64,000 bases of DNA, from positions 62,001 to 126,000 of the forward strand of contig NZ_JASBQE010000027.1 of NCBI RefSeq assembly GCF_029960785.1, written 5' to 3'. Both the position numbers and the translations under genes were made by a program. This document shows, in pieces, positions 1-64,000 of this stretch. The stretch's first letter is position 1, and every line of letters starts with the position of its first letter. This DNA is from Polyangium sp. 15x6 (GTDB lineage Bacteria > Myxococcota_A > Polyangia > Polyangiales > Polyangiaceae). The notes beneath the pieces were generated by a model. The model did no database searches. It worked only from the letters and a program-made list of their open reading frames with translations, and had not been told where the DNA came from.

Positions 1-129
1 GACTCGCTCTTTCGCAGGCGCGTCGCGGCGCTCGGCGATCCAGGCGTCATTGCGACGTACGAGGCGCGTCGCTCCGGGGCCATCGCGACGGGCGAGGATC
101 CGCAGAAGGCCGCGGGAGGTGCGAAATGA
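1..129 (+). CDS. C-terminal end of an unidentified protein (partial)
   Basis: Frame 1 is open from the window edge to a TGA at 127-129 and encodes 42 residues beginning DSLFRRRVAALGD and ending GGAK. The stop overlaps the start of the following lipoprotein gene in an ATGA arrangement, which is typical of translationally coupled genes, so the two are probably one operon. The body of the gene lies outside the window and the fragment has no diagnostic motif, so no function is proposed. Confidence 0.6.
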   Translation, partial: DSLFRRRVAALGDPGVIATYEARRSGAIATGEDPQKAAGGAK

Positions 130-1073
130 GCCGATCCATTGCATGTGCCATCGCCGCGCTCGCCCTCGCGCTCGCGGGCTGCGACGCGGCCAAGGAGCCG
201 ATGTCGAAGGCGAGAGAGGCCGAGGCGGCCGGCAAGATCCCGGAGGCCAAGGCGCTGTATGCGGAGGTCTGCAAGGCCGCCGAGAGCTCGCCGTTTTGTC
301 CCGTGGCGAAGCAACGCATCGAGGCCCTCACGGTCCGGGAGGCGACCACGCTGGTCGCCGAGGGGCAATTCGCGAAAGCCAAGGAGCTCTCCGCGACGGT
401 CGCGGATGCGCCGGCCAAACGAGCGTTCGAGGCGCTCTCGAAGACGCGGGCGATGAGCAGCGCGGCCGCGTTCGAGGAGGCGAATGCCTCGGCGGACAAG
501 GCCGCGGCGCGGGCCAAGATGGAGGAGCTCGCCGGGCAAAGCTCGCCGGTCGCGGACAAGGCCAAGGAGTGGCTGACGAAGAATGGCCCGGCGCTCCTGC
601 TCGACGAGGTGAAGGCCGCGTGCAAGCCGGACGGGACGGGCTCCTGCGTCGATCTCGGCAAGAAAATCGCGAAGCTCTTCCCCACGAGCCCCGAGGCCGG
701 CGAGGCGAAGGCGCTCGTCGACGCCGAATACAAACGCGTCCACCCGCTGCTCAAGCAGGCGGAGGCCCTGCTCGTGCAAAGGCTCGAGATCAGCAACTGG
801 AAGAACAAATACGACCTCTGCTTGAAGCAGGCGGAGCCCGCTCCCGGCGGCTACGAGATGCAGGTGTGCAAGACGGAGATCGGCATTCCCGAGGACCGAG
901 GGGATCCCTTCAGCACGAGCTTCCTCGAAGGCGCGTGGAAGAAGAAGCTCACCGAGATCCACGATCCAGGCTGGGTGAAATCGCTCGAGGAGCGGTGGGG
1001 GAAGATCGAAAGCGACGGGATCTACGACCCCGCGAGCTTGCCCAAGCCGGGGGAGCAAGAATCGAAGAAGTAG
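126..1073 (+). CDS. putative lipoprotein, helical, unknown function
   Basis: A 315-residue protein with a short type II signal peptide: basic start, a hydrophobic Ala/Leu run, and lipobox LAGC with the lipidated cysteine at residue 19. It is therefore expected in a membrane facing the periplasm or outer membrane. The rest is rich in Ala, Glu and Lys and looks alpha-helical, with TPR-like spacing in the first half (for example KIPEAKALYAEVCKAAE). Four cysteines in the middle and C-terminal part could form disulfides. The ATG overlaps the stop of the upstream gene by four bases, supporting this start. No named family was recognised. Confidence 0.8.
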   Translation: MSRSIACAIAALALALAGCDAAKEPMSKAREAEAAGKIPEAKALYAEVCKAAESSPFCPVAKQRIEALTVREATTLVAEGQFAKAKELSATVADAPAKRAFEALSKTRAMSSAAAFEEANASADKAAARAKMEELAGQSSPVADKAKEWLTKNGPALLLDEVKAACKPDGTGSCVDLGKKIAKLFPTSPEAGEAKALVDAEYKRVHPLLKQAEALLVQRLEISNWKNKYDLCLKQAEPAPGGYEMQVCKTEIGIPEDRGDPFSTSFLEGAWKKKLTEIHDPGWVKSLEERWGKIESDGIYDPASLPKPGEQESKK

Positions 1074-1277
1074 CGGTGAGCGGGCTGGGCCATGCGGCCG
1101 TGGAGCGGAGGAGGGGCAGGCCCTGATCCGGATCTGGTAACGGAGTCCACGTTTCCGCTTCCGCGCGGCCCTTCATTTTTCGTGATCAACCCGCGCCGGA
1201 CCGGGCATTCTAGAGACGTGGCCCCCGCTCTTGCCCACGTCCCCCCTGCGTTCGCCGCGTCACGCGCGGCCCGAGGG

Positions 1278-1294
1278 CTCCGTTCGAAACGGAG
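1278..1294 (+). promoter_or_regulatory. hairpin overlapping the ribosome binding site of the ECF sigma gene
   Basis: CTCCGTTCGAAACGGAG is a perfect 7-bp stem with a CGA loop. Its right arm contains most of the GGAGGG Shine-Dalgarno (1291-1296), which lies 7 nt before the GTG start at 1304. Folding would hide the ribosome binding site. Alternatively the same palindrome could be a DNA operator. The structure is visible; the regulatory role is inferred. Confidence 0.45.
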
Positions 1295-1303
1295 GGTGCG
1301 CCC

Positions 1304-1939
1304 GTGACCCTCGTCTCCGACCTGGACATCCTCTTCGCGGGCGCCGAGGTCTGCGAGGCGGACGAGCCTCGCGCAGTCGAGGAGGCGTGGGCCAGGGGGG
1401 GCGAGGCCGGCGCGGAGAAGGCGCGGCTCCGGGAGATGGTCGACGCGCATTTCGACGCCGTGTACGTGGCGCTCCGCCGGCTCGGGGTGCCCGCGGCGGA
1501 GCTCGATGATTGCGCGCAGCAGGTGTTCGTCGTGGCCTCGGGCAAGCTCGGGGTGATTCAACCGGGACGCGAGAAGGCGTTTTTGATGGGCACGGCCGTG
1601 CACGTCGCCTCGCACGCCAAGCGCGCGCAGCGAAGGCGGCGCGAGGTCCCCGAGGGGGACGAGGTGGCGGACGCGCGCGCCGACGCCGGGCCTCGGCCGG
1701 ACGAGATCGTGGAGCAAAGGCGCCTGCGGGCCCTGCTCGACGAGGTGCTCGCGGCGATGCCGGAGGATCTCAGGACGGTGCTCGTTTTGTTCGAGCTCGA
1801 AGAGCTCACGATGCAGGAGATCAGCGGGGCGCTCGATCTACCGATGGGCACGGTGGCGTCGAGGCTCCGGCGCGCGCGGGAGCTCTTTGCGAGGCTCTCG
1901 GCGCGGGCCATGGGAACACAAGGAAGGGGGCGGCCGTGA
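1304..1939 (+). CDS. ECF-type RNA polymerase sigma factor
   Basis: A 211-residue sigma-70 family protein of the extracytoplasmic-function class, which redirects RNA polymerase to a small regulon. Region 2 spans roughly residues 45-110 (DAHFDAVYVALRRLG, then DDCAQQVFVVASGK, matching the DxxQxxF pattern of ECF region 2). Region 4 spans roughly 145-200, with MPEDLRTVLVLFELEELTMQEIS followed by the helix-turn-helix MGTVASRLRRARE. The GTG start follows GGAGGG. Its stop overlaps the next start (GTGA), so the following TonB-domain protein is co-translated and sits where an anti-sigma factor would be expected. The family is sure; the signal sensed is unknown. Confidence 0.92.
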   Translation: MTLVSDLDILFAGAEVCEADEPRAVEEAWARGGEAGAEKARLREMVDAHFDAVYVALRRLGVPAAELDDCAQQVFVVASGKLGVIQPGREKAFLMGTAVHVASHAKRAQRRRREVPEGDEVADARADAGPRPDEIVEQRRLRALLDEVLAAMPEDLRTVLVLFELEELTMQEISGALDLPMGTVASRLRRARELFARLSARAMGTQGRGRP

Positions 1940-2958
1940 GCGAGATGCGCAGGCTGCTCGAAGAGAACGGGGATGACGCGGCGACTTCGCTCCTGCGCTC
2001 GGCGCGGCCCGATCGGGCGCCGGCGGCGTCCAGGGCGCGGGCGCTCGCCGCGCTCGGAATCGAGCCGTCACGAGCGGCGAAGCCGCAGGAGATTTCGGCG
2101 CGGGAGATCGTCGCGCCTCGAATGACGACGGCGCAGAGGCCCCAGACGTCCGAACCTCGGCCGGCGCGGACGGCAATGGCCGGCGCGAAGCGATCGGCGC
2201 AGGCGACGCCGCATATGCTCTTCCAGAGCGTCCTCGGGCCCACGGGACGACCGGTCGGTTTTTTCCAGAAAGGCCGGCTCGGCGCCGCGCTCATTGCGGC
2301 GGCGCAGGTGGTGGTGCTCGGAATCGTGCTCGCGCAGCCCATGCAGCGCCCCAGGGTATCGAAGGGGCCCGCGGAAGAGCCGCAGCAATACCCCGAGCTC
2401 CAGCTCGGCGCAGGGATCGCCGCGCCCGCGCCTCGCGCGGAGGCGAAAGGCCACGACGAGGAGCCTGTTCGCGCCGCGACGCCCGTGGCCGCGCCGCGTC
2501 CAGGACCGAATGCCGCGCCGTCGCCGCCGAAGGTGGCCGTGGAAGCAGAACCGCCGGCCTCCGAGGAGCCACGCGTGCCCGAGGCCGCGCCCCCCGCGGT
2601 CGCCATGGTGGAGAGCGTGAGCGCGCCCGAGGTGCCTCCGGCCAAACCCGAGGCGACGGCCGCGATCGTTCAGCCCTTCGAGCAAGGGACCATGTCCCCG
2701 CCGAAGCGCATTGGCGGTCGTGATCCGGTGTACACCCGCGAAGCGCTCGAAACACGCGTGGAGGGCATGGCCCTCTTGCAATGCGAGATCACGGCGGAGG
2801 GCGCGACGAAGGATTGTCGGCTCCTCAAGTCTTTGCCGCACATGGACGGCGAGCTGCTCGCGGCTGCGCGCACGTGGCGATTCTCGCCGGCGACGCAGGA
2901 CGGGCGGCCGATCTCGGTGCGGTACGTCTCGAAGGTCAATCTCGTTCTGCCGAAGTGA
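1936..2958 (+). CDS. membrane-anchored TonB C-terminal domain protein coupled to the ECF sigma factor
   Basis: A 340-residue protein from GTG 1936, which overlaps the sigma stop; an ATG at 1945 is the alternative start. The first ~110 residues are probably cytoplasmic. One transmembrane segment (LGAALIAAAQVVVLGIVLAQ, about residues 115-135) follows, then a long Pro/Ala/Glu-rich periplasmic spacer and a C-terminal TonB domain (about 255-340) ending ISVRYVSKVNLVLPK. TonB domains couple inner-membrane energy to outer-membrane receptors. Because the cytoplasmic part is coupled to a sigma factor, it may also act as an anti-sigma or signal relay; that is inference and no zinc anti-sigma motif is seen. 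The TonB domain resembles that of the next gene, including a CxI...DCRxLK pattern. Confidence 0.8.
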   Translation: MSEMRRLLEENGDDAATSLLRSARPDRAPAASRARALAALGIEPSRAAKPQEISAREIVAPRMTTAQRPQTSEPRPARTAMAGAKRSAQATPHMLFQSVLGPTGRPVGFFQKGRLGAALIAAAQVVVLGIVLAQPMQRPRVSKGPAEEPQQYPELQLGAGIAAPAPRAEAKGHDEEPVRAATPVAAPRPGPNAAPSPPKVAVEAEPPASEEPRVPEAAPPAVAMVESVSAPEVPPAKPEATAAIVQPFEQGTMSPPKRIGGRDPVYTREALETRVEGMALLQCEITAEGATKDCRLLKSLPHMDGELLAAARTWRFSPATQDGRPISVRYVSKVNLVLPK

Positions 2959-3019
2959 ATCGGTCGTGAAATAGGTTTCTCCGGGACGAGACCCCGTTCG
3001 TCCTGGAAAGGAGGCATTC

Positions 3020-3787
3020 GTGTTCGAATCGGCCATGGGCCGGTACGAGGGCGCTCGTCCGCACCTCGGCACCGGAGCGCTTCTCTCCATCGGCGCGCAC
3101 GCGCTGGCAGCGGTCATCGTGTTCGCCATTCCCGCCAAGAAGGCCGCCTCGAACGAGGACGAGCCGGTCGTGGTGTTTCAGGTCCCGCCGAAGCCCGCGG
3201 CCTTGCTGGGCTCGCCGGGCCCGGCAGCTCCCAAACCCCCGCAGGCGGCCCCGCCGAAGACGCCCCGTCCGAAGCGCCCGCAGGCGCCGATCCTGACGAA
3301 CGAGCCGCCGAAGATCGAGCCGACCGAGCCCGAACCGACGAACGATCCGCCCGCGGCCGCGGCGGGGGACGGGGCGACGGCGCCCGACGGAACGGGCAAT
3401 GGAGGCGATCCGAATGGCAAGCCCGACGGCGTGATCGGCGGTGATCCGAACGGCAAGGGCATCGCTCCGCCTCCGCCGGAGCCGCCGCCGACGAACACCA
3501 CGCTGAACTGGACCTCCGAGATGGGCCGCCCGGTCCTCGTCGCGGGCCCCGCCCAGCCTCCCTACCCGAGCGACGCGATGCGCCAGCGGGTCGAAGCGAC
3601 CGTCATCGCGCAATGCGTCATCACCACGGAGGGCCGGCTGCGGGATTGCCGCATCCTCAAGGGGCACCCGTTCCTCGATCCCGCGGTGAACGCGACGCTC
3701 GCGCAGCAGCGCTACAGCCCCGTGACGTACGGCGGCCGGCCCGTCAGCGTTCGTTACATCCTCACGTTCAAATTCAAGCTGCAGTGA
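3020..3787 (+). CDS. energy transducer TonB family protein
   Basis: A 255-residue protein with the canonical TonB layout: a short cytoplasmic tail, one transmembrane helix near residues 18-36 (TGALLSIGAHALAAVIVFAI), a Pro/Lys-rich rigid spacer (about 55-150, with a Gly/Asn-rich stretch) and a C-terminal TonB domain (about 165-255) ending RYILTFKFKLQ. The GTG start at 3020 follows a strong GGAAAGGAGG about 7 nt upstream. It lies 61 bp after a related TonB-domain gene, so the two probably form one unit with the ECF sigma gene. No ExbB/ExbD or TonB-dependent receptor is in the window. Confidence 0.88.
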   Translation: MFESAMGRYEGARPHLGTGALLSIGAHALAAVIVFAIPAKKAASNEDEPVVVFQVPPKPAALLGSPGPAAPKPPQAAPPKTPRPKRPQAPILTNEPPKIEPTEPEPTNDPPAAAAGDGATAPDGTGNGGDPNGKPDGVIGGDPNGKGIAPPPPEPPPTNTTLNWTSEMGRPVLVAGPAQPPYPSDAMRQRVEATVIAQCVITTEGRLRDCRILKGHPFLDPAVNATLAQQRYSPVTYGGRPVSVRYILTFKFKLQ

Positions 3788-3843
3788 CGCACCTTGGATC
3801 GATGGGAGTGATGCACGGTGGATCCACCCTGGATCGCACGTGA

Positions 3844-4980
<1,137 letters not shown>

Positions 4981-5005
4981 CGAACCTCTCGAAGCGAGGA
5001 AACGC

Positions 5006-6043
5006 GTGAACCGCCGCCGCGTCGCCACGGGGTTCGCCCTCGTCACGCTCGTCGCTGCAGCCGGGATCGGCCTGTGGAGACGCGGCGGGGACGAACCCAC
5101 ACGCGCGGTCGAGACGACGGCGGAAACACGCGGCGGCGGCCCGAAGGGCGCGACAAACCGGACCACCTCGGCGCCGTCGGATCGACGCGCCGAGGCGAAC
5201 GTCGATACCCGCGAGAAGAGCCCGTTCAAAGACAAGGCCCGCTCGCTGCGTGGCACGGACGAGGACGGCGCCTTGCGCGTCGGGCCCGACGGATCCCTCC
5301 TCCTCGGGCCGGAGATCCTGCGCCTCTTCGATTACTACTTCACCACCGAGGGCGAGGAGAGCGACGAGACGATCCGCGCGCGGATCCTCGCCGCCATTCG
5401 CGAGCGCGTCGACGGCCCGGCCGCCCTCCAGGCTGCGGCGCTGCTCGATCAGTATCTCGCGTATCGAAAGGACAAGGGCGGGCTCGAGCTGCCGAAGGCC
5501 GAGGAGGCCGATCCGAAGGCGCGGCTCGAAGCGCTGAAAAAGCTCAGGCGCAAGCATTTCGGCGAGGAGACGGCGGACGCGCTCTTCGGCGACGAGGAGC
5601 GCGAGGGCGAGGTCGCCGCGGAGGCGAGCCGGATTCGTCAGGACGAGGCGCTGACGGCCGAGGAGCGGGAGCAAAAGCTCGCCGAGCTCGAAGCGGGCCT
5701 GCCGAAGGGAGCACGCGACGCGCGGGAAGCCGCGACGTTGCCGCTCCGCGCGCGCGCCGAGGTGGACGCGATGCGCGCGGAAGGCGCGACGGACGAGGAC
5801 GTGTACACGAAGCGCGTCGAGACGCTCGGCGTGGAGGCGGCCGACAGGCTGGCCGAGCTCGACGCCGAGCGCGCGGCGTGGAAGGCGCGGATCGAAGCGT
5901 TCCGGAAGGAGCGCGACGCGCTCGCCGCGAAGACCGAGGACGAGGCGGCGTTCAAGGCGGCCGAGCAAGCGCTGCTCGATCGTTCGTTCACGCCGCTCGA
6001 ACAGCGCCGGGTGCGGGCGACGCTCGCCATGTCGAACAAGTGA
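5006..6043 (+). CDS. lipase-specific foldase (steric chaperone, Lif family)
   Basis: A 345-residue membrane-anchored steric chaperone that folds the upstream lipase in the periplasm. An N-terminal transmembrane helix (about residues 8-24) is followed by a short variable Thr/Pro/Gly-rich linker and a long, highly charged helical domain, the usual Lif architecture of two mini-domains joined by an extended helical arm. The segment LRLFDYYFTTEGE (about 103-115) matches the Lif signature RxxFDY...GE, a strong family mark. The gene begins 25 nt after the lipase stop, in one operon. Only the cognate lipase is expected as substrate. Confidence 0.92.
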   Translation: MNRRRVATGFALVTLVAAAGIGLWRRGGDEPTRAVETTAETRGGGPKGATNRTTSAPSDRRAEANVDTREKSPFKDKARSLRGTDEDGALRVGPDGSLLLGPEILRLFDYYFTTEGEESDETIRARILAAIRERVDGPAALQAAALLDQYLAYRKDKGGLELPKAEEADPKARLEALKKLRRKHFGEETADALFGDEEREGEVAAEASRIRQDEALTAEEREQKLAELEAGLPKGARDAREAATLPLRARAEVDAMRAEGATDEDVYTKRVETLGVEAADRLAELDAERAAWKARIEAFRKERDALAAKTEDEAAFKAAEQALLDRSFTPLEQRRVRATLAMSNK

Positions 6044-6091
6044 ACGCCGCGCCTTGCGCGTCGGGTTCCGCGCTGGTACGCGGGGCCTTCG

Positions 6092-6892
6092 ATGCAAGGG
6101 CGTGTGCTCATCGTGGCCGGCTCGGACTCGGGCGGCGGGGCGGGAATCCAGGCGGATCTGAAGGCCGTGACGGCGCTCGACGCGTTCGGGGCGACCGCGA
6201 TCACGGCGCTCACGGCGCAGAACACGCGCGGCGTCTTCGGGGTTTTTCCGGTCCCGCCCGCGTTCCTCGCGCAGCAGATGAGCCTCGTCCTGGAAGACAT
6301 CGGCGCGGACGCGATCAAGACCGGCATGCTCCATTCGGCCGAGGTGATCGACGTCGTCGCTGACGTGCACGAGCGCCTCGCCAAGGACGTGCCGCTCGTC
6401 GTCGATCCGGTGATGGTGGCGAAAGGCGGCGCGCCGCTCCTGCTCCCGGAGGCGCGCGATGCGCTCCTCGGCCGGCTCCTGCCGCGCGCGGCGCTGATCA
6501 CGCCGAACCTGCCGGAGGCGGAGGTTCTTTCAGGTCAAACGATCGACGGCGTCGCGGCGATGCGGCGCGTGGCCGAAGCGCTGCTCGCGCTCGGGCCGAA
6601 GGCGGTGCTCGTGAAGGGCGGGCACCTCGAGGGGCCGAAGGTCACGGACGTGCTCGTCACGGCCGCGGGCGAGCGGATCTTCGAGGACGACCGCATCGAG
6701 ACCACCTCGACGCACGGGACGGGATGCACGCTGGCGTCGGCGATCGCCGCGGGGATCGCGCAGGGGCTCGGGGTGGAGGCGGCCATCGCGCGGGCGCGGC
6801 GATACATCCGGCTCGCGATCGCGCAGGCGCCGGGGCTCGGGCACGGGCACGGGCCCCTGAATCACGCGGTGACGGTCCGGCCGTTCGACTGA
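6092..6892 (+). CDS. thiD: hydroxymethylpyrimidine/phosphomethylpyrimidine kinase
   Basis: A 266-residue cytoplasmic ribokinase-fold enzyme that phosphorylates HMP and HMP-phosphate to HMP-pyrophosphate for thiamine synthesis. The N-terminus carries the ThiD signature GSDSGGGAGIQADLKA (about residues 9-24). The C-terminal anion-hole/catalytic motif is STHGTGCTLASAIAAG, with the general-base Asp position replaced by the usual Cys of ThiD. Length and motifs match standalone ThiD. It follows the foldase gene by about 48 bp, but no other thi gene is nearby, so operon membership is uncertain. It converges tail-to-tail with the fibro-slime gene. Confidence 0.95.
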   Translation: MQGRVLIVAGSDSGGGAGIQADLKAVTALDAFGATAITALTAQNTRGVFGVFPVPPAFLAQQMSLVLEDIGADAIKTGMLHSAEVIDVVADVHERLAKDVPLVVDPVMVAKGGAPLLLPEARDALLGRLLPRAALITPNLPEAEVLSGQTIDGVAAMRRVAEALLALGPKAVLVKGGHLEGPKVTDVLVTAAGERIFEDDRIETTSTHGTGCTLASAIAAGIAQGLGVEAAIARARRYIRLAIAQAPGLGHGHGPLNHAVTVRPFD

Positions 6893-7789
6893 TTATTCGG
6901 GGATCGGCGGCTCCGAGAAGCAGCCGATGGTCGTGTCGATGCGGAAGTTCGATTCGCTCGTGTGCCGCTCGGCGAAGAAGAAATCGAGCGGATAGGTCTT
7001 GCCCTTCTCGATCCCGAGCTCGGCCGCGCGCGCGTCGAGGTCCACCGTCGAGGTCTGCGCGCCGTGCACGCCGCCGAGGTCGATGACCTTCTTGCCGTTG
7101 ATGAACGTGAAGAGGTCGTCGTCGCCCGTGAACGTGAAGACCTCGCCGCCCTCGTAGATGAACTGCGTCCGTAGCTCCAGCGTGAAATGGTAATTGTGGG
7201 TGTTGAACTCGTCGCCGAAGCCCTGGCCGTCAATGGGGAAAAACGCCGAGTTGTTGTACGTGTAGGTCCCGCCGCCCATGGCCATGAGCGGGATCTCGAC
7301 CGGGATCGCGATGTTCACGCCCGCGACGTCGTTGTACCACTGGTCGAAGTTTTCCTTGCCCGTCGTCGTCGGCGTCGTGGGATTGCCTGCGTAGACGGGT
7401 TTTCCGTCCGCGCCCAGCTCGTCCGCGACGATGCCCTTATCGTCGCCGAGGAAATCCTCGAAATCCGGATGCGCGACCTGGAAATCGCGCACGGTGGCCT
7501 TGAGGATGGGATTGCAGCTCGGCCCACCGCCGCCCGCGCCTCCGCCCGCGCCGCCGACGCCCGAGGGAAAGAGCTCGCCGCCTTCCCCGCCCGTGCCGCC
7601 CTGACCCATGCCGCCCGCGCCACCTTGCCCCGAAGCGCCGCTGCCGCTCCCGCTGGCGCCCGACCCTCCGAGGCCGCCCGTGGCGCCGGTGCCGCTCTCC
7701 CCGCACGCGGTCGTCGCGCCGAGGAGGCCCATGATCGAAAGAACGAGCGCATAGCGCCCGCTCCGTCCCGCGTGTCGTGTCTTCGTCAT
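6893..7789 (-). CDS. fibro-slime domain lipoprotein
   Basis: A 298-residue exported protein with a lipoprotein signal peptide (ATTAC, Cys29). A Gly/Ser/Ala-rich linker (about residues 30-90) follows, then a fibro-slime domain (about 95-290). Features of that domain seen here are DFQVAHPDFEDF near its start, a WYNDVAGVNI segment, and the core FTFTGDDDLFTFINGKKVIDLGGVHG, close to the PA14-like calcium-binding/carbohydrate-binding fold. The family was named from Dictyostelium and Fibrobacter matrix proteins and is common in myxobacteria; a matrix or polysaccharide-binding role at the cell surface is likely but unproven. The stop abuts the thiD stop. Confidence 0.85.
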   Translation of the reverse strand: MTKTRHAGRSGRYALVLSIMGLLGATTACGESGTGATGGLGGSGASGSGSGASGQGGAGGMGQGGTGGEGGELFPSGVGGAGGGAGGGGPSCNPILKATVRDFQVAHPDFEDFLGDDKGIVADELGADGKPVYAGNPTTPTTTGKENFDQWYNDVAGVNIAIPVEIPLMAMGGGTYTYNNSAFFPIDGQGFGDEFNTHNYHFTLELRTQFIYEGGEVFTFTGDDDLFTFINGKKVIDLGGVHGAQTSTVDLDARAAELGIEKGKTYPLDFFFAERHTSESNFRIDTTIGCFSEPPIPE

Positions 7790-7849
7790 GGATGGGATGG
7801 TATCCGCGCTGCGCAGGCGCTGTCACGCCGGCGCGCGCGGAGGCCGTGC

Positions 7850-8509
<660 letters not shown>

Positions 8510-8570
8510 GGGCGTATCTTGGTGCGGAAGGCTCCGCGCGGCAAGATACGCCCGTCCGTCAGGGATTCGA

Positions 8571-9881
8571 TCAGCTCGGGTCGGCCACGCGGCCGACGAA
8601 GAGCACGGACTTCGTCGCGATGTCGCGGATGAAGAACATGAAGGGCTTGTCGAACGTGATCGCCGCAGGCTGGGGCGCGCTCGTCTCGCCCACGATGACC
8701 GCGGTCGCCGCCGCGGCCTCGGTCCCCGCCTCGTTCACCGAGACGAACGACTGGTGAATCACGTCCGAGATGACGAGCCCGCCCGTTCCATTGATGCCCG
8801 AGAGATCAGCGCCGTCCGTGAATGCGATGCCCATGCCGAGTTCCTTCAGCGGGTCGACCAGGCTGAACTTCGACTCGAACTTGAACTTCGGCAAACGCGT
8901 GTCGACGCTGTGCTCCGAGAGCCCGCCGACGACCTCGCTCAGCTTGGCCGCGTCGAGGGCGCCCTCGAACGCGTCGAGATCGTCCGGCAGGACGAGCACC
9001 ATCGAGAGCTCGTCGCCGTCGTACGGCAGCTCGACGGCCGCGTAATTCGCGCCCTTGACGTACGGCGCCTCGACGTAGCCTTGCATCATGGGCACCGTGA
9101 CCGTGGCGCCGTCGCTCGTCGTGAACGAGGCGTTCTGCGTGTTCGCCTCCTCGAACGGCGTCCGCCAGGCCGCATTGAAGTACACGGCGTTCGTCAGCAC
9201 GAGCCGCGTGCTCGAATCGATGGAGTCGGGCGAGAGGATGTCCTTGATCTTGCCCTCGGTCTTCTTCTCGACCCAGCCGTTGATCAACGAGAGCGCCTGA
9301 TCCGTATCCTCGACGAAATCGACGATGTTCATGCCGGCGCCGTAGTTCTTGCCGAGCACGTCGAGGAACGCCGTCTCGAAGGGATAATTCACCTGGCCCC
9401 AGACCGCGTTCGCGATGTTGAGCCGGAAGCCCTGGCCGTCCGAGCCCTTCGCGTCCTTGCCGCGGCTCGCGAGCGCGAGATCGAGCGCGTTGTACGCCGG
9501 ATGGAGCTGCGCCTGCGGCAGGGTGAAGTGCAGGGCCTTCGCCATGTCCGTTTCGGTTTGTCCGCGCGCGCCGGCCCAGGTCATCGCGAGGGCGCTGGAG
9601 ATCGAGTGCGGGGAATAGAAGAAATTTCCCGGCTCACTGCGGAGGGACTTGTACATGTCGACCGCGAACGCCGTGTTGCCGTCGACGAGCGTGCCGAGGT
9701 CGGCGCTGGAGACGTTCGGGTTCGTGATCCGCTGCGCGCCGGAGGTCACGACGCACCCGGGGGTGCCCGGGTCGTGGCAATCGCCGGTGTTGTTGGCCCC
9801 CGGCGGCTCGGGCGGCGCGGACGAGCTGCAAGCGAGGGCCGAGAGGGAAAGAAGCAAGGAGAACAGAGGGAGCGTTCGCAT
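8571..9881 (-). CDS. serpin family protease inhibitor, exported
   Basis: A 436-residue serpin with a lipoprotein-like signal peptide (LSALAC, Cys18) and a complete serpin fold. Landmarks are LSPH-type [20 protein letters not shown], then [13 protein letters not shown], and the hinge [13 protein letters not shown] with small residues at P12-P9. Together these indicate an inhibitory serpin that can insert its loop. Counting from the hinge glycine as P15 puts P1 near the Thr-Ser of VGETSAP, predicting a non-basic target specificity. Loop length is two residues longer than in antitrypsin, so P1 is approximate. The ATG at 9881 gives the signal peptide; longer in-frame starts do not. It probably protects the cell surface from proteases, its own or those of prey. 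Confidence 0.93.
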
Positions 9882-10631
9882 GCGGGGGCTCCAGAGCAAT
9901 CGGCATGCCGCAGGGCATTTTTCCGCGGTTCCATGGCGCGCGCGCCGAAAGCGCGGCAGCCGTGTCGGAGAACGGCTCAGGGTGGCACGGAGCGGCGATG
10001 GCTCACGCTGCAATGGCGGCGCGCGGGGCGTCGCCGCCGCTTGCGCCGAAGCTCTGCTCGACGGCCCGCATCAAGGACGAGACGGAGACGGAGAGAGGAC
10101 GGCAAGCGCCTCGCTGAGGGACATAGGCACCGCGAGGTGCACGAGCGCCTCGGGATCGGGTCCGTGAGGAGGTTCGTCGGCGGAGGCCTGGGAGATGCCA
10201 ATACGAGCCCCGTTTCCTCGGGACCACGCCACCACGCGCGCCGCGCCACCGTCACGATCGGCGGAAATGATCGGCCCTGAAAAACATACAGCCCCGGGCT
10301 CCCCATGAGCCCCGGGGCCGGATCGCCGAGCGGGAAAAATCGCGATCGACCTCATGGAAGCCCGCCCCGCGCGTCCCGTCAACTCGATTTCGACGAATGC
10401 AATTCTTTTGGCCCATCTCGCGCGCTCGCGTTATCGCCCCGGGCGGAGCGCGCCCGGACGCCTTCGGTCCTTCGCGCAGCGCGGCATGCATTCGTGTGCA
10501 TGTAATGAGTCTCGCCGGCTTCGCGTCGACGCGGCGCCGAGGGTGGTCATTCCGGAGCGCAGCTCCTACCCGACGGAGCACGATACGAGCGTCGCGTGGG
10601 AAGGCCCGTCCCTGGTAAGGTGGGGGCTCCC
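9882..10631. other. 750-bp stretch without a supportable gene
   Basis: All open frames here have shadow-like, Arg/Pro-rich composition and none has a convincing ribosome binding site or recognisable domain. It should contain the leftward serpin promoter and the rightward promoter of the gene at 10632. The only clear element is the terminator-like hairpin near 10300. No tRNA-like cloverleaf was recognised. Confidence 0.6.
10280..10318 (-). terminator. intrinsic terminator-like hairpin, leftward
   Basis: Arms GCCCCGGGCTC (10291-10301) and GAGCCCCGGGGC (10307-10318) pair around a CCCAT loop with one bulged base. On the minus strand the stem is followed by CTGTATGTTTTT, a T-rich tail. The plus-strand side lacks a T-run. 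It would stop leftward transcription before the serpin promoter region, although no leftward gene is recognised to its right. Confidence 0.55.
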
Positions 10632-11828
10632 ATGAAAAAGGCCGAAATCGATGCACTCGTGCTCGCTCATCGGGGAAGCGCCCGCGCCGTGGCCTTCTTG
10701 CACGTCCTGCGGCAAGCGTCGCTCACGCCGGACGATCACGGCTTCCTCGCCGAGCACGCGCACGAGCTCACGTCCGCAGATCTCCTTCGCTGGCGCGCGC
10801 GCGCTCTGTCCGCGGATCGCACGCCCATCCTCGTCGCGCTCGCGAAGCTCTGCGAGGACAACCCCGCCGAGTTCGAGCACGAGGTGCTGAACGCGCCCGG
10901 GCTCTCCTTCGAGGATCGGGAATGGGAGACGCTCGCCGACCTCGTCCGCGGAAAGGCTCCGCCCGCGCTCCAGGCGCGTATCGAGCGCCGCGAAACCCGA
11001 GCCCCCGCGCCCGCCGTCGGGCTCTTCGCGCCCTCGGACGAACCCGTCGATCTCGCCGGGATGTTCGACCTCGACGAGGCGACGCAGCCCGCTGCTTCGG
11101 CCTCGAAAGAAGGGGAAGGCTCGTTCTTCGGCGAAGGCTCGCTCGGCGACGATCTCGGACTCGATCTCGGCCTCGGCGGTGACGAAGGCGATCCGCTCTT
11201 CGCCGACCCGTTCGCGGGGCTCACCGTCGAGGACGCGTTCGAGAAGGTGAAGACCGGGACGAACGGCGACGAGCGCGCGATGCTGCTCGATTGGCTCGCG
11301 GCGCAGGGCGCCGACGGCGAGCGGCTCATGGGCGAAGCGCTCCGCTCGCTGCATCGAGGGCCCGTGCATTCGCCCGTGGTCGCGTGGATCGCAAAGAGGC
11401 TGGCATCAAAACCGGCCTGGGAGACGGACGGGCACAACCTCTTTGGAGCGCTCGTCCATCGGCGCGCTTTCCCGGAGCTGCAGGAGCTCGTCGCGCAAGG
11501 TGCCGGTGGCTCGCCGGAGCTCGCGGAAGCGCGGCTCGCGGCGTTCGGGAACGTGCTCATCGACCTCGCGCGCGAAGCCATCAAAGACAAGGACGAGGCA
11601 CGCGCAGCCGCGATGCTCGCCGCGCTGTCGGCGCAGGGCGCGACGGACGAGACGAGCAAGAGGTTCGGCTCGTTGAAACAAGCACTCCACGAGGCGAACG
11701 CCTCGGCGTATCTCGTGACGCTCGTCGACCTCGTGGTGCAGCATGCGCACACGCGCGGGGAAAACCCGACGGAAGGGATGATCGCCGCCGTGCACACGCT
11801 CTCGGACGCGCTCGGCTCGGGCTCGTAA
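10632..11828 (+). CDS. hypothetical protein, HEAT/TPR-like helical
   Basis: A 398-residue cytoplasmic protein with no signal peptide or membrane segment. It is mostly alpha-helical, with an acidic, Gly/Asp-rich low-complexity middle (about residues 140-195, with repeated LGLDLGLGG-type steps) separating two helical parts. The first part resembles short helical repeats (LLRWRARALSADRTPILVALAKLCE). The ATG at 10632 lies after a GGTGGGGG sequence; an in-frame start 36 nt upstream is possible. Its stop is 6 bp from that of the convergent transglutaminase-like gene. No family was recognised, and no function is proposed. Confidence 0.75.
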   Translation: MKKAEIDALVLAHRGSARAVAFLHVLRQASLTPDDHGFLAEHAHELTSADLLRWRARALSADRTPILVALAKLCEDNPAEFEHEVLNAPGLSFEDREWETLADLVRGKAPPALQARIERRETRAPAPAVGLFAPSDEPVDLAGMFDLDEATQPAASASKEGEGSFFGEGSLGDDLGLDLGLGGDEGDPLFADPFAGLTVEDAFEKVKTGTNGDERAMLLDWLAAQGADGERLMGEALRSLHRGPVHSPVVAWIAKRLASKPAWETDGHNLFGALVHRRAFPELQELVAQGAGGSPELAEARLAAFGNVLIDLAREAIKDKDEARAAAMLAALSAQGATDETSKRFGSLKQALHEANASAYLVTLVDLVVQHAHTRGENPTEGMIAAVHTLSDALGSGS

Positions 11829-11834
11829 GCCCGC

Positions 11835-12746
11835 TCAACGCTTCTTCGTGGACTTCGGCTTCGGCCCGTCCGTGGCTTTGCCCGTCACGGCTTCGTTCTT
11901 CGGCGCCTTCTCCGGCGAACGGATACGCACGGGCACGACGACCCAGTCGTTCGGCTTCAAGAGCTCCTTCGAGATCCATCCGACGGGCGCGTTCTTCGCG
12001 GTCGTCTCGACGAACGCGTACGCGCGGCCCTGGTAGCGGATCTTCTCGCCCTGCGCCGGCACGGCGACGCCGAGCATCGCGTGCCGGTGCGCATTCGAGT
12101 TGAGGAGCACGCTGTCGACGCCGATCGCGTCGAGCAGCATGTGCAAAAGGAGCGCCTTCGAATCGCAGTCGCCTTTCTTCGCCGAGGCCACGAGCGCCGG
12201 CGGCATGAGGCCGAAGGGGCGATCCTTCGGGATCTCGTAAGGGATCGTCTGGACGAACGAGGCCAGGAGCTCGACGGCGTCGAGCGTGCCGAGCTTCGCC
12301 TCCTGGATGCGCGCCTTGAAGCGCGCGGCGAGCGGATCGACATCGGGTTTGCTGCGCTCCGCGAGCGACTCGAAGATGCACTGCATGCTCGCGTCGCAGC
12401 CCGGCGGCGGCACCCACCGGAACGCACCGTCGCCCGCGTCCTGGTATTTGAGGCGCTGCGCGAGCTCGCGGTGCGCCGCGTCCACGTCACGCTGCTCGTC
12501 CGCGCCGAGCGCGTAGCCCGCGCGATAGACGGGCGGCTCGAGGCGAGGATCCCGCCACGCATACTTCGTCGCGCCGGCCTCGGGCGTCTTTTCGGGATAC
12601 ACCGCGACGCCGAGATCGACGCCCGGCGTGTCCTCGGACGGCTCCGCGTCGCCGCTCTGCGAGAGCAGGTCTCCGAGGTTGCAGCAGCAGCCCGCGACGA
12701 ACACGCACGCCGTCGTGGCAAGCGCGAGGATCGTTCGACCGTTCAT
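11835..12746 (-). CDS. transglutaminase-like lipoprotein
   Basis: A 303-residue lipoprotein: lipobox VAGC with Cys20, followed by two further cysteines. The segment from about residue 160 to 255 has the transglutaminase/papain-like core: Cys194 in KKGDCDSKALLLHMLLDAIG, His222 in HRHAMLG, and an acidic residue in AYAFVETT as likely third member. Such periplasmic domains act as peptidases or protein cross-linkers, but substrate is unknown. A basic Lys-rich tail ends the protein. Its ATG overlaps the stop of the DUF350 gene by four bases, so the pair is translationally coupled. Confidence 0.8.
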   Translation of the reverse strand: MNGRTILALATTACVFVAGCCCNLGDLLSQSGDAEPSEDTPGVDLGVAVYPEKTPEAGATKYAWRDPRLEPPVYRAGYALGADEQRDVDAAHRELAQRLKYQDAGDGAFRWVPPPGCDASMQCIFESLAERSKPDVDPLAARFKARIQEAKLGTLDAVELLASFVQTIPYEIPKDRPFGLMPPALVASAKKGDCDSKALLLHMLLDAIGVDSVLLNSNAHRHAMLGVAVPAQGEKIRYQGRAYAFVETTAKNAPVGWISKELLKPNDWVVVPVRIRSPEKAPKNEAVTGKATDGPKPKSTKKR

Positions 12747-13288
12747 GACGGCGCCATCACCTCGTCACGCGCGAGCTCCGGCAGCGGGAGCAGACCGTCG
12801 AGGGCGGTCTCGAGGCCCGGCGCGGCCACGAGCGCGATCACCACCATCACCGCGCCGAGCACGAGCGCGGGCGCGAGGTTGCCCTTCCGGATCTCGGCGA
12901 GCTCGTCCACGCCGCGCGTGAGCCGGACGAAGAGGAACGTGCCCACGGCGAGCGCTGCGGCGCCCACGGCGAGCGAGAGCGCGACGTGCGCGAGGCCGTA
13001 GAACGCGAACTTGCCGAGCATCACCGGCGCGAGCTTCTGGCCGCGGTACATGAGGTCCATCGCGGCGAACGTCGCCGACACCGCGTGCTGCGCGAGGAGC
13101 CCGAGCGAGAGCAGACCCGCGGCCGAGATGACGGCGACGCCCGTGTTGCCCTTCGCGAGCTCCTCGTCGATCTCCCCGAGGCGCAAGAGCCGCCCGAGCA
13201 CGCGCGAGCCGAGCCACACGCCGAGGGCCCCGACGAGGATGCCGAAGAGGATCTTGCCGATCCCGATCACGAAGAGGGCGACGTTCAC
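12743..13288 (-). CDS. DUF350 family inner-membrane protein
   Basis: A 181-residue, four-helix membrane protein. The first helix (VALFVIGIGKILFGILVGALGVWLG) is followed by the DUF350 motif GEIDEELAKGNTGVAVISAAGLLSLG, in which the N-terminal half (acidic residues then KGN-A) is repeated at lower similarity as VDELAEIRKGNLAPALVLGAV, the internal duplication typical of the family. The GTG at 13288 places the first helix at the N-terminus; longer frames add an implausible basic extension. It is coupled (ATGA) to the transglutaminase-like lipoprotein. The biochemical role of DUF350 is not established. Confidence 0.82.
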   Translation of the reverse strand: MNVALFVIGIGKILFGILVGALGVWLGSRVLGRLLRLGEIDEELAKGNTGVAVISAAGLLSLGLLAQHAVSATFAAMDLMYRGQKLAPVMLGKFAFYGLAHVALSLAVGAAALAVGTFLFVRLTRGVDELAEIRKGNLAPALVLGAVMVVIALVAAPGLETALDGLLPLPELARDEVMAPS

Positions 13289-13556
13289 GGCGCGAGCGTA
13301 GCGGAATCGAAAGGCCCTCGAAACCGGCGAACGAGCCGAGCCCCCCTCGGCCGGACACCGCGGAAAACGCAGGAGTTTCGCTTCTCGTGCTCTCCGAGGG
13401 CTCGCTCTTTCGCGTCGCCCGGCCCCCGGGAGGTGTTTCGTGGCGAGCTCGTCCGGAAGTGACGCGCCAAGCGTTGCGCGGGCCGAGCGGGGATCGTAGG
13501 TAGCAAGGACGAAGAAGTCCCCCAGAGGAGGCGCGCGCGTCGCGAGAGCACCGAAC

Positions 13557-15623
13557 ATGCCCGAATCTCACGAAAATCCGCTGCTCGGTCTCGGCTACGA
13601 AATCCCCTTCGATCGCATCCGCGGCGAGCACGTGCAGCCGGCCGTGAAGGCGCTCCTCGCCGAGGCGAAGGCGCGGCTCGACGCCCTCGCGGCGGACCCG
13701 GGCCCCCGCACGTACGAGAACACCATCACCGCGCTCGAGCGCGTGACGGAGCAGATCGATTTCGTGATGGGCGTCGTCGGCCACCTGGAGTCCGTCGCCA
13801 CGACGCCGGAGCTCCGCGCCGCGTACTCCGCGGTGCAGCCCGAGGTGAGCGAGTTCTACAGCGGCATCGCGCTCTCGGAGCCCGTGTGGAACGCGCTCAA
13901 GGCGTACGCCGCGACGGACGAGGCGAAGGCGCTCACGGGGACACGCAGGCGGTTGCTCGACAAGACGATCGCCGATTTCAAGCGCAGCGGCGCGGACCTC
14001 GATCCCGACGGGAAGAAGCGGCTCGCGGAGATCGACGTGGAGCTCGCGCAGCTCACGCTCCGTTACGGGCAAAACGTGCTCGACTCGACGAACGCGTTCG
14101 AGCTCGTGATCGGCGAGCCCGAGAAGCTCGCGGGCCTGCCCGAGGGCGCGGTGCTCGCGGCGAAGGCGAGCGCGGAGGCGAAGGGCCTCTCGGGGTATCG
14201 CTTCACGATGCAGGCGCCGAGCTACCTGCCCGTGATGACGTACCTCGACGATCGCTCGATCCGCGAGCACATGTACCGCGCCTACGCCACGCGCGCGACG
14301 GAGCCGTCCTGGGACAATCGGCCGCTCTTGCAGCGCATCCTCGTGCTCCGGCGCGAGAAGGCGCGCCTGCTCGGCTTCGACAGCTTCGCCGACCTCGTGC
14401 TCGAAGACCGCATGGCGAGGTCGGGTCACGCCGCGCGCACGTTCGTGCAGACGCTGCGTGAAAAAACGCAGGTGTACTTCGAGCGCGAGAACGCCGAGCT
14501 CGAAGCGTTCCGCAAGGAGCTCGAGGGCCCGGACGCGCCGACGATCGAGCCGTGGGACGTCGCGTATTACGCCGAGAAGCTCCGCCGCGCGCGGTACGAT
14601 TTCGACGAGGAGTCTCTCCGACCTTACTTCTCCGCGGAGAGGGCGCTCGAAGGCGTCTTCGCGATCGCCTCGGCGCTCTACGGCGTGCGCATCGAGCCTT
14701 CGCCCGAGACGAAGGCGTGGCACGAGACGGTCTCGACGTACCGCATCGTGGAGCCGAAGGGGCACGCGAGCGCGGTGTTCTACGTGGACCTCTGGCCGCG
14801 CGAGTCGAAGCGCGACGGCGCGTGGATGCAGGGCCTCGTGACGGGCATCGCGCAGGCGGCGACGCCGGCCTCGCACGTGGAGGTGCTCGCGGGCAACCTG
14901 ACGCCGCCGATCGGCGATCGTCCCGCGCTCCTCAACCACCGCGAGGTCGAGACGCTCTTCCACGAGTTCGGCCACCTCATGCATCACGCGTCGAGCTGCG
15001 TGGAGGTGCGCACGCTCGCCGGGACGAACGTGGCGTGGGACTTCGTCGAGCTGCCCTCGCAGATCATGGAGAACTGGTGCTGGGAGAAGGAGGCGCTCGA
15101 CCTCTTCGCGCGGCACCACGAGACGAACGAGCCGATCCCGGCGCCGCTGCTCGAGCGCATGCGGGCGGCGCGCACGTTCCGCGCGGCGAACGCGATGATG
15201 CGGCAGCTCGGCTTCGCCGAGGTCGATCTCGCGCTGCACGTGGACTGGGATCCGGCGCGCGACGGGGATCCCACCGCGTACGGCCGCGAGATCCTCTCGC
15301 GCCACGCGCCCGCGCCGCTGCCGGGCGATCACGCGATGCTCGCCTCGTTCTCGCACCTGTTCTCGAGCCCGGTCGGGTATGCCGCGGGGTACTACTCGTA
15401 CAAGTGGGCGGAGGTGCTCGACGCCGACGCGTTCTCGCGGTTCAAGCGCGAGGGGCTGTTCAGCCGGGAGGTCGGCGAGGCCTTCCGATCCGAGATCCTC
15501 GCGCGAGGCGACAGCGAGGATCCGATGGTCCTTTACCGGCGCTTCATGGGGCGCGAACCAACCCTGGAGGCGCTGCTCGAACGCGACGGCCTCATCGCGT
15601 CCGGGACGGCGGTGGCCGTTTGA
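13557..15623 (+). CDS. prlC: M3 family oligopeptidase (oligopeptidase A-like)
   Basis: A 688-residue cytoplasmic zinc metallopeptidase that degrades oligopeptides, including cleaved signal peptides in E. coli. The N-terminus NPLLGLGYEIPFDRIRGEHVQPAV matches the start of oligopeptidase A, whose length (about 680) also agrees. The zinc motif HEFGH starts at residue 469, with a downstream Glu ligand in the WDFVELPSQ segment. The C-terminal YYSYKWAEVLDADAFSRF is also characteristic. The stop overlaps the hslO start (TGATG), so peptidase and redox chaperone are co-translated. The gene symbol rests on similarity to the PrlC branch rather than Dcp. Confidence 0.92.
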   Translation: MPESHENPLLGLGYEIPFDRIRGEHVQPAVKALLAEAKARLDALAADPGPRTYENTITALERVTEQIDFVMGVVGHLESVATTPELRAAYSAVQPEVSEFYSGIALSEPVWNALKAYAATDEAKALTGTRRRLLDKTIADFKRSGADLDPDGKKRLAEIDVELAQLTLRYGQNVLDSTNAFELVIGEPEKLAGLPEGAVLAAKASAEAKGLSGYRFTMQAPSYLPVMTYLDDRSIREHMYRAYATRATEPSWDNRPLLQRILVLRREKARLLGFDSFADLVLEDRMARSGHAARTFVQTLREKTQVYFERENAELEAFRKELEGPDAPTIEPWDVAYYAEKLRRARYDFDEESLRPYFSAERALEGVFAIASALYGVRIEPSPETKAWHETVSTYRIVEPKGHASAVFYVDLWPRESKRDGAWMQGLVTGIAQAATPASHVEVLAGNLTPPIGDRPALLNHREVETLFHEFGHLMHHASSCVEVRTLAGTNVAWDFVELPSQIMENWCWEKEALDLFARHHETNEPIPAPLLERMRAARTFRAANAMMRQLGFAEVDLALHVDWDPARDGDPTAYGREILSRHAPAPLPGDHAMLASFSHLFSSPVGYAAGYYSYKWAEVLDADAFSRFKREGLFSREVGEAFRSEILARGDSEDPMVLYRRFMGREPTLEALLERDGLIASGTAVAV

Positions 15624-16510
15624 TGAGCGAAACGAACGTCACGAACAATCGATCCGACAAGGTCATCCGCGCCATGACGAACGATGGCGCGTTCCGGGTC
15701 ATCACGGCGCTCACGACCGAGACGGTGCGCGGCGCGATCGCCTCGCAAGGAGCCAAGGGCGCGGTGGCGAGCCGCTTCGGCGAGCTCGTCACGGGCGCGA
15801 TCCTGATCCGCGAGGCGATGAGCCCGAACCTGCGCGTCCAGAGCATCCTGAAAGGCGCGGGCGGCAAGGGCAGCATCGTGGCCGACGCGCACCCGGACGG
15901 CACGAACCGCGGCCTCGTGGGCTTCAGCGGGGAGACGGGTGAGGACATGACGGGCGGCAAGGGCGCGCTACTCAAGATGATGCGGACGCTGCCAAACGGC
16001 GCGCTTCACCAGGGCATCGTGGAGGTCTCGTTCGAGGGGCCGGACGGCGGGATCTCGGGGGCGCTCATGGCGTACATGCAGCACTCCGAGCAGATCGTCT
16101 CCACGATCGCGGTGGCGACGCTGCTCCAAGGGGACGAGGTCGTCGCGGCGGGCGGCTACATCGTCGAGCTCTTGCCGGAGGTCGAGCGCGGGCCGCTCAT
16201 GATCATGACGCAGAGGCTCGAAGACTTCCCGAAGCTCGACGACCTGCTCCACAAAGGAGACCTCACGCCGCACGCGCTGACCGAGGATCTCCTGTATGGC
16301 ATGCCGTACACGCTGCTCGCGGAGTCCGATCTCCGTTACGCGTGCCATTGCAGCGAGCTCCGCGTCCTCTCGAGCCTCGCCACCCTCCCGCGCTCGGACA
16401 TCGAGGATCTGCTCCGCGACAACAAGGTCCTGGAGATCACCTGCGATTATTGCCGCAAAGAATACGGCATCCAGCCTTCGCAGTTGAAGGCGCTCCTCAT
16501 GGCGAGCTGA
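15623..16510 (+). CDS. hslO: redox-regulated molecular chaperone Hsp33
   Basis: A 295-residue cytoplasmic holdase that is activated by oxidation and protects unfolding proteins. It has the Hsp33 N-terminal domain (about residues 10-190) and a C-terminal redox switch of four zinc-binding cysteines: Cys241 and Cys243 in ACHCS, then Cys274 and Cys277 in CDYC. That is the family pattern CxC...CxxC. The linker and length are normal. Start ATG 15623 overlaps the peptidase stop. The pairing suggests a shared role in oxidative protein quality control, which is inference. Confidence 0.96.
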   Translation: MSETNVTNNRSDKVIRAMTNDGAFRVITALTTETVRGAIASQGAKGAVASRFGELVTGAILIREAMSPNLRVQSILKGAGGKGSIVADAHPDGTNRGLVGFSGETGEDMTGGKGALLKMMRTLPNGALHQGIVEVSFEGPDGGISGALMAYMQHSEQIVSTIAVATLLQGDEVVAAGGYIVELLPEVERGPLMIMTQRLEDFPKLDDLLHKGDLTPHALTEDLLYGMPYTLLAESDLRYACHCSELRVLSSLATLPRSDIEDLLRDNKVLEITCDYCRKEYGIQPSQLKALLMAS

Positions 16511-16659
16511 ACAGGCTCGCGCGCTCGTCCCCACCAAACGCTCGCGTCATCCGCCCCCGCCATTGCCATTCCGGCCAGCACGGCGCTGCCCATTCGCGTT
16601 TCGCCGGCTTGACCATTCTTTGCTTGGATGCCACGCCTCTCGGGTACGGGGGGCAACCA

Positions 16660-17994
16660 ATGGATCTCTCTTCTCACGAGCGCGAGGTCACGCGCGTCGC
16701 CACCACCATTCGTGTTCAGGCCGGCCGGGGCGGGCCTGTCCGTATCGACAAGGGCGGCGTCTCCCATTTCGTCCCCGTCCCGGGCGATCCTCGGGAGCGC
16801 GCCGCGCGCATCGACGCCTCGCGGCTCCGACGCGTCCTCAGCATCGATCCCGAGCGCCGCGTCTGCGTCGCCGAGCCTGGCGTCACGTTTGCCGAGCTCG
16901 TCCCGCGCACGCTCGAACATCACCTCGTGCCTGCGGTCGTCCCCGAGCTCGAGGACATCACGCTCGGCGGCGCCGTCGCGGGCTGCTCGATCGAATCGAG
17001 CTCGTACCGCTACGGCGGCTTCCACGATAGCTGCCTCGAGTACGAGGTCATCTCCGGCGACGGCGAGATCGTCACTTGCTCGGCCGAGAAAGAGCCCCTG
17101 CTCTTCGACATGATCCATGGCTCGTACGGCACGCTCGGCGTCCTCTCGCGCATCACGTTCCAGCTCGTGCCGGCGAAGCGGTTCGTCCGGATGGAATACC
17201 GCCACTACGACAGCTTCGACGCCTTCAATGCCGCCATGGTCGAGCGCTGCCGCGTGGGCGATTTCGAGTTCGTCGACGGCATCGTCCACGGACCGCGTAT
17301 GTTCGTGCTCTGCCTCGGCACGTTCGTGGACGCGGCGCCGTTCACCTCGAACTATCGCTGGCTCGACGTCTATTACAAGAGCACCCTCGGGCGGACGGAG
17401 GACTTCCTCACGACGCCCGATTATTTCTTCCGCTACGACGCCGAATGCCACTGGCTCAGCCGCACCGTCCCGGGGCTCGAGACGAAGCCCGTCCGCTGGC
17501 TCGTCGGCCGCCACGTCCTCGGCTCGCGCAACCTCATTCGCTGGTCCAGGCGGCTCGATCGCGTGCTCGGCCTGAAGTCGCGCCCCGACGTCGTCTGCGA
17601 CATCTTCGTCCCGCAGCGGAACTTCTCCGCGTTCTACCCGTGGTACGCGCGTGATTTCGATTTCTGGCCGCTCTGGGTCGTCCCCTACCGCATGCCGCGC
17701 CCCTACCCCTGGATCCGCGAATCTCACGCGAAGCACGAGGACGAGCTCTGGATCGACTGCGCGGTCTACGGCAAGCCCAATAACGACCCGCTCATCGACT
17801 GGTCCGAGGTCCTCGAGCGGAAGACGTACGAGCTCGGCGGCGTGAAGACTTTGATCTCGCGCAACCATTACACCGAGGAGCGATTCTGGGAGATCTACGA
17901 CCGCGAGCGTTACGAGGCCGCGAAGCGTAGGCTCGACCCGCGTGGCGTCTTCCCGGGCCTCTACGAGAAGTGCCATCGCGTCCGCAAAAGCTGA
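16660..17994 (+). CDS. FAD-linked oxidoreductase similar to delta(24)-sterol reductase (DHCR24/DWF1)
   Basis: A 444-residue flavoprotein. The FAD-binding PCMH half includes LRRVLSIDPERRVCVAEPGVTF and then PELEDITLGG, continuing with IESSSYRYGGFHDSC. These follow the DHCR24 pattern (PEL-D-T-GG...G--IESSS--YG-F---C--YE) closely. A SYGTLGVLSRITFQLVPAK stretch matches the end of the FAD domain. Members reduce the C24 double bond of sterol side chains or act on other lipids, so a role in myxobacterial sterol or lipid synthesis is plausible but unproven. There is no signal peptide. The ATG at 16660 is chosen because the longer frame runs into hslO. No other sterol gene is in the window. Confidence 0.82.
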   Translation: MDLSSHEREVTRVATTIRVQAGRGGPVRIDKGGVSHFVPVPGDPRERAARIDASRLRRVLSIDPERRVCVAEPGVTFAELVPRTLEHHLVPAVVPELEDITLGGAVAGCSIESSSYRYGGFHDSCLEYEVISGDGEIVTCSAEKEPLLFDMIHGSYGTLGVLSRITFQLVPAKRFVRMEYRHYDSFDAFNAAMVERCRVGDFEFVDGIVHGPRMFVLCLGTFVDAAPFTSNYRWLDVYYKSTLGRTEDFLTTPDYFFRYDAECHWLSRTVPGLETKPVRWLVGRHVLGSRNLIRWSRRLDRVLGLKSRPDVVCDIFVPQRNFSAFYPWYARDFDFWPLWVVPYRMPRPYPWIRESHAKHEDELWIDCAVYGKPNNDPLIDWSEVLERKTYELGGVKTLISRNHYTEERFWEIYDRERYEAAKRRLDPRGVFPGLYEKCHRVRKS

Positions 17995-18045
17995 CGCTCC
18001 GCTCCTCCGTCCGCCGTGATACGGTGGCGGGCGAAGGAGCTTGCC

Positions 18046-20070
18046 ATGCTACCGTCTCGGACTCTCGCCGCTTGCCTCATTTCATTCGCTGGTCTCGCCG
18101 CGCTCGGATGCTCGGACGGCACGGAGACGCCCGCGGGGCCGCCGCCGCTCGCCGTCCCCGAGGGGTGTAACCCCATCGCATTCGAGAACGACTGCCTCCT
18201 GCCCTACCCGTCCGATTTCTACTTGAAGGACGACGCCGCCATGCCGAGCGGCAAGCGGGTCGTGATCCCCGAGCCCGCGCAGATGAAGGACAGGACCGAG
18301 AGGTCCTTCGATTTCACGGCGTCGCACCCGATCGACGGGTTCTCGACGCACCAGCCGATCCTCGTGCATTTCAAGGAGGGCGTGAGCACCGAGGGCGTCG
18401 TCTTCCACACGGACGAGCCCGAGAAGAGCCTCTCGCCCGAGAGCAAGGTGATCCTGCTCGACGCGGCGACGGGCAAACCCGTGCCGGTCTGGGCCGAGGT
18501 CGACATGAACACCGACGAACCGTCGGAGCGGGCCTTCATCCTCCGCCCCTTCGCGCGGCTGGAAAACGGCAAGCGGTACATCGTCGCGCTCCAGGGGCTC
18601 GCGCAATACACCGAGGTCGACGGAATGCCGGCCGCGGGCCCGCCCCTCGCGCCGCCCGAGGGATTCAGGCGAATCCGGGACAAAGAGACGACCTCCGATC
18701 CCGTGCTCGATCCCATCACGAGCCGCTACGAAAAGGACGTCTTCCCCGCGCTCGTGGCCCATGGCGTCGATCGGACGAAGCTCCAGCTCGCCTGGGATTT
18801 CACGACGGGCAGCGAGGAGATGAACACGCGTGATCTTCTCGCGATGCGCGATGACCTCATTGCCAAGCTCGAAGCGAACCCGCCGGTCGTGGGCAATGTC
18901 GTCGTCAAGGAATACACGCAGGGCAGCAACGAGGACGCCGGCGAGAACGAGAACATCTGGATGCGGATCGAGGGCACGATCAAGGTGCCGCTCTACATGG
19001 AGAGCGCCGATCCGGGCGCGGTGATCCACCGCGACGCGAGCGGAAAGCCCGCGCAGAACGGCGAGGCGGACGTCCCCTTCATTCTCCAGGTCCCGCACAG
19101 CCTGAAGCCCGCGGACGCGTCCTTCGAGCCGGCGCGCATCCTCCAGTACGGGCACGGCTTCTTCGGGCTCGCCGAGGAGATCAATTACGGCTTCATGCGC
19201 GGCTACGAGAACGAGCGCAAGTACATCGCGGCCGCGGTCGATCTCTGGGGCATGGCCGAGCCGGACATCCAGATCGTGCTGCAGAAGGCCATCGAGGAGC
19301 CCGGCGTCGTGTTCAGCTTCGTCGATCGCATCCACCAGGGCATCATCAACTACATCGCCCTGAGCTACGCATTGAAGGGCCCGATCGCCGCGCTGCCCGA
19401 GCTCCAGCAATTCGACAAGCCCCTCTACGACACGAACAAGCTCTACTATTACGGGATCAGCCAGGGCTCGATCTTCGGCGTCACCATGATGGCCCTGAAC
19501 CCGATCCTCGATCGCGCCGCGCTCGGCGTCGGCGGCGGCCCGTACTCGCTCATGATGTCGCGCTCGGCGAGTTATCAGCAGCTCTACGGCCTGCTCTACA
19601 ACCAGATCCAGAACCCGCTCACCCTCACGAAGCTGATGTCCATGAGCCAGGGCACCTGGGACCGCGTCGACCCTATGACCTACGCGCCGCATCTCTTGAA
19701 GGACACGTATCCGAAGAGCCCGGCGAACCGGCACGTGCTCATGCAGATCGGGATCGGGGATCACTCGGTGAACAACCTCGCGAGCCACCTCGTCGCGCGC
19801 GCGACGGGCATTCCCCTGCTCGACCCCTCGCCGCGGCCGATCTGGGGCCTCGAGAGCGTGAAGGCGCCCGCGGACGACGCGCTCGTCGTGATCGACTTCA
19901 AGCTCGCGACCGAGCCCGGGATCGAATGCAAATTGCCCTCGGAGGCCGAGAAGAACGACGTGCACGAGGGCGTGCGGCGCAACGAGAAGGTCAAGGACCA
20001 GCTCGATCTGTTCTTCCAGCCGGACGGGCAGATCCAGAACACCTGCGAAGGCGCCTGCGATCCCGAATAG
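18046..20070 (+). CDS. large lipoprotein with alpha/beta-hydrolase-like C-terminal half
   Basis: A 674-residue exported lipoprotein: signal peptide ending AALGC, then Pro-rich spacer. The N-terminal ~300 residues look like a beta-rich, Ig-like domain (FSTHQPILVHFKEGVS..., LRPFARLENGKRYIVAL). The C-terminal half carries YGHGFFGLAEE and then YYGISQGSIFGVTMMAL, whose G-x-S-x-G (GISQG) is a serine-hydrolase nucleophile elbow; a His in GIGDHSVN is a candidate triad member. Substrate unknown. The ATG at 18046 has AAGGAG 8 nt upstream. Large lipoproteins of this layout are common in Polyangiales. It is followed by the peroxiredoxin gene after 65 bp. Confidence 0.8.
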   Translation: MLPSRTLAACLISFAGLAALGCSDGTETPAGPPPLAVPEGCNPIAFENDCLLPYPSDFYLKDDAAMPSGKRVVIPEPAQMKDRTERSFDFTASHPIDGFSTHQPILVHFKEGVSTEGVVFHTDEPEKSLSPESKVILLDAATGKPVPVWAEVDMNTDEPSERAFILRPFARLENGKRYIVALQGLAQYTEVDGMPAAGPPLAPPEGFRRIRDKETTSDPVLDPITSRYEKDVFPALVAHGVDRTKLQLAWDFTTGSEEMNTRDLLAMRDDLIAKLEANPPVVGNVVVKEYTQGSNEDAGENENIWMRIEGTIKVPLYMESADPGAVIHRDASGKPAQNGEADVPFILQVPHSLKPADASFEPARILQYGHGFFGLAEEINYGFMRGYENERKYIAAAVDLWGMAEPDIQIVLQKAIEEPGVVFSFVDRIHQGIINYIALSYALKGPIAALPELQQFDKPLYDTNKLYYYGISQGSIFGVTMMALNPILDRAALGVGGGPYSLMMSRSASYQQLYGLLYNQIQNPLTLTKLMSMSQGTWDRVDPMTYAPHLLKDTYPKSPANRHVLMQIGIGDHSVNNLASHLVARATGIPLLDPSPRPIWGLESVKAPADDALVVIDFKLATEPGIECKLPSEAEKNDVHEGVRRNEKVKDQLDLFFQPDGQIQNTCEGACDPE

Positions 20071-20135
20071 CAGCCCCATTGCGCCCGGCCTTCCTTCTGC
20101 GCTACGGTTCGTCCGCGCGCAGAGGAGGACCGGGC

Positions 20136-20792
20136 ATGGCGACGTCATACAGGACGAAAGCAACCGCGACGAAGACCCCCACCACGAAGAAGAGCCCCGC
20201 GAAGAAGGCCGCGACGAAGGCCGCGGCCGAGGCTCCGGCGAAGAAAAAAGCGGCCGCGACCAAGAAGGCGGCTCCTGCGAAGAAGGCCGCCGCGCCGACG
20301 AAAAAGGCCGCGGCGGCCCCCGCCCCGGTCGCGCCGGCGGCGACGGGCAGCGGCGAGGCGGCCCCCACCTTCTCGCTGCTCTCGGACGCGGGGACGACGG
20401 TGTCGCTCGCCGATTTCGCCGGGAAGCGCGTGGTCCTTTATTTCTACCCGAAGGACGACACGCCCGGTTGCACGCGCGAGGCGTGCGCGTTCCAGGACAA
20501 CCTCGCGAAGCTGAAGAAGAAGGGCGCCGTCGTGCTCGGCGTGAGCCGCGACGGCGTCAACTCGCACGTGAAGTTCAAGGCGAAATACAACCTCGCCTTC
20601 CCGCTGCTCGCCGACACGGACGGCGCCGTGCATCGCGCGTATGGGGCGTGGGGGACGAAGACGAATTACGGCAGGACGTTCGAGGGCGCGCTGCGCACGA
20701 CGGTGCTCATCGACGAGCAGGGCCGGATCGTGAAGCGGTTCGCGAACGTGAAGGTCGACGGGCACGTCGACCAGGTGCTCGCGGCGCTCTGA
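20136..20792 (+). CDS. bcp: thioredoxin-dependent peroxiredoxin (Bcp type) with histone-H1-like N-terminal tail
   Basis: A 218-residue protein. The C-terminal ~150 residues are a Bcp/PrxQ peroxiredoxin that reduces hydroperoxides: DDTPGCTREACAF carries the peroxidatic Cys (TPGCT) and the resolving Cys five residues later. LYFYPKDD and GVSRDGVNSHVKFKAKY also fit. The first ~68 residues are almost only Lys, Ala, Pro and Thr, built from KKA/PAKKA steps like eukaryotic H1 tails and bacterial histone-like tails, and absent from ordinary Bcp. The ATG at 20136 follows AGAGGAGG. The tail may bind DNA and place the enzyme on the nucleoid; that is inference. Confidence 0.9.
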   Translation: MATSYRTKATATKTPTTKKSPAKKAATKAAAEAPAKKKAAATKKAAPAKKAAAPTKKAAAAPAPVAPAATGSGEAAPTFSLLSDAGTTVSLADFAGKRVVLYFYPKDDTPGCTREACAFQDNLAKLKKKGAVVLGVSRDGVNSHVKFKAKYNLAFPLLADTDGAVHRAYGAWGTKTNYGRTFEGALRTTVLIDEQGRIVKRFANVKVDGHVDQVLAAL

Positions 20793-20872
20793 GTTTCCCT
20801 CACGCCCCGTTCGGGGGCTCCTCGGCGCCGGTGCCGAGCGGACCGTGAACGAGGTTCGGGGACTTCGATCAC

Positions 20873-21349
20873 GCACTCGCCGACTCCCTTCACGCGCTCG
20901 CCGACTCCCTTCACACACTCGCCGACTCCCTTCACGCGCTCGCCGACTCCCTTCACGCGCTCACCGACTCCCTTCACGCGCTCGCCGACTCCCTTCACGC
21001 GCTCGCCGACTCCCTTCACGCGCTCGCCGACTCCCTTCACGCACTCCGCCGACTGCGTTCACGCACTCCGCCGACTGCGTTCACACACTCCGCCGACTGC
21101 GTTCACACACTCGCCGACTCCCTTCACACACTCGCCGACTCCCTTCACGCGCTCGCCGCCTCCGTTCACACGCTCGCCGACTGCGTTCACGCGCTCGCCG
21201 CCTCCCTTCACGCGCTCGCCGCCTCCCTTCACGCGCTCGCCGACTCCCTTCACGCGCTCGCCGCCTCCCTTCACGCGCTCGCCGACTCCCTTCACGCGCT
21301 CGCCGACTCCCTTCACGCACTCCGCCGACTGCGTTCACGCGCTCGCCGG
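20873..21349. repeat. tandem repeat array, 21-bp unit, about 22.5 copies
   Basis: Consensus GCGCTCGCCGACTCCCTTCAC repeats head to tail from 20873. Counted by eye there are 22 full copies and a partial last one. Eighteen copies are 21 bp; four (starting 21041, 21063, 21085 and 21317) are 22 bp with an extra C and the variant GACTGCGTTCAC. Others vary A/C at one site (GACTCC or GCCTCC). It fills most of the 687-bp gap between the peroxiredoxin and the kinase gene. Because 21 is a multiple of three, long Arg-rich frames arise on both strands; the 22-bp units break them, so coding is doubtful. No spacers, so not CRISPR. The flanking 80 and 130 bp show no gene. Confidence 0.92.
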
Positions 21350-21479
21350 CTTCGATGTCGAAGGGCGAGGCCTTCGAGCTGTACGCCGCCGTACGCTGCT
21401 GTTGTCATTACACGTCCATTACACGTACGGTGCGTCTCCTCCCGTCCTCGCTGGTGCGTGATACGCTCCGCGCCGCGTC

Positions 21480-24400
21480 ATGAGGATCGACGTCGACGAC
21501 CCCCTGCAAGCGCGCCCGTTGCCCACGGATCGAGGGCGCGTGTCGATGGGGTGCACCACCCGCTCGCTCACCCAGTCGGACTCCGCAGATTCGCCGTCCG
21601 CCTCGACGTCATGCTCCTCGGCCGAGGGCCGCACGCCGCCCGAAGCCGCTCCGCCCGCGCTCGACCCCATTCCGCGCGACGGGTACATCAAGCATTACGA
21701 AATCATCCGGGAGCTCGGCGAGGGCGGCATGGGGGTCGTCTTGCTCGCGCGGGACACGAAGCTCGGGCGCCTCGTCGCCATCAAGCTCCTCCACGGCGGC
21801 GGACAGGCCGCGCCCCGCCTGCGCGCGGAAGCCCAGGCGACCGCCCGCGCGAGGCACGACAACATCGTCGTCATCTACGAGGTCGGTGAGCTCGACGGGC
21901 GCCCCTACATGGTCCTCGAATACGTCGAAGGACGCACGCTGCGCCACGTCATTTCCACGGGCCGGAGCGGCGACGGGCGCGCGCTGCCGCGGGGCTTCGT
22001 GTTCGATATCATGGCGTCCGTCGTCCGGGCGCTCGCCGCGGCCCACAAGAGCGGCGTCGTGCACCGGGACCTGAAGCCGGAGAACATCATGCTGCTCGAC
22101 TCCGGGCAGGTGAAGGTCCTCGATTTCGGCCTCGCGAAGCTCGTCGATTCCGAGGAGCCGAAGCGGCGCGCAGGGACCCGGGCCTACATGTCGCCCGAGC
22201 AATGGAGCGGCGGCACGGTCGACGAGCGTTGTGATCTCTGGGCCGCGGGTCTCCTTTTCTACGAGCTCCTCGCCGGCGCCCATCCCCTCGCGCCGCTCAC
22301 GAAAGACCGGCTCGAGACCCTTTCCGATCCGGATACGCCGATGCCGCGCCTCTCCGACGTCCGGCCGGAGCTCGCCGGGATCTCGGAGGTCATCGACCGC
22401 TGCCTGCGCAAGAACAAGGAAGAACGTTTCGGATCGGCGGACGAGCTGCTCGCCGCGCTCGAAGCATGCTTCGCGGGCCACGGAGCCGTCGCGATGACCG
22501 GAGGCGAGCGCCCATTCGCCGGGCTCGCCGCGCTTCAGGAGGCAGACGCCGATCGCTTCTTCGGCCGCGCGCCCGACGTGGCCGCGCTCCTCGGCAGCCT
22601 CGCGCGGCAGGCGCTCGTCGCGGTCGCGGCGCCCTCGGGCGCGGGCAAATCGTCTTTCATTCGCGCGGGCGTGATTCCGGCCTTGAAGCGGTCGGGCGAG
22701 GAATGGGACGTCCTCGTCGTGCGCCCGGGCCGCGCGCCGCTCGCAGCGCTCCGCGAGGCGCTCGCCATGGCGCTCGCGCCCGCGGCCGTGGACGGCGATT
22801 TCGAGGCGCAACCGGGCCTGCTCGGCAGGCACCTGCGCGCCCACTGCCGCAGGCAGGGCCCGGCGCACCGCATGCTCGTCTTCGTCGATCAATTCGAGGA
22901 GCTTTATACACTGGTCCCGGACGAGGACGAGCGCGCCGCGTTCCTCGCCTCCCTGCTCGGCGCGGCGGACGACGCGTCGTCGCCCTTGCGGGTCATTCTC
23001 GCGATCCGCTCCGACTTCCTGGATCGTGTCGTCGAGGATCGCCCTTTCGTGTCGCAGGTGCGGGCCGGCCTCTTCTTCTTGCCGCCCGTGGGACGCGAGG
23101 AGCTACGCGAGGCCTTGACGCGGCCGGTGGAGGCTTCGGGTCATCGATTCGAGAGCGAGGCGATGGTCGAGGAGATCCTGGATGAGCTCGAGCGCGCCCG
23201 GAGCCCGCTGCCGCTCTTGCAATTCTCGGCCACCGAGCTCTGGGAGGCGCGTGACAAGGAGCAAAAGCTGCTCACGCGGCAAAGTCACGAGAGGCTCGGC
23301 GGTGTGGCCGGCGCGCTCGCGACGCACGCGGACGCCGTGGTCGCGAGGCTGTCGGCGTCCGATCAAAGCTTGTGTCGGGCGATTTTCTTGCGGCTCGTGA
23401 CGCCGGAGCGCACGCGCGCCATCGTGGGCCTGCGCGAGCTCGCCGAGCTCGCCGAGGACGCGGCGGCGGTGGAGGCCGTGGTGCGAGAGCTCTGCGACAC
23501 GCGGCTTTTGCTCCTCGATACGGACGGGGAGCCGGGCTCCGCGAAGGTCGAGCTCGTGCACGAGTCGCTCATCGAGCGCTGGCCGACGCTCGCGCGATGG
23601 CTCGGCGAAAACGCGGAGGACGCTCTCTTTCTGGCTCGACTGCGCGCCGCGGCATCCCAATGGCGGGCGAGCGGAGAGCCCTCGGGCCTGCTCTGGCGCG
23701 ACCGCGCCGCCGAGGAGGCGCGCGTCTTTTATGAACGGCATCGAGGGGACCGCGCGGAGGCGCGCGAAAACCTCGTGGGAAATGCCGAGGAGCGGTATCT
23801 CGAGGCGGTCTTGGCCCTTTCCGACCGCGCTCGACGTCAGCGGAAGCGGCTCCTCGCGGGGGCGTTCGTATTCCTCGGCGCCGTGGCCGTCGTGGTGTTT
23901 TTCCTGGCGATGCGCGCGGGCGCCCAGGCGCGGCGCGCGGACGAGGAGGCCGCGCGGGTCAAGGAGCAAAACGAGGCGCTCGCGTTTCAAGCGCTCCGGG
24001 GCCGCAATGCGATGCGGATGCTCGCCGCGCGCAAGCGGCAGGACGATCCGACGCTCGTGCTCGCGCTCCTGCGCGAGGTCGAGAAAGAGGACATCCCGAA
24101 GGAGTGGGCCGAGCTCGTGAGCGCCGCGCTCTCGCAGGGCGTGGCGAGCGCGTCGTGGGTCGCGCCCGGTGCCCCCCAGGCGCCCGTCTACGACGCCGCC
24201 ATGAGCCCGGATGGCGAGCGCATCGTCGTGGCGATGAATGACCACGTGGCGCGAATCCTCGGCGTCGATGCGCTGGAGGAGCGTGTCGTCCTGCGCGGCC
24301 ACGATGCCTATCTATGGACGGCGGCATGGAGCCCGGACGGCAAGCGTATCGTCACGGCGTCCGGCGACAAGACCGCACGGATATGGTCCGCGGACGGCGA

Positions 24401-26201
24401 AGGGGAGCCGCTGGTCCTGCGTGGCCACGAATCTTCCTTGAACGCGGCCCGGATGAGCCCGGATGGTAGACGCGTCGTGACGGCGGCCGACGACAAGACC
24501 GCGCGCGTCTTCAGCGCGGTCGACGGGAAGGAGCTCGTCGTTCTTCGCCACGTCGACATGGTCAATTTCGCTGAATTCAGCCCGGATGGTCAGCGAATCG
24601 TCACAGCGGGGAAGGACGGCGCCGCGCGTGTGTGGAATGCGGACGGCATTGGCGCGCCGCTGGAGCTGCGCGGGCATGCGGATACGGTGGTCGCGGCGGC
24701 ATTTCATCCAGATGGGACGAGCCTCGCGACGGCGGGCAATGACAAGACCGTCCGGGTGTGGGACGCGTCGAGCGGCGCCGAGCGCCTCGTTCTGCGCGGC
24801 CATGAAGACAAGGTCATGAGCGTCGCCTGGAGCCCCGATGGCAAGCGTATCGCCTCGGCGAGCAAGGACAGGACGGCGCGCATCTGGAATGCGGACGGGA
24901 GCGGAGCCCCGCTCGTCCTGCGCGGCCATGGTCATTGGGTGTACACGGCGAGATTCAGCCCGGAGGGCCAGAGGCTCGTCACGGCTTCCCTCGACAATAC
25001 CATGCGCGTATGGAACCTCGACGAGGTCCTCGCCCCAGCGGTCCTCCGAGGCCACACGGAGACGATCACGTCCTCCGTCTTCAGCCCGGATGGCAAACGA
25101 ATGGCGACGACCTCGCTCGATGGGACGACGCGCATATGGAACGTCGATGGGACGGGGGAAAGGGTGGTCCTGCGCGAGCACGGCGGTCCTGTCTGGCATG
25201 TCGCATGGAGCCCCGACGGGGCGCGCATCGCCACGGCGTCGAACGATAAAACCGCGCGAATCTGGAACGCGGACGGCACCGGCGCGCCCATCGTGCTCCG
25301 AGGTCATCCGGACGTGGTTCGATCCGTCGCGTGGTGCCCGAGGGGCGACCGTATCGCCACGGCGTCCTACGATGGAATGCTCCGGTCCTGGAGCGACGAC
25401 GGGCGTCTGCTCGCGACGACGACCAGGTTCGACACGAACCAAGTCCACGTGTTCGTGAGCTTCGATTCATCGTGCAAACGGGTCCTCGTTTCGGACGGTC
25501 GCCACGGTATCGGCCACGTCTGGAACGTGGGCGAAGGCGGGGAGCTCGTCGCTCTCGGCGAGTTCCACGCCCCCATTCGGTCCGCGGCATGGAGCCCGGA
25601 TGGCTCGCGTGTCGTCACGGTGCACATCGATCACGCCGTGCGAATATGGGATCTCGACGGGGCCGCGCGCCTCGTGTTCCCGGAATCCGGGCCCTTGACG
25701 CACGCGGCCTTCAGCCCCGAGGGGCGGCGTGTCGCCATGGTATTCGACGACGGCGCGGTGCACGTCTGGAAGACCGATGGCGCCCGGGAGCCCGTCGTCT
25801 TCGGCATTCCGGGGAACCGGCTGAAAGAGGTCGCCTGGAGCCCGGATGGCACGCGCCTCGTCACGGGGTCCCTGGACGCGATGACGCGCGTATGGAATGC
25901 CGACGGCTCCGGCGTGCCATTCGTCCTCGTCGGCGCTCGCACCCTCACCACCGACCCGTTCTGGAGCCCCGACGGCAAGCACATCGCCGTTCAATCCGAG
26001 GAGACGGTCGCCCGCATCTTTCCCGACGTGCGCCCCTTCTCCGGCCCCGAGGATCCGCGGCTCTGGAGGGCGACGTCCCATTGCATTCCCCCCGCGACCC
26101 GCGTCGAGCTTTTGGACATCACGGATGCCGACGCGCGGGCAGCCGAGGAGGCCTGCCGGCGCCGCGTGGACGAAGCGCGCGCCGAGAAGTCGGTGAGGTG
26201 A
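21480..26201 (+). CDS. Ser/Thr protein kinase with nSTAND NTPase and WD40 propellers
   Basis: A 1573-residue signalling protein. Kinase domain about residues 73-330: Gly loop GEGGMG (79-86), AIK Lys102, HRDLKPEN (195-202), DFG (215-217) and MSPE (237-240) are all intact, so activity is expected. A STAND-type NTPase follows (about 346-760) with P-loop APSGAGKSS (384-392) and [10 protein letters not shown] as Walker B. One transmembrane helix ([20 protein letters not shown]) lies near 792-812. About 15 WD40 blades fill 895-1560 (RGH...W/F-SPDG...TAS-D-TARIWN), enough for two propellers. Topology puts the kinase inside and the propellers outside the inner membrane if single-pass. The FHA/sigma-54 activator gene begins 5 bp after the stop. 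Confidence 0.93.
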
Positions 26202-26206
26202 TCATC

Positions 26207-27607
26207 ATGAACGAGACATTCACCACGACCGAGGATGTGCCGCAGAACGAGCGGCTCGCTCCTGCCCGCCCCCTTCCCTTTCTCTTCGTCGTGCTGCACA
26301 ACGACAACCCGACCCTCGGCGGTGCTCGGTACAGTCTTCTCGGGATCGATGAGATCACGATCGGACGCGGCTCCACGCGCGAGGCGTCACGCGCGGACGA
26401 GGCCGGCTCGCGGCGGCTCGCGCTGCGCCTGCCGTCGTCGACCGTGTCGAGAGCGCACGCGCGCCTCGTTCGCAGCCATGACGAATGGCTCCTCGAGGAT
26501 CTCGATTCGAAAAATGGCTGCTGCGTCAACGGGGAGCGCGTCACCAGGGCGCGCATCCGGGACGGGGATTTCGTCGAGATAGGGTCGGTCGTCCTGCGGT
26601 ATCGTGCTGCCTTGCCCGCGCCGCCAGGCTTTGCCGAGGATTTCGACAGCGCGCTTCGTCCTCCGGAGGCCTCCGGGTTCACGACCCTCGTGCCCGCCAT
26701 CGCCGCAGGCCTCGGCACGCTCGCTCGTATCGCGCGCTTGCCGATTTCGACCCTGCTTCTCGGCGAGACGGGCACCGGCAAGGAGGTGCTCGCGAAGGGA
26801 ATGCATGCGCTCTCGGGCCGCCCAGGACCTCGGGTCGCCGTCAACTGCGGTGGCCTGACCTCGTCCCTCGTGGAGAGCCAGCTTTTTGGTCACGTCAAGG
26901 GCGCGTTCACGGGGGCGCAACGAGACGAGCCGGGCTTCATCCGCAGCGCGGACGGGGGGACGTTGTTCCTCGACGAGATTGGTGATCTGCCATTGCCCGC
27001 GCAAGCCGCCATCCTTCGCGTCCTCCAGGAGCGCGAGGTCGTCCCCGTGGGCGGGACGCGCCCGACGATCGTGGATGTGCGCGTCATCGCGGCCACGCAC
27101 AAGTCCCTCGACGCGCTTTGCCTGCGAGGTGAATTCCGGAGTGATCTTCTGGCGCGCATCGCGGGCTACCAGCACATGCTGCCGCCGCTCCGCGAACGAA
27201 TGGAGGATGTTGGGCTCTTGATCAGCGACCTCTTGCGACAGATGAGCGTCCCGGGCGCGATGGATGCCCGCTTGAGCGTCACGACCGGGCGACGGCTGCT
27301 CTCGCATGCATGGCACCTCAACATCCGGGAGCTGAAGCAGGTCCTCACGCTGGGCGTGGGGCTCGCCGAGCGTGGTGTGGTGGAGCCATTGCACCTCCCC
27401 GAGGGCGTCGTGAAGGCGCCGGAGAAGCTCGGGCCCGAGAGAGAGACACCATCGAGCACGGACGAGCTTCGCGAGCAGCTCATATCCCTGCTGCGAAAGC
27501 ACCGGGGCAACGTGACGGCCGTGTCGCGCACCCTGGGGAAATCGCGGATCCACATCCATCGATGGATGGCGAAGTACGGCATCGATCCCGACGATTATCG
27601 AGGGTGA
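26207..27607 (+). CDS. sigma-54-dependent transcriptional activator with N-terminal FHA domain
   Basis: A 466-residue enhancer-binding protein. The FHA domain (about residues 25-125) has IGRGS, SRAHARL and DLDSKNGCCVNG and binds phosphothreonine. The AAA+ domain (about 150-375) has Walker A GETGTGKE, the sigma-54-contacting loop GAFTGA, Walker B GGTLFLDEIGDL and a weakly conserved R-finger region. A Fis-type helix-turn-helix ends the protein (VSRTLGKSRIHIHRWMAKYG). The ATG at 26207 starts 5 bp after the kinase stop, in one operon. The kinase is the natural candidate to phosphorylate the FHA partner. A -24/-12 promoter lies just downstream, before the amidohydrolase. Confidence 0.94.
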   Translation: MNETFTTTEDVPQNERLAPARPLPFLFVVLHNDNPTLGGARYSLLGIDEITIGRGSTREASRADEAGSRRLALRLPSSTVSRAHARLVRSHDEWLLEDLDSKNGCCVNGERVTRARIRDGDFVEIGSVVLRYRAALPAPPGFAEDFDSALRPPEASGFTTLVPAIAAGLGTLARIARLPISTLLLGETGTGKEVLAKGMHALSGRPGPRVAVNCGGLTSSLVESQLFGHVKGAFTGAQRDEPGFIRSADGGTLFLDEIGDLPLPAQAAILRVLQEREVVPVGGTRPTIVDVRVIAATHKSLDALCLRGEFRSDLLARIAGYQHMLPPLRERMEDVGLLISDLLRQMSVPGAMDARLSVTTGRRLLSHAWHLNIRELKQVLTLGVGLAERGVVEPLHLPEGVVKAPEKLGPERETPSSTDELREQLISLLRKHRGNVTAVSRTLGKSRIHIHRWMAKYGIDPDDYRG

Positions 27608-27640
27608 GCAGGAGCGACGGCTCGGAGGCGGCGGGAGCAC

Positions 27641-27664
27641 GTACACGTACAGGTACAGGTACAC
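27641..27664. repeat. four GTACAC/GTACAG hexamers, possible activator binding site
   Basis: GTACACGTACAGGTACAG then GTACAC form four head-to-tail hexamers, about 80-100 bp before the -24 element. That is the distance range at which sigma-54 activators bind. The repeat is plain to see; its use as an enhancer is inferred. Confidence 0.4.
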
Positions 27665-27742
27665 CTCGCTCCCTCCGCCCATCCCACCGAGAATGCCTGC
27701 ATTCGACCGGTGGGAGCGTCCTGGGATCCGGGGGCTTCGGCG

Positions 27743-27758
27743 TGGCATTGGCGTTGCA
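27743..27758 (+). promoter_or_regulatory. sigma-54 (-24/-12) promoter
   Basis: TGGCATTGGCGTTGCA matches the -24/-12 consensus TGGCAC-N5-TTGCA with the invariant GG and GC exactly 10 bp apart. Transcription would begin near 27769, leaving a leader of about 27 nt with GGAAAGGG before the ATG at 27796. A sigma-54 activator gene lies immediately upstream, which makes the match more credible. Confidence 0.7.
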
Positions 27759-27795
27759 AAAGCCTTCTCGAAACTCCGAACGGAAAGGGCGTCCG

Positions 27796-29589
27796 ATGTC
27801 CGCGAATCTCATCCTCAAAGCTTCGACGATCATCACGATGGATCCGGCCAAGCCGCGCGCCGAGGCCGTCGCCTTCGACACGGCGACCGGTGTGATCACC
27901 GCCGTAGGCTCGTTCGACGAGGTGCAGAAATTGGCCCCCGATGCCAAGGTGCAGGACCTGGGCGCGCTGGTGCTGATGCCGGGCTTCATCGACCCGCATA
28001 GCCATCCGCTGAACGGCGGCATGGTCACCCAGCCCCCGGCATACTGGATCTCGCCCTACATCAAAGACGAGAAGACGGGTACGTACCCGTATTCGACCTT
28101 CGACCAGGTCAAGGCGTTCTGGGCAAAGCTCGATAGCCAGCTCCCCAACGGCCAGGCGGTGGTCTGCAATGGCCTCGATCGGCTGCTCCAGGGCGCGCCG
28201 GAGCTCACCAACAAGGATCTCGATGCGTGCTTCCCCTCCGGCCGCCCTGTGGTGATCCTCGATAACTCCGGGCACGAGGTGTACTTCAACAGCACGGTCA
28301 TCAAGGGCAACCCGACCGTCTTCCCCAATGGGATTCCCGTCGAGGATCCGCCGGGCGCGAGATACGGCCGCTATACGAAAGACGACGTCGCGAAGGACCC
28401 CACCTTGACGGTCGGCGCCTCGAACGGCCGCGCCTACGAGACGGCCGCGGTCCTGAATGCCGTGGGCTACGTGCTCCACGCGACGATCCCGGATCCGCTG
28501 CACTCCGCTGCGCTCTGGTACCAGTTGATGGCCAAGAACGGCATCACGATGACGTCGGAGCACACCTACCAGACGGAAATGCTCCCCTACTACCTCGCGC
28601 TCTCGTCCGTGCCCGACTCGCCGCTGCGCCTGGGGCTGTACCACATGTCGATCGAGGCGGACTGCGGCGAGAAGGTGCCTGTTCCCAACCTGGAGAGCCG
28701 GCTCTGGAAGCAGGGTATCAAGCTCTGGGCCGATGGGTCGCCGTGGGTCGGCAACATCGCCGCCTCGTTCCCGTACCTGGACAACGAGAAGGTGCGGGCC
28801 GCAGGCATTCCGCTCGGCCCCGGCGGGACGGACAACCTCAATTACACGCGCGTCGAGCTCGATCAGATCCTCGACAAGTACACGCCGCTCGGCTGGCAGT
28901 TTGCCTTCCATTGCAATGGCGACATCGCTCTCGATGTGGTGCTCGACGCTTACCAGCGCGCGCTCGCCAATCACGGTCTGCTCGGCACCGACCATCGCTG
29001 GCGCGTGGAGCATTGCGGTGGCTGCCGCGGCGATCAGTTCGCTCGCGCCGCCGACCTCGGCGTGATGGTCTCGCTTCCGCCGTTCCAGTTCATCTACTGG
29101 GGCGACCTGCTCGACGGCACGATGTTCACGCCCGAGATCGGCAGGCAATGGGTGCGGGCCGGGGACGCGATGAAGACCCGCGCGCCGGTGTCCTTCCACA
29201 ACGACGGATGCGTCAGCCCGCCCAAGCCGCTGCTCAACATCCAGTCCATGGTCACGCGCCGCACGCCGTCGGGCACGCTGCACGGGCCCGAGCAGGCGGT
29301 GAGCCTGCACGACGCTCTGATGGCGCACACGATGCACGCCGCGCATCATCTGCGGCGCGACCACGATCTCGGTTCCATCACCGTCGGCAAGCTCGCGGAT
29401 TTCGTCGAGCTCACGAATGATCCCTACGTGGTCGACATCGAGAAGCTGGCGAACGAGGTCGCGGTGAACGGTACCTGGTCGAATGGCAAGAGGGTCGACC
29501 TCGCGGCCTTCCTGGACCAGATCGCCAAGTATCCCGCGATCGAGGCGAAACCTCGAGCCCGTGCGGCGGCCTTCAAGCGTTGCTGCTGA
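27796..29589 (+). CDS. amidohydrolase family protein (YtcJ-like)
   Basis: A 597-residue cytoplasmic metal-dependent hydrolase of the amidohydrolase-3/YtcJ group, which cleaves amide, ester or related bonds. Near the N-terminus GFIDPHSH holds His68 and His70, the first metal ligands. Later ligands are seen in FHCNGD, VEHCGG and FHNDG. The C-terminal DLGSITVGKLADFVELTNDPY is the standard return to the small beta-domain. Substrate cannot be told. A sigma-54 promoter with correct spacing lies 38 bp upstream, and the ATG follows GGAAAGGG. Codon use and GC look slightly different from neighbours by eye, so horizontal acquisition is possible. Confidence 0.9.
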   Translation: MSANLILKASTIITMDPAKPRAEAVAFDTATGVITAVGSFDEVQKLAPDAKVQDLGALVLMPGFIDPHSHPLNGGMVTQPPAYWISPYIKDEKTGTYPYSTFDQVKAFWAKLDSQLPNGQAVVCNGLDRLLQGAPELTNKDLDACFPSGRPVVILDNSGHEVYFNSTVIKGNPTVFPNGIPVEDPPGARYGRYTKDDVAKDPTLTVGASNGRAYETAAVLNAVGYVLHATIPDPLHSAALWYQLMAKNGITMTSEHTYQTEMLPYYLALSSVPDSPLRLGLYHMSIEADCGEKVPVPNLESRLWKQGIKLWADGSPWVGNIAASFPYLDNEKVRAAGIPLGPGGTDNLNYTRVELDQILDKYTPLGWQFAFHCNGDIALDVVLDAYQRALANHGLLGTDHRWRVEHCGGCRGDQFARAADLGVMVSLPPFQFIYWGDLLDGTMFTPEIGRQWVRAGDAMKTRAPVSFHNDGCVSPPKPLLNIQSMVTRRTPSGTLHGPEQAVSLHDALMAHTMHAAHHLRRDHDLGSITVGKLADFVELTNDPYVVDIEKLANEVAVNGTWSNGKRVDLAAFLDQIAKYPAIEAKPRARAAAFKRCC

Positions 29590-29628
29590 TCGTCGCCCTC
29601 GGCGCCGCGCCGACGAAGGGAGCCGCGC

Positions 29629-30219
29629 TCAGTAGGAACAGGTGAGGCGCGGCTCCAGGCGGGCGTAATGGTTCCAGCCCCAGTTGCTATCCCAGGATCC
29701 GTGCGATTCGGCCGCGACCTGGATGTCCCACGCGTTCTGCGCGCCGTACTCGTTGAATGCCCAGTAGAAGAGGTGCTCCTCGGTGGGCGTCATGTCGCCG
29801 CAGACCCATTGCCCGCTCGAATAGGGCGGGAACGTGAGCCCGTCGCAGACCGAATACCCCCCGTAGCCGCCATTGCTGCACCAGACACAGCTCCGCGGGC
29901 CCGAGTCGAGCATCACGTAGGCATCGCCGTTCGTGCCGGCGCTCGCCGGCAGGAACGCGTCATTGCCGTTGAGCTGCACGTAGATGTTGATCTCGTCGTC
30001 CGGGTACATGTCGCGGAGGTATCCGCGGTATGCGATCGTGAGCAAGGCGTGGGCATCATAGAGGTCCACGCTGTTCCGGATGATCTCGAAGGGCCCGGTG
30101 GAAACGGTGTCCACGATGCCACACGTCGGATAGCTGGGCGGATACATCGAGGCGTCGGCCTCACGGGTCGAGACGCCCAGCGCGAGCGGGAGAGCGAGCA
30201 GGAAGAATTGGGCTTTCAT
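29629..30219 (-). CDS. hypothetical secreted protein
   Basis: A 196-residue protein with an N-terminal signal peptide (AQFFLLALPLALGVSTREADA, cleavage near residue 24). The mature part is rich in Tyr, Gly, Trp and Asp and contains six or so cysteines (PTCG, RSCVWC, SVCDG, WVCGD, LTCSY), suggesting a disulfide-stabilised extracellular domain. The C-terminal WDSNWGWNHYARLEPRLTCSY is distinctive. The ATG at 30219 is chosen to expose the signal peptide; no clear Shine-Dalgarno is seen. No family was recognised. Confidence 0.7.
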   Translation of the reverse strand: MKAQFFLLALPLALGVSTREADASMYPPSYPTCGIVDTVSTGPFEIIRNSVDLYDAHALLTIAYRGYLRDMYPDDEINIYVQLNGNDAFLPASAGTNGDAYVMLDSGPRSCVWCSNGGYGGYSVCDGLTFPPYSSGQWVCGDMTPTEEHLFYWAFNEYGAQNAWDIQVAAESHGSWDSNWGWNHYARLEPRLTCSY

Positions 30220-30263
30220 GAGGAGATCCGGCCTATCGAACAACTCGGCCGGCGTCAAGGACG

Positions 30264-31559
30264 TCAGAGCTCCGCGACCCGCCCGCCCATCATCACCTTG
30301 CGGACTCCGTTGATGACGACGTTGATGTCCATCAGAGGGTCGCCCTCGACCGCGATGATGTCGGCGTAGTAGCCCACCGCGACCTTTCCGATCTCGTTTT
30401 GCACGCCGATGCTCTCGGCTCCATGAATGGTGGCGGCGCGGATCGCCTCGAGCGGGGTCATCCCGGCCTGCACGAACCAGGCGAGCTCCCGCGTATTTTG
30501 ACCAAATCCGGTGAACACGGCGTCCGAGCCCATCGCGATCTTCACGCCCATGAGGTGTGCCTGGGCCGCGCTTTCGAGGTTATCGCGAATGTACGCGTCG
30601 AACTTCGCTTCCAGATCGGGGGCGTAGCCGAAGAACGCGAGGTTGTCCTTGTAATACCGGTTGTGATCGATGGTCGGCACGTAGATCGTCCCCTTGTCGA
30701 TCATGATGCCACAGTCCACCGCGTCGAAGCCCTCCGGATGCTCGATCGAGTCCGGGCCGGCCATGATGGCGAGCCTGGCCGTGTCCTCGTGGTACGCGTG
30801 AATCGCGATGGGCAAACCCTCCTGGTGGGACGTGTCGACCAGCAGCTGGAGCTCGTCGAACGTGAACACCGGCGCGCATTCGAGCCTCTGGTCGCTGCAC
30901 CCGTCGGCCCATACTTTCACGAGATCGGCGCCGCGCAACACCTGGAGCTGCACCCAGCCCTTCAATTGATCGGCGGTGAGCGCACCCGGCTGCTTGTGAT
31001 TGGAGATCCCGCCGATGGAGTTGAACATCCGCGGTCCCGGCGTCTTGCCGGACCTGATCTCGGCGCGCAGGGGGTTCAGGATGAAGTCGCTGCCGCCCTT
31101 GTCGATCGCGGTGGTGACACCGGTCCTGAGCGTCGCCAGAGCGGCGCCTCGGGCAAGGTCGAGGAGCTTGTAGGGGTTGTTGTTCATCAGCCAGGGCGCG
31201 CGGGTCCAGGGGAGCGTGCCCGGCTCCTTGTCCGTCTGGTAGGTGAAGTGGACATGGGCATCGACGAGCCCGGGGAGCCCGGTGTACGCCGTCCAATCGA
31301 TGACGCTGGCCCCGCACGGAATCTGCTTTTCATCCGCGCCGACGTAGCTGATCCGATCCTCGTGGATCACGACGATCGCCTTGTCGATGACCGAGCCATC
31401 GTCGGGATTGACGAGCTTGCCCAGCCGAACGGCCTTGTCGTTGCTGGTGCATTCACCGCCGCCCGTGCCGCCGGAGGGGTTCTGCTTTTCCGGGCCGCAA
31501 TGGACCGTCGTGAGGATGACGAAGGCCAACGTCGATCTTCGAAAAACTGTTTTCCACAT
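30264..31559 (-). CDS. exported amidohydrolase (imidazolonepropionase-like)
   Basis: A 431-residue amidohydrolase with an N-terminal signal sequence. A cysteine at residue 21 (TTVHC) could be lipidated, but His at -1 is atypical. Metal ligands are visible as His102 and His104 in GLPGLVDAHVHF, His in IAIHAYHED and His in SIEHPEG, with the terminal Asp in MGSDAVFTG. The C-terminal GKVAVGYYADIIAVEGDPL is characteristic of the imidazolonepropionase/prolidase-like branch. Homologues often hydrolyse dipeptides or small amides. It belongs to a different branch from the amidohydrolase at 27796, so the two are not recent duplicates. ATG 31559 gives the signal peptide. Confidence 0.88.
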   Translation of the reverse strand: MWKTVFRRSTLAFVILTTVHCGPEKQNPSGGTGGGECTSNDKAVRLGKLVNPDDGSVIDKAIVVIHEDRISYVGADEKQIPCGASVIDWTAYTGLPGLVDAHVHFTYQTDKEPGTLPWTRAPWLMNNNPYKLLDLARGAALATLRTGVTTAIDKGGSDFILNPLRAEIRSGKTPGPRMFNSIGGISNHKQPGALTADQLKGWVQLQVLRGADLVKVWADGCSDQRLECAPVFTFDELQLLVDTSHQEGLPIAIHAYHEDTARLAIMAGPDSIEHPEGFDAVDCGIMIDKGTIYVPTIDHNRYYKDNLAFFGYAPDLEAKFDAYIRDNLESAAQAHLMGVKIAMGSDAVFTGFGQNTRELAWFVQAGMTPLEAIRAATIHGAESIGVQNEIGKVAVGYYADIIAVEGDPLMDINVVINGVRKVMMGGRVAEL

Positions 31560-31735
31560 GGGAAAGGTCCTGATTCTGTCGGGGTGCGGCTCCACGGCGA
31601 CCCATGGATGTCCGTGATACCTCCATGAGCCCCGGAGCAGCAAGGACCGTACCGCTCCGGCCAATGGCTTCCGGGCTTCGCTGGACCGGCAGACAAGAGG
31701 GCGCCTAGCTCGAGCTGTCGCGGGCGCGCAACAAC

Positions 31736-31776
31736 TGTCACGCCGCTATGACGGCACCCGTAACGTCGTCATGACA
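31736..31776. repeat. interrupted dyad in a divergent intergenic region
   Basis: TGTCA (31736-31740) and TGACA (31772-31776) are inverted arms, with CTATGACG and CGTCATGA half-sites between. It lies in the 290-bp gap between divergent genes and could be an operator. Otherwise nothing is seen in that gap. Confidence 0.25.
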
Positions 31777-31849
31777 GCACGCGTCCCATGGCTTTCGAGC
31801 CACGACGACGACGCCGTCACACTCCGGGAGGCCCGGACGATGTACGGGC

Positions 31850-32611
31850 GTGCGAAGCCCGTTCCTGCTCCCCGTCCTGTCCCTCCTCCTCATCGCCTGC
31901 GGCGCCGCGCCGCCCGCGGCCCCGGTCGAGCCCTCGGCCCCCCAGGACCGCCCACGCGCCGCCGTTCGCCCGCCGGGTTGTCGTGGCTCCGGTTCCCCCG
32001 TGGCCCCGTCCATGCCCGCCGACGCCGCGCGGCAGCGAGCCGCGGCGGCCGCGCGCGCGCCGGACCGCTGGGGCAAAGGCTACCGAGCGCTGAAGCCGCC
32101 GCCGGGATTCCACGCCGTTCCGATAACGCGAGGCGCAGCCGAGGACGGCGAACTCGAGACGCCTGCCGACCTCGTGGCGAGATTCGAATACGACGATCAC
32201 GAATACATCTCGGCGGTCGTCCAGGTGTTCGACCACCGGGCCCCGCGGCCGGAGGGACAGAGTTTGTTTCGTCACGCGGCCAGATCGTTCGACGCGAATG
32301 GCGAGGACATCCCCGACGACGCGGAAGACGACAGCTTCGTGAACTGGTTCGACCGCGTCGCCGAGTTCCAAGACGAGAAGGGCCGGAGCATCGTGGAATG
32401 GGCGTACGTGGAAAAAGGCTGCGAGCGCGCCGAGCTTTACGAGCGCTTCATCGAGGACGGGGAGCATCTCTGGCACGTCTCCATGGAGGTCATGCCCACG
32501 GCGCCCGAGGAAGATTTGCTCCTCTGGATGGCGCTCTTCTTCGATGCACCCCTCGCCGGCCCGGCACCCGCGAATCGCCGCGGTCTCGGCGAGGGCAAGA
32601 CGACGCGCTGA
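31850..32611 (+). CDS. hypothetical lipoprotein
   Basis: A 253-residue protein from a GTG start with a short signal peptide (SPFLLPVLSLLLIAC, lipobox LIAC, Cys17). A Pro/Ala-rich linker (about residues 18-70) is followed by a globular acidic domain with conserved-looking PPPGFHAVPI, FEYDDHEYISAVVQVFDH and WVEKGCERAELY-like segments. No family was recognised. It ends 17 bp before the end of the convergent ABC exporter gene, and its strand and content give no reason to include it in the RiPP locus. Confidence 0.7.
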   Translation: MRSPFLLPVLSLLLIACGAAPPAAPVEPSAPQDRPRAAVRPPGCRGSGSPVAPSMPADAARQRAAAAARAPDRWGKGYRALKPPPGFHAVPITRGAAEDGELETPADLVARFEYDDHEYISAVVQVFDHRAPRPEGQSLFRHAARSFDANGEDIPDDAEDDSFVNWFDRVAEFQDEKGRSIVEWAYVEKGCERAELYERFIEDGEHLWHVSMEVMPTAPEEDLLLWMALFFDAPLAGPAPANRRGLGEGKTTR

Positions 32612-32628
32612 CGACGAGGAGCGAGGAG

Positions 32629-34836
32629 TTACCCGTCCTTCTCCATCTGCGTTGCAACGAGCGATGCATACCACCCGCCGCGGGCCACGAGCTCTGCGTG
32701 GCGTCCCTGCTCCACCAGGCGGCCCTCGTGCATCACGAGGATGTTGTCCGCGTTCCTGATCGTGCTGAGGCGGTGCGCGATCACGACGCGCGTGCACCGC
32801 AGTTTCGCCAGCTCTTCGTTCAGCGCGGTCTCCGTGATGGCATCCAGGGCGCTCGTGGCCTCGTCGAGGAGCAGAATGGACGGCTTGCGCACGAGGGCCC
32901 TGGCCAGCGCCAGGCGCTGACGCTGGCCGCCGGACAGGGAGCTGCCACCATCCGCGAGGACCGTGTCATAACCCGCCGGCATCGCGTCGATATCGTCGTG
33001 AATATGCGCCTGTCGCGCCGCCTCCATGACCTCGTCCGCGGTCGCATCCGGGTTTCCCAGGGAGATGTTGTCACGGATGGTGGTCCCGAAGAGCGAAACC
33101 TTCTGCGTGACGATACCGAGCTGGCTGCGTACATGACGGATATCGAGGTCCGCGAGGTTGACCCCGTCATAGAGGATCTTGCCAGAGTCCGGGCGGTAAA
33201 GGCCTGCGAGCAGGCACGCCAGGGACGTCTTGCCGGAGCCCGAGCGGCCGACGATGGCGACGAACTGCCCCGATTCGATTCGAAGCGAGACGTCGTCGAC
33301 CACCACCGGGTCGAGCGGGTTGTACCGAAAGCTCACGCGCTCGAGCTCGATGTGCCCGCGCACGCGCTTCAAGGCCTTGCTCCCAGGCGCTTGCTCGGGC
33401 GGCGTCCGCCGGACATCCTCGGCCCGCTCGAGATAACAACCGAGGAGCTCGAGCTTGCTTCCATTCGACGAAAGGCTCGACAGCGGCGCGAAGACGCCCG
33501 CGGCCAGCGCATTGAGCGCGAGCATCACCCCGAGCGAGATCGTTCCGTCGAGCACCTGGATGGCCCCGACCCATAAAACGACGAGCGGGGCGCTCATGCG
33601 GAGCGTGCTGCCGAGCGCCTCCACGGCCGCGTCGAGCTTGCCCTCCGAGAGCGAAGCATTGAGCACGTCGACGAACAGGTTCGACCATTGCTCCAGCGCG
33701 CGCGCTTCCGCTCCCATGGACTTGAGCGTCTCCACGTTGGCGAACAGCTCGACCTGATACCCCTCGGCGCGCGCCTGCCTGGCGAGCATCCGGGCGTCGA
33801 GCTCTCTGCGCTTTTTGCTGGTGAACGCGAGGATGCCTATCTGAGCGATGCCGAACGCCAAGGCGAGCAGCCCGATCTTCCAGCTCACCATGAACAGCAG
33901 GGCGAGATAGCCGACCGCCATCGTCCCATCGAGGAGCGCCGACAGCATGCCGGAGGTCAAGATCTGGCGGATGAGGGTATTGCTGTTCAGCCGCATCAGG
34001 AGATCGCCCGTCGAGCGGCGCTGAAAGAAGGCGTAGGGCAGCGCGATGAGGTGCTCCATGAAGCTCAAGGTCATCCGGGCATCCAGGATCGTGCGCATGT
34101 CGAGGAGGAGGTGCGCACGCACCAGCGAGGCCAGGAGGTGAAAGACCACGATGCCCACGATGCCAATGGCCAGCACGAGGAGCATGTGCAGGTCGCTCCG
34201 CGGCACCACGCGGTCCACGACGGTGCCGGTCAACACGGGCAAAGCGAGCAGCATGGCTTGCAAGAAAAACGAGGTCGTGACGATGCGCCCCCATTCGCCC
34301 GCGTCGCGCAGGAAGGTGTGGTATCCGGACGAAGAGGTTCGCTTGCTCGCGCCCTCGTGCGGAGGGAAATGCTCGGACGGCTCGAGGACCAGGGCGACGC
34401 CGGTGAAGGAGCGGTCGACCTCGGACAGGGGCAACCGGAGCCTGCCCGCGCCCGGATCGATGATGTCGATCCCTTTTTTCGAGGCCCTCTCCAGGACGAC
34501 GAAATGGTCGAATTCCCAGTGGAGGATCGACGCCGTGGGCAGGTGCCCGAGGGCCTTCAATTCGAGTCGCACGCCGCGGCCGCGGAGCCCATGGTAGCGG
34601 GCCGCGCGGAGGATCTCCCGGGCCGTCGTGCCGCCCCTGCCGAGCGCGACGAGGCTGCGCAACTCGTCGTAAGGGACGTTCTTGCCGTGGTACCCGAGCA
34701 CCATGGCGAGGCAGGCAACCCCGCATTCCGTGGACGCGAGCTGCTGGATGAACGGAATGCGCTTCGTCTTCTGGCCCAGGCGCGCGAGCGCCGGGAAACG
34801 GCGGCGCAGATCTCCGGATTGCGCTTCGTTATCCAT
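32629..34836 (-). CDS. peptidase-containing ABC transporter (C39 protease, leader-cleaving exporter)
   Basis: A 735-residue inner-membrane exporter that removes double-glycine leaders and pumps the mature peptide out. The N-terminal C39 peptidase has Cys38 in TECGVACLAMVLGYHG, His111 in EFDHFVVLE and Asp127 in DIIDPG, so the catalytic set is complete. A six-helix membrane domain spans about 165-440 (LLALPVLTGTVVDRVVPRSD and following). The ATPase has GRSGSGKTS, the LSGGQRQR signature and LLLDEATSALD. Start is preceded by GGAGG and overlaps the upstream adaptor stop by 8 bp. Its natural substrates are the two GG-leader peptides encoded 3.5-4 kb away on the other strand. Confidence 0.95.
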   Translation of the reverse strand: MDNEAQSGDLRRRFPALARLGQKTKRIPFIQQLASTECGVACLAMVLGYHGKNVPYDELRSLVALGRGGTTAREILRAARYHGLRGRGVRLELKALGHLPTASILHWEFDHFVVLERASKKGIDIIDPGAGRLRLPLSEVDRSFTGVALVLEPSEHFPPHEGASKRTSSSGYHTFLRDAGEWGRIVTTSFFLQAMLLALPVLTGTVVDRVVPRSDLHMLLVLAIGIVGIVVFHLLASLVRAHLLLDMRTILDARMTLSFMEHLIALPYAFFQRRSTGDLLMRLNSNTLIRQILTSGMLSALLDGTMAVGYLALLFMVSWKIGLLALAFGIAQIGILAFTSKKRRELDARMLARQARAEGYQVELFANVETLKSMGAEARALEQWSNLFVDVLNASLSEGKLDAAVEALGSTLRMSAPLVVLWVGAIQVLDGTISLGVMLALNALAAGVFAPLSSLSSNGSKLELLGCYLERAEDVRRTPPEQAPGSKALKRVRGHIELERVSFRYNPLDPVVVDDVSLRIESGQFVAIVGRSGSGKTSLACLLAGLYRPDSGKILYDGVNLADLDIRHVRSQLGIVTQKVSLFGTTIRDNISLGNPDATADEVMEAARQAHIHDDIDAMPAGYDTVLADGGSSLSGGQRQRLALARALVRKPSILLLDEATSALDAITETALNEELAKLRCTRVVIAHRLSTIRNADNILVMHEGRLVEQGRHAELVARGGWYASLVATQMEKDG

Positions 34837-35773
34837 GTGTCCTCCGGAGCAAAACGCGAAGGCCTGGAATCAACGCTACGATCACGCGCTCCGACCGCAC
34901 GCGCACTTCCCCCACGCCGCTCATTCCGTGATGGAAGTCGAAGCGTTGCCCCTCGATCTCGAACGTCGGGGACGAGGGGACCGACTCGATCAGCACGACG
35001 GGCCCCTTGATCTCGACCGTATCCCCGAGCTCCTGTCCCAGATGACGCTTGACCTCCAGCGGGCCGATGATCTGATTGCCGACCGAGGTGATGGTCGCCT
35101 CGGTGTAAGCGAAGCGATACCCTTTCAGCTCGAAGCGCATGGACATGCCGGGGCGGAGCTGGGGTCTGTACTGGGCAGGCACGATGGCGAGAATCGAAGG
35201 CTCCCTGCTGGGGTCGAGCAGGTGGAGCACGACGTCGCCCGCCGCGACCGCCTGACCCGGGCGAATCCTGACATCACCCACGATGCCAGTACGGGGAGCG
35301 CGAATGAAGAGCTGCTCCAGCCGCGCCTTGGCCAGGTCTTTCTGGGTTCGAAGCGCCGTGAGCGTCTGCCGCGCCTGCGCGTCGGACGGATCGCGCAGGG
35401 TCTTCATGAGCTGGAGATCGAACTCGCGCTGCGCGCGCGAGAGCTCGGCTTCGGCTTGCCACGATTGAAGGCGAATCAAAAGCTCACCCGCCGCGACGTG
35501 CTCCCCCGATCGAATGTCGATGGAATGCACCGTTCCCTGGACGGTCGCCGTGAGGTCGAGTTTGCCGGGGACCCAGACGACGGCAGGGCCGGACGCATAC
35601 TCGGAAATCGTGGCGAGGACGCTGAATGCGACAATGGCGACGAGCGCAGCGAAGAGGATACGGTACGACCACGTCGTCCAGCCGGAAGGCGTGCGGAGAA
35701 TGTCGCCCTCGAGCCGGCCCGCATTTCTCCGGAGAGCCTCGCGTCGGAAGATCCTGGACGCACCTCGATCCAT
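34829..35773 (-). CDS. HlyD-family membrane fusion protein (inner-membrane anchored)
   Basis: A 314-residue periplasmic adaptor. It has a cytoplasmic start, a transmembrane helix near residues 38-58 (FAALVAIVAFSVLATISEY), a lipoyl half-motif (GTVHSIDIRSGEHVAAGELL), a short helical hairpin, the second lipoyl half (RTGIVGDVRIRPGQAVAAGDVVL) and a beta-barrel. It links the inner-membrane ABC exporter to an outer-membrane channel. Stop overlaps the exporter start, so the two are translationally coupled. The outer-membrane TolC partner is not in the window. Confidence 0.88.
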   Translation of the reverse strand: MDRGASRIFRREALRRNAGRLEGDILRTPSGWTTWSYRILFAALVAIVAFSVLATISEYASGPAVVWVPGKLDLTATVQGTVHSIDIRSGEHVAAGELLIRLQSWQAEAELSRAQREFDLQLMKTLRDPSDAQARQTLTALRTQKDLAKARLEQLFIRAPRTGIVGDVRIRPGQAVAAGDVVLHLLDPSREPSILAIVPAQYRPQLRPGMSMRFELKGYRFAYTEATITSVGNQIIGPLEVKRHLGQELGDTVEIKGPVVLIESVPSSPTFEIEGQRFDFHHGMSGVGEVRVRSERVIVALIPGLRVLLRRTHG

Positions 35774-35782
35774 GGTGGGGCC

Positions 35783-36712
35783 TCACGGGTCCGGCCGGAG
35801 AGAGACCTCCGCGCCTCGGCCAGCAAGCACGGCGTTCTGGAGATCTCCTCCCTCGATCATCGCCTCGACGACGACCATTCGTGACGCCGCGTCGATCTCC
35901 GGGGCGATCCTTTCCACCTTTCCATCGAGCACCACCTCGGGGTTCCCGTCGACGGCCGTCCCGATGCGCAGCGCGCGCCCGACGGAGAGGAGCGCGACCT
36001 CGCTCTCCTGCACGGCGAATCGAACGAACAAGGAGCGCGCACCGACGAGCCGCACGACGGGCGTCTCCGTCGTCACGCTGGCGCCTGGATCGACGAAACG
36101 GGCGGCGATGTATCCCTCGAAGGGCGCGGTGATTCGAAGGTCCGTCTTGCTTCTACGGAGCTGCGCGAGCTTCGCGCGCCGCTCGTCGATCTGCGCGGAG
36201 AGGGTCTCGACGTGTGCTCGCCGGATCGCGACCTGATGTCGAGCGGTCGCCACGTCCTCCCCGGTCGTGAGGCCCTCGGCGGAGAGCCCTTCGCGCCGCG
36301 CCAAGCGCTCCTCGGCCTCGGCAAGTTCCTGCTTGGCCTGCTCGCGTGACAACTCCGCGCTCTTCAAGGCGGCCGCCGCCATGCGTACGTCGAAGGCGAC
36401 CGAGGGTGCGTCGAGGACGGCAATCAGGCCCCCCTCGGGTACCCGATCTCCGAGACGAACGGAGACCTCGCCAATCTTGCCATCGAACCTGGGCGCGATA
36501 TCGACGGTATTTCGTGAAAGGATCACCCCGACGAACCGTGGGGAGGGACCTGCCACGCTTTCGCTCCTCGCCCCGGAGCCCGGGCTCGCTGGCGGCGGAG
36601 TATCGACATGCGCCGCGGCTTTCACGCATTCCGGGTCGTGGCACCCGAACAGGAGCAGCGGTAGCAGGGCGAATATCGCGGCTCCCCCGAGCTCCCTCCT
36701 CGCGACGTTCAT
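35783..36712 (-). CDS. second membrane fusion protein, lipoprotein type
   Basis: A 309-residue adaptor of the RND/HlyD class. A type II signal peptide with lipobox LFGC (Cys24) makes it a lipoprotein, unlike the next gene's transmembrane anchor. The usual parts are seen: the lipoyl half FDGKIGEVSVRLGDRVPEGG, a long coiled coil (about 100-185, Ala/Glu/Arg-rich), then APFEGYIAARFVDPGASV and a beta-barrel. It is the promoter-proximal gene of the three-gene export operon (9 bp to the next gene). Two differently anchored adaptors for one exporter are unusual and may form a mixed ring. Confidence 0.86.
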   Translation of the reverse strand: MNVARRELGGAAIFALLPLLLFGCHDPECVKAAAHVDTPPPASPGSGARSESVAGPSPRFVGVILSRNTVDIAPRFDGKIGEVSVRLGDRVPEGGLIAVLDAPSVAFDVRMAAAALKSAELSREQAKQELAEAEERLARREGLSAEGLTTGEDVATARHQVAIRRAHVETLSAQIDERRAKLAQLRRSKTDLRITAPFEGYIAARFVDPGASVTTETPVVRLVGARSLFVRFAVQESEVALLSVGRALRIGTAVDGNPEVVLDGKVERIAPEIDAASRMVVVEAMIEGGDLQNAVLAGRGAEVSLRPDP

Positions 36713-36811
36713 GGCGTCGGAGCATGTAAGGCGGCGCGTGGGCTCCGGCCAGGCGACCTCACGGCTCCCGCTCCGGTCGTAATCGACCTAGGTACGAGCG
36801 AGAGAGGCGTC
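36713..36811. promoter_or_regulatory. divergent promoter region of the RiPP locus
   Basis: The 99-bp gap between the leftward export operon and the rightward maturase/precursor operon must hold both promoters. It contains CCTAGG followed by a GTAC, and GAGAGAGG as the ribosome binding site for the radical SAM gene. No sigma-70 or -24/-12 match is convincing, so exact promoter positions are not given. Confidence 0.5.
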
Positions 36812-38326
36812 ATGAACGCAACGCGAATCGTTCGGCTGAACGTATTGCAGCAATCTCCCCATGACCTGACGGAGGCCGAGCCGGAAGAGCTGTCGAATGC
36901 GTCGAGGATCGAGTCCTGGGTGCCCTCGCGCTTCAACGTGCACGCGACGACCGACGATGGGCGGCTGATCCTGTGGAACACGCTGAGCACGGCGATCAGC
37001 GTCTTCAAGCCCGCGCAAGTCCCGCAGGTGCTCACGTTGCTCAAGGCTCCGGGGTTCGCGTCGCGCCGGGAGGGGCTCGCGGGGTACCTCGTGGAGCGCG
37101 GATTTCTGGTCCGGAAGGGAATGGACGAATACCGCAAGTTCCTCCTCGCCTTCGGCCAGCAGCATTACCGGACCGACAGGCTCGAGCTCTTCGTGCTCTC
37201 ATCGGAAGACTGCAACTTCCGGTGTACGTATTGCTACGAGGATTTCGCGCGCGGCACGATGCGCCCGGGGGTGCGCGCCGGGATCAAGCGGCTCGTCGAG
37301 AGGCGAATCGAGGAGCTTTTGACGCTGGACATCCGGTGGTTCGGCGGTGAACCGCTGTATGGCTGGGAGGCCGTCGAGGACCTCGGGCCGTTTTTCTCCG
37401 AGATCGCGGAGAAGCACGGGGTCGCATACCGCAGCCACATGACGACGAACGCCTATTTGCTCACGCCCGAGATCGCGGAGAAGCTGCTCGCCTGGCGGGT
37501 GAACGCGTTTCAAATCACGCTCGACGGCATCGCCGCGACCCACGATTGCAGCCGGCCGACGCGGGACGGGCAAGGGAGCTTCGCGACGATCTTCCAGAAC
37601 CTCGAAGCGCTCTCGCAGCGGCGTGACGAGTTTTCCGTCACGCTGCGAGTCAACTTCGACAAGAACAACCATCCCTACCTCGAGGAGCTGTTCGAGCTCG
37701 TGGAGAAGACGTTCCACGGGGATCCTCGTTTCACCCTCGATTTTCATCCCGTGGGGCGCTGGGGGGGTCCGAACGATCCCGAGCTCGAGGTGTGCGGCGA
37801 CGACGAGCGCGACGCGGTGCAACGCGCGCTGAAGGCGCTCGCGCATCGACATGGCCTGAAGTTCTCCACCTTGAAGGACGTGAACTTCCTCGGCGGGCAG
37901 GTTTGTTATGCCGCGCGACCGTTCAACTTGATCATCGGCGCGAGCGGCAAGGTCATGAAATGCACGGTCGTGCTCGACAAGGACGAGAACAACGTCGTGG
38001 GGCGCCTCCACGAGGATGGTCGGCTGGAGCTCGACGACGATCGGATGGCGTTGTGGACCGAGCCCGCATTTCAGCGCGACTCGCAATGCCAGAAGTGCGC
38101 GGTACTGCCGAGCTGCCAGGGCATCTCATGCCCCTTGCCGCGCATCACGGACGGCGTGCGCCCGTGTGTCCCCACGCGGACCCATTCGAAGAGCGAGCTC
38201 TTCGAGCTGCTCGAATACCCGACGCGTAAGGCGCGCATTCGAGGGGTCGCGGAGAGGACGGAGACGGCGGCGCACGACAAAGAGCACATCGAGCCTTCCG
38301 ACGATGGGCGTCCGGCGGCTCGATGA
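36812..38326 (+). CDS. radical SAM/SPASM peptide maturase
   Basis: A 504-residue enzyme expected to modify the co-encoded peptides. The N-terminal ~120 residues resemble a peptide-recognition region. The radical SAM core carries CNFRCTYC (Cys134, 138, 141), which binds the SAM-cleaving 4Fe-4S cluster, followed by RWFGGEPL. A SPASM domain binds auxiliary clusters: a CYAARPF...GKVMKC pair, then CQKCAVLPSCQGISC starting at residue 426 (Cx2Cx5Cx4C; the usual last spacing is x3), and a later RPCVP. Such enzymes form thioether or C-C cross-links in RiPPs. ATG 36812 follows GAGAGAGG. It begins an operon with both precursors. Confidence 0.93.
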   Translation: MNATRIVRLNVLQQSPHDLTEAEPEELSNASRIESWVPSRFNVHATTDDGRLILWNTLSTAISVFKPAQVPQVLTLLKAPGFASRREGLAGYLVERGFLVRKGMDEYRKFLLAFGQQHYRTDRLELFVLSSEDCNFRCTYCYEDFARGTMRPGVRAGIKRLVERRIEELLTLDIRWFGGEPLYGWEAVEDLGPFFSEIAEKHGVAYRSHMTTNAYLLTPEIAEKLLAWRVNAFQITLDGIAATHDCSRPTRDGQGSFATIFQNLEALSQRRDEFSVTLRVNFDKNNHPYLEELFELVEKTFHGDPRFTLDFHPVGRWGGPNDPELEVCGDDERDAVQRALKALAHRHGLKFSTLKDVNFLGGQVCYAARPFNLIIGASGKVMKCTVVLDKDENNVVGRLHEDGRLELDDDRMALWTEPAFQRDSQCQKCAVLPSCQGISCPLPRITDGVRPCVPTRTHSKSELFELLEYPTRKARIRGVAERTETAAHDKEHIEPSDDGRPAAR

Positions 38327-38359
38327 GCCCGCATCGCGGGTCTGCAGAGGAGGAAGCAC

Positions 38360-38572
38360 ATGTCCGACAAAGTGAAGAGCGCAAACGAGAACGTATCGAC
38401 GGAGGACGCGGTAAAGCTCGAGATCACCGAGCTCGACGATCTCGATCTCGCTGCCGTGACGGGCGGCAGCGAGGACGGCGAGAACGTCGGGGAGGCGGAG
38501 CTCCCGGCGACCAGCAATCGAGGTTGTGGCGCCAATCGTCGCTCCTGCACGATCGTCGTGAGGCGGCGATAG
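38360..38572 (+). CDS. RiPP precursor peptide 1 (double-glycine leader)
   Basis: A 70-residue peptide. Residues 1-36 form a leader ending LDDLDLAAVTGG, the double-glycine type cut by C39 exporters. The predicted 34-residue core is Gly/Asn/Arg-rich with just two cysteines, Cys56 and Cys63 (C-x6-C, in RGCGANRRSC), and a basic tail TIVVRRR. The leader is identical to that of precursor 2 at 23 of 36 positions, while the cores differ. GAGGAGG lies 6 nt before the ATG. It starts 33 bp after the maturase gene. Likely product is a Cys-cross-linked peptide of unknown activity; the class is inferred from context. Confidence 0.88.
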   Translation: MSDKVKSANENVSTEDAVKLEITELDDLDLAAVTGGSEDGENVGEAELPATSNRGCGANRRSCTIVVRRR

Positions 38573-38609
38573 TAACCGCCGACAGCGGATTGCGCATGGG
38601 CAGGTGATG

Positions 38610-38633
38610 GGGAGGGAGGGAGGGAGGGAGGGA
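38610..38633 (+). repeat. (GGGA)6 tract forming the ribosome binding site of precursor 2
   Basis: Six GGGA units run from 38610 to 38633, ending 2 nt before the ATG at 38636. Every step contains GGAGG, so several overlapping Shine-Dalgarno positions exist. At least four G3 runs with single-base loops also make it a strong parallel G-quadruplex candidate in the mRNA. The repeat is certain; its effect on expression is inferred. Confidence 0.85.
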
Positions 38634-38635
38634 GT

Positions 38636-38821
38636 ATGTCCGAGGGAAAGAAGAGCCCGAGCGAGAAGGTGTCGACGGAGGAAGCAATCGAGTTCGAGAT
38701 TGCAGAGCTCGACGATCTCGATCTCGCCGGGGTGTCCGGCGGCGCCCGCAAAGAGGACAAGGGCGACATTACCAATGGCTTCGCCTGCCCAACCAATAAC
38801 TGCGGTTCCAAAAGGGGCTAA
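38636..38821 (+). CDS. RiPP precursor peptide 2 (double-glycine leader)
   Basis: A 61-residue peptide with a 36-residue leader ending LDDLDLAGVSGG, closely matching precursor 1 (STE-A, E-ELDDLDLA-V-GG conserved). The predicted core is 25 residues: a Lys/Asp-rich start, then GFACPTNNCGSKRG with Cys51 and Cys56 (C-x4-C). Compared with precursor 1 the cysteine spacing is shorter and the tail less hydrophobic. Translation starts just after the (GGGA)6 tract. Same operon, 63 bp after precursor 1. The shared leader implies one maturase and one exporter for both. Confidence 0.88.
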   Translation: MSEGKKSPSEKVSTEEAIEFEIAELDDLDLAGVSGGARKEDKGDITNGFACPTNNCGSKRG

Positions 38822-38902
38822 CGCATAGTCCGGGAGCGGTTGCGCGTGGTGCCACGCCAGCCGCTTCTTTCATTTCACCCGTTGCCGAAGGAGCTCTCCA
38901 GC

Positions 38903-40054
38903 ATGGATCCCCGCGACGCATGGCTCCCCCCCGATACGATCGCCGAACAGGGGAGAGTACGGCGCCCGCCGCTCCGTGCGTGGGCGTCCGATTTGATCGA
39001 CAGGATGAATGCCCTGGAGCCGGACGACGCGGGCTTTTTGCGCATCGAGGAGTGCTGCAACAACACCGGGCTCATCGAGGTCTACCGGGGTCGGCCGGGC
39101 GCGGCGGCAGAGGTCTGCGCGCGGCAACTGGAATGGGCCGCGCGCCTGGTCGGGCGGCACGGCGTCATGGGCGCAGGGGAGCACCTGATCCAGCCCTGGA
39201 TCAACCTCGGCAGGCTGCGCCGCATCGCGGGCGATCACGAGGCCGCGCTCGCCCATTTCGCGCTCGTGGTCGAGACCCTCTCGGCCAAGCCCGTACGGCT
39301 GGGCGACCTGGAGATCGACGCCGCATCGTGGCGAGCGCTGGTGCAGCATCGATCGCTCTACGATCTGCTCAAAAACGTGTACGTCGTCGACTCGGTCAAG
39401 ACGTACTTCGTCGCCCGGGACCTCACCGGCGCCCTCGATTGCTTGCGCCGGGCGCGCTCGCTCTGCGGCGAGGAGCCATTCCCCCTGCTGAAAGAGATGG
39501 AGCTCCTCACGCTCGCCAGGCTCACGCGATTCGAGGAAGCAGCGGCTCTGCTCCAAAGCAATGCCTGGAACAACAGCGGATTCCACAAGCTCCTGCGGGT
39601 CACCTACCGCGTGGGTCTGCATGCAGCGTCGGGTGAGCTGCCCCGGTGCAAGCGCCTCATGGAGGATCTCGCAGCCCGCGTGCTCTCCATGCGCGGCCTC
39701 TCCGAGCCCGACGATCCATGCGTGCTGCGATATCTCCACTACCTCGGCGGCCTCGCCTCGCGACTCGGTCTCGACGAACGCGCAGCGCAGATCTTCCGCC
39801 TGGGCCTCGGAGCCGCCGAGCACGTGGACGACGTCCCGTGCCGCGTCGCCTTCCTCGACGCGCTCATCGACGCTGGCGTCGAGGACCGCAGGGCGCTCGA
39901 GGCCGCGCGCGCCGCGCTCCTCGACGATTGCCTCTACGTCCCGTTGCTAAAGGCGCGGGGCATGACGGCCGACCCCGCGGCCCTCTCCGATCCGGTCTTC
40001 GACGAGCTCCATGCGAAGCTCGAACGCGCCATGGTGGATCGAGAGGCCGTGTAG
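38903..40054 (+). CDS. TPR-like helical protein of the RiPP locus, function unknown
   Basis: A 383-residue protein without signal peptide or membrane helix. It is almost entirely alpha-helical with TPR-like pairs (AGEHLIQPWINLGRLRRIAGDHEAALAHFALVVETL and LTGALDCLRRARSLCGEEPFPLLKEMELLTLARLTRFEEAAALL), spaced along the whole length. It contains several cysteines, including ECCNN near the N-terminus. ATG 38903 follows AAGGAG. It starts 81 bp after precursor 2 on the same strand. It could be a scaffold, an immunity or a leader-binding factor, but no sequence feature decides between these. Confidence 0.8.
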   Translation: MDPRDAWLPPDTIAEQGRVRRPPLRAWASDLIDRMNALEPDDAGFLRIEECCNNTGLIEVYRGRPGAAAEVCARQLEWAARLVGRHGVMGAGEHLIQPWINLGRLRRIAGDHEAALAHFALVVETLSAKPVRLGDLEIDAASWRALVQHRSLYDLLKNVYVVDSVKTYFVARDLTGALDCLRRARSLCGEEPFPLLKEMELLTLARLTRFEEAAALLQSNAWNNSGFHKLLRVTYRVGLHAASGELPRCKRLMEDLAARVLSMRGLSEPDDPCVLRYLHYLGGLASRLGLDERAAQIFRLGLGAAEHVDDVPCRVAFLDALIDAGVEDRRALEAARAALLDDCLYVPLLKARGMTADPAALSDPVFDELHAKLERAMVDREAV

Positions 40055-40112
40055 CTCGGAACGTCGCCAGGACGCCCCCCCGCTTCGGCATCCCTTCCGC
40101 GCTCAGCTCCCT

Positions 40113-41114
40113 TCAGAACGCGCAGACCTCATCCGAAACCCGCACCGTGCACACCATTTCGCTGCACCGAAGCGTCCCGAGGCAGTTCCCGTCATCCATG
40201 CACGCCTCGCCCTCGATCGCCTTCCGCTTGCACGTCCCGTTGTCGCAGAACGCGTATTGCAGGCATTCGTTGTCCATCGTGCAAGCCGTCCCGTCGCCCG
40301 GGAGCTGCACGCATTTGCGGTCCGTCGGGTGGCAATAATCGTCGAACCGGACGCACGCGCCCTGCTGCAGCGAGGGGTTGCACTGCCCGCCGCGGTTTTG
40401 CAGCAGGTAACAAGTCTGCGGGTTGCCGCCGACGTCGCAGCGCATCCCGTCCTTGCATTGGTCGACCGCGTCGCACGCATCGCCGTTGTCCTTGCGCGCC
40501 TTGCACGTGAACGGCATTGCGGCTTGATCGCAATAGGCCGACGCGACGCACGGGTTCGTCGTGCAGTCGCCGCCCACCGCCACGAGCGCCGGCCGCTTCT
40601 TGCACACGCCGAGAGAGCAGACGCCGCCGCCCGTCGGCATCGACGTGTCGCAGAAGCTGTCGCCCGCGCACTCCTCCGCGAGCAGGCACGCCTCGCCCTC
40701 GCGCACCGTGCCGACGAACATCCCCTCGCACGCGTCGGAGATGCTCTTCAGCGACGTCGCGCGCGTCTCGCACGTGTATGCGCGCACCGCTTCGACGCAC
40801 GCGCGACCCGCCGTCGGATCGTACGTCACGAGCCCGAGCACCGCGTCCGTCAGGAGCTGGAGCGTCTCTTGCTCGTCGCCCTGCGTCGCGTCGCACGTGG
40901 GCTTGTCCGGCGAAAGCCCGCACCGCACGTGTTGCTCGCACGTCGCTTGCGCGAGCTCGTCACGCAGCGCGTCGAGCGGGATCGGCCCGGGGCCCGCCGG
41001 AGGTTCGTCCCCGCACGCGCCGAGTGGCGCGGCGAGCAGAAAGAGCGCCGAGAGCCGAAGGGCGAGCCCGGTCGTGGTGCGAGGCAAAGGGAAAGAACGT
41101 GAGTGGATTTTCAT
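40113..41114 (-). CDS. cysteine-rich lipoprotein (Dickkopf-like repeats)
   Basis: A 333-residue exported lipoprotein (lipobox LGAC, signal peptide to about residue 34). After a helical segment with paired cysteines (ATCEQHVRCG), the C-terminal two thirds are short disulfide-rich modules of the form GxxCxxxxxCxxxxxCDxxxxxC, such as EGEACLLAEECAGDSFCD and DGTACTMDNECLQYAFCDNGTCKR. This resembles Dickkopf N-terminal Cys-rich repeats, common in myxobacterial surface proteins. Start ATG 41114 gives the signal peptide. It converges with the RiPP locus helical gene and is not obviously part of it. A related gene lies at 62904. Confidence 0.82.
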   Translation of the reverse strand: MKIHSRSFPLPRTTTGLALRLSALFLLAAPLGACGDEPPAGPGPIPLDALRDELAQATCEQHVRCGLSPDKPTCDATQGDEQETLQLLTDAVLGLVTYDPTAGRACVEAVRAYTCETRATSLKSISDACEGMFVGTVREGEACLLAEECAGDSFCDTSMPTGGGVCSLGVCKKRPALVAVGGDCTTNPCVASAYCDQAAMPFTCKARKDNGDACDAVDQCKDGMRCDVGGNPQTCYLLQNRGGQCNPSLQQGACVRFDDYCHPTDRKCVQLPGDGTACTMDNECLQYAFCDNGTCKRKAIEGEACMDDGNCLGTLRCSEMVCTVRVSDEVCAF

Positions 41115-41264
41115 GATGCGCGAGTGTACCGGCCTCCGCGCCCTGGAAAAGGTTTTCCGCGCGGGCTCGGGCTGGAGTAGCTTCCTCGCACCACACCCGT
41201 CAACGCTTGGGGCCTCGGATCGCCCGCGGCGTCCCGCGCCCCAAACCCCAGGAGGTTTCCACCC

Positions 41265-42029
41265 ATGGTTCGCTCCCTCGCCGCCCTCACCTTCGCGCTC
41301 GCACTCTTGCCGGCTTGCGGCCCGGCACAAGAACCCGTCACGCCCGAAGGCGGCGGTGAAAGCGCTCCGAAGGAGCCCGCCGCGGAGGAAAAGAAGCCCG
41401 CGGAAGAGGCGCCCGCCGCCGAGGCGAAGCCCGAGGGCGAAGCGCCCGCCGCCGAGGCGAAGGCGCCCGAGCGCAAGCCCGCGGAGGCGAAGGCCTTGAG
41501 CGAGTCGGAGTCGCTCGCGAAGGAGATCATCAAAGGCGGCGGCCGGCGCATCGGCTGGTCCGCGTCGAAGAAGCTCTTCGTCGTGCCGATGGAGAAACGC
41601 ACCGAGTCGACGGGCAGCCTCGACATCCACTTCTACGGAGAGGACGGGCAGAGCCGCGATCCGATGCGCGTCTGTCAGCCGGGCGAGTGCGAGGAGCACC
41701 TCGACGAGAAGGTCGCGGAGGTCCTGCCGAAGCTCGCGCAGAAGCTCGAGGAGGGCCAGTTCGTGGCGATCCGCAGCATCGGCTGGCCGGACAACCGCGA
41801 CGAGCTCGACGTGTCGAGCCTCTCGATGAAGCTCAAGTGGTCGAAGGGCAAGATCGAGGGCGTGAAGGAAGGGCAGAAGCCCGTCGCGTTCACCGCGGCC
41901 GGCGGCAAGCTCGACATCTCGGCGCTGAAGGCGATCTACGTCGTGCCCGACTCGAAGCTGCTCGGCGTCTTCGGCACGCCCTCGAAGCCGGGCTTCGTGC
42001 AGACGTTCCACGTCGTCAAGATGCCCTGA
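41265..42029 (+). CDS. hypothetical lipoprotein
   Basis: A 254-residue lipoprotein (LLPAC, Cys18). A low-complexity Ala/Pro/Glu/Lys linker (about residues 20-75, repeated PAAEAKPEGEA-type steps) presents a globular domain of about 175 residues at the cell surface or in the periplasm. In the domain, VCQPGECEEH has a cysteine pair and two similar halves are seen around DIHFYGEDG and ISALKAIYVVPDSK. No family was recognised. It lies between two unrelated genes and is about 115 bp before the aminotransferase, so it may have its own promoter. Confidence 0.78.
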   Translation: MVRSLAALTFALALLPACGPAQEPVTPEGGGESAPKEPAAEEKKPAEEAPAAEAKPEGEAPAAEAKAPERKPAEAKALSESESLAKEIIKGGGRRIGWSASKKLFVVPMEKRTESTGSLDIHFYGEDGQSRDPMRVCQPGECEEHLDEKVAEVLPKLAQKLEEGQFVAIRSIGWPDNRDELDVSSLSMKLKWSKGKIEGVKEGQKPVAFTAAGGKLDISALKAIYVVPDSKLLGVFGTPSKPGFVQTFHVVKMP

Positions 42030-42144
42030 GCATCACGGGTCGACCGGCGCGTCCAAAGCCTCGGCGAGAGCCTGGAATCCGAGGGGGCGCGGACACCAAA
42101 ACCGCCGTTCCGTCTCGCGGGCCGATGTTCTAGGATGCGCGGTC

Positions 42145-43473
42145 ATGACCGACGACATCTCCGAGCTCACGGCGCGGTATACCTACGGCACCTGGCGCGC
42201 GCAGCGCGGCTGGAAGCCCCTGCACGTCACGAAGGCCGAGGGCTGCCATTTCTGGGACGCCTCCGGCAAACGATACCTGGATTTCTCGTCGCAGCTCGTC
42301 TGCTCGAACCTGGGCCACCAGAATCAGGCGGTCATCGACGCCATTTGCGCGCAGGCCAAGGAGCTCGCGTTCATCGGCCCCTCGTACACGTGCGACGTCC
42401 GCGCGAAGGCCGCGCAGAAGATGCTCGAGGTGATGCCGAAGGGGCTCGACAAGTTCTTCTTCGCCACCTCCGGCACCGAGGCGAACGAGGCCGCCATCAA
42501 GATCGCCCGGCTCTACACGGGCAAACACAAGATCATCGCCCGCTACACCTCCTACCACGGCTCGACGGCCGGCTCGATCGCCGCGACGGGCGACCTGCGC
42601 CGCTGGTTCGTGGAGCCGACGGGGAAGATCCCGGGGGTCATTTTCGGGCCCGAGGCGAATTGTTATCGCTGCCCGCTCCAGCAAAAGCAGGGCAGCTGCG
42701 GCACGGCCTGCGCCGATTACCTCGCGTACATGATCGACCACGAGGAGAACGTCGCCGCGATCATCGTGGAGCCGATCGTCGGGACGAACGGCGTGCTCGT
42801 GCCGCCCCCGGACTACCTGCCGAAGCTCGCCGAGCACGCGAAGAAGCGCGGCGTCCTGCTCATCGCGGACGAGGTGATGACGGGCTGGGGCCGCACGGGC
42901 AAGTGGTTCGCCGTGGAGCACTGGGGCGTGACGCCCGACATCCTGACGACCGCGAAGGGCGTGACGAACGCGGCGATGCCGCTCGGCGTGGTCGCGACGA
43001 GCCGCGCGATCGCCGATTTCTTCGACGACAACTACTTCGCGCACGGCCATACCTACGAGGCGCATCCGCTCACGCTCGCGCCCGCGATCGCGGCGATCAA
43101 CGAGTACAAGCGGCTCGACCTCATCGAGCGCTCGGCGAAGATGGGCGAGTTGCTCGGCCAGAAGCTCAAGGCGCTCGCCGCGAAGCACCCGTCGATCGGC
43201 GACGTGCGTGGCCTCGGCCTCTTCTGGGCCGTCGAGCTCGTCAAGGACCGCACGACGAAGGAGCCGTTCAACACGCCGCAGGACAAGGCGCAGCGCAAAC
43301 CGCTCGTCATCGACGCGGTCGCCGCCGAGATGACGAAGCGCGGGGTCACGGTGCTCGCGTGGGTGAGCCACCTCGTGATCGCGCCGCCGCTCATCGTGAC
43401 CGAGGAGGAGCTCGACGAGGGCATCGCCGCGCTCGACGCCGCGCTCACGATCGCCGACGAGAAGATCGCGTAG
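42145..43473 (+). CDS. class III pyridoxal-phosphate aminotransferase
   Basis: A 442-residue cytoplasmic fold-type I enzyme that moves an amino group, usually from an omega-amine or amino acid, to a keto acid. Seen are the cofactor-phosphate loop FFATSGTEANEAAIK, the stacking/transfer motif ARYTSYHGST, the Asp of LIADEVMTGWGRTG and the PLP-binding Lys271 in TTAKGV. The CPLQQKQGSCGTAC segment adds three closely spaced cysteines. The length and motifs resemble taurine-pyruvate and related aminotransferases, but substrate cannot be settled. ATG 42145 starts 115 bp after the lipoprotein; the cyclase gene follows 12 bp after its stop. Confidence 0.9.
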   Translation: MTDDISELTARYTYGTWRAQRGWKPLHVTKAEGCHFWDASGKRYLDFSSQLVCSNLGHQNQAVIDAICAQAKELAFIGPSYTCDVRAKAAQKMLEVMPKGLDKFFFATSGTEANEAAIKIARLYTGKHKIIARYTSYHGSTAGSIAATGDLRRWFVEPTGKIPGVIFGPEANCYRCPLQQKQGSCGTACADYLAYMIDHEENVAAIIVEPIVGTNGVLVPPPDYLPKLAEHAKKRGVLLIADEVMTGWGRTGKWFAVEHWGVTPDILTTAKGVTNAAMPLGVVATSRAIADFFDDNYFAHGHTYEAHPLTLAPAIAAINEYKRLDLIERSAKMGELLGQKLKALAAKHPSIGDVRGLGLFWAVELVKDRTTKEPFNTPQDKAQRKPLVIDAVAAEMTKRGVTVLAWVSHLVIAPPLIVTEEELDEGIAALDAALTIADEKIA

Positions 43474-43485
43474 CTCGAGACCCGG

Positions 43486-44856
43486 ATGACGGATCTCGCG
43501 CCCCCGACCGAGGCCCCACGCTCGCTCGCCTCCGGACGAAGCGCCCTCGCCGTTCCCCCGGCCGAGGGCCTCGCCCGGAGGACGATCAGCGACAACCTCG
43601 CGCGCGAGATCCTCATCAGCGAGCGCTTCCGGGCGCAGCTCCTCGCGGGGGCGTTCGGCGGGGCGCTCATCGCGTTCCTCGCGCTGTCGGCGTCGTATCC
43701 CGGCGCGATGGCCGAGTTTTTCCATAGCCGCCTCGACCGCGTCCGCGTGGGCCTCTTGCTCGGCGGATTCGCCGCTTACGAGCTCGTCGCGCTGCGCGGC
43801 ATCGAGAAGCTCATCCAGAGCCGCAAAAAGCCGGCCGTGGCGCGGCGTTACGTGGACACGCTCGTCGAGACGAGCCTGCCGACGTTGGCGATCGTCTATT
43901 ACATGTCGATCGTCGAGCCGTTCGAGGCGCTGCTCCTGCCGCCGGCGTTCGTCTATTTCGTGTTCATCCTGCTCTCGACGCTGCGGCTCGATCCGAAGCT
44001 CTGCGTGTTCTCGGGGATCGTGGCCGCGGCGGAGTACGCGCTGCTTTCGTTCTTCGTGCTCCAGGGCGCGACGGCGAAGGCGGCCACGAATCCGCTCGCG
44101 TCGGCGGCGCATCACCTCGGCAAGGCGCTCATTCTGCTCGGGAGCGGCGTGGCGGCGGGGTTCGTGGCGCGGCGGCTGGAGAAGGGCTTTCGGCGGACGC
44201 TGGAGTCGCTCGAGGATCGCAGCCGGATCCTGAGCGTGTTCGGGCAGCACGTCTCGCCCGCGGTGGTGGAGCAGCTGCTCGCGCAGAAGGCGGACGTACG
44301 GAGCGAACTGCGCGAGGTATGCGTGATGTTCCTCGACGTCCGCAATTTCACGGCGTTCTCGGAGCGAAAGAGCCCCGAGGAGGTCGTGGGGTACCTGAAC
44401 GCCCTCTTCGATTTCATGATCGAGAGCGTCAACGCGCACCACGGCATCGTGAACAAGTTCCTCGGCGACGGTTTCATGGCGGTGTTCGGCGCGCCGCTCC
44501 GGGGCGACAACGATTGCAAGAACGCGGTGGAAGCGGCGATCGAGATCGTGTCGAGGCTCGAAGCGCTGGTCGCGGACGGATCGATTCCGGCGACACGGGT
44601 CGGCATCGGCATCGCGTCGGGCAAGGCGCTCATCGGGAACGTCGGTTCGTCGGAGCGAAAGGAATACACGGTGATCGGCGACGTGGTGAATGTCGCATCC
44701 CGCGTGGAGGGGCTCAACAAGGAGCTCGGATCCCAGATTCTCGTGACGGCGCGTGTCTTCGAATCGTGCGGGCTGGAACTGCCCGAGGCGTCGGCGACGG
44801 CCCCGCTCCATGTGCGCGGCCGAAAGGAGCCCGTCAGGATCTTTCGTTTGGCCTGA
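43486..44856 (+). CDS. membrane-bound class III adenylate/guanylate cyclase
   Basis: A 456-residue protein. The N-terminal ~240 residues include about five transmembrane helices (for example QLLAGAFGGALIAFLALSAS and LGKALILLGSGVAAGFVARRL), a MASE-like membrane sensor. The C-terminal cyclase domain (about 265-450) has metal-binding FLDVRNFTAFSE and LGDGFMAVFGAP, then GIGIASGKALIGNVG and YTVIGDVVNVASRVEG, all typical of active cyclases. It makes a cyclic nucleotide, most likely cAMP. It lies 12 bp after the aminotransferase and overlaps the 3' end of the opposing MscS gene by 23 bp. Confidence 0.92.
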   Translation: MTDLAPPTEAPRSLASGRSALAVPPAEGLARRTISDNLAREILISERFRAQLLAGAFGGALIAFLALSASYPGAMAEFFHSRLDRVRVGLLLGGFAAYELVALRGIEKLIQSRKKPAVARRYVDTLVETSLPTLAIVYYMSIVEPFEALLLPPAFVYFVFILLSTLRLDPKLCVFSGIVAAAEYALLSFFVLQGATAKAATNPLASAAHHLGKALILLGSGVAAGFVARRLEKGFRRTLESLEDRSRILSVFGQHVSPAVVEQLLAQKADVRSELREVCVMFLDVRNFTAFSERKSPEEVVGYLNALFDFMIESVNAHHGIVNKFLGDGFMAVFGAPLRGDNDCKNAVEAAIEIVSRLEALVADGSIPATRVGIGIASGKALIGNVGSSERKEYTVIGDVVNVASRVEGLNKELGSQILVTARVFESCGLELPEASATAPLHVRGRKEPVRIFRLA

Positions 44857-46483
44857 GAATCTCAATAGAAGGCACGACGCGCACGCCCGCTCTCCCGAGG
44901 GGGATTTCCGCGGCGGAGAGCGCCTCGACGAGGAGCACCACGAGCTCGCTCGATGCGCCCGCGCCGGCGCGATGCGCCGTCACCCGATAACGAGCGCCCT
45001 CGGCGTCGAACCGCACGAGCTCGACGCGCGGCCGACTTCCCACGGCGCCCGCCGCCTCGCGCAGGAGATCGCGCACCTCCTCGTCGAGGGCCGTCTTTTC
45101 GAGCGTGACCTCGACCGAGACCGGCGGCTCCGGGCCGAGGAGGCGCGTGGGCCGCACGAGTGAATACAGGTGCGGGATACGAAAGGTCCCGTCCTCCCCT
45201 TCGAGCTCGACTTCGAGGAGGGAGACGGCGCGCACCCTTCCCGCGCGTCCGCCGATTTCAGCATGATCGCCGACCGACAAACGCCGGCCGTACACGACCA
45301 CGATCCCCACGGCCGCGCTGGCGACGACGGGCGTGGTGGAGAGCGCGAGCGCGGCGATCACGGCCGTGCCGGCGCGCGCGAGGGCGCCGTCGTCGCCGCC
45401 GAGGACGAGCGGCGCGGCGACCAGGAAAAACCCGATGACCACGGCCGCGCGGACGAGGATGCTCGTCGGCGCGGCGAGATCGGCCGGGAGCCAATCGAGG
45501 GTGGTCTGCCCGCGCGCGACGCCGTCGAAGAAGAGGCTGATGAAGCGGACGAGGACGATGAGGGCGATCGCAGCGATGACCGCGACGACGAGCAAGGGGA
45601 GCGAGCCAATGAGGCGCGCGAGGAGTGAATAAAGCGGGCCGAAGACGAAGCCGCTGAGGCGCTCGGCATACCCGCGCGTGGGCTCGAAGAGGGAGAGGCC
45701 GATGAGGACCCAGCCATAAGCAATGCCCAGCCGGAAGAGGACACGCGCGGCCTTCGTGGCGATGAGCATCGCGGCGCGGAAGGATTCCGGCCGGACGACC
45801 TCGATCGATTGCAGGCGAATGGCGGGGATACGCTCGGGGTGTTCTTCCAGGAAGGTGCGGGCCCGGTCGGCGACCTGGCCGATTTTGCGGGCGAAAAAGA
45901 GGGCGACCATGCCCGAGAGGACGACGAGCGCGACGGAGAGCAAGGTGAGCAGCGCGGCGCTGCGGGATTGCTCCTTGGCGAGCGCGACCCGGATGCGGCC
46001 GGCGACGTCCTCGGCGAGCGCGGCCACGCTGGCCTCGCCGGACGCCGCGGCGTCCTCGGGGCCGAAGGTGACGACCGTTCGTTCCCCAACGATGATGAGC
46101 GCTTCGTCGCCGCGGCGATCGACCCGCACGGCGGCCTGCTCGCCGCTCTCGGCGGCCGCGCGGAGGGCCATCGAGGCGGCGCGCGCGCGCTCCTCGGGCG
46201 ATTCATCGGCGCGGGGGACACGGATCGAGAAGAGGCGCGCGTCGCGGAGGCGGACGGGGACGCCTTCGGCGATGGGAGGCGCGGCGGTGGCGGTGGCGGT
46301 GGCGGAGGGGGACGCGGGAGCGGAGGCGGAAGCGGGTGCGGGAGCGGAAGCGGAAGCGGGGGCGACGGCGGAAGCGGCCTCGGGCGCCAGCACCGCGCCA
46401 TCGGGCGCGGCGTGGGCGGCGATCGGCAGCGCCAGGCACATCAGCGCGAGGAGGACGCCTCGGAGCGGACGGAACGGGGGCAC
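44834..46483 (-). CDS. MscS-family mechanosensitive channel, large form
   Basis: A 549-residue inner-membrane protein. A signal peptide (LRGVLLALMCLALPIAAHA) leads a periplasmic domain of about 180 residues rich in Ala. Several transmembrane helices follow, such as LLTLLSVALVVLSGMVALFFA and IVLVRFISLFF-type segments. The MscS core comes near the C-terminus: SAAVGIVVVYGRRLSVGDHAEIGGRAGRVRAVSLLEVELEGEDGTFRIPH, the pore-lining helix and beta-domain. The added periplasmic region resembles larger MscK/YnaI-like members. It ends inside the 3' end of the cyclase gene (23-bp overlap). Confidence 0.85.
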   Translation of the reverse strand: MPPFRPLRGVLLALMCLALPIAAHAAPDGAVLAPEAASAVAPASASAPAPASASAPASPSATATATAAPPIAEGVPVRLRDARLFSIRVPRADESPEERARAASMALRAAAESGEQAAVRVDRRGDEALIIVGERTVVTFGPEDAAASGEASVAALAEDVAGRIRVALAKEQSRSAALLTLLSVALVVLSGMVALFFARKIGQVADRARTFLEEHPERIPAIRLQSIEVVRPESFRAAMLIATKAARVLFRLGIAYGWVLIGLSLFEPTRGYAERLSGFVFGPLYSLLARLIGSLPLLVVAVIAAIALIVLVRFISLFFDGVARGQTTLDWLPADLAAPTSILVRAAVVIGFFLVAAPLVLGGDDGALARAGTAVIAALALSTTPVVASAAVGIVVVYGRRLSVGDHAEIGGRAGRVRAVSLLEVELEGEDGTFRIPHLYSLVRPTRLLGPEPPVSVEVTLEKTALDEEVRDLLREAAGAVGSRPRVELVRFDAEGARYRVTAHRAGAGASSELVVLLVEALSAAEIPLGRAGVRVVPSIEILRPNERS

Positions 46484-46531
46484 GTGGCAAGCTTCGGGCG
46501 GCGGGCCGGCAAGGTCAAGTGCGACGGGCGA

Positions 46532-47830
46532 TTACTGGCAGATGCAGGTCATGCGCTTGCAGTTGACACAACCATTCTCTTGAACCGTCCCCGCCGTGAA
46601 GGACCGGGGCTGTTCCCCGATGAAGCATTCCTTGCTCTGGATCTCGAAGCACGCCGCTGTCTGGTCCTCGCAGCGGAAGCAGTCGAAGTTGCAACATTGC
46701 GCGATGGGCGCGCCGCACCCCGCATCCCCATTGCAAACCCACGTGCCCTTGCACGGCGCGCAGCTCCCGCCGCAGTCGACCTTCGTCTCGCTGCCGTCCT
46801 GCACCCCGTTCTCGCACCGGCATGTCCCGCCCACGCAGACATCCGCGCCCACGCAGCGCCCGCCCGGATTGTTGCCGTCGAGGGCCGGCGCGCATACGCC
46901 GTTCGGCATTCCGGTCGCCGTATTGACGCACCCCATGCACTTGCCGTCACACGCGCTCTCGCAGCATACCCCCTGGACGCAAAAGCCGGTCGCGCAATCG
47001 GGGTTCGTCATGCACACCGCCCCCACGGATTGCTCGCCCACCGAAACGCAGCCCATGCCCTCGCAAAAAAACCCAGGGCTGCAATCGCCGCAGACGCCAT
47101 CCGTGCACGATTGACAGCCGACCCCGCACGCGGTGCCGGTCGCCGCGTTCCCGTGGACGGTGCCCGTCTCCGAACAGATGTCGTCGGTGCAGGGATCGCC
47201 GTCGTCGGCCGCGTCCTGCGGATACGGGATCTGGTCGAGCTTCCCCTTGCCGTCACAGGCCTCGGCCTTGCAATCGCCCTTCACCGTGTCGGCGACGATG
47301 GTGCCCGCCGGCTCGAAGACACGAATGCAGACCTTGCTCTCGGTCGGGCACGACCATTTCAAGCACGGGCCGTCGTCTCCGCAGTCGCTCGGCATCGTGC
47401 AGCCCGTGCAGGACCCGAGCCCGTCGCACTTGAGCTGCTTGTCCTTGCCGCAAGGGGCGTTCTGCTCCAGAGGCACGAAAAGCGGCGTCCCCTCCACGCA
47501 CTTGTCCTCGGTGCACTCGCTCCCATCGTCGGGGAGCTGATCCGACGCCGACTTCACAACCGCATGCCCCAGGCCATCGCAGGTCACGTCCAGGCAATCG
47601 TCGAGCGGCTGGCCGGGAGGTCGCTCCCCCGCGGGTAGCACGTTCATGAACCTGCAGACCCCCTGCTCACAGGCCCGCGTCCCGCACGCGGTGTCCTCGC
47701 CCGGACAATCGCTCGCCTTCACGCACGGCGCTCCGCCGGGGGCCTCGAGCGTCAGGCATCCGCCCGCGGCGACGACGAGGGAAAGGGCCAGACCCCTAAA
47801 AAATGCCTGAAAATAAGTCGGCGATCGCAT
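46532..47830 (-). CDS. cysteine-rich lipoprotein, tandem paralogue A
   Basis: A 432-residue exported lipoprotein (lipobox AAGGC, about Cys25). It carries about 50 cysteines in disulfide-rich modules, including CTMPSDCGDDGPCLKWSCP, GCQSCTDGVCGDCSPGF and DCGGSCAPCKGTWVC. It ends MTCICQ. The upstream gene (47858) encodes a very similar protein; the middle ~250 residues are almost identical at both protein and DNA level, whereas the first ~120 and last ~50 residues have diverged. It is the last gene of a probable operon with a Ser/Thr kinase and a TPR protein. Function unknown, surface-exposed. Confidence 0.85.
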   Translation of the reverse strand: MRSPTYFQAFFRGLALSLVVAAGGCLTLEAPGGAPCVKASDCPGEDTACGTRACEQGVCRFMNVLPAGERPPGQPLDDCLDVTCDGLGHAVVKSASDQLPDDGSECTEDKCVEGTPLFVPLEQNAPCGKDKQLKCDGLGSCTGCTMPSDCGDDGPCLKWSCPTESKVCIRVFEPAGTIVADTVKGDCKAEACDGKGKLDQIPYPQDAADDGDPCTDDICSETGTVHGNAATGTACGVGCQSCTDGVCGDCSPGFFCEGMGCVSVGEQSVGAVCMTNPDCATGFCVQGVCCESACDGKCMGCVNTATGMPNGVCAPALDGNNPGGRCVGADVCVGGTCRCENGVQDGSETKVDCGGSCAPCKGTWVCNGDAGCGAPIAQCCNFDCFRCEDQTAACFEIQSKECFIGEQPRSFTAGTVQENGCVNCKRMTCICQ

Positions 47831-47857
47831 GCGACCCCAAGCGTTCCGATAAAGTTT

Positions 47858-49168
47858 TCATTGACAAATGCAGGTCATGCGGTTGCATGTATCACACGGA
47901 AAATCGTAGAACGAGCCACCGGTGAACGACTTCGGTTGCTCTCCGATGAAGCATTCCGTGCTCTGGGTCTGAAAACACGCCTCCGTCTCGTCGCCGCAGT
48001 CGACGCAGAAGAACGCGCAACATTGCGCAATGGGCTTGCCGCATCCCGCATCCCCATTGCAAACCCACGTGCCCTTGCACGGCGCGCAGCTCCCGCCGCA
48101 GTCGACCTTGAGCTCGTTCCCATCCTGGACGCCATTCTCGCACCGGCACGTCCCGCCCACGCAGGTGTCCGCGCCCATGCAACGCCCCCCTGGATTGTTG
48201 CCGTCGAGGGCCGGCGCGCATACGCCGTTCGGCTTTCCGGTCGCCGTATTGACGCACCCCATGCACTTGTCGTCACACGCGCTCTCGCAGCATACCCCCT
48301 GGACGCAAAAGCCAGTCGTGCAATCGGGGTTCGTCTTGCACACCGCCCCCACGGGTTGCTCGCCCACCGAAACGCAGGCCATGCCCTCGCAAACGAACCC
48401 GGGGCTGCAATCGCCGCATACGCCGTCCGTGCACGATTGACAGCCCATCCCGCACGCGGTGCCGTTCGCCGCGTTCGCGTGCTCGGTGCCCATGTCCGTG
48501 CAGATGTCGTCGGTGCAGGGGTCCATGTCGTCGGCCGCGTCGGTCGGATACGGGACCTGGTCGAGGTTCCCCTTGCCGTCGCAGGCCTCGGCCTTGCAAT
48601 CACCCTTCACCGTATCCGCGACGATGGTGCCCGCCGGCTCGAAGACACGAATGCAGACCTTGCTCTCGGTCGGGCACGACCATTTCAAGCACGGGCCGTC
48701 GTCTCCGCAGTCGCTCGGCATCGTGCAGCCCGCGCAGGACCCGAGCCCGTCGCACTTGAGCAGCATGTCCTTGCCGCAAGGCGTGGTGTTCTCGAGAGGC
48801 ACGAAGAGCGGCGTGCCATCGACGCACTTGTCCTCGGTGCACACGCTCCCATCTTCGGGGTGCTGATCCGGCGCCGGCTTCGACACCTCGTGTCCCGCGC
48901 CGTCACACGTCACCTCCTGGCAATCGTCGAGCGGCTGGCCGAGCGGCTTTTCCCCCTTGGCCAGCACCTCCACGTACGTGCACACGCCCTCGTCGCAGAA
49001 ACGCTTGCCGCACCCCGTATCCTCGCCCGGACAATCCTGCGCTTTCTTGCACGAGTCCGGCGGCTGCTTGTTGAAATCGTACCCGAGGACCACGCACCCG
49101 CCCGCGCCGAGGAGGAACGTCAGGGCGAGGACCCTGGAAAGCACCTGCGTCTTCTTCGTGGATCGCAT
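47858..49168 (-). CDS. cysteine-rich lipoprotein, tandem paralogue B
   Basis: A 436-residue lipoprotein (LGAGGC lipobox) with the same modular Cys-rich body as the downstream paralogue, ending MTCICQ. ATG 49168 shares one base with the stop of the upstream TPR gene (TGATG), so it is co-translated. Differences from paralogue A lie at the N-terminus, in a CAFFCVDCGDETEAC segment and just before the end. Cysteines are nearly all conserved between the two, pointing to selection for the disulfide framework. Confidence 0.87.
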   Translation of the reverse strand: MRSTKKTQVLSRVLALTFLLGAGGCVVLGYDFNKQPPDSCKKAQDCPGEDTGCGKRFCDEGVCTYVEVLAKGEKPLGQPLDDCQEVTCDGAGHEVSKPAPDQHPEDGSVCTEDKCVDGTPLFVPLENTTPCGKDMLLKCDGLGSCAGCTMPSDCGDDGPCLKWSCPTESKVCIRVFEPAGTIVADTVKGDCKAEACDGKGNLDQVPYPTDAADDMDPCTDDICTDMGTEHANAANGTACGMGCQSCTDGVCGDCSPGFVCEGMACVSVGEQPVGAVCKTNPDCTTGFCVQGVCCESACDDKCMGCVNTATGKPNGVCAPALDGNNPGGRCMGADTCVGGTCRCENGVQDGNELKVDCGGSCAPCKGTWVCNGDAGCGKPIAQCCAFFCVDCGDETEACFQTQSTECFIGEQPKSFTGGSFYDFPCDTCNRMTCICQ

Positions 49169-50139
49169 CAGAACTTCCCCTCGACCCCCACGAAGCCAGG
49201 CCCCACGACGAAGGAATGGCCGGGCTTGTTCTTCTCCTGGCCCTTCTTCTTCCCGTCGAGGAGCAGGAGCACCGCCCCCGCGCCCGCCCCCGCGATGCCC
49301 ACGCCCCACGTGATCGCATTCGCCACGAGCATCGTCTTGCCGAGCTTGGCCGCCTCGTACCCCTGTGCCGTGTCGCATTGCACGTTGGGGCAACCTCCCT
49401 CCACGCGGCCATTCGCCGAGACGATGATCCCGCCCGTGATGATCGCCCCGACGAACCCGAGCCCGCCCACGCCGAGCGCCGCGATGCCCGCGATACGCCG
49501 CGGCCCGAACAGGGGGGGCGGGGGCGGCTCGACGATGACCTTGCCTGCGTTGACGAGGATCTCGACCTGCTCCGCCTCGGCGACCTCGAGGACGTACTTC
49601 TCCTCGGTGCGCTTCGGCGCGAGCACGGAAATGGTGCGCTTGCCGGGATTGATGGGCACCGCGACGCCGATCGCCTCGGCCTCCTTGCCGTCGATCGTGA
49701 CGCGGGTGTCCTTGGGCAGCGCGGTCTTGGGCTTGATCGTGAGGTACGGGATGCGCGGCTCGATCTCCGCGAGCTTCTTCTTCGAGGGCGCGAGGCGCGG
49801 ATCGCCGGGGTCGAGGACGACGATGCCCTCCTTGTAATAACGCATCGCCGTGACGAGGCGCCCCTCGTGCTCCTCGCATTGCGCGAGGTTGAAGAGCGTG
49901 CCGGCGCGGCGGACGAGCGCGAGGCTCTCCTCGAACTTGGGGCAAGCCGTGGCGTAATCGTTCCTGTCGATCGCGGCGCGCGCCTCCTTGAAGAGCTCCT
50001 CGGCGCGGCGCGCGTCGTCGTCCGTCTTGTCGGCCGCGGCGGGGCGCGCGAGCAAGAGCGAAAGAAGGGCCGCGCCGAGCCCCACGGCGCGCAGCTTGCG
50101 CCGCTCCCAGGTCGAGCAGTCGTTCTTCGAGGTCACCAT
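49168..50139 (-). CDS. TPR/PEGA-like periplasmic protein with membrane segments
   Basis: A 323-residue protein. An N-terminal signal or anchor (AVGLGAALLSLLLARPAAA) is followed by a TPR-like stretch (ARRAEELFKEARAAIDRNDYATACPKFEESL, then GTLFNLAQCEEHEGRLVTAMRYYKEG). A PEGA-like beta segment follows (DTRVTIDGKEAEAI, then NPGKRTISVLAPKR). Two transmembrane segments come near the end (IAGIAALGVGGLGFVGAIITGG and ITWGVGIAGAGAGAVLLLLDG). This layout is frequent next to myxobacterial kinases. ATG 50139 overlaps the kinase stop by 7 bp, and its own stop overlaps paralogue B. Function unknown. Confidence 0.82.
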   Translation of the reverse strand: MVTSKNDCSTWERRKLRAVGLGAALLSLLLARPAAADKTDDDARRAEELFKEARAAIDRNDYATACPKFEESLALVRRAGTLFNLAQCEEHEGRLVTAMRYYKEGIVVLDPGDPRLAPSKKKLAEIEPRIPYLTIKPKTALPKDTRVTIDGKEAEAIGVAVPINPGKRTISVLAPKRTEEKYVLEVAEAEQVEILVNAGKVIVEPPPPPLFGPRRIAGIAALGVGGLGFVGAIITGGIIVSANGRVEGGCPNVQCDTAQGYEAAKLGKTMLVANAITWGVGIAGAGAGAVLLLLDGKKKGQEKNKPGHSFVVGPGFVGVEGKF

Positions 50140-51428
50140 TCGCTGAAGATGTCCTTCGAGCCGCCTGTTTGTGGAGGCGTCGTGCTCTTCTGGGGGGTCG
50201 GAACGGGCGAGGCGCGCGGCCCCGTCGCCGCCTTCGGCGCGGCGCTCGCCGAAGGCGGAGGCGGAGGCGCGAGAGCGACGGAGGTCGCCGCGGATGCTGG
50301 CGGCGCGAGGGCCGCAGACGATGCGGGCGCGTGCAGTGCCGCGGGCGAGGTCGCCGCCGCGGAGGGCGTCGTCCCGAAGGCGCGGACGAGGACGAACCCA
50401 ACGCCGCCGAGCACGAGGGCCGCCGCGAGCGCGGCGCCGACGAGCACGGCCTTGCGCGAAGGAGGCGGCGACGCGGCGTCTCGCGAGAACGCGGCGCCGC
50501 CCTCGGACGGCCCCATCGTGATCGGCGGCGCCGGCGGCATGAGCTGCATCGCGGCGCGGAGGGCGCGCTGCATCGTGCGCGCGTCGGGCCAGCGGCGCTG
50601 GCGATCGAAGGCGAGCGCGCGATCGACGACCTCGCAGAACGCCGGCGGCAAACCGGGCATGATCGAGCCGATCGGCGGCGCTTGCCGCGTCATCGCAAGC
50701 AGCAGGACCTTGTTCACGGTCTCGGCCTCGTGGACGAGCCTGCCGGAGAGCGCGTAGTACATGACCGCGCCGAGCGCCCAGAGGTCGGTGCGCGCGTCGA
50801 TCTCGGCCGTGTGACCGAGCGCTTGTTCGGGCGGCATGAAGGCCGGCGTGCCCATCACGCTGCCGACCTCCGTGGCGCGACCGACGCCCCCGACCGCCGC
50901 ATTCTCCCGCATGCGCGCGATGCCGAAGTCGAGGATCTTCACCTCGCCGGCCCTCGTCAAAAATACGTTCTCGGGCTTCATATCCCGATGCACGATGCCC
51001 TTGTCGTGCGCGGCCGCGAGGACGTCGAGCAAGCGCTCCGCGACGAACGCGACCTCCGACGGATGCAGGCGTCCCCCGGGATGCGCGCGCCCGCGCTCCT
51101 CGAGGTTCTGCCCTTCGAGCAGCTCCATCACGAGGAAGACCGCGCCGTCCTCCGCGCTGTCGTCGTCGAGCACGGCGACTGCGCCCGGATGCTCGATCCG
51201 GTTCGCGACGTAGCCTTCGCGCAGGAAGCGACGGCGCGCTTCCTCGTCGGTCGCGAGCTCCGCGCGGAGCAGCTTCACCGCACCGCGCTTGCCGTTCCTG
51301 TGCGTGGCCGCGTAGACGCACGCGGTGCCGCCGACGCCGAGCAGGCGGTCGAGCCGCCATTTGCCACGCAAGACCTGGCCCACGCGGGCTTGGGCTCGCT
51401 GGAAGACGTCGTCGGCGACCCGCTCCAT
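50133..51428 (-). CDS. membrane-anchored Ser/Thr protein kinase
   Basis: A 431-residue Hanks-type kinase. From ATG 51428 the catalytic domain has the Gly loop GVGGTACVY (31-39), Lys52 in AVKLL, HRDMKPEN (147-154) and DFG from Asp167, all intact. Substrate-loop GTPAFMPPEQALG also fits. A transmembrane helix (VLVGAALAAALVLGGVGFVLV, about residues 335-355) and a Pro/Ala/Ser-rich extracytoplasmic tail follow. It is the first gene of a four-gene unit with the TPR protein and two Cys-rich lipoproteins, suggesting a surface-signalling module. An in-frame ATG 36 nt upstream is possible. Confidence 0.92.
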   Translation of the reverse strand: MERVADDVFQRAQARVGQVLRGKWRLDRLLGVGGTACVYAATHRNGKRGAVKLLRAELATDEEARRRFLREGYVANRIEHPGAVAVLDDDSAEDGAVFLVMELLEGQNLEERGRAHPGGRLHPSEVAFVAERLLDVLAAAHDKGIVHRDMKPENVFLTRAGEVKILDFGIARMRENAAVGGVGRATEVGSVMGTPAFMPPEQALGHTAEIDARTDLWALGAVMYYALSGRLVHEAETVNKVLLLAMTRQAPPIGSIMPGLPPAFCEVVDRALAFDRQRRWPDARTMQRALRAAMQLMPPAPPITMGPSEGGAAFSRDAASPPPSRKAVLVGAALAAALVLGGVGFVLVRAFGTTPSAAATSPAALHAPASSAALAPPASAATSVALAPPPPPSASAAPKAATGPRASPVPTPQKSTTPPQTGGSKDIFSEW

Positions 51429-51540
51429 CGTGCTGATCGAACCGTCTCGTCGCGAGACTGTCAAGGCGTGCGGGGGGCTTCTCGCGGAGCGGAGCCCCCA
51501 ACGTCAACGGGACGACCCCGGCTTTTCACGGGCGCCCGGC

Positions 51541-52806
51541 TTACTTCTTCTTTTGCTTCGCGAGCCCTTCGAGGATCTGGAGGAACCGCTGGCACTTCTT
51601 GCCGACCTCGAGCCCGTAGGCCGCACGACCATTGCAAAGCTTCTCGGCGCGCTCCATGGCCACGGCGTCGCCTTTGATCGCGCGGGACGCGACCTCCTCG
51701 GCGTCCGGCGCGATGCCCTCTTTGTAGGCCGTCTCCTTTTCGAGCTCCTTCGAGGCGAGCGCCTTCTTGAGGTCCTCGGAGATCTCCGGTACGTCGGCCC
51801 ACGCCGCCGAGGAGCGCGCCGCGCCGCGCGCGTACGCAAGCCAGATGCGGCCCTTCGCCTTCGTGTCGCCGCACGGCATGTCGGCCTCTTTGGCCATCAG
51901 ATCCGCGGCGACGAGCTTCGCCTCCGCGGCGCGCTCGAGCTTCTCCGCGGCGCCCTTCGCGGTCGCCTTGTCCTCCGCGGAGAGCTTGCCCGACTCGACG
52001 GCCTTCGCGAGCGCGTCGCACGAGGCCTCGTACCGCTCGCGCGCGCGTCGCTCCTCGCAAGCCTTCTTTTTCTCGTCGATGCGCGCAAAATGCTCGGGCA
52101 GCGCGTGCCGCTTCTCTTCCTCGTCGATGTCCGTGATCGAGCACGGGTCGGTCGCGGCCGTGATGCGCGCGTCGAGCTTCTGGCGTGCGGCGGCGATGCG
52201 GCGCTCGCGGATCATGAACGCGCCCGCGACCGAGCAGATGGCGAAGATCAGGAACACGAGCGAGACACGAAAGAGCTGCCGCCGCTGCAGGTGCCGATGG
52301 ACGAGCCGGCTCCGATCAATGAGCTCGCCGGCCTTCTCCATGGCCTCTTCCCAGGCTTCGAGCTCGGCCGCGAGCACCTTCAGCGGGCCCACGAGCGCGC
52401 GCTCGCGCGAGAAACGACGCGCCACGTTCGTGAGCGTCTGCGCGGCGCTCTTCCTCTTGGGATCGACCTCCATCGTGGCGCCGGCGAGGCCCGTGAGCAG
52501 GCCTCCGACGGAGACGGCGTACTGCTCGAAGACGCTCTGCGCCTCGACACGCGCGCGCTCGAGCTGCTGGAGCTGGCCCATGTACCCGGCCCACGGGAGG
52601 ATCGCCTCGACGTCGCGGGGCTTGAGACCGAGCCGCTTCGCCGTGACCTGAACGGCCGTCGTGAGCGCTCCGAGCAGGCTGTCGTGCGAGACCTCCGCGA
52701 GGCCCTGCGGGACGCGCACCTCGCGAAAACACTCGAACGCCCTGTACGTCGGGGCGAGCGCCAATTCGCTCAGCGTGCTGCCGAAGTCGAGTCGTGCGGC
52801 CGTCAA
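51541..52806 (-). CDS. hypothetical membrane protein
   Basis: A 421-residue protein from a TTG start at 52806, chosen because GAGGGGAG lies directly upstream; a longer form from 52887 adds an atypical extension. The first ~185 residues are helical and probably cytoplasmic. One transmembrane segment follows (LFRVSLVFLIFAICSVAGAFMI, about residues 190-212), then a coiled, Lys/Glu/Ala-rich domain with several cysteines (DPCSITD, ASCDALA, EKLCNGR). It lies 112 bp before the kinase on the same strand. No family was recognised. Confidence 0.72.
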   Translation of the reverse strand: MTAARLDFGSTLSELALAPTYRAFECFREVRVPQGLAEVSHDSLLGALTTAVQVTAKRLGLKPRDVEAILPWAGYMGQLQQLERARVEAQSVFEQYAVSVGGLLTGLAGATMEVDPKRKSAAQTLTNVARRFSRERALVGPLKVLAAELEAWEEAMEKAGELIDRSRLVHRHLQRRQLFRVSLVFLIFAICSVAGAFMIRERRIAAARQKLDARITAATDPCSITDIDEEEKRHALPEHFARIDEKKKACEERRARERYEASCDALAKAVESGKLSAEDKATAKGAAEKLERAAEAKLVAADLMAKEADMPCGDTKAKGRIWLAYARGAARSSAAWADVPEISEDLKKALASKELEKETAYKEGIAPDAEEVASRAIKGDAVAMERAEKLCNGRAAYGLEVGKKCQRFLQILEGLAKQKKK

Positions 52807-52931
52807 GTGCTCCCCTCGTTTTTTCGCGGGAGACTCGATGGTACGGGGGTTCGAGACCCAGCGCAACGACGCGTTCGTCCCGCGCACCAGGATCTACCCC
52901 GCCGCGTCCGGCCCTTGTACCATCCGCGCCG

Positions 52932-53735
<804 letters not shown>

Positions 53736-53750
53736 GCGTCCCCCTCGGGA

Positions 53751-54638
53751 CTAGTTGACCTTGACGACCGGCGCGCCGAGGGCGGCCCGCGTCGCGCCGG
53801 TCTCCGCGTGGACGACGCGGATCTCGCGCTGGGGGAGCGGGATGTCGACGCCACGCTCGCGAAAGGCTTCGACGAGCGCGCGGTAGAGGCCGAGGTGCGC
53901 CTGCTCGTACTCGGGGACGGGCACCCACGGGCGGACGGAGATCGTGAGCGCGAAATCGGAGACCTTGCGGATCCCGATGAGCGGCGCGGGCTCCCGGAGG
54001 ACGCGCCCGTCGGCGAGGACCGTCTCCGTCGCGACGTCGATGGCCTTTCCGATATCGGAGGCATGCGCAATGCCGATCTCGATGTCGAGCTGGCGTTTCG
54101 TGCCGTAGTTGTGCAGGATTTCCCCGGAAATCTGGCGGTTCGGGATGACGATCAGCGATTGATCGGTGTGGCGCAGGGTGGTCGAGAACAGCGTGATGTC
54201 GACGACCTCGCCGTGCTCCTTGAGGACGTCGATGTATTCGCCGACCTTGAAGGGCTTGAGGAAAAAGATGGTCATGCCCGCGATGAGGTTCGAGAGCACG
54301 CCCTGCATGGCGAGGCCGATACCGACACCGGCGACGCCGAGACCGGCGATGAGCGAAGCGACGGGGACGCCGATCTTTTCCGCGGCAATGACGATCGTGG
54401 CGCCGACGACGACGAGCCGGAGCAAGCGGACGATGAGGGTCCGGAGCGCGACGTCGATCGTGGCCTTCTTTTCGAGCCAGGCGTCGAGCATGCGGGTGAG
54501 GTATCCCGCCACCTTGAACCCGACGAAGACGATGACGCACGCGCCGAGGATCTGAAGCCCGTACCGCACGGCGAATTCGACGAGCGTGGTCTTCAGGCTC
54601 GTGAGGCCCGCGCCGACCTGGTTCATCGTTTCCTGCAT
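53751..54638 (-). CDS. small-conductance mechanosensitive channel (MscS type)
   Basis: A 295-residue inner-membrane channel opened by membrane tension. Three transmembrane helices come first (QILGACVIVFVGFKVAGYLTRMLD, LIVRLLRLVVVGATIVIAAEKI, then the pore helix VASLIAGLGVAGVGIGLAMQGVLSNLIAG). The beta-domain follows with PFKVGEYIDVLKEHGEVVDITLFSTTLRHTDQSLIVIPN, the standard MscS signature. Length and motifs match E. coli MscS. It is a simple, single-domain member, unlike the longer MscS protein at 44834. Its end is 15 bp from the convergent LRR gene. Confidence 0.94.
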   Translation of the reverse strand: MQETMNQVGAGLTSLKTTLVEFAVRYGLQILGACVIVFVGFKVAGYLTRMLDAWLEKKATIDVALRTLIVRLLRLVVVGATIVIAAEKIGVPVASLIAGLGVAGVGIGLAMQGVLSNLIAGMTIFFLKPFKVGEYIDVLKEHGEVVDITLFSTTLRHTDQSLIVIPNRQISGEILHNYGTKRQLDIEIGIAHASDIGKAIDVATETVLADGRVLREPAPLIGIRKVSDFALTISVRPWVPVPEYEQAHLGLYRALVEAFRERGVDIPLPQREIRVVHAETGATRAALGAPVVKVN

Positions 54639-54694
54639 GAGGGGGATGGTCGCATCGGGGAGACGGGAACGTCAACGCGCTCGCGCTCGGCTGG

Positions 54695-56173
54695 CTACAC
54701 GTCCCCGGACGTCACCGCGTGATCCCAGTACGTCACGCCACCCTCCTTCCAGGTCACGAAGCGGACCCAGCCGTCCTGGGAGACGACGATCACGAGCGCG
54801 CCGTGAATGTGCTGGCAAAGGCGATAGGCGGAGCGGTGCCTCGTCCCGACGGCCTCCGTCGGCTCGATCGAATAACGCATCCCTTCCATGTCCAGCGCCC
54901 GCCTCACCGACGGCACCTCGGACAACTCGCCGCCGATCTCGCAGCCGAACCCGAGCAGCTCGAGGCGCCTCGTCAATACGACGGCGCCATCCACGTCCGC
55001 CAGGCCCGCGATCAGGGTCGAGAGCTCGGAGACGGCTTCGTCGAGGTTCACGAGGTGCGGGTCGGTGCTGGACTCGTAGAGGTCCCAGCCGACCGCCGCC
55101 GATGGCGGCGCCCACGCCTTGCTGCGCCCGGCGAGCGCGTCCATGGTCGCGAGGATCAACGTGCGATAACGACGCCGCGGCTCTCCCTCGCAAAACTCGT
55201 ATTTGATGCGGAGCAGGCCCGCCGCCGTGCCCACCTCGCCCGGCGGCAGGATGATCAGCGTGCCGCCGTGGTGCACCCGGCGAATCGTGGTGATGAGGCG
55301 CTTCAGCATTTGCCAGGTGATGAGCCGCGTCACCTCGGGATCGAGCTCCGCCCCGGGCGTGCGCGCGAGGGGCCGGGCCTCCTCGTGCAGCGCCGTGAGC
55401 TCGGCGTGCACCGCCTCGAATCCCTCGGACAGCCAGCGCGCCTCGAAGACGTCCATCGCCGGTCCCGTGATCCTGCCGCCCTGCAGCTCGCCCAGCGTGA
55501 CCGGCCCCCTCGCCACCGCGAGCTGCCCCGGCCCCGACGCGCGAATGACGAGCGCCCAAGGCGGCAGGCTCGACCACGAGCCCCGCCCGCCTTGCGCCGC
55601 GTGCAGCCATCGGGGCCCCGAATGCAGGAGGCCCCATATCTCGAATCCGCCATGGCCGTCCTCGCGCACGCCGATGAGCGCGCGGTGGTATTTGATGGCG
55701 GGCGATAGCCGCCGCAGCTCGTGCGGGTCGAGCGGGCGAGCGCGCGTGAACATCAGGCGGTGCAGCCCCCAGGGTGGGCCGGCATCGGCCGGATAACGCT
55801 CGGCGTCGCCGAGGATCAATCGGAAGGTGACCGGCCGCTCCTCCTCGCGCAGCAGGCTCGCCTGATAACAGATGGACAGAAGCTCCTCGAGCGCCTCCAG
55901 CCCCGGGAGTCGTGAGCTCCCGACCGCTTGCACCTCGTCCCATCGCTCGTGCACGAGCCTGGCGAGCTGGGGTGGATACGAATGCAGCACGTTCGATCCT
56001 AAGGCCCGCGCGGCGTCCTCCCAAGGGGCCCGCGCCGCGACGGTTGCCTCCTCCTGCGGCCGCGCGCCGAGTTCCCTCGCCGTCGAACCGAGTGAGCGTC
56101 GTCCTCGGGCGGAAGCGGGGTGTCCGCCGGGCTCATGGGCGGGGAAATAGCTCACCTCCAGGCGCTCCATCAT
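54695..56173 (-). CDS. DAC (diadenylate cyclase)-domain protein with large N-terminal sensor
   Basis: A 492-residue protein. The last ~100 residues match the DAC fold that makes c-di-AMP: DGA at 395-397 (DVDGAVVLTRRLELLGFG) and GTRHR at 443-447 (VGTRHRSAYRLCQ). These are the two nucleotide-binding motifs, followed by VIVVSQDGWVRFV. The N-terminal ~380 residues contain no membrane segment and resemble sensor domains found fused to DAC domains (DACNV-like), with GGTLIILPPGEVG and KYEFCEGEPRRRYRTLIL. Two ATGs at 56173 and 56170 are possible starts. Whether it is active cannot be told, but both motifs are intact. Confidence 0.78.
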   Translation of the reverse strand: MMERLEVSYFPAHEPGGHPASARGRRSLGSTARELGARPQEEATVAARAPWEDAARALGSNVLHSYPPQLARLVHERWDEVQAVGSSRLPGLEALEELLSICYQASLLREEERPVTFRLILGDAERYPADAGPPWGLHRLMFTRARPLDPHELRRLSPAIKYHRALIGVREDGHGGFEIWGLLHSGPRWLHAAQGGRGSWSSLPPWALVIRASGPGQLAVARGPVTLGELQGGRITGPAMDVFEARWLSEGFEAVHAELTALHEEARPLARTPGAELDPEVTRLITWQMLKRLITTIRRVHHGGTLIILPPGEVGTAAGLLRIKYEFCEGEPRRRYRTLILATMDALAGRSKAWAPPSAAVGWDLYESSTDPHLVNLDEAVSELSTLIAGLADVDGAVVLTRRLELLGFGCEIGGELSEVPSVRRALDMEGMRYSIEPTEAVGTRHRSAYRLCQHIHGALVIVVSQDGWVRFVTWKEGGVTYWDHAVTSGDV

Positions 56174-56334
56174 GCCATCCTCGCATCGTGCTCTCGCACC
56201 TCCGCGCGTTCCTTCAGAGCCTCCGCGCAGCGCTCCGCCCGCCTCCCGCGCCGCCGGCACCGCCATCCACGCCCGCGCACGTGGACGGCTATCGAACATC
56301 CGCGCGTTCCCCCGACGAGCCTTCGCCGTGGCCC

Positions 56335-57183
56335 ATGAGCGGAACACGGTCGACGGCGCGATACTTCAGCATCGTCCTCTACGAGTTCCACAAGTCCCGC
56401 GGGCAGCCGACGAACGGGACACGCCTTGCGCGCGTCGATCCGCCGGGATTGCTGGAGGGCTGGAGCATCACGAGCGTGCGCCAGTATTTCTGGCAATACC
56501 TGTGGTTTGGCGTGCTCTTCTTCCATCGAGGCCCCGAGCGCTATGTTTACGTCCCCGCGGATTGGGTCGAGAGGTTGCCCGTGGATCTCGTCACCCTGGA
56601 AGACGAGATGGCCTGGCGGGACACGCAGAGCGCCTCGGCGACGGTGACGACGACGCGGCTCGATCGCCTCCTCGGCTGCGCTCTGCGAGGCGAGCCCGGC
56701 GAGCATCCCTGGGGCGACGTGGTGCGCCGCGCGCGAGGGGAGGCGCTCGCGGCCGATTGCTTTGATTTCGCGCCGCTCCTGCGCGACGACCTCGTCAGGG
56801 CGGCGGACGCTGGGCGCATGGCCGAGGCCTTCGCGCTCGTCGATGTGCTCACCACGTTCGGGGGCATCGGCAGCGAGTCGGCGGTTCTCCCCCGCGTTTT
56901 CACGGGCGCCGAGGCGGAGGCGCTGCTCGTGGAGCGGCTCGGGCCCGGGGCGCGCGAGGACGTTTGCCGCGAGCTGTCCATGGGCGCGTCCGGGGCGCAG
57001 CCCGCCGACGGGAATCGGGTTTTCGCAGCGCTCATCGATCGGCGGGAGAGCTTTGACGAAAGCAGCGGTTACCACGCGGAGCTCGCTATCGGACGGCTCT
57101 TCTTGTCCGCGGATGGGGAAGCGTGGAGCTATGAGCGCGAGGTCCTCTGGTTCGAGACAGAGGAAGGAATGCCGTATAGCTGA
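56335..57183 (+). CDS. hypothetical protein
   Basis: A 282-residue protein with no signal peptide or membrane helix. It has an aromatic-rich first half (TARYFSIVLYEFHKSRGQPTNG, then FWQYLWFGVLFFHRG) and an acidic, helical C-terminal half ending VLWFETEEGMPYS. ATG 56335 is preferred because an earlier GTG at 56188 would leave only 14 bp to the divergent DAC gene start and adds a Pro-rich stretch. It is divergent from the DAC gene and convergent with the immunity gene. No family was recognised. Confidence 0.6.
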   Translation: MSGTRSTARYFSIVLYEFHKSRGQPTNGTRLARVDPPGLLEGWSITSVRQYFWQYLWFGVLFFHRGPERYVYVPADWVERLPVDLVTLEDEMAWRDTQSASATVTTTRLDRLLGCALRGEPGEHPWGDVVRRARGEALAADCFDFAPLLRDDLVRAADAGRMAEAFALVDVLTTFGGIGSESAVLPRVFTGAEAEALLVERLGPGAREDVCRELSMGASGAQPADGNRVFAALIDRRESFDESSGYHAELAIGRLFLSADGEAWSYEREVLWFETEEGMPYS

Positions 57184-57195
57184 GCGGCTGCGGGA

Positions 57196-58080
57196 CTACT
57201 CGTCGACGACGCGGATCGGGATCCAGTCGAACCCTGTGGCGCCTGCTTCGAGGAAGATGCGGCGGACCTTGGGGGTGACGAGGAAGAGGGGGTACGGGAG
57301 TACGGAGTCGTAGACGTCACCGTTGTATTTCGCGTAGCCGTACCATTCCCAGGTGACGTTCACATCGCGGATATCGGCGACGGCGGAGGCACGATACGCA
57401 AGGCGCATAGGAATCTTGTCATCCCCTGAGAAGCAACTCCGTCCGCACGGGCAGGGTTGGGAGATCTCGACGCCCGTGGATCGGGGCGACATGGGCGGCA
57501 ACGTGTGTGTCGCGCAGAGTTGCTGCCACGGGAGCTGAAAGTGGCCCCGCTTCTCGAATGCCGCGAATACGCCCCGAAACGATATCCCTGTGGCACTGCT
57601 CTGCGCGAGCGCAACGGCTAGCTTCTCCTCCACGAGCATGTCGTTGTAGCAAGTCGCCGCCGCGCGCCGGCCCTCCAGGACATGGAGCTCTTGGCCGTCG
57701 ACGACCATCGCGGACGTCTGGCGGGCCCCGACTCCACAGCGCTCGCACGCCTCGGACATGTCGTACGTCGTGCCGACACGCGGGCCCGCGAAAATACTGC
57801 CGTCTGGGGAGAAGTACCTCACGACGAGCAGACGCGCCGCTTCGAGTTCCTCTTCCGCAAAGCGGTCCTCGCGCCGTTCGCCCCAACGAATGCCGCGCTC
57901 CTTGAGGAGGTTCAGGAGGAGCGGCAGGCGTTCGTCCGTCTCGTCGAGCTTGACGATCGTGGCCTCCATGACGTCGTCGAGCACGGCCACGTCGGGACCA
58001 CATCCCGCGGGACCGAGGACCGTCTGCGGTCCACCTGGGATGCGCCGGTTGTTGACAGTGATTTCTACTTCGGTCCACAT
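57196..58080 (-). CDS. SitI6-like double-CXXCG immunity protein
   Basis: A 294-residue cytoplasmic protein of the myxobacterial double-CXXCG family, immunity proteins for SitA6-type toxins. The first motif CERCG is at residues 112-116 (SEACERCGVG). The second is reduced to CPCG at 210-213, followed by another Cys (GRSCF). The context DGSIFAGPRVGTTYDMSEACERCG and WQQLCATHTLPPMSPRSTG is typical of the family. It lies 21 bp downstream of the toxin gene on the same strand, the order expected for toxin-immunity pairs. Family membership is from memory of the pattern and needs a search. Confidence 0.8.
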   Translation of the reverse strand: MWTEVEITVNNRRIPGGPQTVLGPAGCGPDVAVLDDVMEATIVKLDETDERLPLLLNLLKERGIRWGERREDRFAEEELEAARLLVVRYFSPDGSIFAGPRVGTTYDMSEACERCGVGARQTSAMVVDGQELHVLEGRRAAATCYNDMLVEEKLAVALAQSSATGISFRGVFAAFEKRGHFQLPWQQLCATHTLPPMSPRSTGVEISQPCPCGRSCFSGDDKIPMRLAYRASAVADIRDVNVTWEWYGYAKYNGDVYDSVLPYPLFLVTPKVRRIFLEAGATGFDWIPIRVVDE

Positions 58081-58101
58081 GTCGCGTGCCTCAATGGCGG
58101 T

Positions 58102-58983
58102 TCACTTGCCGAAATACGGCTTGATGGCATCGAGCCAGTGCGGGTACGCCTCGTATACCTCTTCATACAACTCCCAAACGGTATCCGCCTTGAGATTCTT
58201 CGGCCTCCTCTGGCTGAGCCAGCGCGTGATCCGCTTGTGCTCCGCCTCCGTCAAGATCACGGCGGGCAGCTTGTCGAAATTCTTCGTGAAACGCAGCTTG
58301 TCCGCCATGGCCACTTCGAGGATGTGATGCGCCTGATAGGCCCCACCGAGCCCATCGGTGAACTTCTTCATCACCTCGTACGCGCCAATCGCGCCGTTCT
58401 GCTCCAGCGCATGCGCGATGTCCGCCCCGTACTGCTTCGCCAGGAACTCCGCCGTCTCCTTGGATGACTCCACGGTCCCCTGAAGGATGAGCGGCGCCTT
58501 CTTCGCACACGCCTCCTCCAGCTTCTTCACGAACTTGTCGGCCTGCCCGAGGAGCACGCCCGAGGCGATCGCCGCGGTGGCCACCGCCGCCTGGACGATC
58601 GGGTTGTCGACGCCGTCCTCGTTCGTCCCCCCGATGACGCCGAATTGCTTGCCATCCTTCCGCGAAAGGTCGGCGTTCATCTCGCCGTTCGCGATGGCAG
58701 ACGCGATCGCAAGCTCCAGCGCGATCTCTTCGAGCCGCGTCTTCGGCTTGCCTGTGCCCTTCCCGGTCCCCTTGCATCCCTCTTTCGTCTGGCCGCACGG
58801 GACCGCGCTCACGAGGGGACGCCCTTGCCGATGCTGAAGCTCCGGCAGCGCCCCGCCCCGATCCACCAGCGTGCAATGCTCGTCCACGCACTTCGGCGGA
58901 TGCACCTCGTCCCGTTTCGGCAAGGTCGACTCTGACGGCAAGAGCGGCTCATTCGACAGCACGCCCTCGGGCGGAGGCGGCAT
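58102..58983 (-). CDS. SitA6-like toxin, C-terminal nuclease part
   Basis: A 293-residue frame. The N-terminal part is Pro-rich and then Cys-containing (KCVDEHCTLVDRGG, AVPCGQTKEGC). The C-terminal ~90 residues hold the likely toxin domain: QAHHILEVAMADKL with AHH at 218-220 and a later His in LTEAEHKRITRWL. This is the pattern of AHH/HNH-type nucleases in polymorphic toxins. On its own it has no signal peptide. A separate upstream frame (58949-59296) supplies one and overlaps it by 35 bp, in the +1 frame. ATG 58983 follows GCGAAGG. It may be the second half of a frameshifted gene. Confidence 0.75.
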   Translation of the reverse strand: MPPPPEGVLSNEPLLPSESTLPKRDEVHPPKCVDEHCTLVDRGGALPELQHRQGRPLVSAVPCGQTKEGCKGTGKGTGKPKTRLEEIALELAIASAIANGEMNADLSRKDGKQFGVIGGTNEDGVDNPIVQAAVATAAIASGVLLGQADKFVKKLEEACAKKAPLILQGTVESSKETAEFLAKQYGADIAHALEQNGAIGAYEVMKKFTDGLGGAYQAHHILEVAMADKLRFTKNFDKLPAVILTEAEHKRITRWLSQRRPKNLKADTVWELYEEVYEAYPHWLDAIKPYFGK

Positions 58984-59296
58984 CCTTCGCCGGGGCCGGC
59001 TTCGGGCGCGGCGGCGGCGTGGGGCAGGTCAGCTTGTTGTGCGGGATCGGTAGGAGTTTCGTGCTCGCGGGCGGCGCGTAGGGGTCGAATACGTAGGTTG
59101 TGAGCCCCTGGCTCTTCAGCGTGAACTTCGCGCGGCTCGTCGTCCACATGGCCTTCGCCCCCGGCGAGTAGGCCCATTCGTTCACGTTCGGCGCGACGTC
59201 CGGCGGCCTGACGCAGACGCGGATCTGCGCGCGGACGAGAGACGGCACACACAGGACGAGAAGAACCGCGAGGAGGAGGGCGCCATGGCGACGCAT
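58949..59296 (-). CDS. secreted protein, likely N-terminal part of the SitA6-like toxin (frame-split)
   Basis: A 115-residue frame with a clear signal peptide (HGALLLAVLLVLCVPSLVRAQ, cleavage near residue 24). It continues with RVCVRPPDVAPNVNEWAYSPGAK and YVFDPYAPPASTKLLPIPHNKLTCP, then a Pro-rich run. This last composition carries straight on in the next frame (PPPPEG...), suggesting one protein with a +1 shift near a CCGCCGCCG tract. Alternatively it is a genuine small gene overlapping the next. ATG 59296 is preferred to a TTG at 59332. No lipobox is seen, whereas SitA proteins are normally lipoproteins. Confidence 0.55.
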   Translation of the reverse strand: MRRHGALLLAVLLVLCVPSLVRAQIRVCVRPPDVAPNVNEWAYSPGAKAMWTTSRAKFTLKSQGLTTYVFDPYAPPASTKLLPIPHNKLTCPTPPPRPKPAPAKDAASARGRAVE

Positions 59297-59332
59297 GCGA
59301 ACCAGGACACACAAAACGTGTGCGCGGAGCAA

Positions 59333-59702
59333 CTTTCCACCAAACCCGCGCTCCGACCCGTCTCGCGCCGATCCTGAAAGGCTGAACCGCCCGCCGACCC
59401 TTCCTTGCCGAAAAAACGGCTCCGTTTTTTGTCGCCCGACCCTTCCTTCACAAAAAACGGAAGGCTCGGCGGCGCCGCGACCCTTCCTTGCCGGACCGAG
59501 CCTCTCCTCGGCGCGCCGCCGACCCGTCGGGCGCCGGTTCGACCTCCCCTTTTTTCGCAGACGACCCTCCCGCGGCGAATTTGGGAGAAGCCTTCCGCGC
59601 GAAAGACGCGTCGCGAGGCGATTCAGGGAACCGTTTTTTGGTCGAGGAAGGGTCGAGCGCCGGTTCGGGAAACCGATATCGGGCGGAGACGGGTCGAAAC
59701 GC
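59333..59702. repeat. intergenic region with recurring GACCCTTCCTT and CAAAAAACGG motifs
   Basis: No gene is supported in these 370 bp. GACCCTTCCTT occurs three times near 59397, 59438 and 59480 and once inverted near 59645. CAAAAAACGG or its inverse CCGTTTTTTG occurs four times. CCGGTTCG also recurs. The A/T runs stand out in a GC-rich genome. It looks like degenerate copies of a repeat. Confidence 0.55.
59411..59430. terminator. bidirectional terminator-like hairpin
   Basis: AAAAAACGG-CT-CCGTTTTTT is a perfect 9-bp stem with a 2-nt loop, T-rich on either strand. It could stop transcription leaving the gene at 59703 (leftward) before the toxin gene. Confidence 0.5.
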
Positions 59703-60383
59703 TTATTTTTCCCCGGTTCCGCCGCCGCCGCGCTTCTTGGCGGCGCTCGCGTCGGGGATGATCTCGTGGATCTGCGCCTCGGTGAGGCCGAGGTTCTTCA
59801 GGTCGCGCTTGAAGTTCTTGAGGCGCGTGTGCGCGCCTCGCACGGCGGCGCGATAACCGGCCTCGGCGACGACGCGGGCCGCCTCGACGGGTCGATACGC
59901 TTTCACGGCGACGTCGTACGCCTCGCGCTTCGCCTCGATGGCAGAGGCCCAGGCATTCCGCTTGTTCTCGGGCCATTGCGGCGCCTCGGCGGCGAGGATG
60001 CGGGCCTTCAGGACCTCCATGAGCAAGGGCTGCCCGAGCGGGTCGCCGGCGGTATACGTGCCGATACCCTCGGGATAGACGCCGTCCATGTGCGTGCTCT
60101 GCTTGGGCCGGCCGAGGGCATTCCACATCTCGTCGCGGACGCTGCCGATGAGGCCATCCGCGTCGTGATCGATGCCGGCCACGATGGCCCACGCGGCGGA
60201 CTCGGCCTTCTTCGCGGCCTCGTGGACCACCTTCGCATTGTCGATCGCCGTGACGCCCGGCTGGAGCCGGGCGACAGCCGTCTCGGCGACCTCGCCCCCG
60301 CGCCCAATGGCGGTTTCGTACGCAGAATGGACGTCCTCGTCGATGCGCTCGATGCCCCCGGTCGCGGCGATGACTTCTCCCAT
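59703..60383 (-). CDS. hypothetical protein, Ala-rich
   Basis: A 226-residue cytoplasmic protein without cysteines, signal peptide or membrane helix. It is largely alpha-helical and Ala/Glu-rich, with two charged helical blocks (NAKVVHEAAKKAESAAWAIVAG and VARVVAEAGYRAAVRGAHTRLKNFKRDLKNLG) and a Gly/Lys-rich tail. The start ATG 60383 follows a GGGGGC stretch. Its upstream neighbour is an alpha/beta hydrolase; no operon link is clear (128-bp gap). No family was recognised. Confidence 0.65.
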   Translation of the reverse strand: MGEVIAATGGIERIDEDVHSAYETAIGRGGEVAETAVARLQPGVTAIDNAKVVHEAAKKAESAAWAIVAGIDHDADGLIGSVRDEMWNALGRPKQSTHMDGVYPEGIGTYTAGDPLGQPLLMEVLKARILAAEAPQWPENKRNAWASAIEAKREAYDVAVKAYRPVEAARVVAEAGYRAAVRGAHTRLKNFKRDLKNLGLTEAQIHEIIPDASAAKKRGGGGTGEK

Positions 60384-60510
60384 GGGAAATGCCCCCTTTA
60401 TGTGTGTAAAGGCGTATGAGCGGCCACCATGCTACAAAGGTGGGGGAGCTGTCAAGAGGGAAAGGGCGGGAGCGGGGGGCGCGAGCGGGAGCGAGCCCGT
60501 GACGGGGCCG

Positions 60511-61713
60511 CTACCGGGGCAATCGGTCGAGGAGCCACATGCCGAGCTCTTCGGTCATCAGCGTGTGCTTCTCGTTCTGGCTGGCGCAGATGTAATCGTC
60601 GACGGCGAACGCGTCGGGGTGCAGGTCGGTGACGTCGGCCGACAAGTTCGTCCACGGATCGGTGCTGACCGCGATGGCGCTGCCGGTCGGGACGAAGCTG
60701 GTCGAGGGATACGGGCACTTGACCGCGCCGGGAATCGCGGCGTTCAGGGCCTTGAACGCGAGGTCGAACGATTCGAGCGTTCCGCCGTGCGCCCCGTCGG
60801 CTTCGGGAAGCCCGCTCGTGCGCTTCTCCAGGTTGTCGAACGCGGGGCCGCCCTGGAACACCACCTCGTTATCGCCCGCGGCCTGGGAGAAGAGCGCGAA
60901 GCCTTCGAGCGCGCCGCCGGCGACGCCGTGCAGCGCTTCCTTGCCGGCCGGGACGCCGCTATTGCCCTTGCCAGCGCCGTTCGCGAGAGCGAGCTTCCGC
61001 GGGCGCATGGGCCAGTTGCCGACCGTGCTCAACTCTTCGAGGAACTTGGTGCGCTCCGGGTCCTCGCGCGGGGTGTCCCCGAGCTCGGCGATGTGGCGCC
61101 ACAGCAATTGCCGCGAAGCGGGGCTATTGACCTGCTCGGAGAGCGCGGGCACGAGGCCGCGCAGCGCGTGCGCCAGCGCCTGCAAGCCGATCGGCATCCA
61201 GGCGCCGTGGTGCGGGCTGTCGTAGGAGACGTAAAGCGCCGTCTGGTGGTCCATGCCGTCGTTCTCCATCTTGGCCAGGCTGTAGCGCGTGATGAGGCCT
61301 CCCATGCTGAAGCCGCCGACGGTGAGAGGGGCGCTGCCGAGCCGTTCGGCGAGCGCCCTCATGATGCAGCGCTGAGCAGTGCTGGCGTTGTGCAGGATGG
61401 AGGCCGTGCAGTCGTCGTAGCCGAGGATCACCAGGTCGTGGCCGCGTTTGCGCAGCTCGGAAGCGAACGGGAACTGGCCGCCCTCCAGCCCGTTCCAGAA
61501 CTCGTTGAGGTCGGTCGGGCCCTGGTGAAAGCCGTCCGAGAGGATGACGGGTCGGGTCAGGCCAAACCTGGGGTTCGCGAGATACACCCAGGCCTTGCCG
61601 CCCTTCCTGTCGGCGCCCGGTATCTCCCAGACCGCGTCCGGCGTGGGGGCCGCGGGCACATCCTTTTTGACGCGCCCCATCAGATCCCAGCTCGCGATGT
61701 TGTTCTTGATCAT
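60511..61713 (-). CDS. alpha/beta hydrolase, esterase/lipase-like
   Basis: A 400-residue protein with no signal peptide. VILSDGFHQGPTDLNEF looks like the oxyanion strand, and VGGFSMGGLITRY gives the nucleophile elbow GFSMG. SYDSPHHGAWMP is a lipase-like SPHHG motif shared with many esterases and with the lipase at 3964. The catalytic Asp is probably in the AVDDYICAS region and the His in EKHTLMTEEL near the C-terminus. ATG 61713 follows GAGAGGAGA. Substrate unknown. Confidence 0.82.
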   Translation of the reverse strand: MIKNNIASWDLMGRVKKDVPAAPTPDAVWEIPGADRKGGKAWVYLANPRFGLTRPVILSDGFHQGPTDLNEFWNGLEGGQFPFASELRKRGHDLVILGYDDCTASILHNASTAQRCIMRALAERLGSAPLTVGGFSMGGLITRYSLAKMENDGMDHQTALYVSYDSPHHGAWMPIGLQALAHALRGLVPALSEQVNSPASRQLLWRHIAELGDTPREDPERTKFLEELSTVGNWPMRPRKLALANGAGKGNSGVPAGKEALHGVAGGALEGFALFSQAAGDNEVVFQGGPAFDNLEKRTSGLPEADGAHGGTLESFDLAFKALNAAIPGAVKCPYPSTSFVPTGSAIAVSTDPWTNLSADVTDLHPDAFAVDDYICASQNEKHTLMTEELGMWLLDRLPR

Positions 61714-62019
61714 GGTGGTCTCCTCTCGGCGACTCCGTCGCCTCCCCTTTCGGGACCCAGGCCGCGTCACGGGTAGGCCGTATGCCCCCTCCGAGCTCGA
61801 CCGGGAACGCGAGGATATGTTTCGGGAACGGAGATGTCTGTAGGACCTTGGTCCTATACGGGGATCACGGGCACGGGTGGGAGGGGGAGCTCCCGCCGGA
61901 TCCCGCCGACCCGGTCACCGTCATGGGACGCTCGGTTCCCGGGCGCATCGTGAGCCCCCTGGTTCGCTTTGCCTTGTCGCCCGGCCGATCAACGTGCGAT
62001 TCGGTGCGCCATGCAGGCA
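61714..62019. other. intergenic region without a supportable gene
   Basis: These 306 bp separate divergent genes. Besides the palindrome at 61841-61856 no clear element is seen; the open frames are shadow-like. Confidence 0.5.
61841..61856. promoter_or_regulatory. 16-bp palindrome, operator-like
   Basis: TAGGACCTTGGTCCTA is a perfect inverted repeat of 7 bp around TT, in the gap between two divergent genes. No T-run follows. A dimeric regulator could bind here; this is inferred. Confidence 0.4.
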
Positions 62020-62598
62020 ATGAGGAGGCGCCGCTCGGCAATGCTGGGCGTGCTGGTGTTGGGCTTTGGTGGGGCAGGGGTGACGGGGGCGTGCGGGTCG
62101 CCTCTCGATCCGGGGCCTGTCGATTCGTGCTCGACTCCATCCGGCACCCCGACCGACACGTCGACCGAATGCGCGGAGCCGATGCCCAAGCCGTGCATGC
62201 GTTACCGCATCCCGCTCGTGGGAAACCCGAAGGAGGACGTCGCGCTGCGGAGCAAGTACCTCGCGGCCTTCGGCAGCGCTTGTTACATGTCCGAGGCCGG
62301 CACGTTCGACGGCTTCTACCAGGAGTGGGAGGACGTGTGTGCAGATGCCGTGAAGATCGCCGAACCCCATGGAGCGGCGCCGTACGACAAGGGTTATACG
62401 TGCCAGCCGGACGGCGAAGACAACGACACCCTGCAAGTTGGTCCGGATCCCGCAGCGCGCAGGCGGGGGCTGATCTTCTCCAGGAATCGCTTCAGCCGGA
62501 ACATGCCGTACGTCGTCTGCAGGAGTGTCTCCGGTGATGTTGCGTCTTCCTGCTCGGGAACATCCTCGGCCAATCCTGCGAAGACTTCCCGTTCGTGA
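62020..62598 (+). CDS. small lipoprotein, possibly frameshifted at the C-terminus
   Basis: A 192-residue exported protein (signal peptide to GAC, Cys25). A Thr/Pro/Ser-rich linker leads into a domain with MRYRIPLVGNPKEDVAL, then ACYMSEAGTFDGFYQEWED and CQPDGEDNDTLQVGPDPAARR. The last ~20 residues are low-complexity Ser/Ala. In another frame, just past 62536, a more protein-like stretch LGNILGQSCEDF is open for about 60 codons, so the gene may have suffered a frameshift near 62537. ATG 62011 is an alternative start. No family was recognised. Confidence 0.6.
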   Translation: MRRRRSAMLGVLVLGFGGAGVTGACGSPLDPGPVDSCSTPSGTPTDTSTECAEPMPKPCMRYRIPLVGNPKEDVALRSKYLAAFGSACYMSEAGTFDGFYQEWEDVCADAVKIAEPHGAAPYDKGYTCQPDGEDNDTLQVGPDPAARRRGLIFSRNRFSRNMPYVVCRSVSGDVASSCSGTSSANPAKTSRS

Positions 62599-62903
62599 CG
62601 CGAAAGCCTTCGATGATTGCGTGCATGGTTGACCCACGAATCCGCGAAAAACTCAACCCCAAAATCGAGATTGGTTCGTCGGCGGAGATGGCAAGGTCGT
62701 CGCTGGTCTTGACTCGGCCTGTGCGATGAACTGCGCATCGCGCAGTTCATCGCCCCCGGGTCCAGCCCCTGGCTGGTCCGGGTCCAGGGGCGGACAGCCC
62801 CTGGTGGGGCCTGGGGCAACGCCCCAGCGCAACGGCTCCCCGATGAAAGAGATCAATGGCCTTGCTCTGGCGATCCATATAAGCTCGGCCCGAGGAGGTT
62901 CTC
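62599..62903. other. intergenic spacer with strong inverted repeat and CCCCTGG-rich block
   Basis: In this 305-bp gap the left part is open in another frame (see the preceding gene). The middle holds a 14-bp perfect hairpin at 62723-62753. Between 62760 and 62830 the words AGCCCCTGG, GGGTCCAG and GGGGC recur in both orientations, giving further stems. This kind of GC-rich hairpin cluster is typical of dispersed intergenic repeats. Confidence 0.6.
62723..62753. repeat. 14-bp perfect inverted repeat
   Basis: GCGATGAACTGCGC (62723-62736) and GCGCAGTTCATCGC (62740-62753) pair perfectly around ATC. No T-run follows on either strand, so it is more likely a repeat-element or protein site than a terminator. 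Confidence 0.75.
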
Positions 62904-63803
62904 ATGCGCACGCATCGACCTGTCATTCTCGTGGCGCTCCTTTCGGCCGCCGCCGTCGTGATGTCTGCCATGCCGGGGTGTAAGGGCGACGAGACGCCGC
63001 CGGGCGGCGAAGGCCCGGATCCGACAGGCGGCGATTTCTTCTCGAGGTATGCGAAGGCCCTCTGCGACCGCACGTTTGCGTGCTGCGATGCGGCGACCCG
63101 GGCTGCGCACGGCTTGGATGCGAGCTCTGCCGACACGTGCGCCTCGGAGTTTGCGGCGATTTTTGTTGCCATCAACGGCGGAAACGAGGTGAAGGGCACG
63201 TTCGTCTCGGAAAAGGCGGAGGCTTGCCTCGCTGAGGTGGGCGCTGCTCCCTGCGCCGAGATTGAGATTTTGGGCGTCGTTTTGGGGGTGGACGACAAGC
63301 ACACGCCGTCCTGCCTCGACGCGTTTGACGGCGCCGTGCCCGAGGGTGAGGCCTGTAACACGGACTGGGACTGCGCCCGGGACCGCTGCCTGCGCACCAT
63401 CGACGCGAACGGGCAGATGTCGACGGCGTGTACGGCGCTGGGAGCGGACGGAGCGCCATGCTCGGCTTCGTTCGATTGCGAGGACGCGCTCCGGTGCGAC
63501 AAGACCGCGTCGCCCGATGCGGGGACGTGCGCGCCGCGGCTCGCCGTGGGCGGGTCGTGCAAGGGGAACAGCGATTGCCTGGCGGAGCTCCGCTGCGCCC
63601 AGGATGACACGTGTCAGACGCGTGAGCAGGCGGGCGGTCCATGCGCGTCGGACGAAGACTGCGCAGCCGGCATGATGTGCCAGGGCGCCATGTGCGCGCC
63701 GCTCGGCGCGGGCGGCGCGCCCTGCTCCACCGATTCGGATTGCGCGTCTTCCGCGTGTGTCGATGCGACGGGCACCTGCGCCGACGTCTGCATGGGCGGC
63801 TGA
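62904..63803 (+). CDS. cysteine-rich lipoprotein (Dickkopf-like repeats)
   Basis: A 299-residue lipoprotein (lipobox MPGC, Cys26). After a domain with CDRTFACCDAATRA, the C-terminal half is made of disulfide modules of the form GxxCxxxxDCxxxxxC, such as EGEACNTDWDCARDRC and GGPCASDEDCAAGMMC, and GGAPCSTDSDCASSAC. It has the same architecture as the protein at 40113, with which it is probably paralogous. ATG 62904 follows GAGGTT. It is 39 bp upstream of the next gene. Confidence 0.85.
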   Translation: MRTHRPVILVALLSAAAVVMSAMPGCKGDETPPGGEGPDPTGGDFFSRYAKALCDRTFACCDAATRAAHGLDASSADTCASEFAAIFVAINGGNEVKGTFVSEKAEACLAEVGAAPCAEIEILGVVLGVDDKHTPSCLDAFDGAVPEGEACNTDWDCARDRCLRTIDANGQMSTACTALGADGAPCSASFDCEDALRCDKTASPDAGTCAPRLAVGGSCKGNSDCLAELRCAQDDTCQTREQAGGPCASDEDCAAGMMCQGAMCAPLGAGGAPCSTDSDCASSACVDATGTCADVCMGG

Positions 63804-63842
63804 CCCTTTGAGAACGGCGACGGACGAGGGTAGCATCGCCGC

Positions 63843-64000
63843 ATGTCCACCCGCATCACGATCCAGACCGAGGACGGTGTCGCGCCTGCGTTCGTGTTCG
63901 GCGCGAAGGCCGCGCCGCGCGTGCTGCTCCTGATCGACGGCATCGGCATGCGCGCGGCGATGCACGCGCTCGCCGAGCGCCTCTCGTCCGAGGGCTTCCA
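63843..64000 (+). CDS. dienelactone hydrolase family protein (partial, start only)
   Basis: The first 52 codons of a gene cut by the window edge. After the ATG, STRITIQTEDGVAPAFVFG is followed by RVLLLIDGIGMRAAMHALAERLSSEGF, which matches the first strand, oxyanion region and following helix of dienelactone hydrolase-like alpha/beta hydrolases (VLLIDGxGMR...MAERLA). The catalytic residues lie beyond the window. It starts 39 bp after the Cys-rich lipoprotein. Confidence 0.7.
   Translation, partial: MSTRITIQTEDGVAPAFVFGAKAAPRVLLLIDGIGMRAAMHALAERLSSEGF

Follow-up and report, generated by a model that had tools for sequence, protein, structure and literature searches.

Within the window, i.e. 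the whole 64-kb stretch of DNA analyzed here, seven genes form a compact 7.4-kb unit (positions 32629-40054). The source genome measures 13.4 Mb, and the named relatives closest to it at this locus belong to Polyangium. The reading frames are open at all gene coordinates claimed in a preliminary description of the stretch, and its domain assignments match the Pfam and NCBIfam domain calls made here. The features of the unit are the following:

32629..34836, minus strand: C39-peptidase ABC exporter, 735 aa (Pfam Peptidase_C39, ABC_membrane, ABC_tran)
34829..35773, minus strand: HlyD-like membrane fusion protein (HlyD_3, 4.8e-15), overlapping the exporter start by 8 bp
35783..36712, minus strand: RND-type periplasmic adaptor (TIGR01730, 118.4 bits, above the cut-off of 94.9)
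36713..36811, no strand: divergent intergenic region of 99 bp, presumed from gene geometry to be a two-way promoter
36812..38326, plus strand: radical SAM/SPASM maturase, 504 aa (Pfam, NCBIfam, AlphaFold2 model; N-terminal domain aligns with that of CteB)
38360..38467, plus strand: precursor A leader, 36 codons up to GG
38468..38572, plus strand: precursor A core SEDGENVGEAELPATSNRGCGANRRSCTIVVRRR and stop codon
38636..38743, plus strand: precursor B leader, 36 codons up to GG
38744..38821, plus strand: precursor B core ARKEDKGDITNGFACPTNNCGSKRG and stop codon
38832..38868, plus strand: GC-rich hairpin followed by UUUC, terminator-like (after slot B in 4/4 species, by eye)
38903..40054, plus strand: TPR-like helical protein, 383 aa, a recurrent neighbour of related maturases

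The precursor genes thus span 38360-38572 (A) and 38636-38821 (B). No sigma-70-like promoter match was found in the divergent intergenic region. In agreement with the preliminary description, a Pfam scan of the seven proteins and nine neighbours listed no LanB, LanC or YcaO domain.

The exporter carries a Peptidase_C39 domain (1.3e-33) in which the motifs ECG, WEFDH and IIDPG begin at residues 37, 107 and 125, as well as intact GRSGSGKT and LSGGQRQR motifs; by inspection, these would represent the catalytic Cys/His/Asp, previously described as intact, and the nucleotide-binding motifs. Its best NCBIfam match is TIGR03796 (NHLP exporters), with which it has the C39-ABC architecture in common, although the score of 628.5 bits lies below the cut-off of 853.3. 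Given the intact C39 motifs and the adjoining GG leaders, cleavage after GG is predicted from sequence. The two membrane fusion proteins expected from the first reading are identified by domain models as the HlyD-like and RND-type adaptors; the N-terminus of the latter is lipoprotein-like, with a lipobox recognized by inspection.

The maturase (Pfam Radical_SAM, 7.6e-17) has the CX3CX2C motif at 134/138/141 and seven further Cys (365, 384, 426, 429, 435, 440 and 452), as expected from its earlier assignment as a radical SAM plus SPASM enzyme, and each of these ten cluster Cys is kept in 23-25 of 25 aligned homologues; the combination of radical SAM with auxiliary-cluster Cys in a SPASM maturase is what a ranthipeptide enzyme would have. 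All of the best 25 NCBIfam matches fall below their cut-offs. The top five are TIGR04463 (193 bits vs. the curated 525), the geopeptide maturase TIGR04280 (135.6 vs. 400), FlmE/OhkG (135.5), CefB (135.1 vs. 600) and the Clo7bot maturase TIGR04334 (129.3 vs. 600), so that TIGR04463 and the geopeptide, CefB and Clo7bot families are near in rank and far below cut-off; the PapB family NF047865 yields 94.3 bits vs. 340. A literature search covering few subscription journals found no paper on TIGR04463 or on FlmE with radical SAM. Related maturases were found in at least 8 phyla. The AlphaFold2 model (mean pLDDT 79.8) matches best, among known structures, CteB, the thermocellin SCIFF maturase (Z 24.2, rmsd 4.8, 388 aligned, residues 39-468), in a superposition that takes in the N-terminal domain, which in CteB is a leader-binding RRE; the best PDB sequence match, 5wgg, is the same protein (5wgg/5why), from which the maturase differs in being only 16% identical. 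In the CteB linkage, Thr stands after Cys. Because structural ranks 2-9 lie within about 2.4 Z of CteB, the fold matches the SPASM enzymes of its group rather than CteB alone, and SkfB is also among the related folds (Z 19.6).

All seven genes are present together in Polyangium sp. y55x31, Polyangium sp. 6x1 and P. fumosum DSM 14668, the five large proteins being 81-94% identical across these genomes (exporter 89-94%, HlyD-like adaptor 91-93%, RND-type adaptor 86-91%). Four of the six genus genomes possess an orthologous maturase (91-100%) with both precursors, that is, a short precursor with a conserved leader kept together with a maturase; the other two, G339 and G292, yielded no precursor match, and G292 has only a 28% maturase relative. 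At 1e-40, a maturase match was detected in at least 3 of 377 Myxococcota genomes (up to four best candidates scored per genome), one of them at 30% identity. The preliminary description had proposed a RiPP locus with a maturase, GG-leader precursors and an exporter, to be given up if homologous precursors were missing next to homologous maturases; such precursors adjoin homologous maturases in relatives, including the three Polyangium genomes, which supports that reading. On the evidence of sequence, then, the RiPP locus is genuine and conserved, and its maturase belongs to a clade that no curated model covers.

The window, y55x31 and 6x1 have the unit at one and the same site, and y55x31 carries some 10 kb of additional sequence beyond it. 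The P. fumosum copy is on a different contig, where homology spans window bases 32636 to 40050. Because that block ends a few bases from the outer genes' stop codons, the locus limits drawn originally correspond to the ends of a block present at two genomic sites. The old site holds other genes in P. fumosum and G339, named by eye as SDR and AraC-type and, in P. fumosum, RCC1-like. Among more distant maturases, the eight of 47-57% identity (L014-L021) are each accompanied by one or more small peptides containing Cys; seven of the eight were inspected with respect to the surrounding genes, which are other than those of the window unit, and no whole-locus conservation outside Polyangium was seen among the loci listed (to L050). 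An exporter match at 1e-3 within the flanks was obtained for 8 of the 37 other loci (L014-L050), which, together with the divergent transcription of exporter and maturase, could mean that the two have different substrates and are grouped incidentally. Yet the window and the three named genomes whose maturase is orthologous all keep the unit intact, P. fumosum has it as a single block at a different site, and the GG leaders suit a C39 exporter; we regard incidental grouping as highly improbable.

As predicted genes, both precursors are more than chance ORFs, since orthologues are found in 4/6 genus genomes, with order kept and leaders similar. The leaders had been called near-identical and ending in GG; the GG ends hold, but the window leaders share 23/36 residues (78% of nucleotides) and are thus similar rather than near-identical. 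Likewise, two cysteines per peptide is correct for the window strain and not in general, since each of the six sister cores contains either two or four cysteines. Neither precursor matches the nif11 or nitrile-hydratase-like leader models (NCBIfam, Pfam). Assignment to known NCBIfam precursor families was rejected because scores are below cut-off: for TIGR04497, window precursor B reaches 24.1 bits vs. 32 and precursor A has no match, and for TIGR04149, the y55x31 slot B peptide reaches 15.4 bits vs. 25, again with no match for window precursor A.

Leader DNA is 73-90% identical in slot A, 80-92% in slot B and 66-92% across all leaders. The cores follow a different pattern. Between window core B and the B cores of 6x1 and P. 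fumosum, identity is 49%, the level that codon shuffling gives (49 and 50%). In y55x31, the slot B leader is 92% identical to the window B leader and only 75% and 71% identical to the A leaders of 6x1 and P. fumosum, whereas the core that follows it shares 91% identity with the 6x1 A core (null maximum 67%) and 87% with the A core of P. fumosum. Thus, one core type resides in slot B in one species (y55x31) and in slot A in two (6x1 and P. fumosum). BLAST homology to y55x31 stops with the final base of leader B (38743), and homology to 6x1 and P. fumosum continues through the first six or seven bases of core A, to 38474 and 38473; past these breaks, it restarts at 38831 (B) and 38625 (A). The pattern is suggestive of replacement of core cassettes through recombination between the conserved leader and conserved downstream stretches.

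The TPR-like protein is assigned its start at ATG 38903, which has AAGGAG nine bases upstream and is followed by D(P/A)RDAWLPPD, conserved in 4/4 species; the alternative TTG 38840 was rejected because it lies inside the hairpin. The protein has no Pfam model above threshold and no NCBIfam match (TPR_12, 23 bits vs. a gathering score of 30.1), and the relative L022 passes TPR_2 (31.3 vs. 27). The model is nearly all helical (mean pLDDT 75.5), with LGN and Rap among the Foldseek matches (TM 0.44-0.46). We considered and rejected a peptide receptor of the Rap kind, a role that is not claimed because the fold resemblance is weak (6t3h, TM 0.44) and LGN is equally near (0.45).

With a profile search at 1e-5, TPR-like relatives were found in 11 of 80 maturase loci, three from Polyangium and eight others, so that its occurrence next to maturases extends to Actinomycetota, Cyanobacteriota and Pseudomonadota. 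Four of the eight others lie outside the profile (L060 Hydrococcus, L024 Janibacter, L089 Solimicrobium, L086 Sideroxydans), and a Polyangium-only profile recovered 7/8 at 1e-2, missing L024. The row for L068 (27 bits) was dropped because its frame overlaps the maturase gene. All relatives are located downstream of the maturase on the same strand, the one in L086 about 3 kb away. A P-W-I-N-(L/I/V)-G-R-L-R motif is common to the protein and its Planomonospora, Actinomadura and Nocardiopsis relatives; a regular-expression search gave no match in L060, L024, L089 or L086. As a background, at least 3 of 356 Myxococcota genomes match at 1e-5 with the best four candidates per genome scored, namely, the locus itself and two at about 27 bits. 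No match was found on plasmids. On the maturase tree, the TPR label changes eight times, with at least seven changes forced by supported branches, suggesting that the partnership has been gained or lost repeatedly; some loci end near the maturase, so that a missing TPR-like gene is not in every case a true absence.

The idea of an Asn-Cys rule arose from viewing peptides beside related maturases. In 83 loci (80 plus L004, L009 and L010), short ORFs in the vicinity of the maturase were passed through filters on ribosome site, acidity, arginine, position and Cys position, all blind to Asn. The first set comprised 57 candidates from 46 loci, with 45 non-redundant cores and 93 Cys. It includes both window peptides, entered manually, and omits L001-L003 and L005-L008, which are the window and duplicates of L011-L013; the y55x31 slot A peptide is absent from it because that frame opens over 200 bases ahead of the maturase end, and evident non-precursor ORFs (e.g. 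L026, L058, L084) were kept. A further set comprised 20 candidates with at least 4 Cys omitted by the first filters (19 non-redundant, 102 Cys), again with evident non-precursors kept (e.g. L017, L031, L047, the first L056 candidate, L059, L087). Neither set is fully independent, because the motif and peptides had been seen before the filters were written; with this proviso, Asn occurs in the first set at position −3 from Cys in 32/93 cases (shuffled, 8.1 ± 2.6) and at −4 in 21/93 (shuffled, 7.8 ± 2.6), with 0/2000 shuffles as high in either case, and 51/93 Cys have Asn at −3 or −4. In the further set, the corresponding values are 34/102 (z 7.3) and 35/102 (z 7.4), with 0/500 shuffles each; N at +2 (z 5.0) and +5 (z 3.0) is raised too, as repeats would give. 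At −2, the first set also shows an excess of Asn (16/93, z 3.3), which the further set does not (z −0.9). When residues and offsets from −6 to +6 were ranked, N at −3 came first, N at −4 second and Gly at −1 third (27 vs. 13.1, z 4.4). Of 41 clades, 35 exceed their own null for Asn at −3/−4 (p = 2.4e-6), the clades having been drawn by hand from the maturase tree, with further-set L052 omitted as a near-copy of L043 and L023 grouped with L028/L029 although the tree separates them. A literature search, with subscription journals mostly outside its coverage, found no report of an Asn-x(2,3)-Cys rule for this maturase family.

In the window, precursor A has N at −3 from Cys56 and at −4 from Cys63, and precursor B has N at −4 from Cys51 and no Asn at −3/−4 from Cys56, i.e. 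1/4 Cys with −3, 2/4 with −4 and 3/4 fitting overall. The acceptors predicted in this way are Asn53 and Asn59 in precursor A and Asn47 in precursor B. Across the Polyangium cores, 12/22 Cys fit and 8/8 cores have at least one fitting Cys, whereas none of the three Cys in DCGCRGGSC fits. Comparison of ANRSC in y55x31 core A with ANRRSC in the window indicates that one codon shifts Asn from −3 to −4. Among plasmid relatives, 8 of 21 records were inspected, with precursors chosen by eye; in five of the eight, 6/10 Cys have Asn at −3 or −4 (by eye), and in L122, no precursor was recognized by eye. On a Methylomagnum plasmid, a maturase annotated as TIGR04463 adjoins CefA, whose GADAC repeats lack such Asn; the rule fits the Clo7bot peptides in part; and the IDFGC peptides have Asp, not Asn, at −3.

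The closest precedent, likened here by description, is the Streptococcus orisratti ranthipeptide system NxxcA/NxxcB (PMC8326336 and PMC11002830), which also has a radical SAM enzyme with SPASM and Asn three residues before the donor Cys. As given in PMC8326336, NxxcA contains a C-beta thioether from Cys23 to Asn20, in the same direction as the rule and at the shorter of its two spacings (−3); the window family differs in having both −3 and −4, and the window in its GG leaders, C39 exporter with two adaptors, TPR-like partner and variable cores. CteB links Cys to Thr, according to PMC11002830. PapB, the freyrasin maturase, resembles the window maturase in being of the radical SAM/SPASM thioether type, but its acceptors are Asp/Glu (PMC9413430) and not upstream Asn as proposed here. 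Asn-Cys thioethers are therefore favoured, on the NxxcA precedent and the CteB-like maturase model, a claim about which residues would be bonded and not about which carbon. The product class, earlier left open, can be narrowed by the rule, with Asn the putative partner of the modified Cys.

Could the maturase instead make alpha-carbon thioethers, as in sactipeptides, or another cross-link with acceptors other than Asn? SkfB among the related folds and precursor B Cys56 are compatible with this, but the strong, position-specific enrichment of Asn at −3 and −4 argues against it, as does, weakly, the placement of CteB above SkfB; we consider it unlikely. Less likely still is chemistry without cross-linking, such as epimerization or oxidation, with Asn-x(2,3)-Cys serving as a metal site, disulfide loop or turn. 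The motif by itself shows no bond and could reflect turns or metal binding, and Gly at −1 is also enriched, as turns would give; conversely, auxiliary-cluster Cys conservation and the CteB-like fold suit cross-linking enzymes, albeit not decisively.

We thus propose, with a probability of roughly 60%, that the unit makes and exports two Cys-Asn cross-linked, ranthipeptide-like RiPPs whose cores diversify by cassette replacement. This proposal builds on gene content, conservation, the leader/core breakpoints, the Asn-Cys spacing and TPR co-occurrence; from these, we infer the cross-link chemistry, leader binding, cleavage, the TPR role and recombination as the mechanism of core change. The maturase would bind the conserved acidic leaders, probably via its N-terminal RRE-like domain, and join core Cys thiols to Asn three or four residues upstream, producing small rings with an NxxcA-like, ranthipeptide-type Cys-Asn thioether; the C39 exporter with its adaptors would cut after GG and secrete the peptides; the TPR-like protein may assist, perhaps by holding leader or peptide; and core cassettes would be exchanged between the conserved leader and conserved downstream sequence. 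The apparent exceptions count against this proposal: precursor B Cys56, the incomplete fit in Polyangium, the raised Asn at −2 in the first set, CefA, Clo7bot and IDFGC.

The kind, a radical SAM RiPP and probably a ranthipeptide-like one, is already known; what is new is a spacing rule that allows two registers, together with the TPR-like partner and the cassette arrangement of the cores. A wider generalization, which we put forward tentatively and hold to be rather doubtful, is that of a widespread uncurated family forming Cys-to-Asn(i−3/i−4) thioethers under one rule, often aided by a TPR-like protein, with the Polyangium products evolving by exchange of entire cores from slot to slot at the processing site and the leader and machinery kept constant. 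If this is true, one spacing rule would predict cross-link positions in many orphan radical SAM peptides. The loci resemble a natural leader/core cassette system in which one enzyme apparently accepts unrelated cores, as is wanted by peptide engineers, and the conserved TPR-like partner may offer a new way into the study of leader recognition or peptide sensing.

The hairpin at 38832..38868 is not exceptional for its base composition (z −1.24) and is not among the listed results of a terminator scan. By eye, P. fumosum also has a GC-rich hairpin 3' of slot A, as does 6x1 in altered form.

In Planomonospora (locus L037), both precursors carry asparagine, the predicted acceptor of a Cys-Asn cross-link, at position −4 relative to every cysteine (6/6), the contexts being NQTSC, NDSNC and NLSQC in one precursor and NASTC, NGSGC and NISRC in the other.

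L037:9394-9926, two precursors, adjoining a TPR-family protein

The maturases of loci L016-L021, found in Rhodanobacteraceae, Sphingomonadales, Erythrobacter and Myxococcus vastator, form a sister clade of the window maturase and are accompanied by tiny peptides with the motif LELA(G/N/D)RCNGRC(D/N); among the short-ORF candidates listed for these loci, CNGRC is present in 8 of 8 sister-clade peptides. Proteins of 429-439 aa near these maturases had no convincing match in Pfam, and arginase-family or JmjC/cupin genes are also close by in some of the loci.

L019:12758-12895, CNGRC peptide
L020:8619-8762, CNGRC peptide

Within the genus, genomes G292 and G368 encode a distant maturase relative (28%; loci L009 and L010), which forms a very long branch in the maturase tree; a peptide containing SINFGC lies on the maturase strand in both. 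Peptides of 24 aa ending in IDFGC, with the cysteine C-terminal, are located immediately 5′ of the maturase in three actinobacterial loci, of which L028 and L029 additionally carry a TPR-family relative.

L023:9669, IDFGC peptide
L028:9786, IDFGC peptide
L029:9798, IDFGC peptide

On a Methylomagnum plasmid, the tail of CefA is a long Cys-rich repeat.

L121:864-2903, CefA, 679 aa, adjoining a maturase annotated TIGR04463

The site of the locus itself (window 32615-40070) varies within the genus: in P. fumosum and G339, the same flanks enclose a different gene content, judged by eye to be SDR/AraC/RCC1-like, and G292 shows a rearrangement of the flanks themselves. Upstream of the locus lie two further genes.

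Window 27310-31664, opposite strands, two amidohydrolase-family genes
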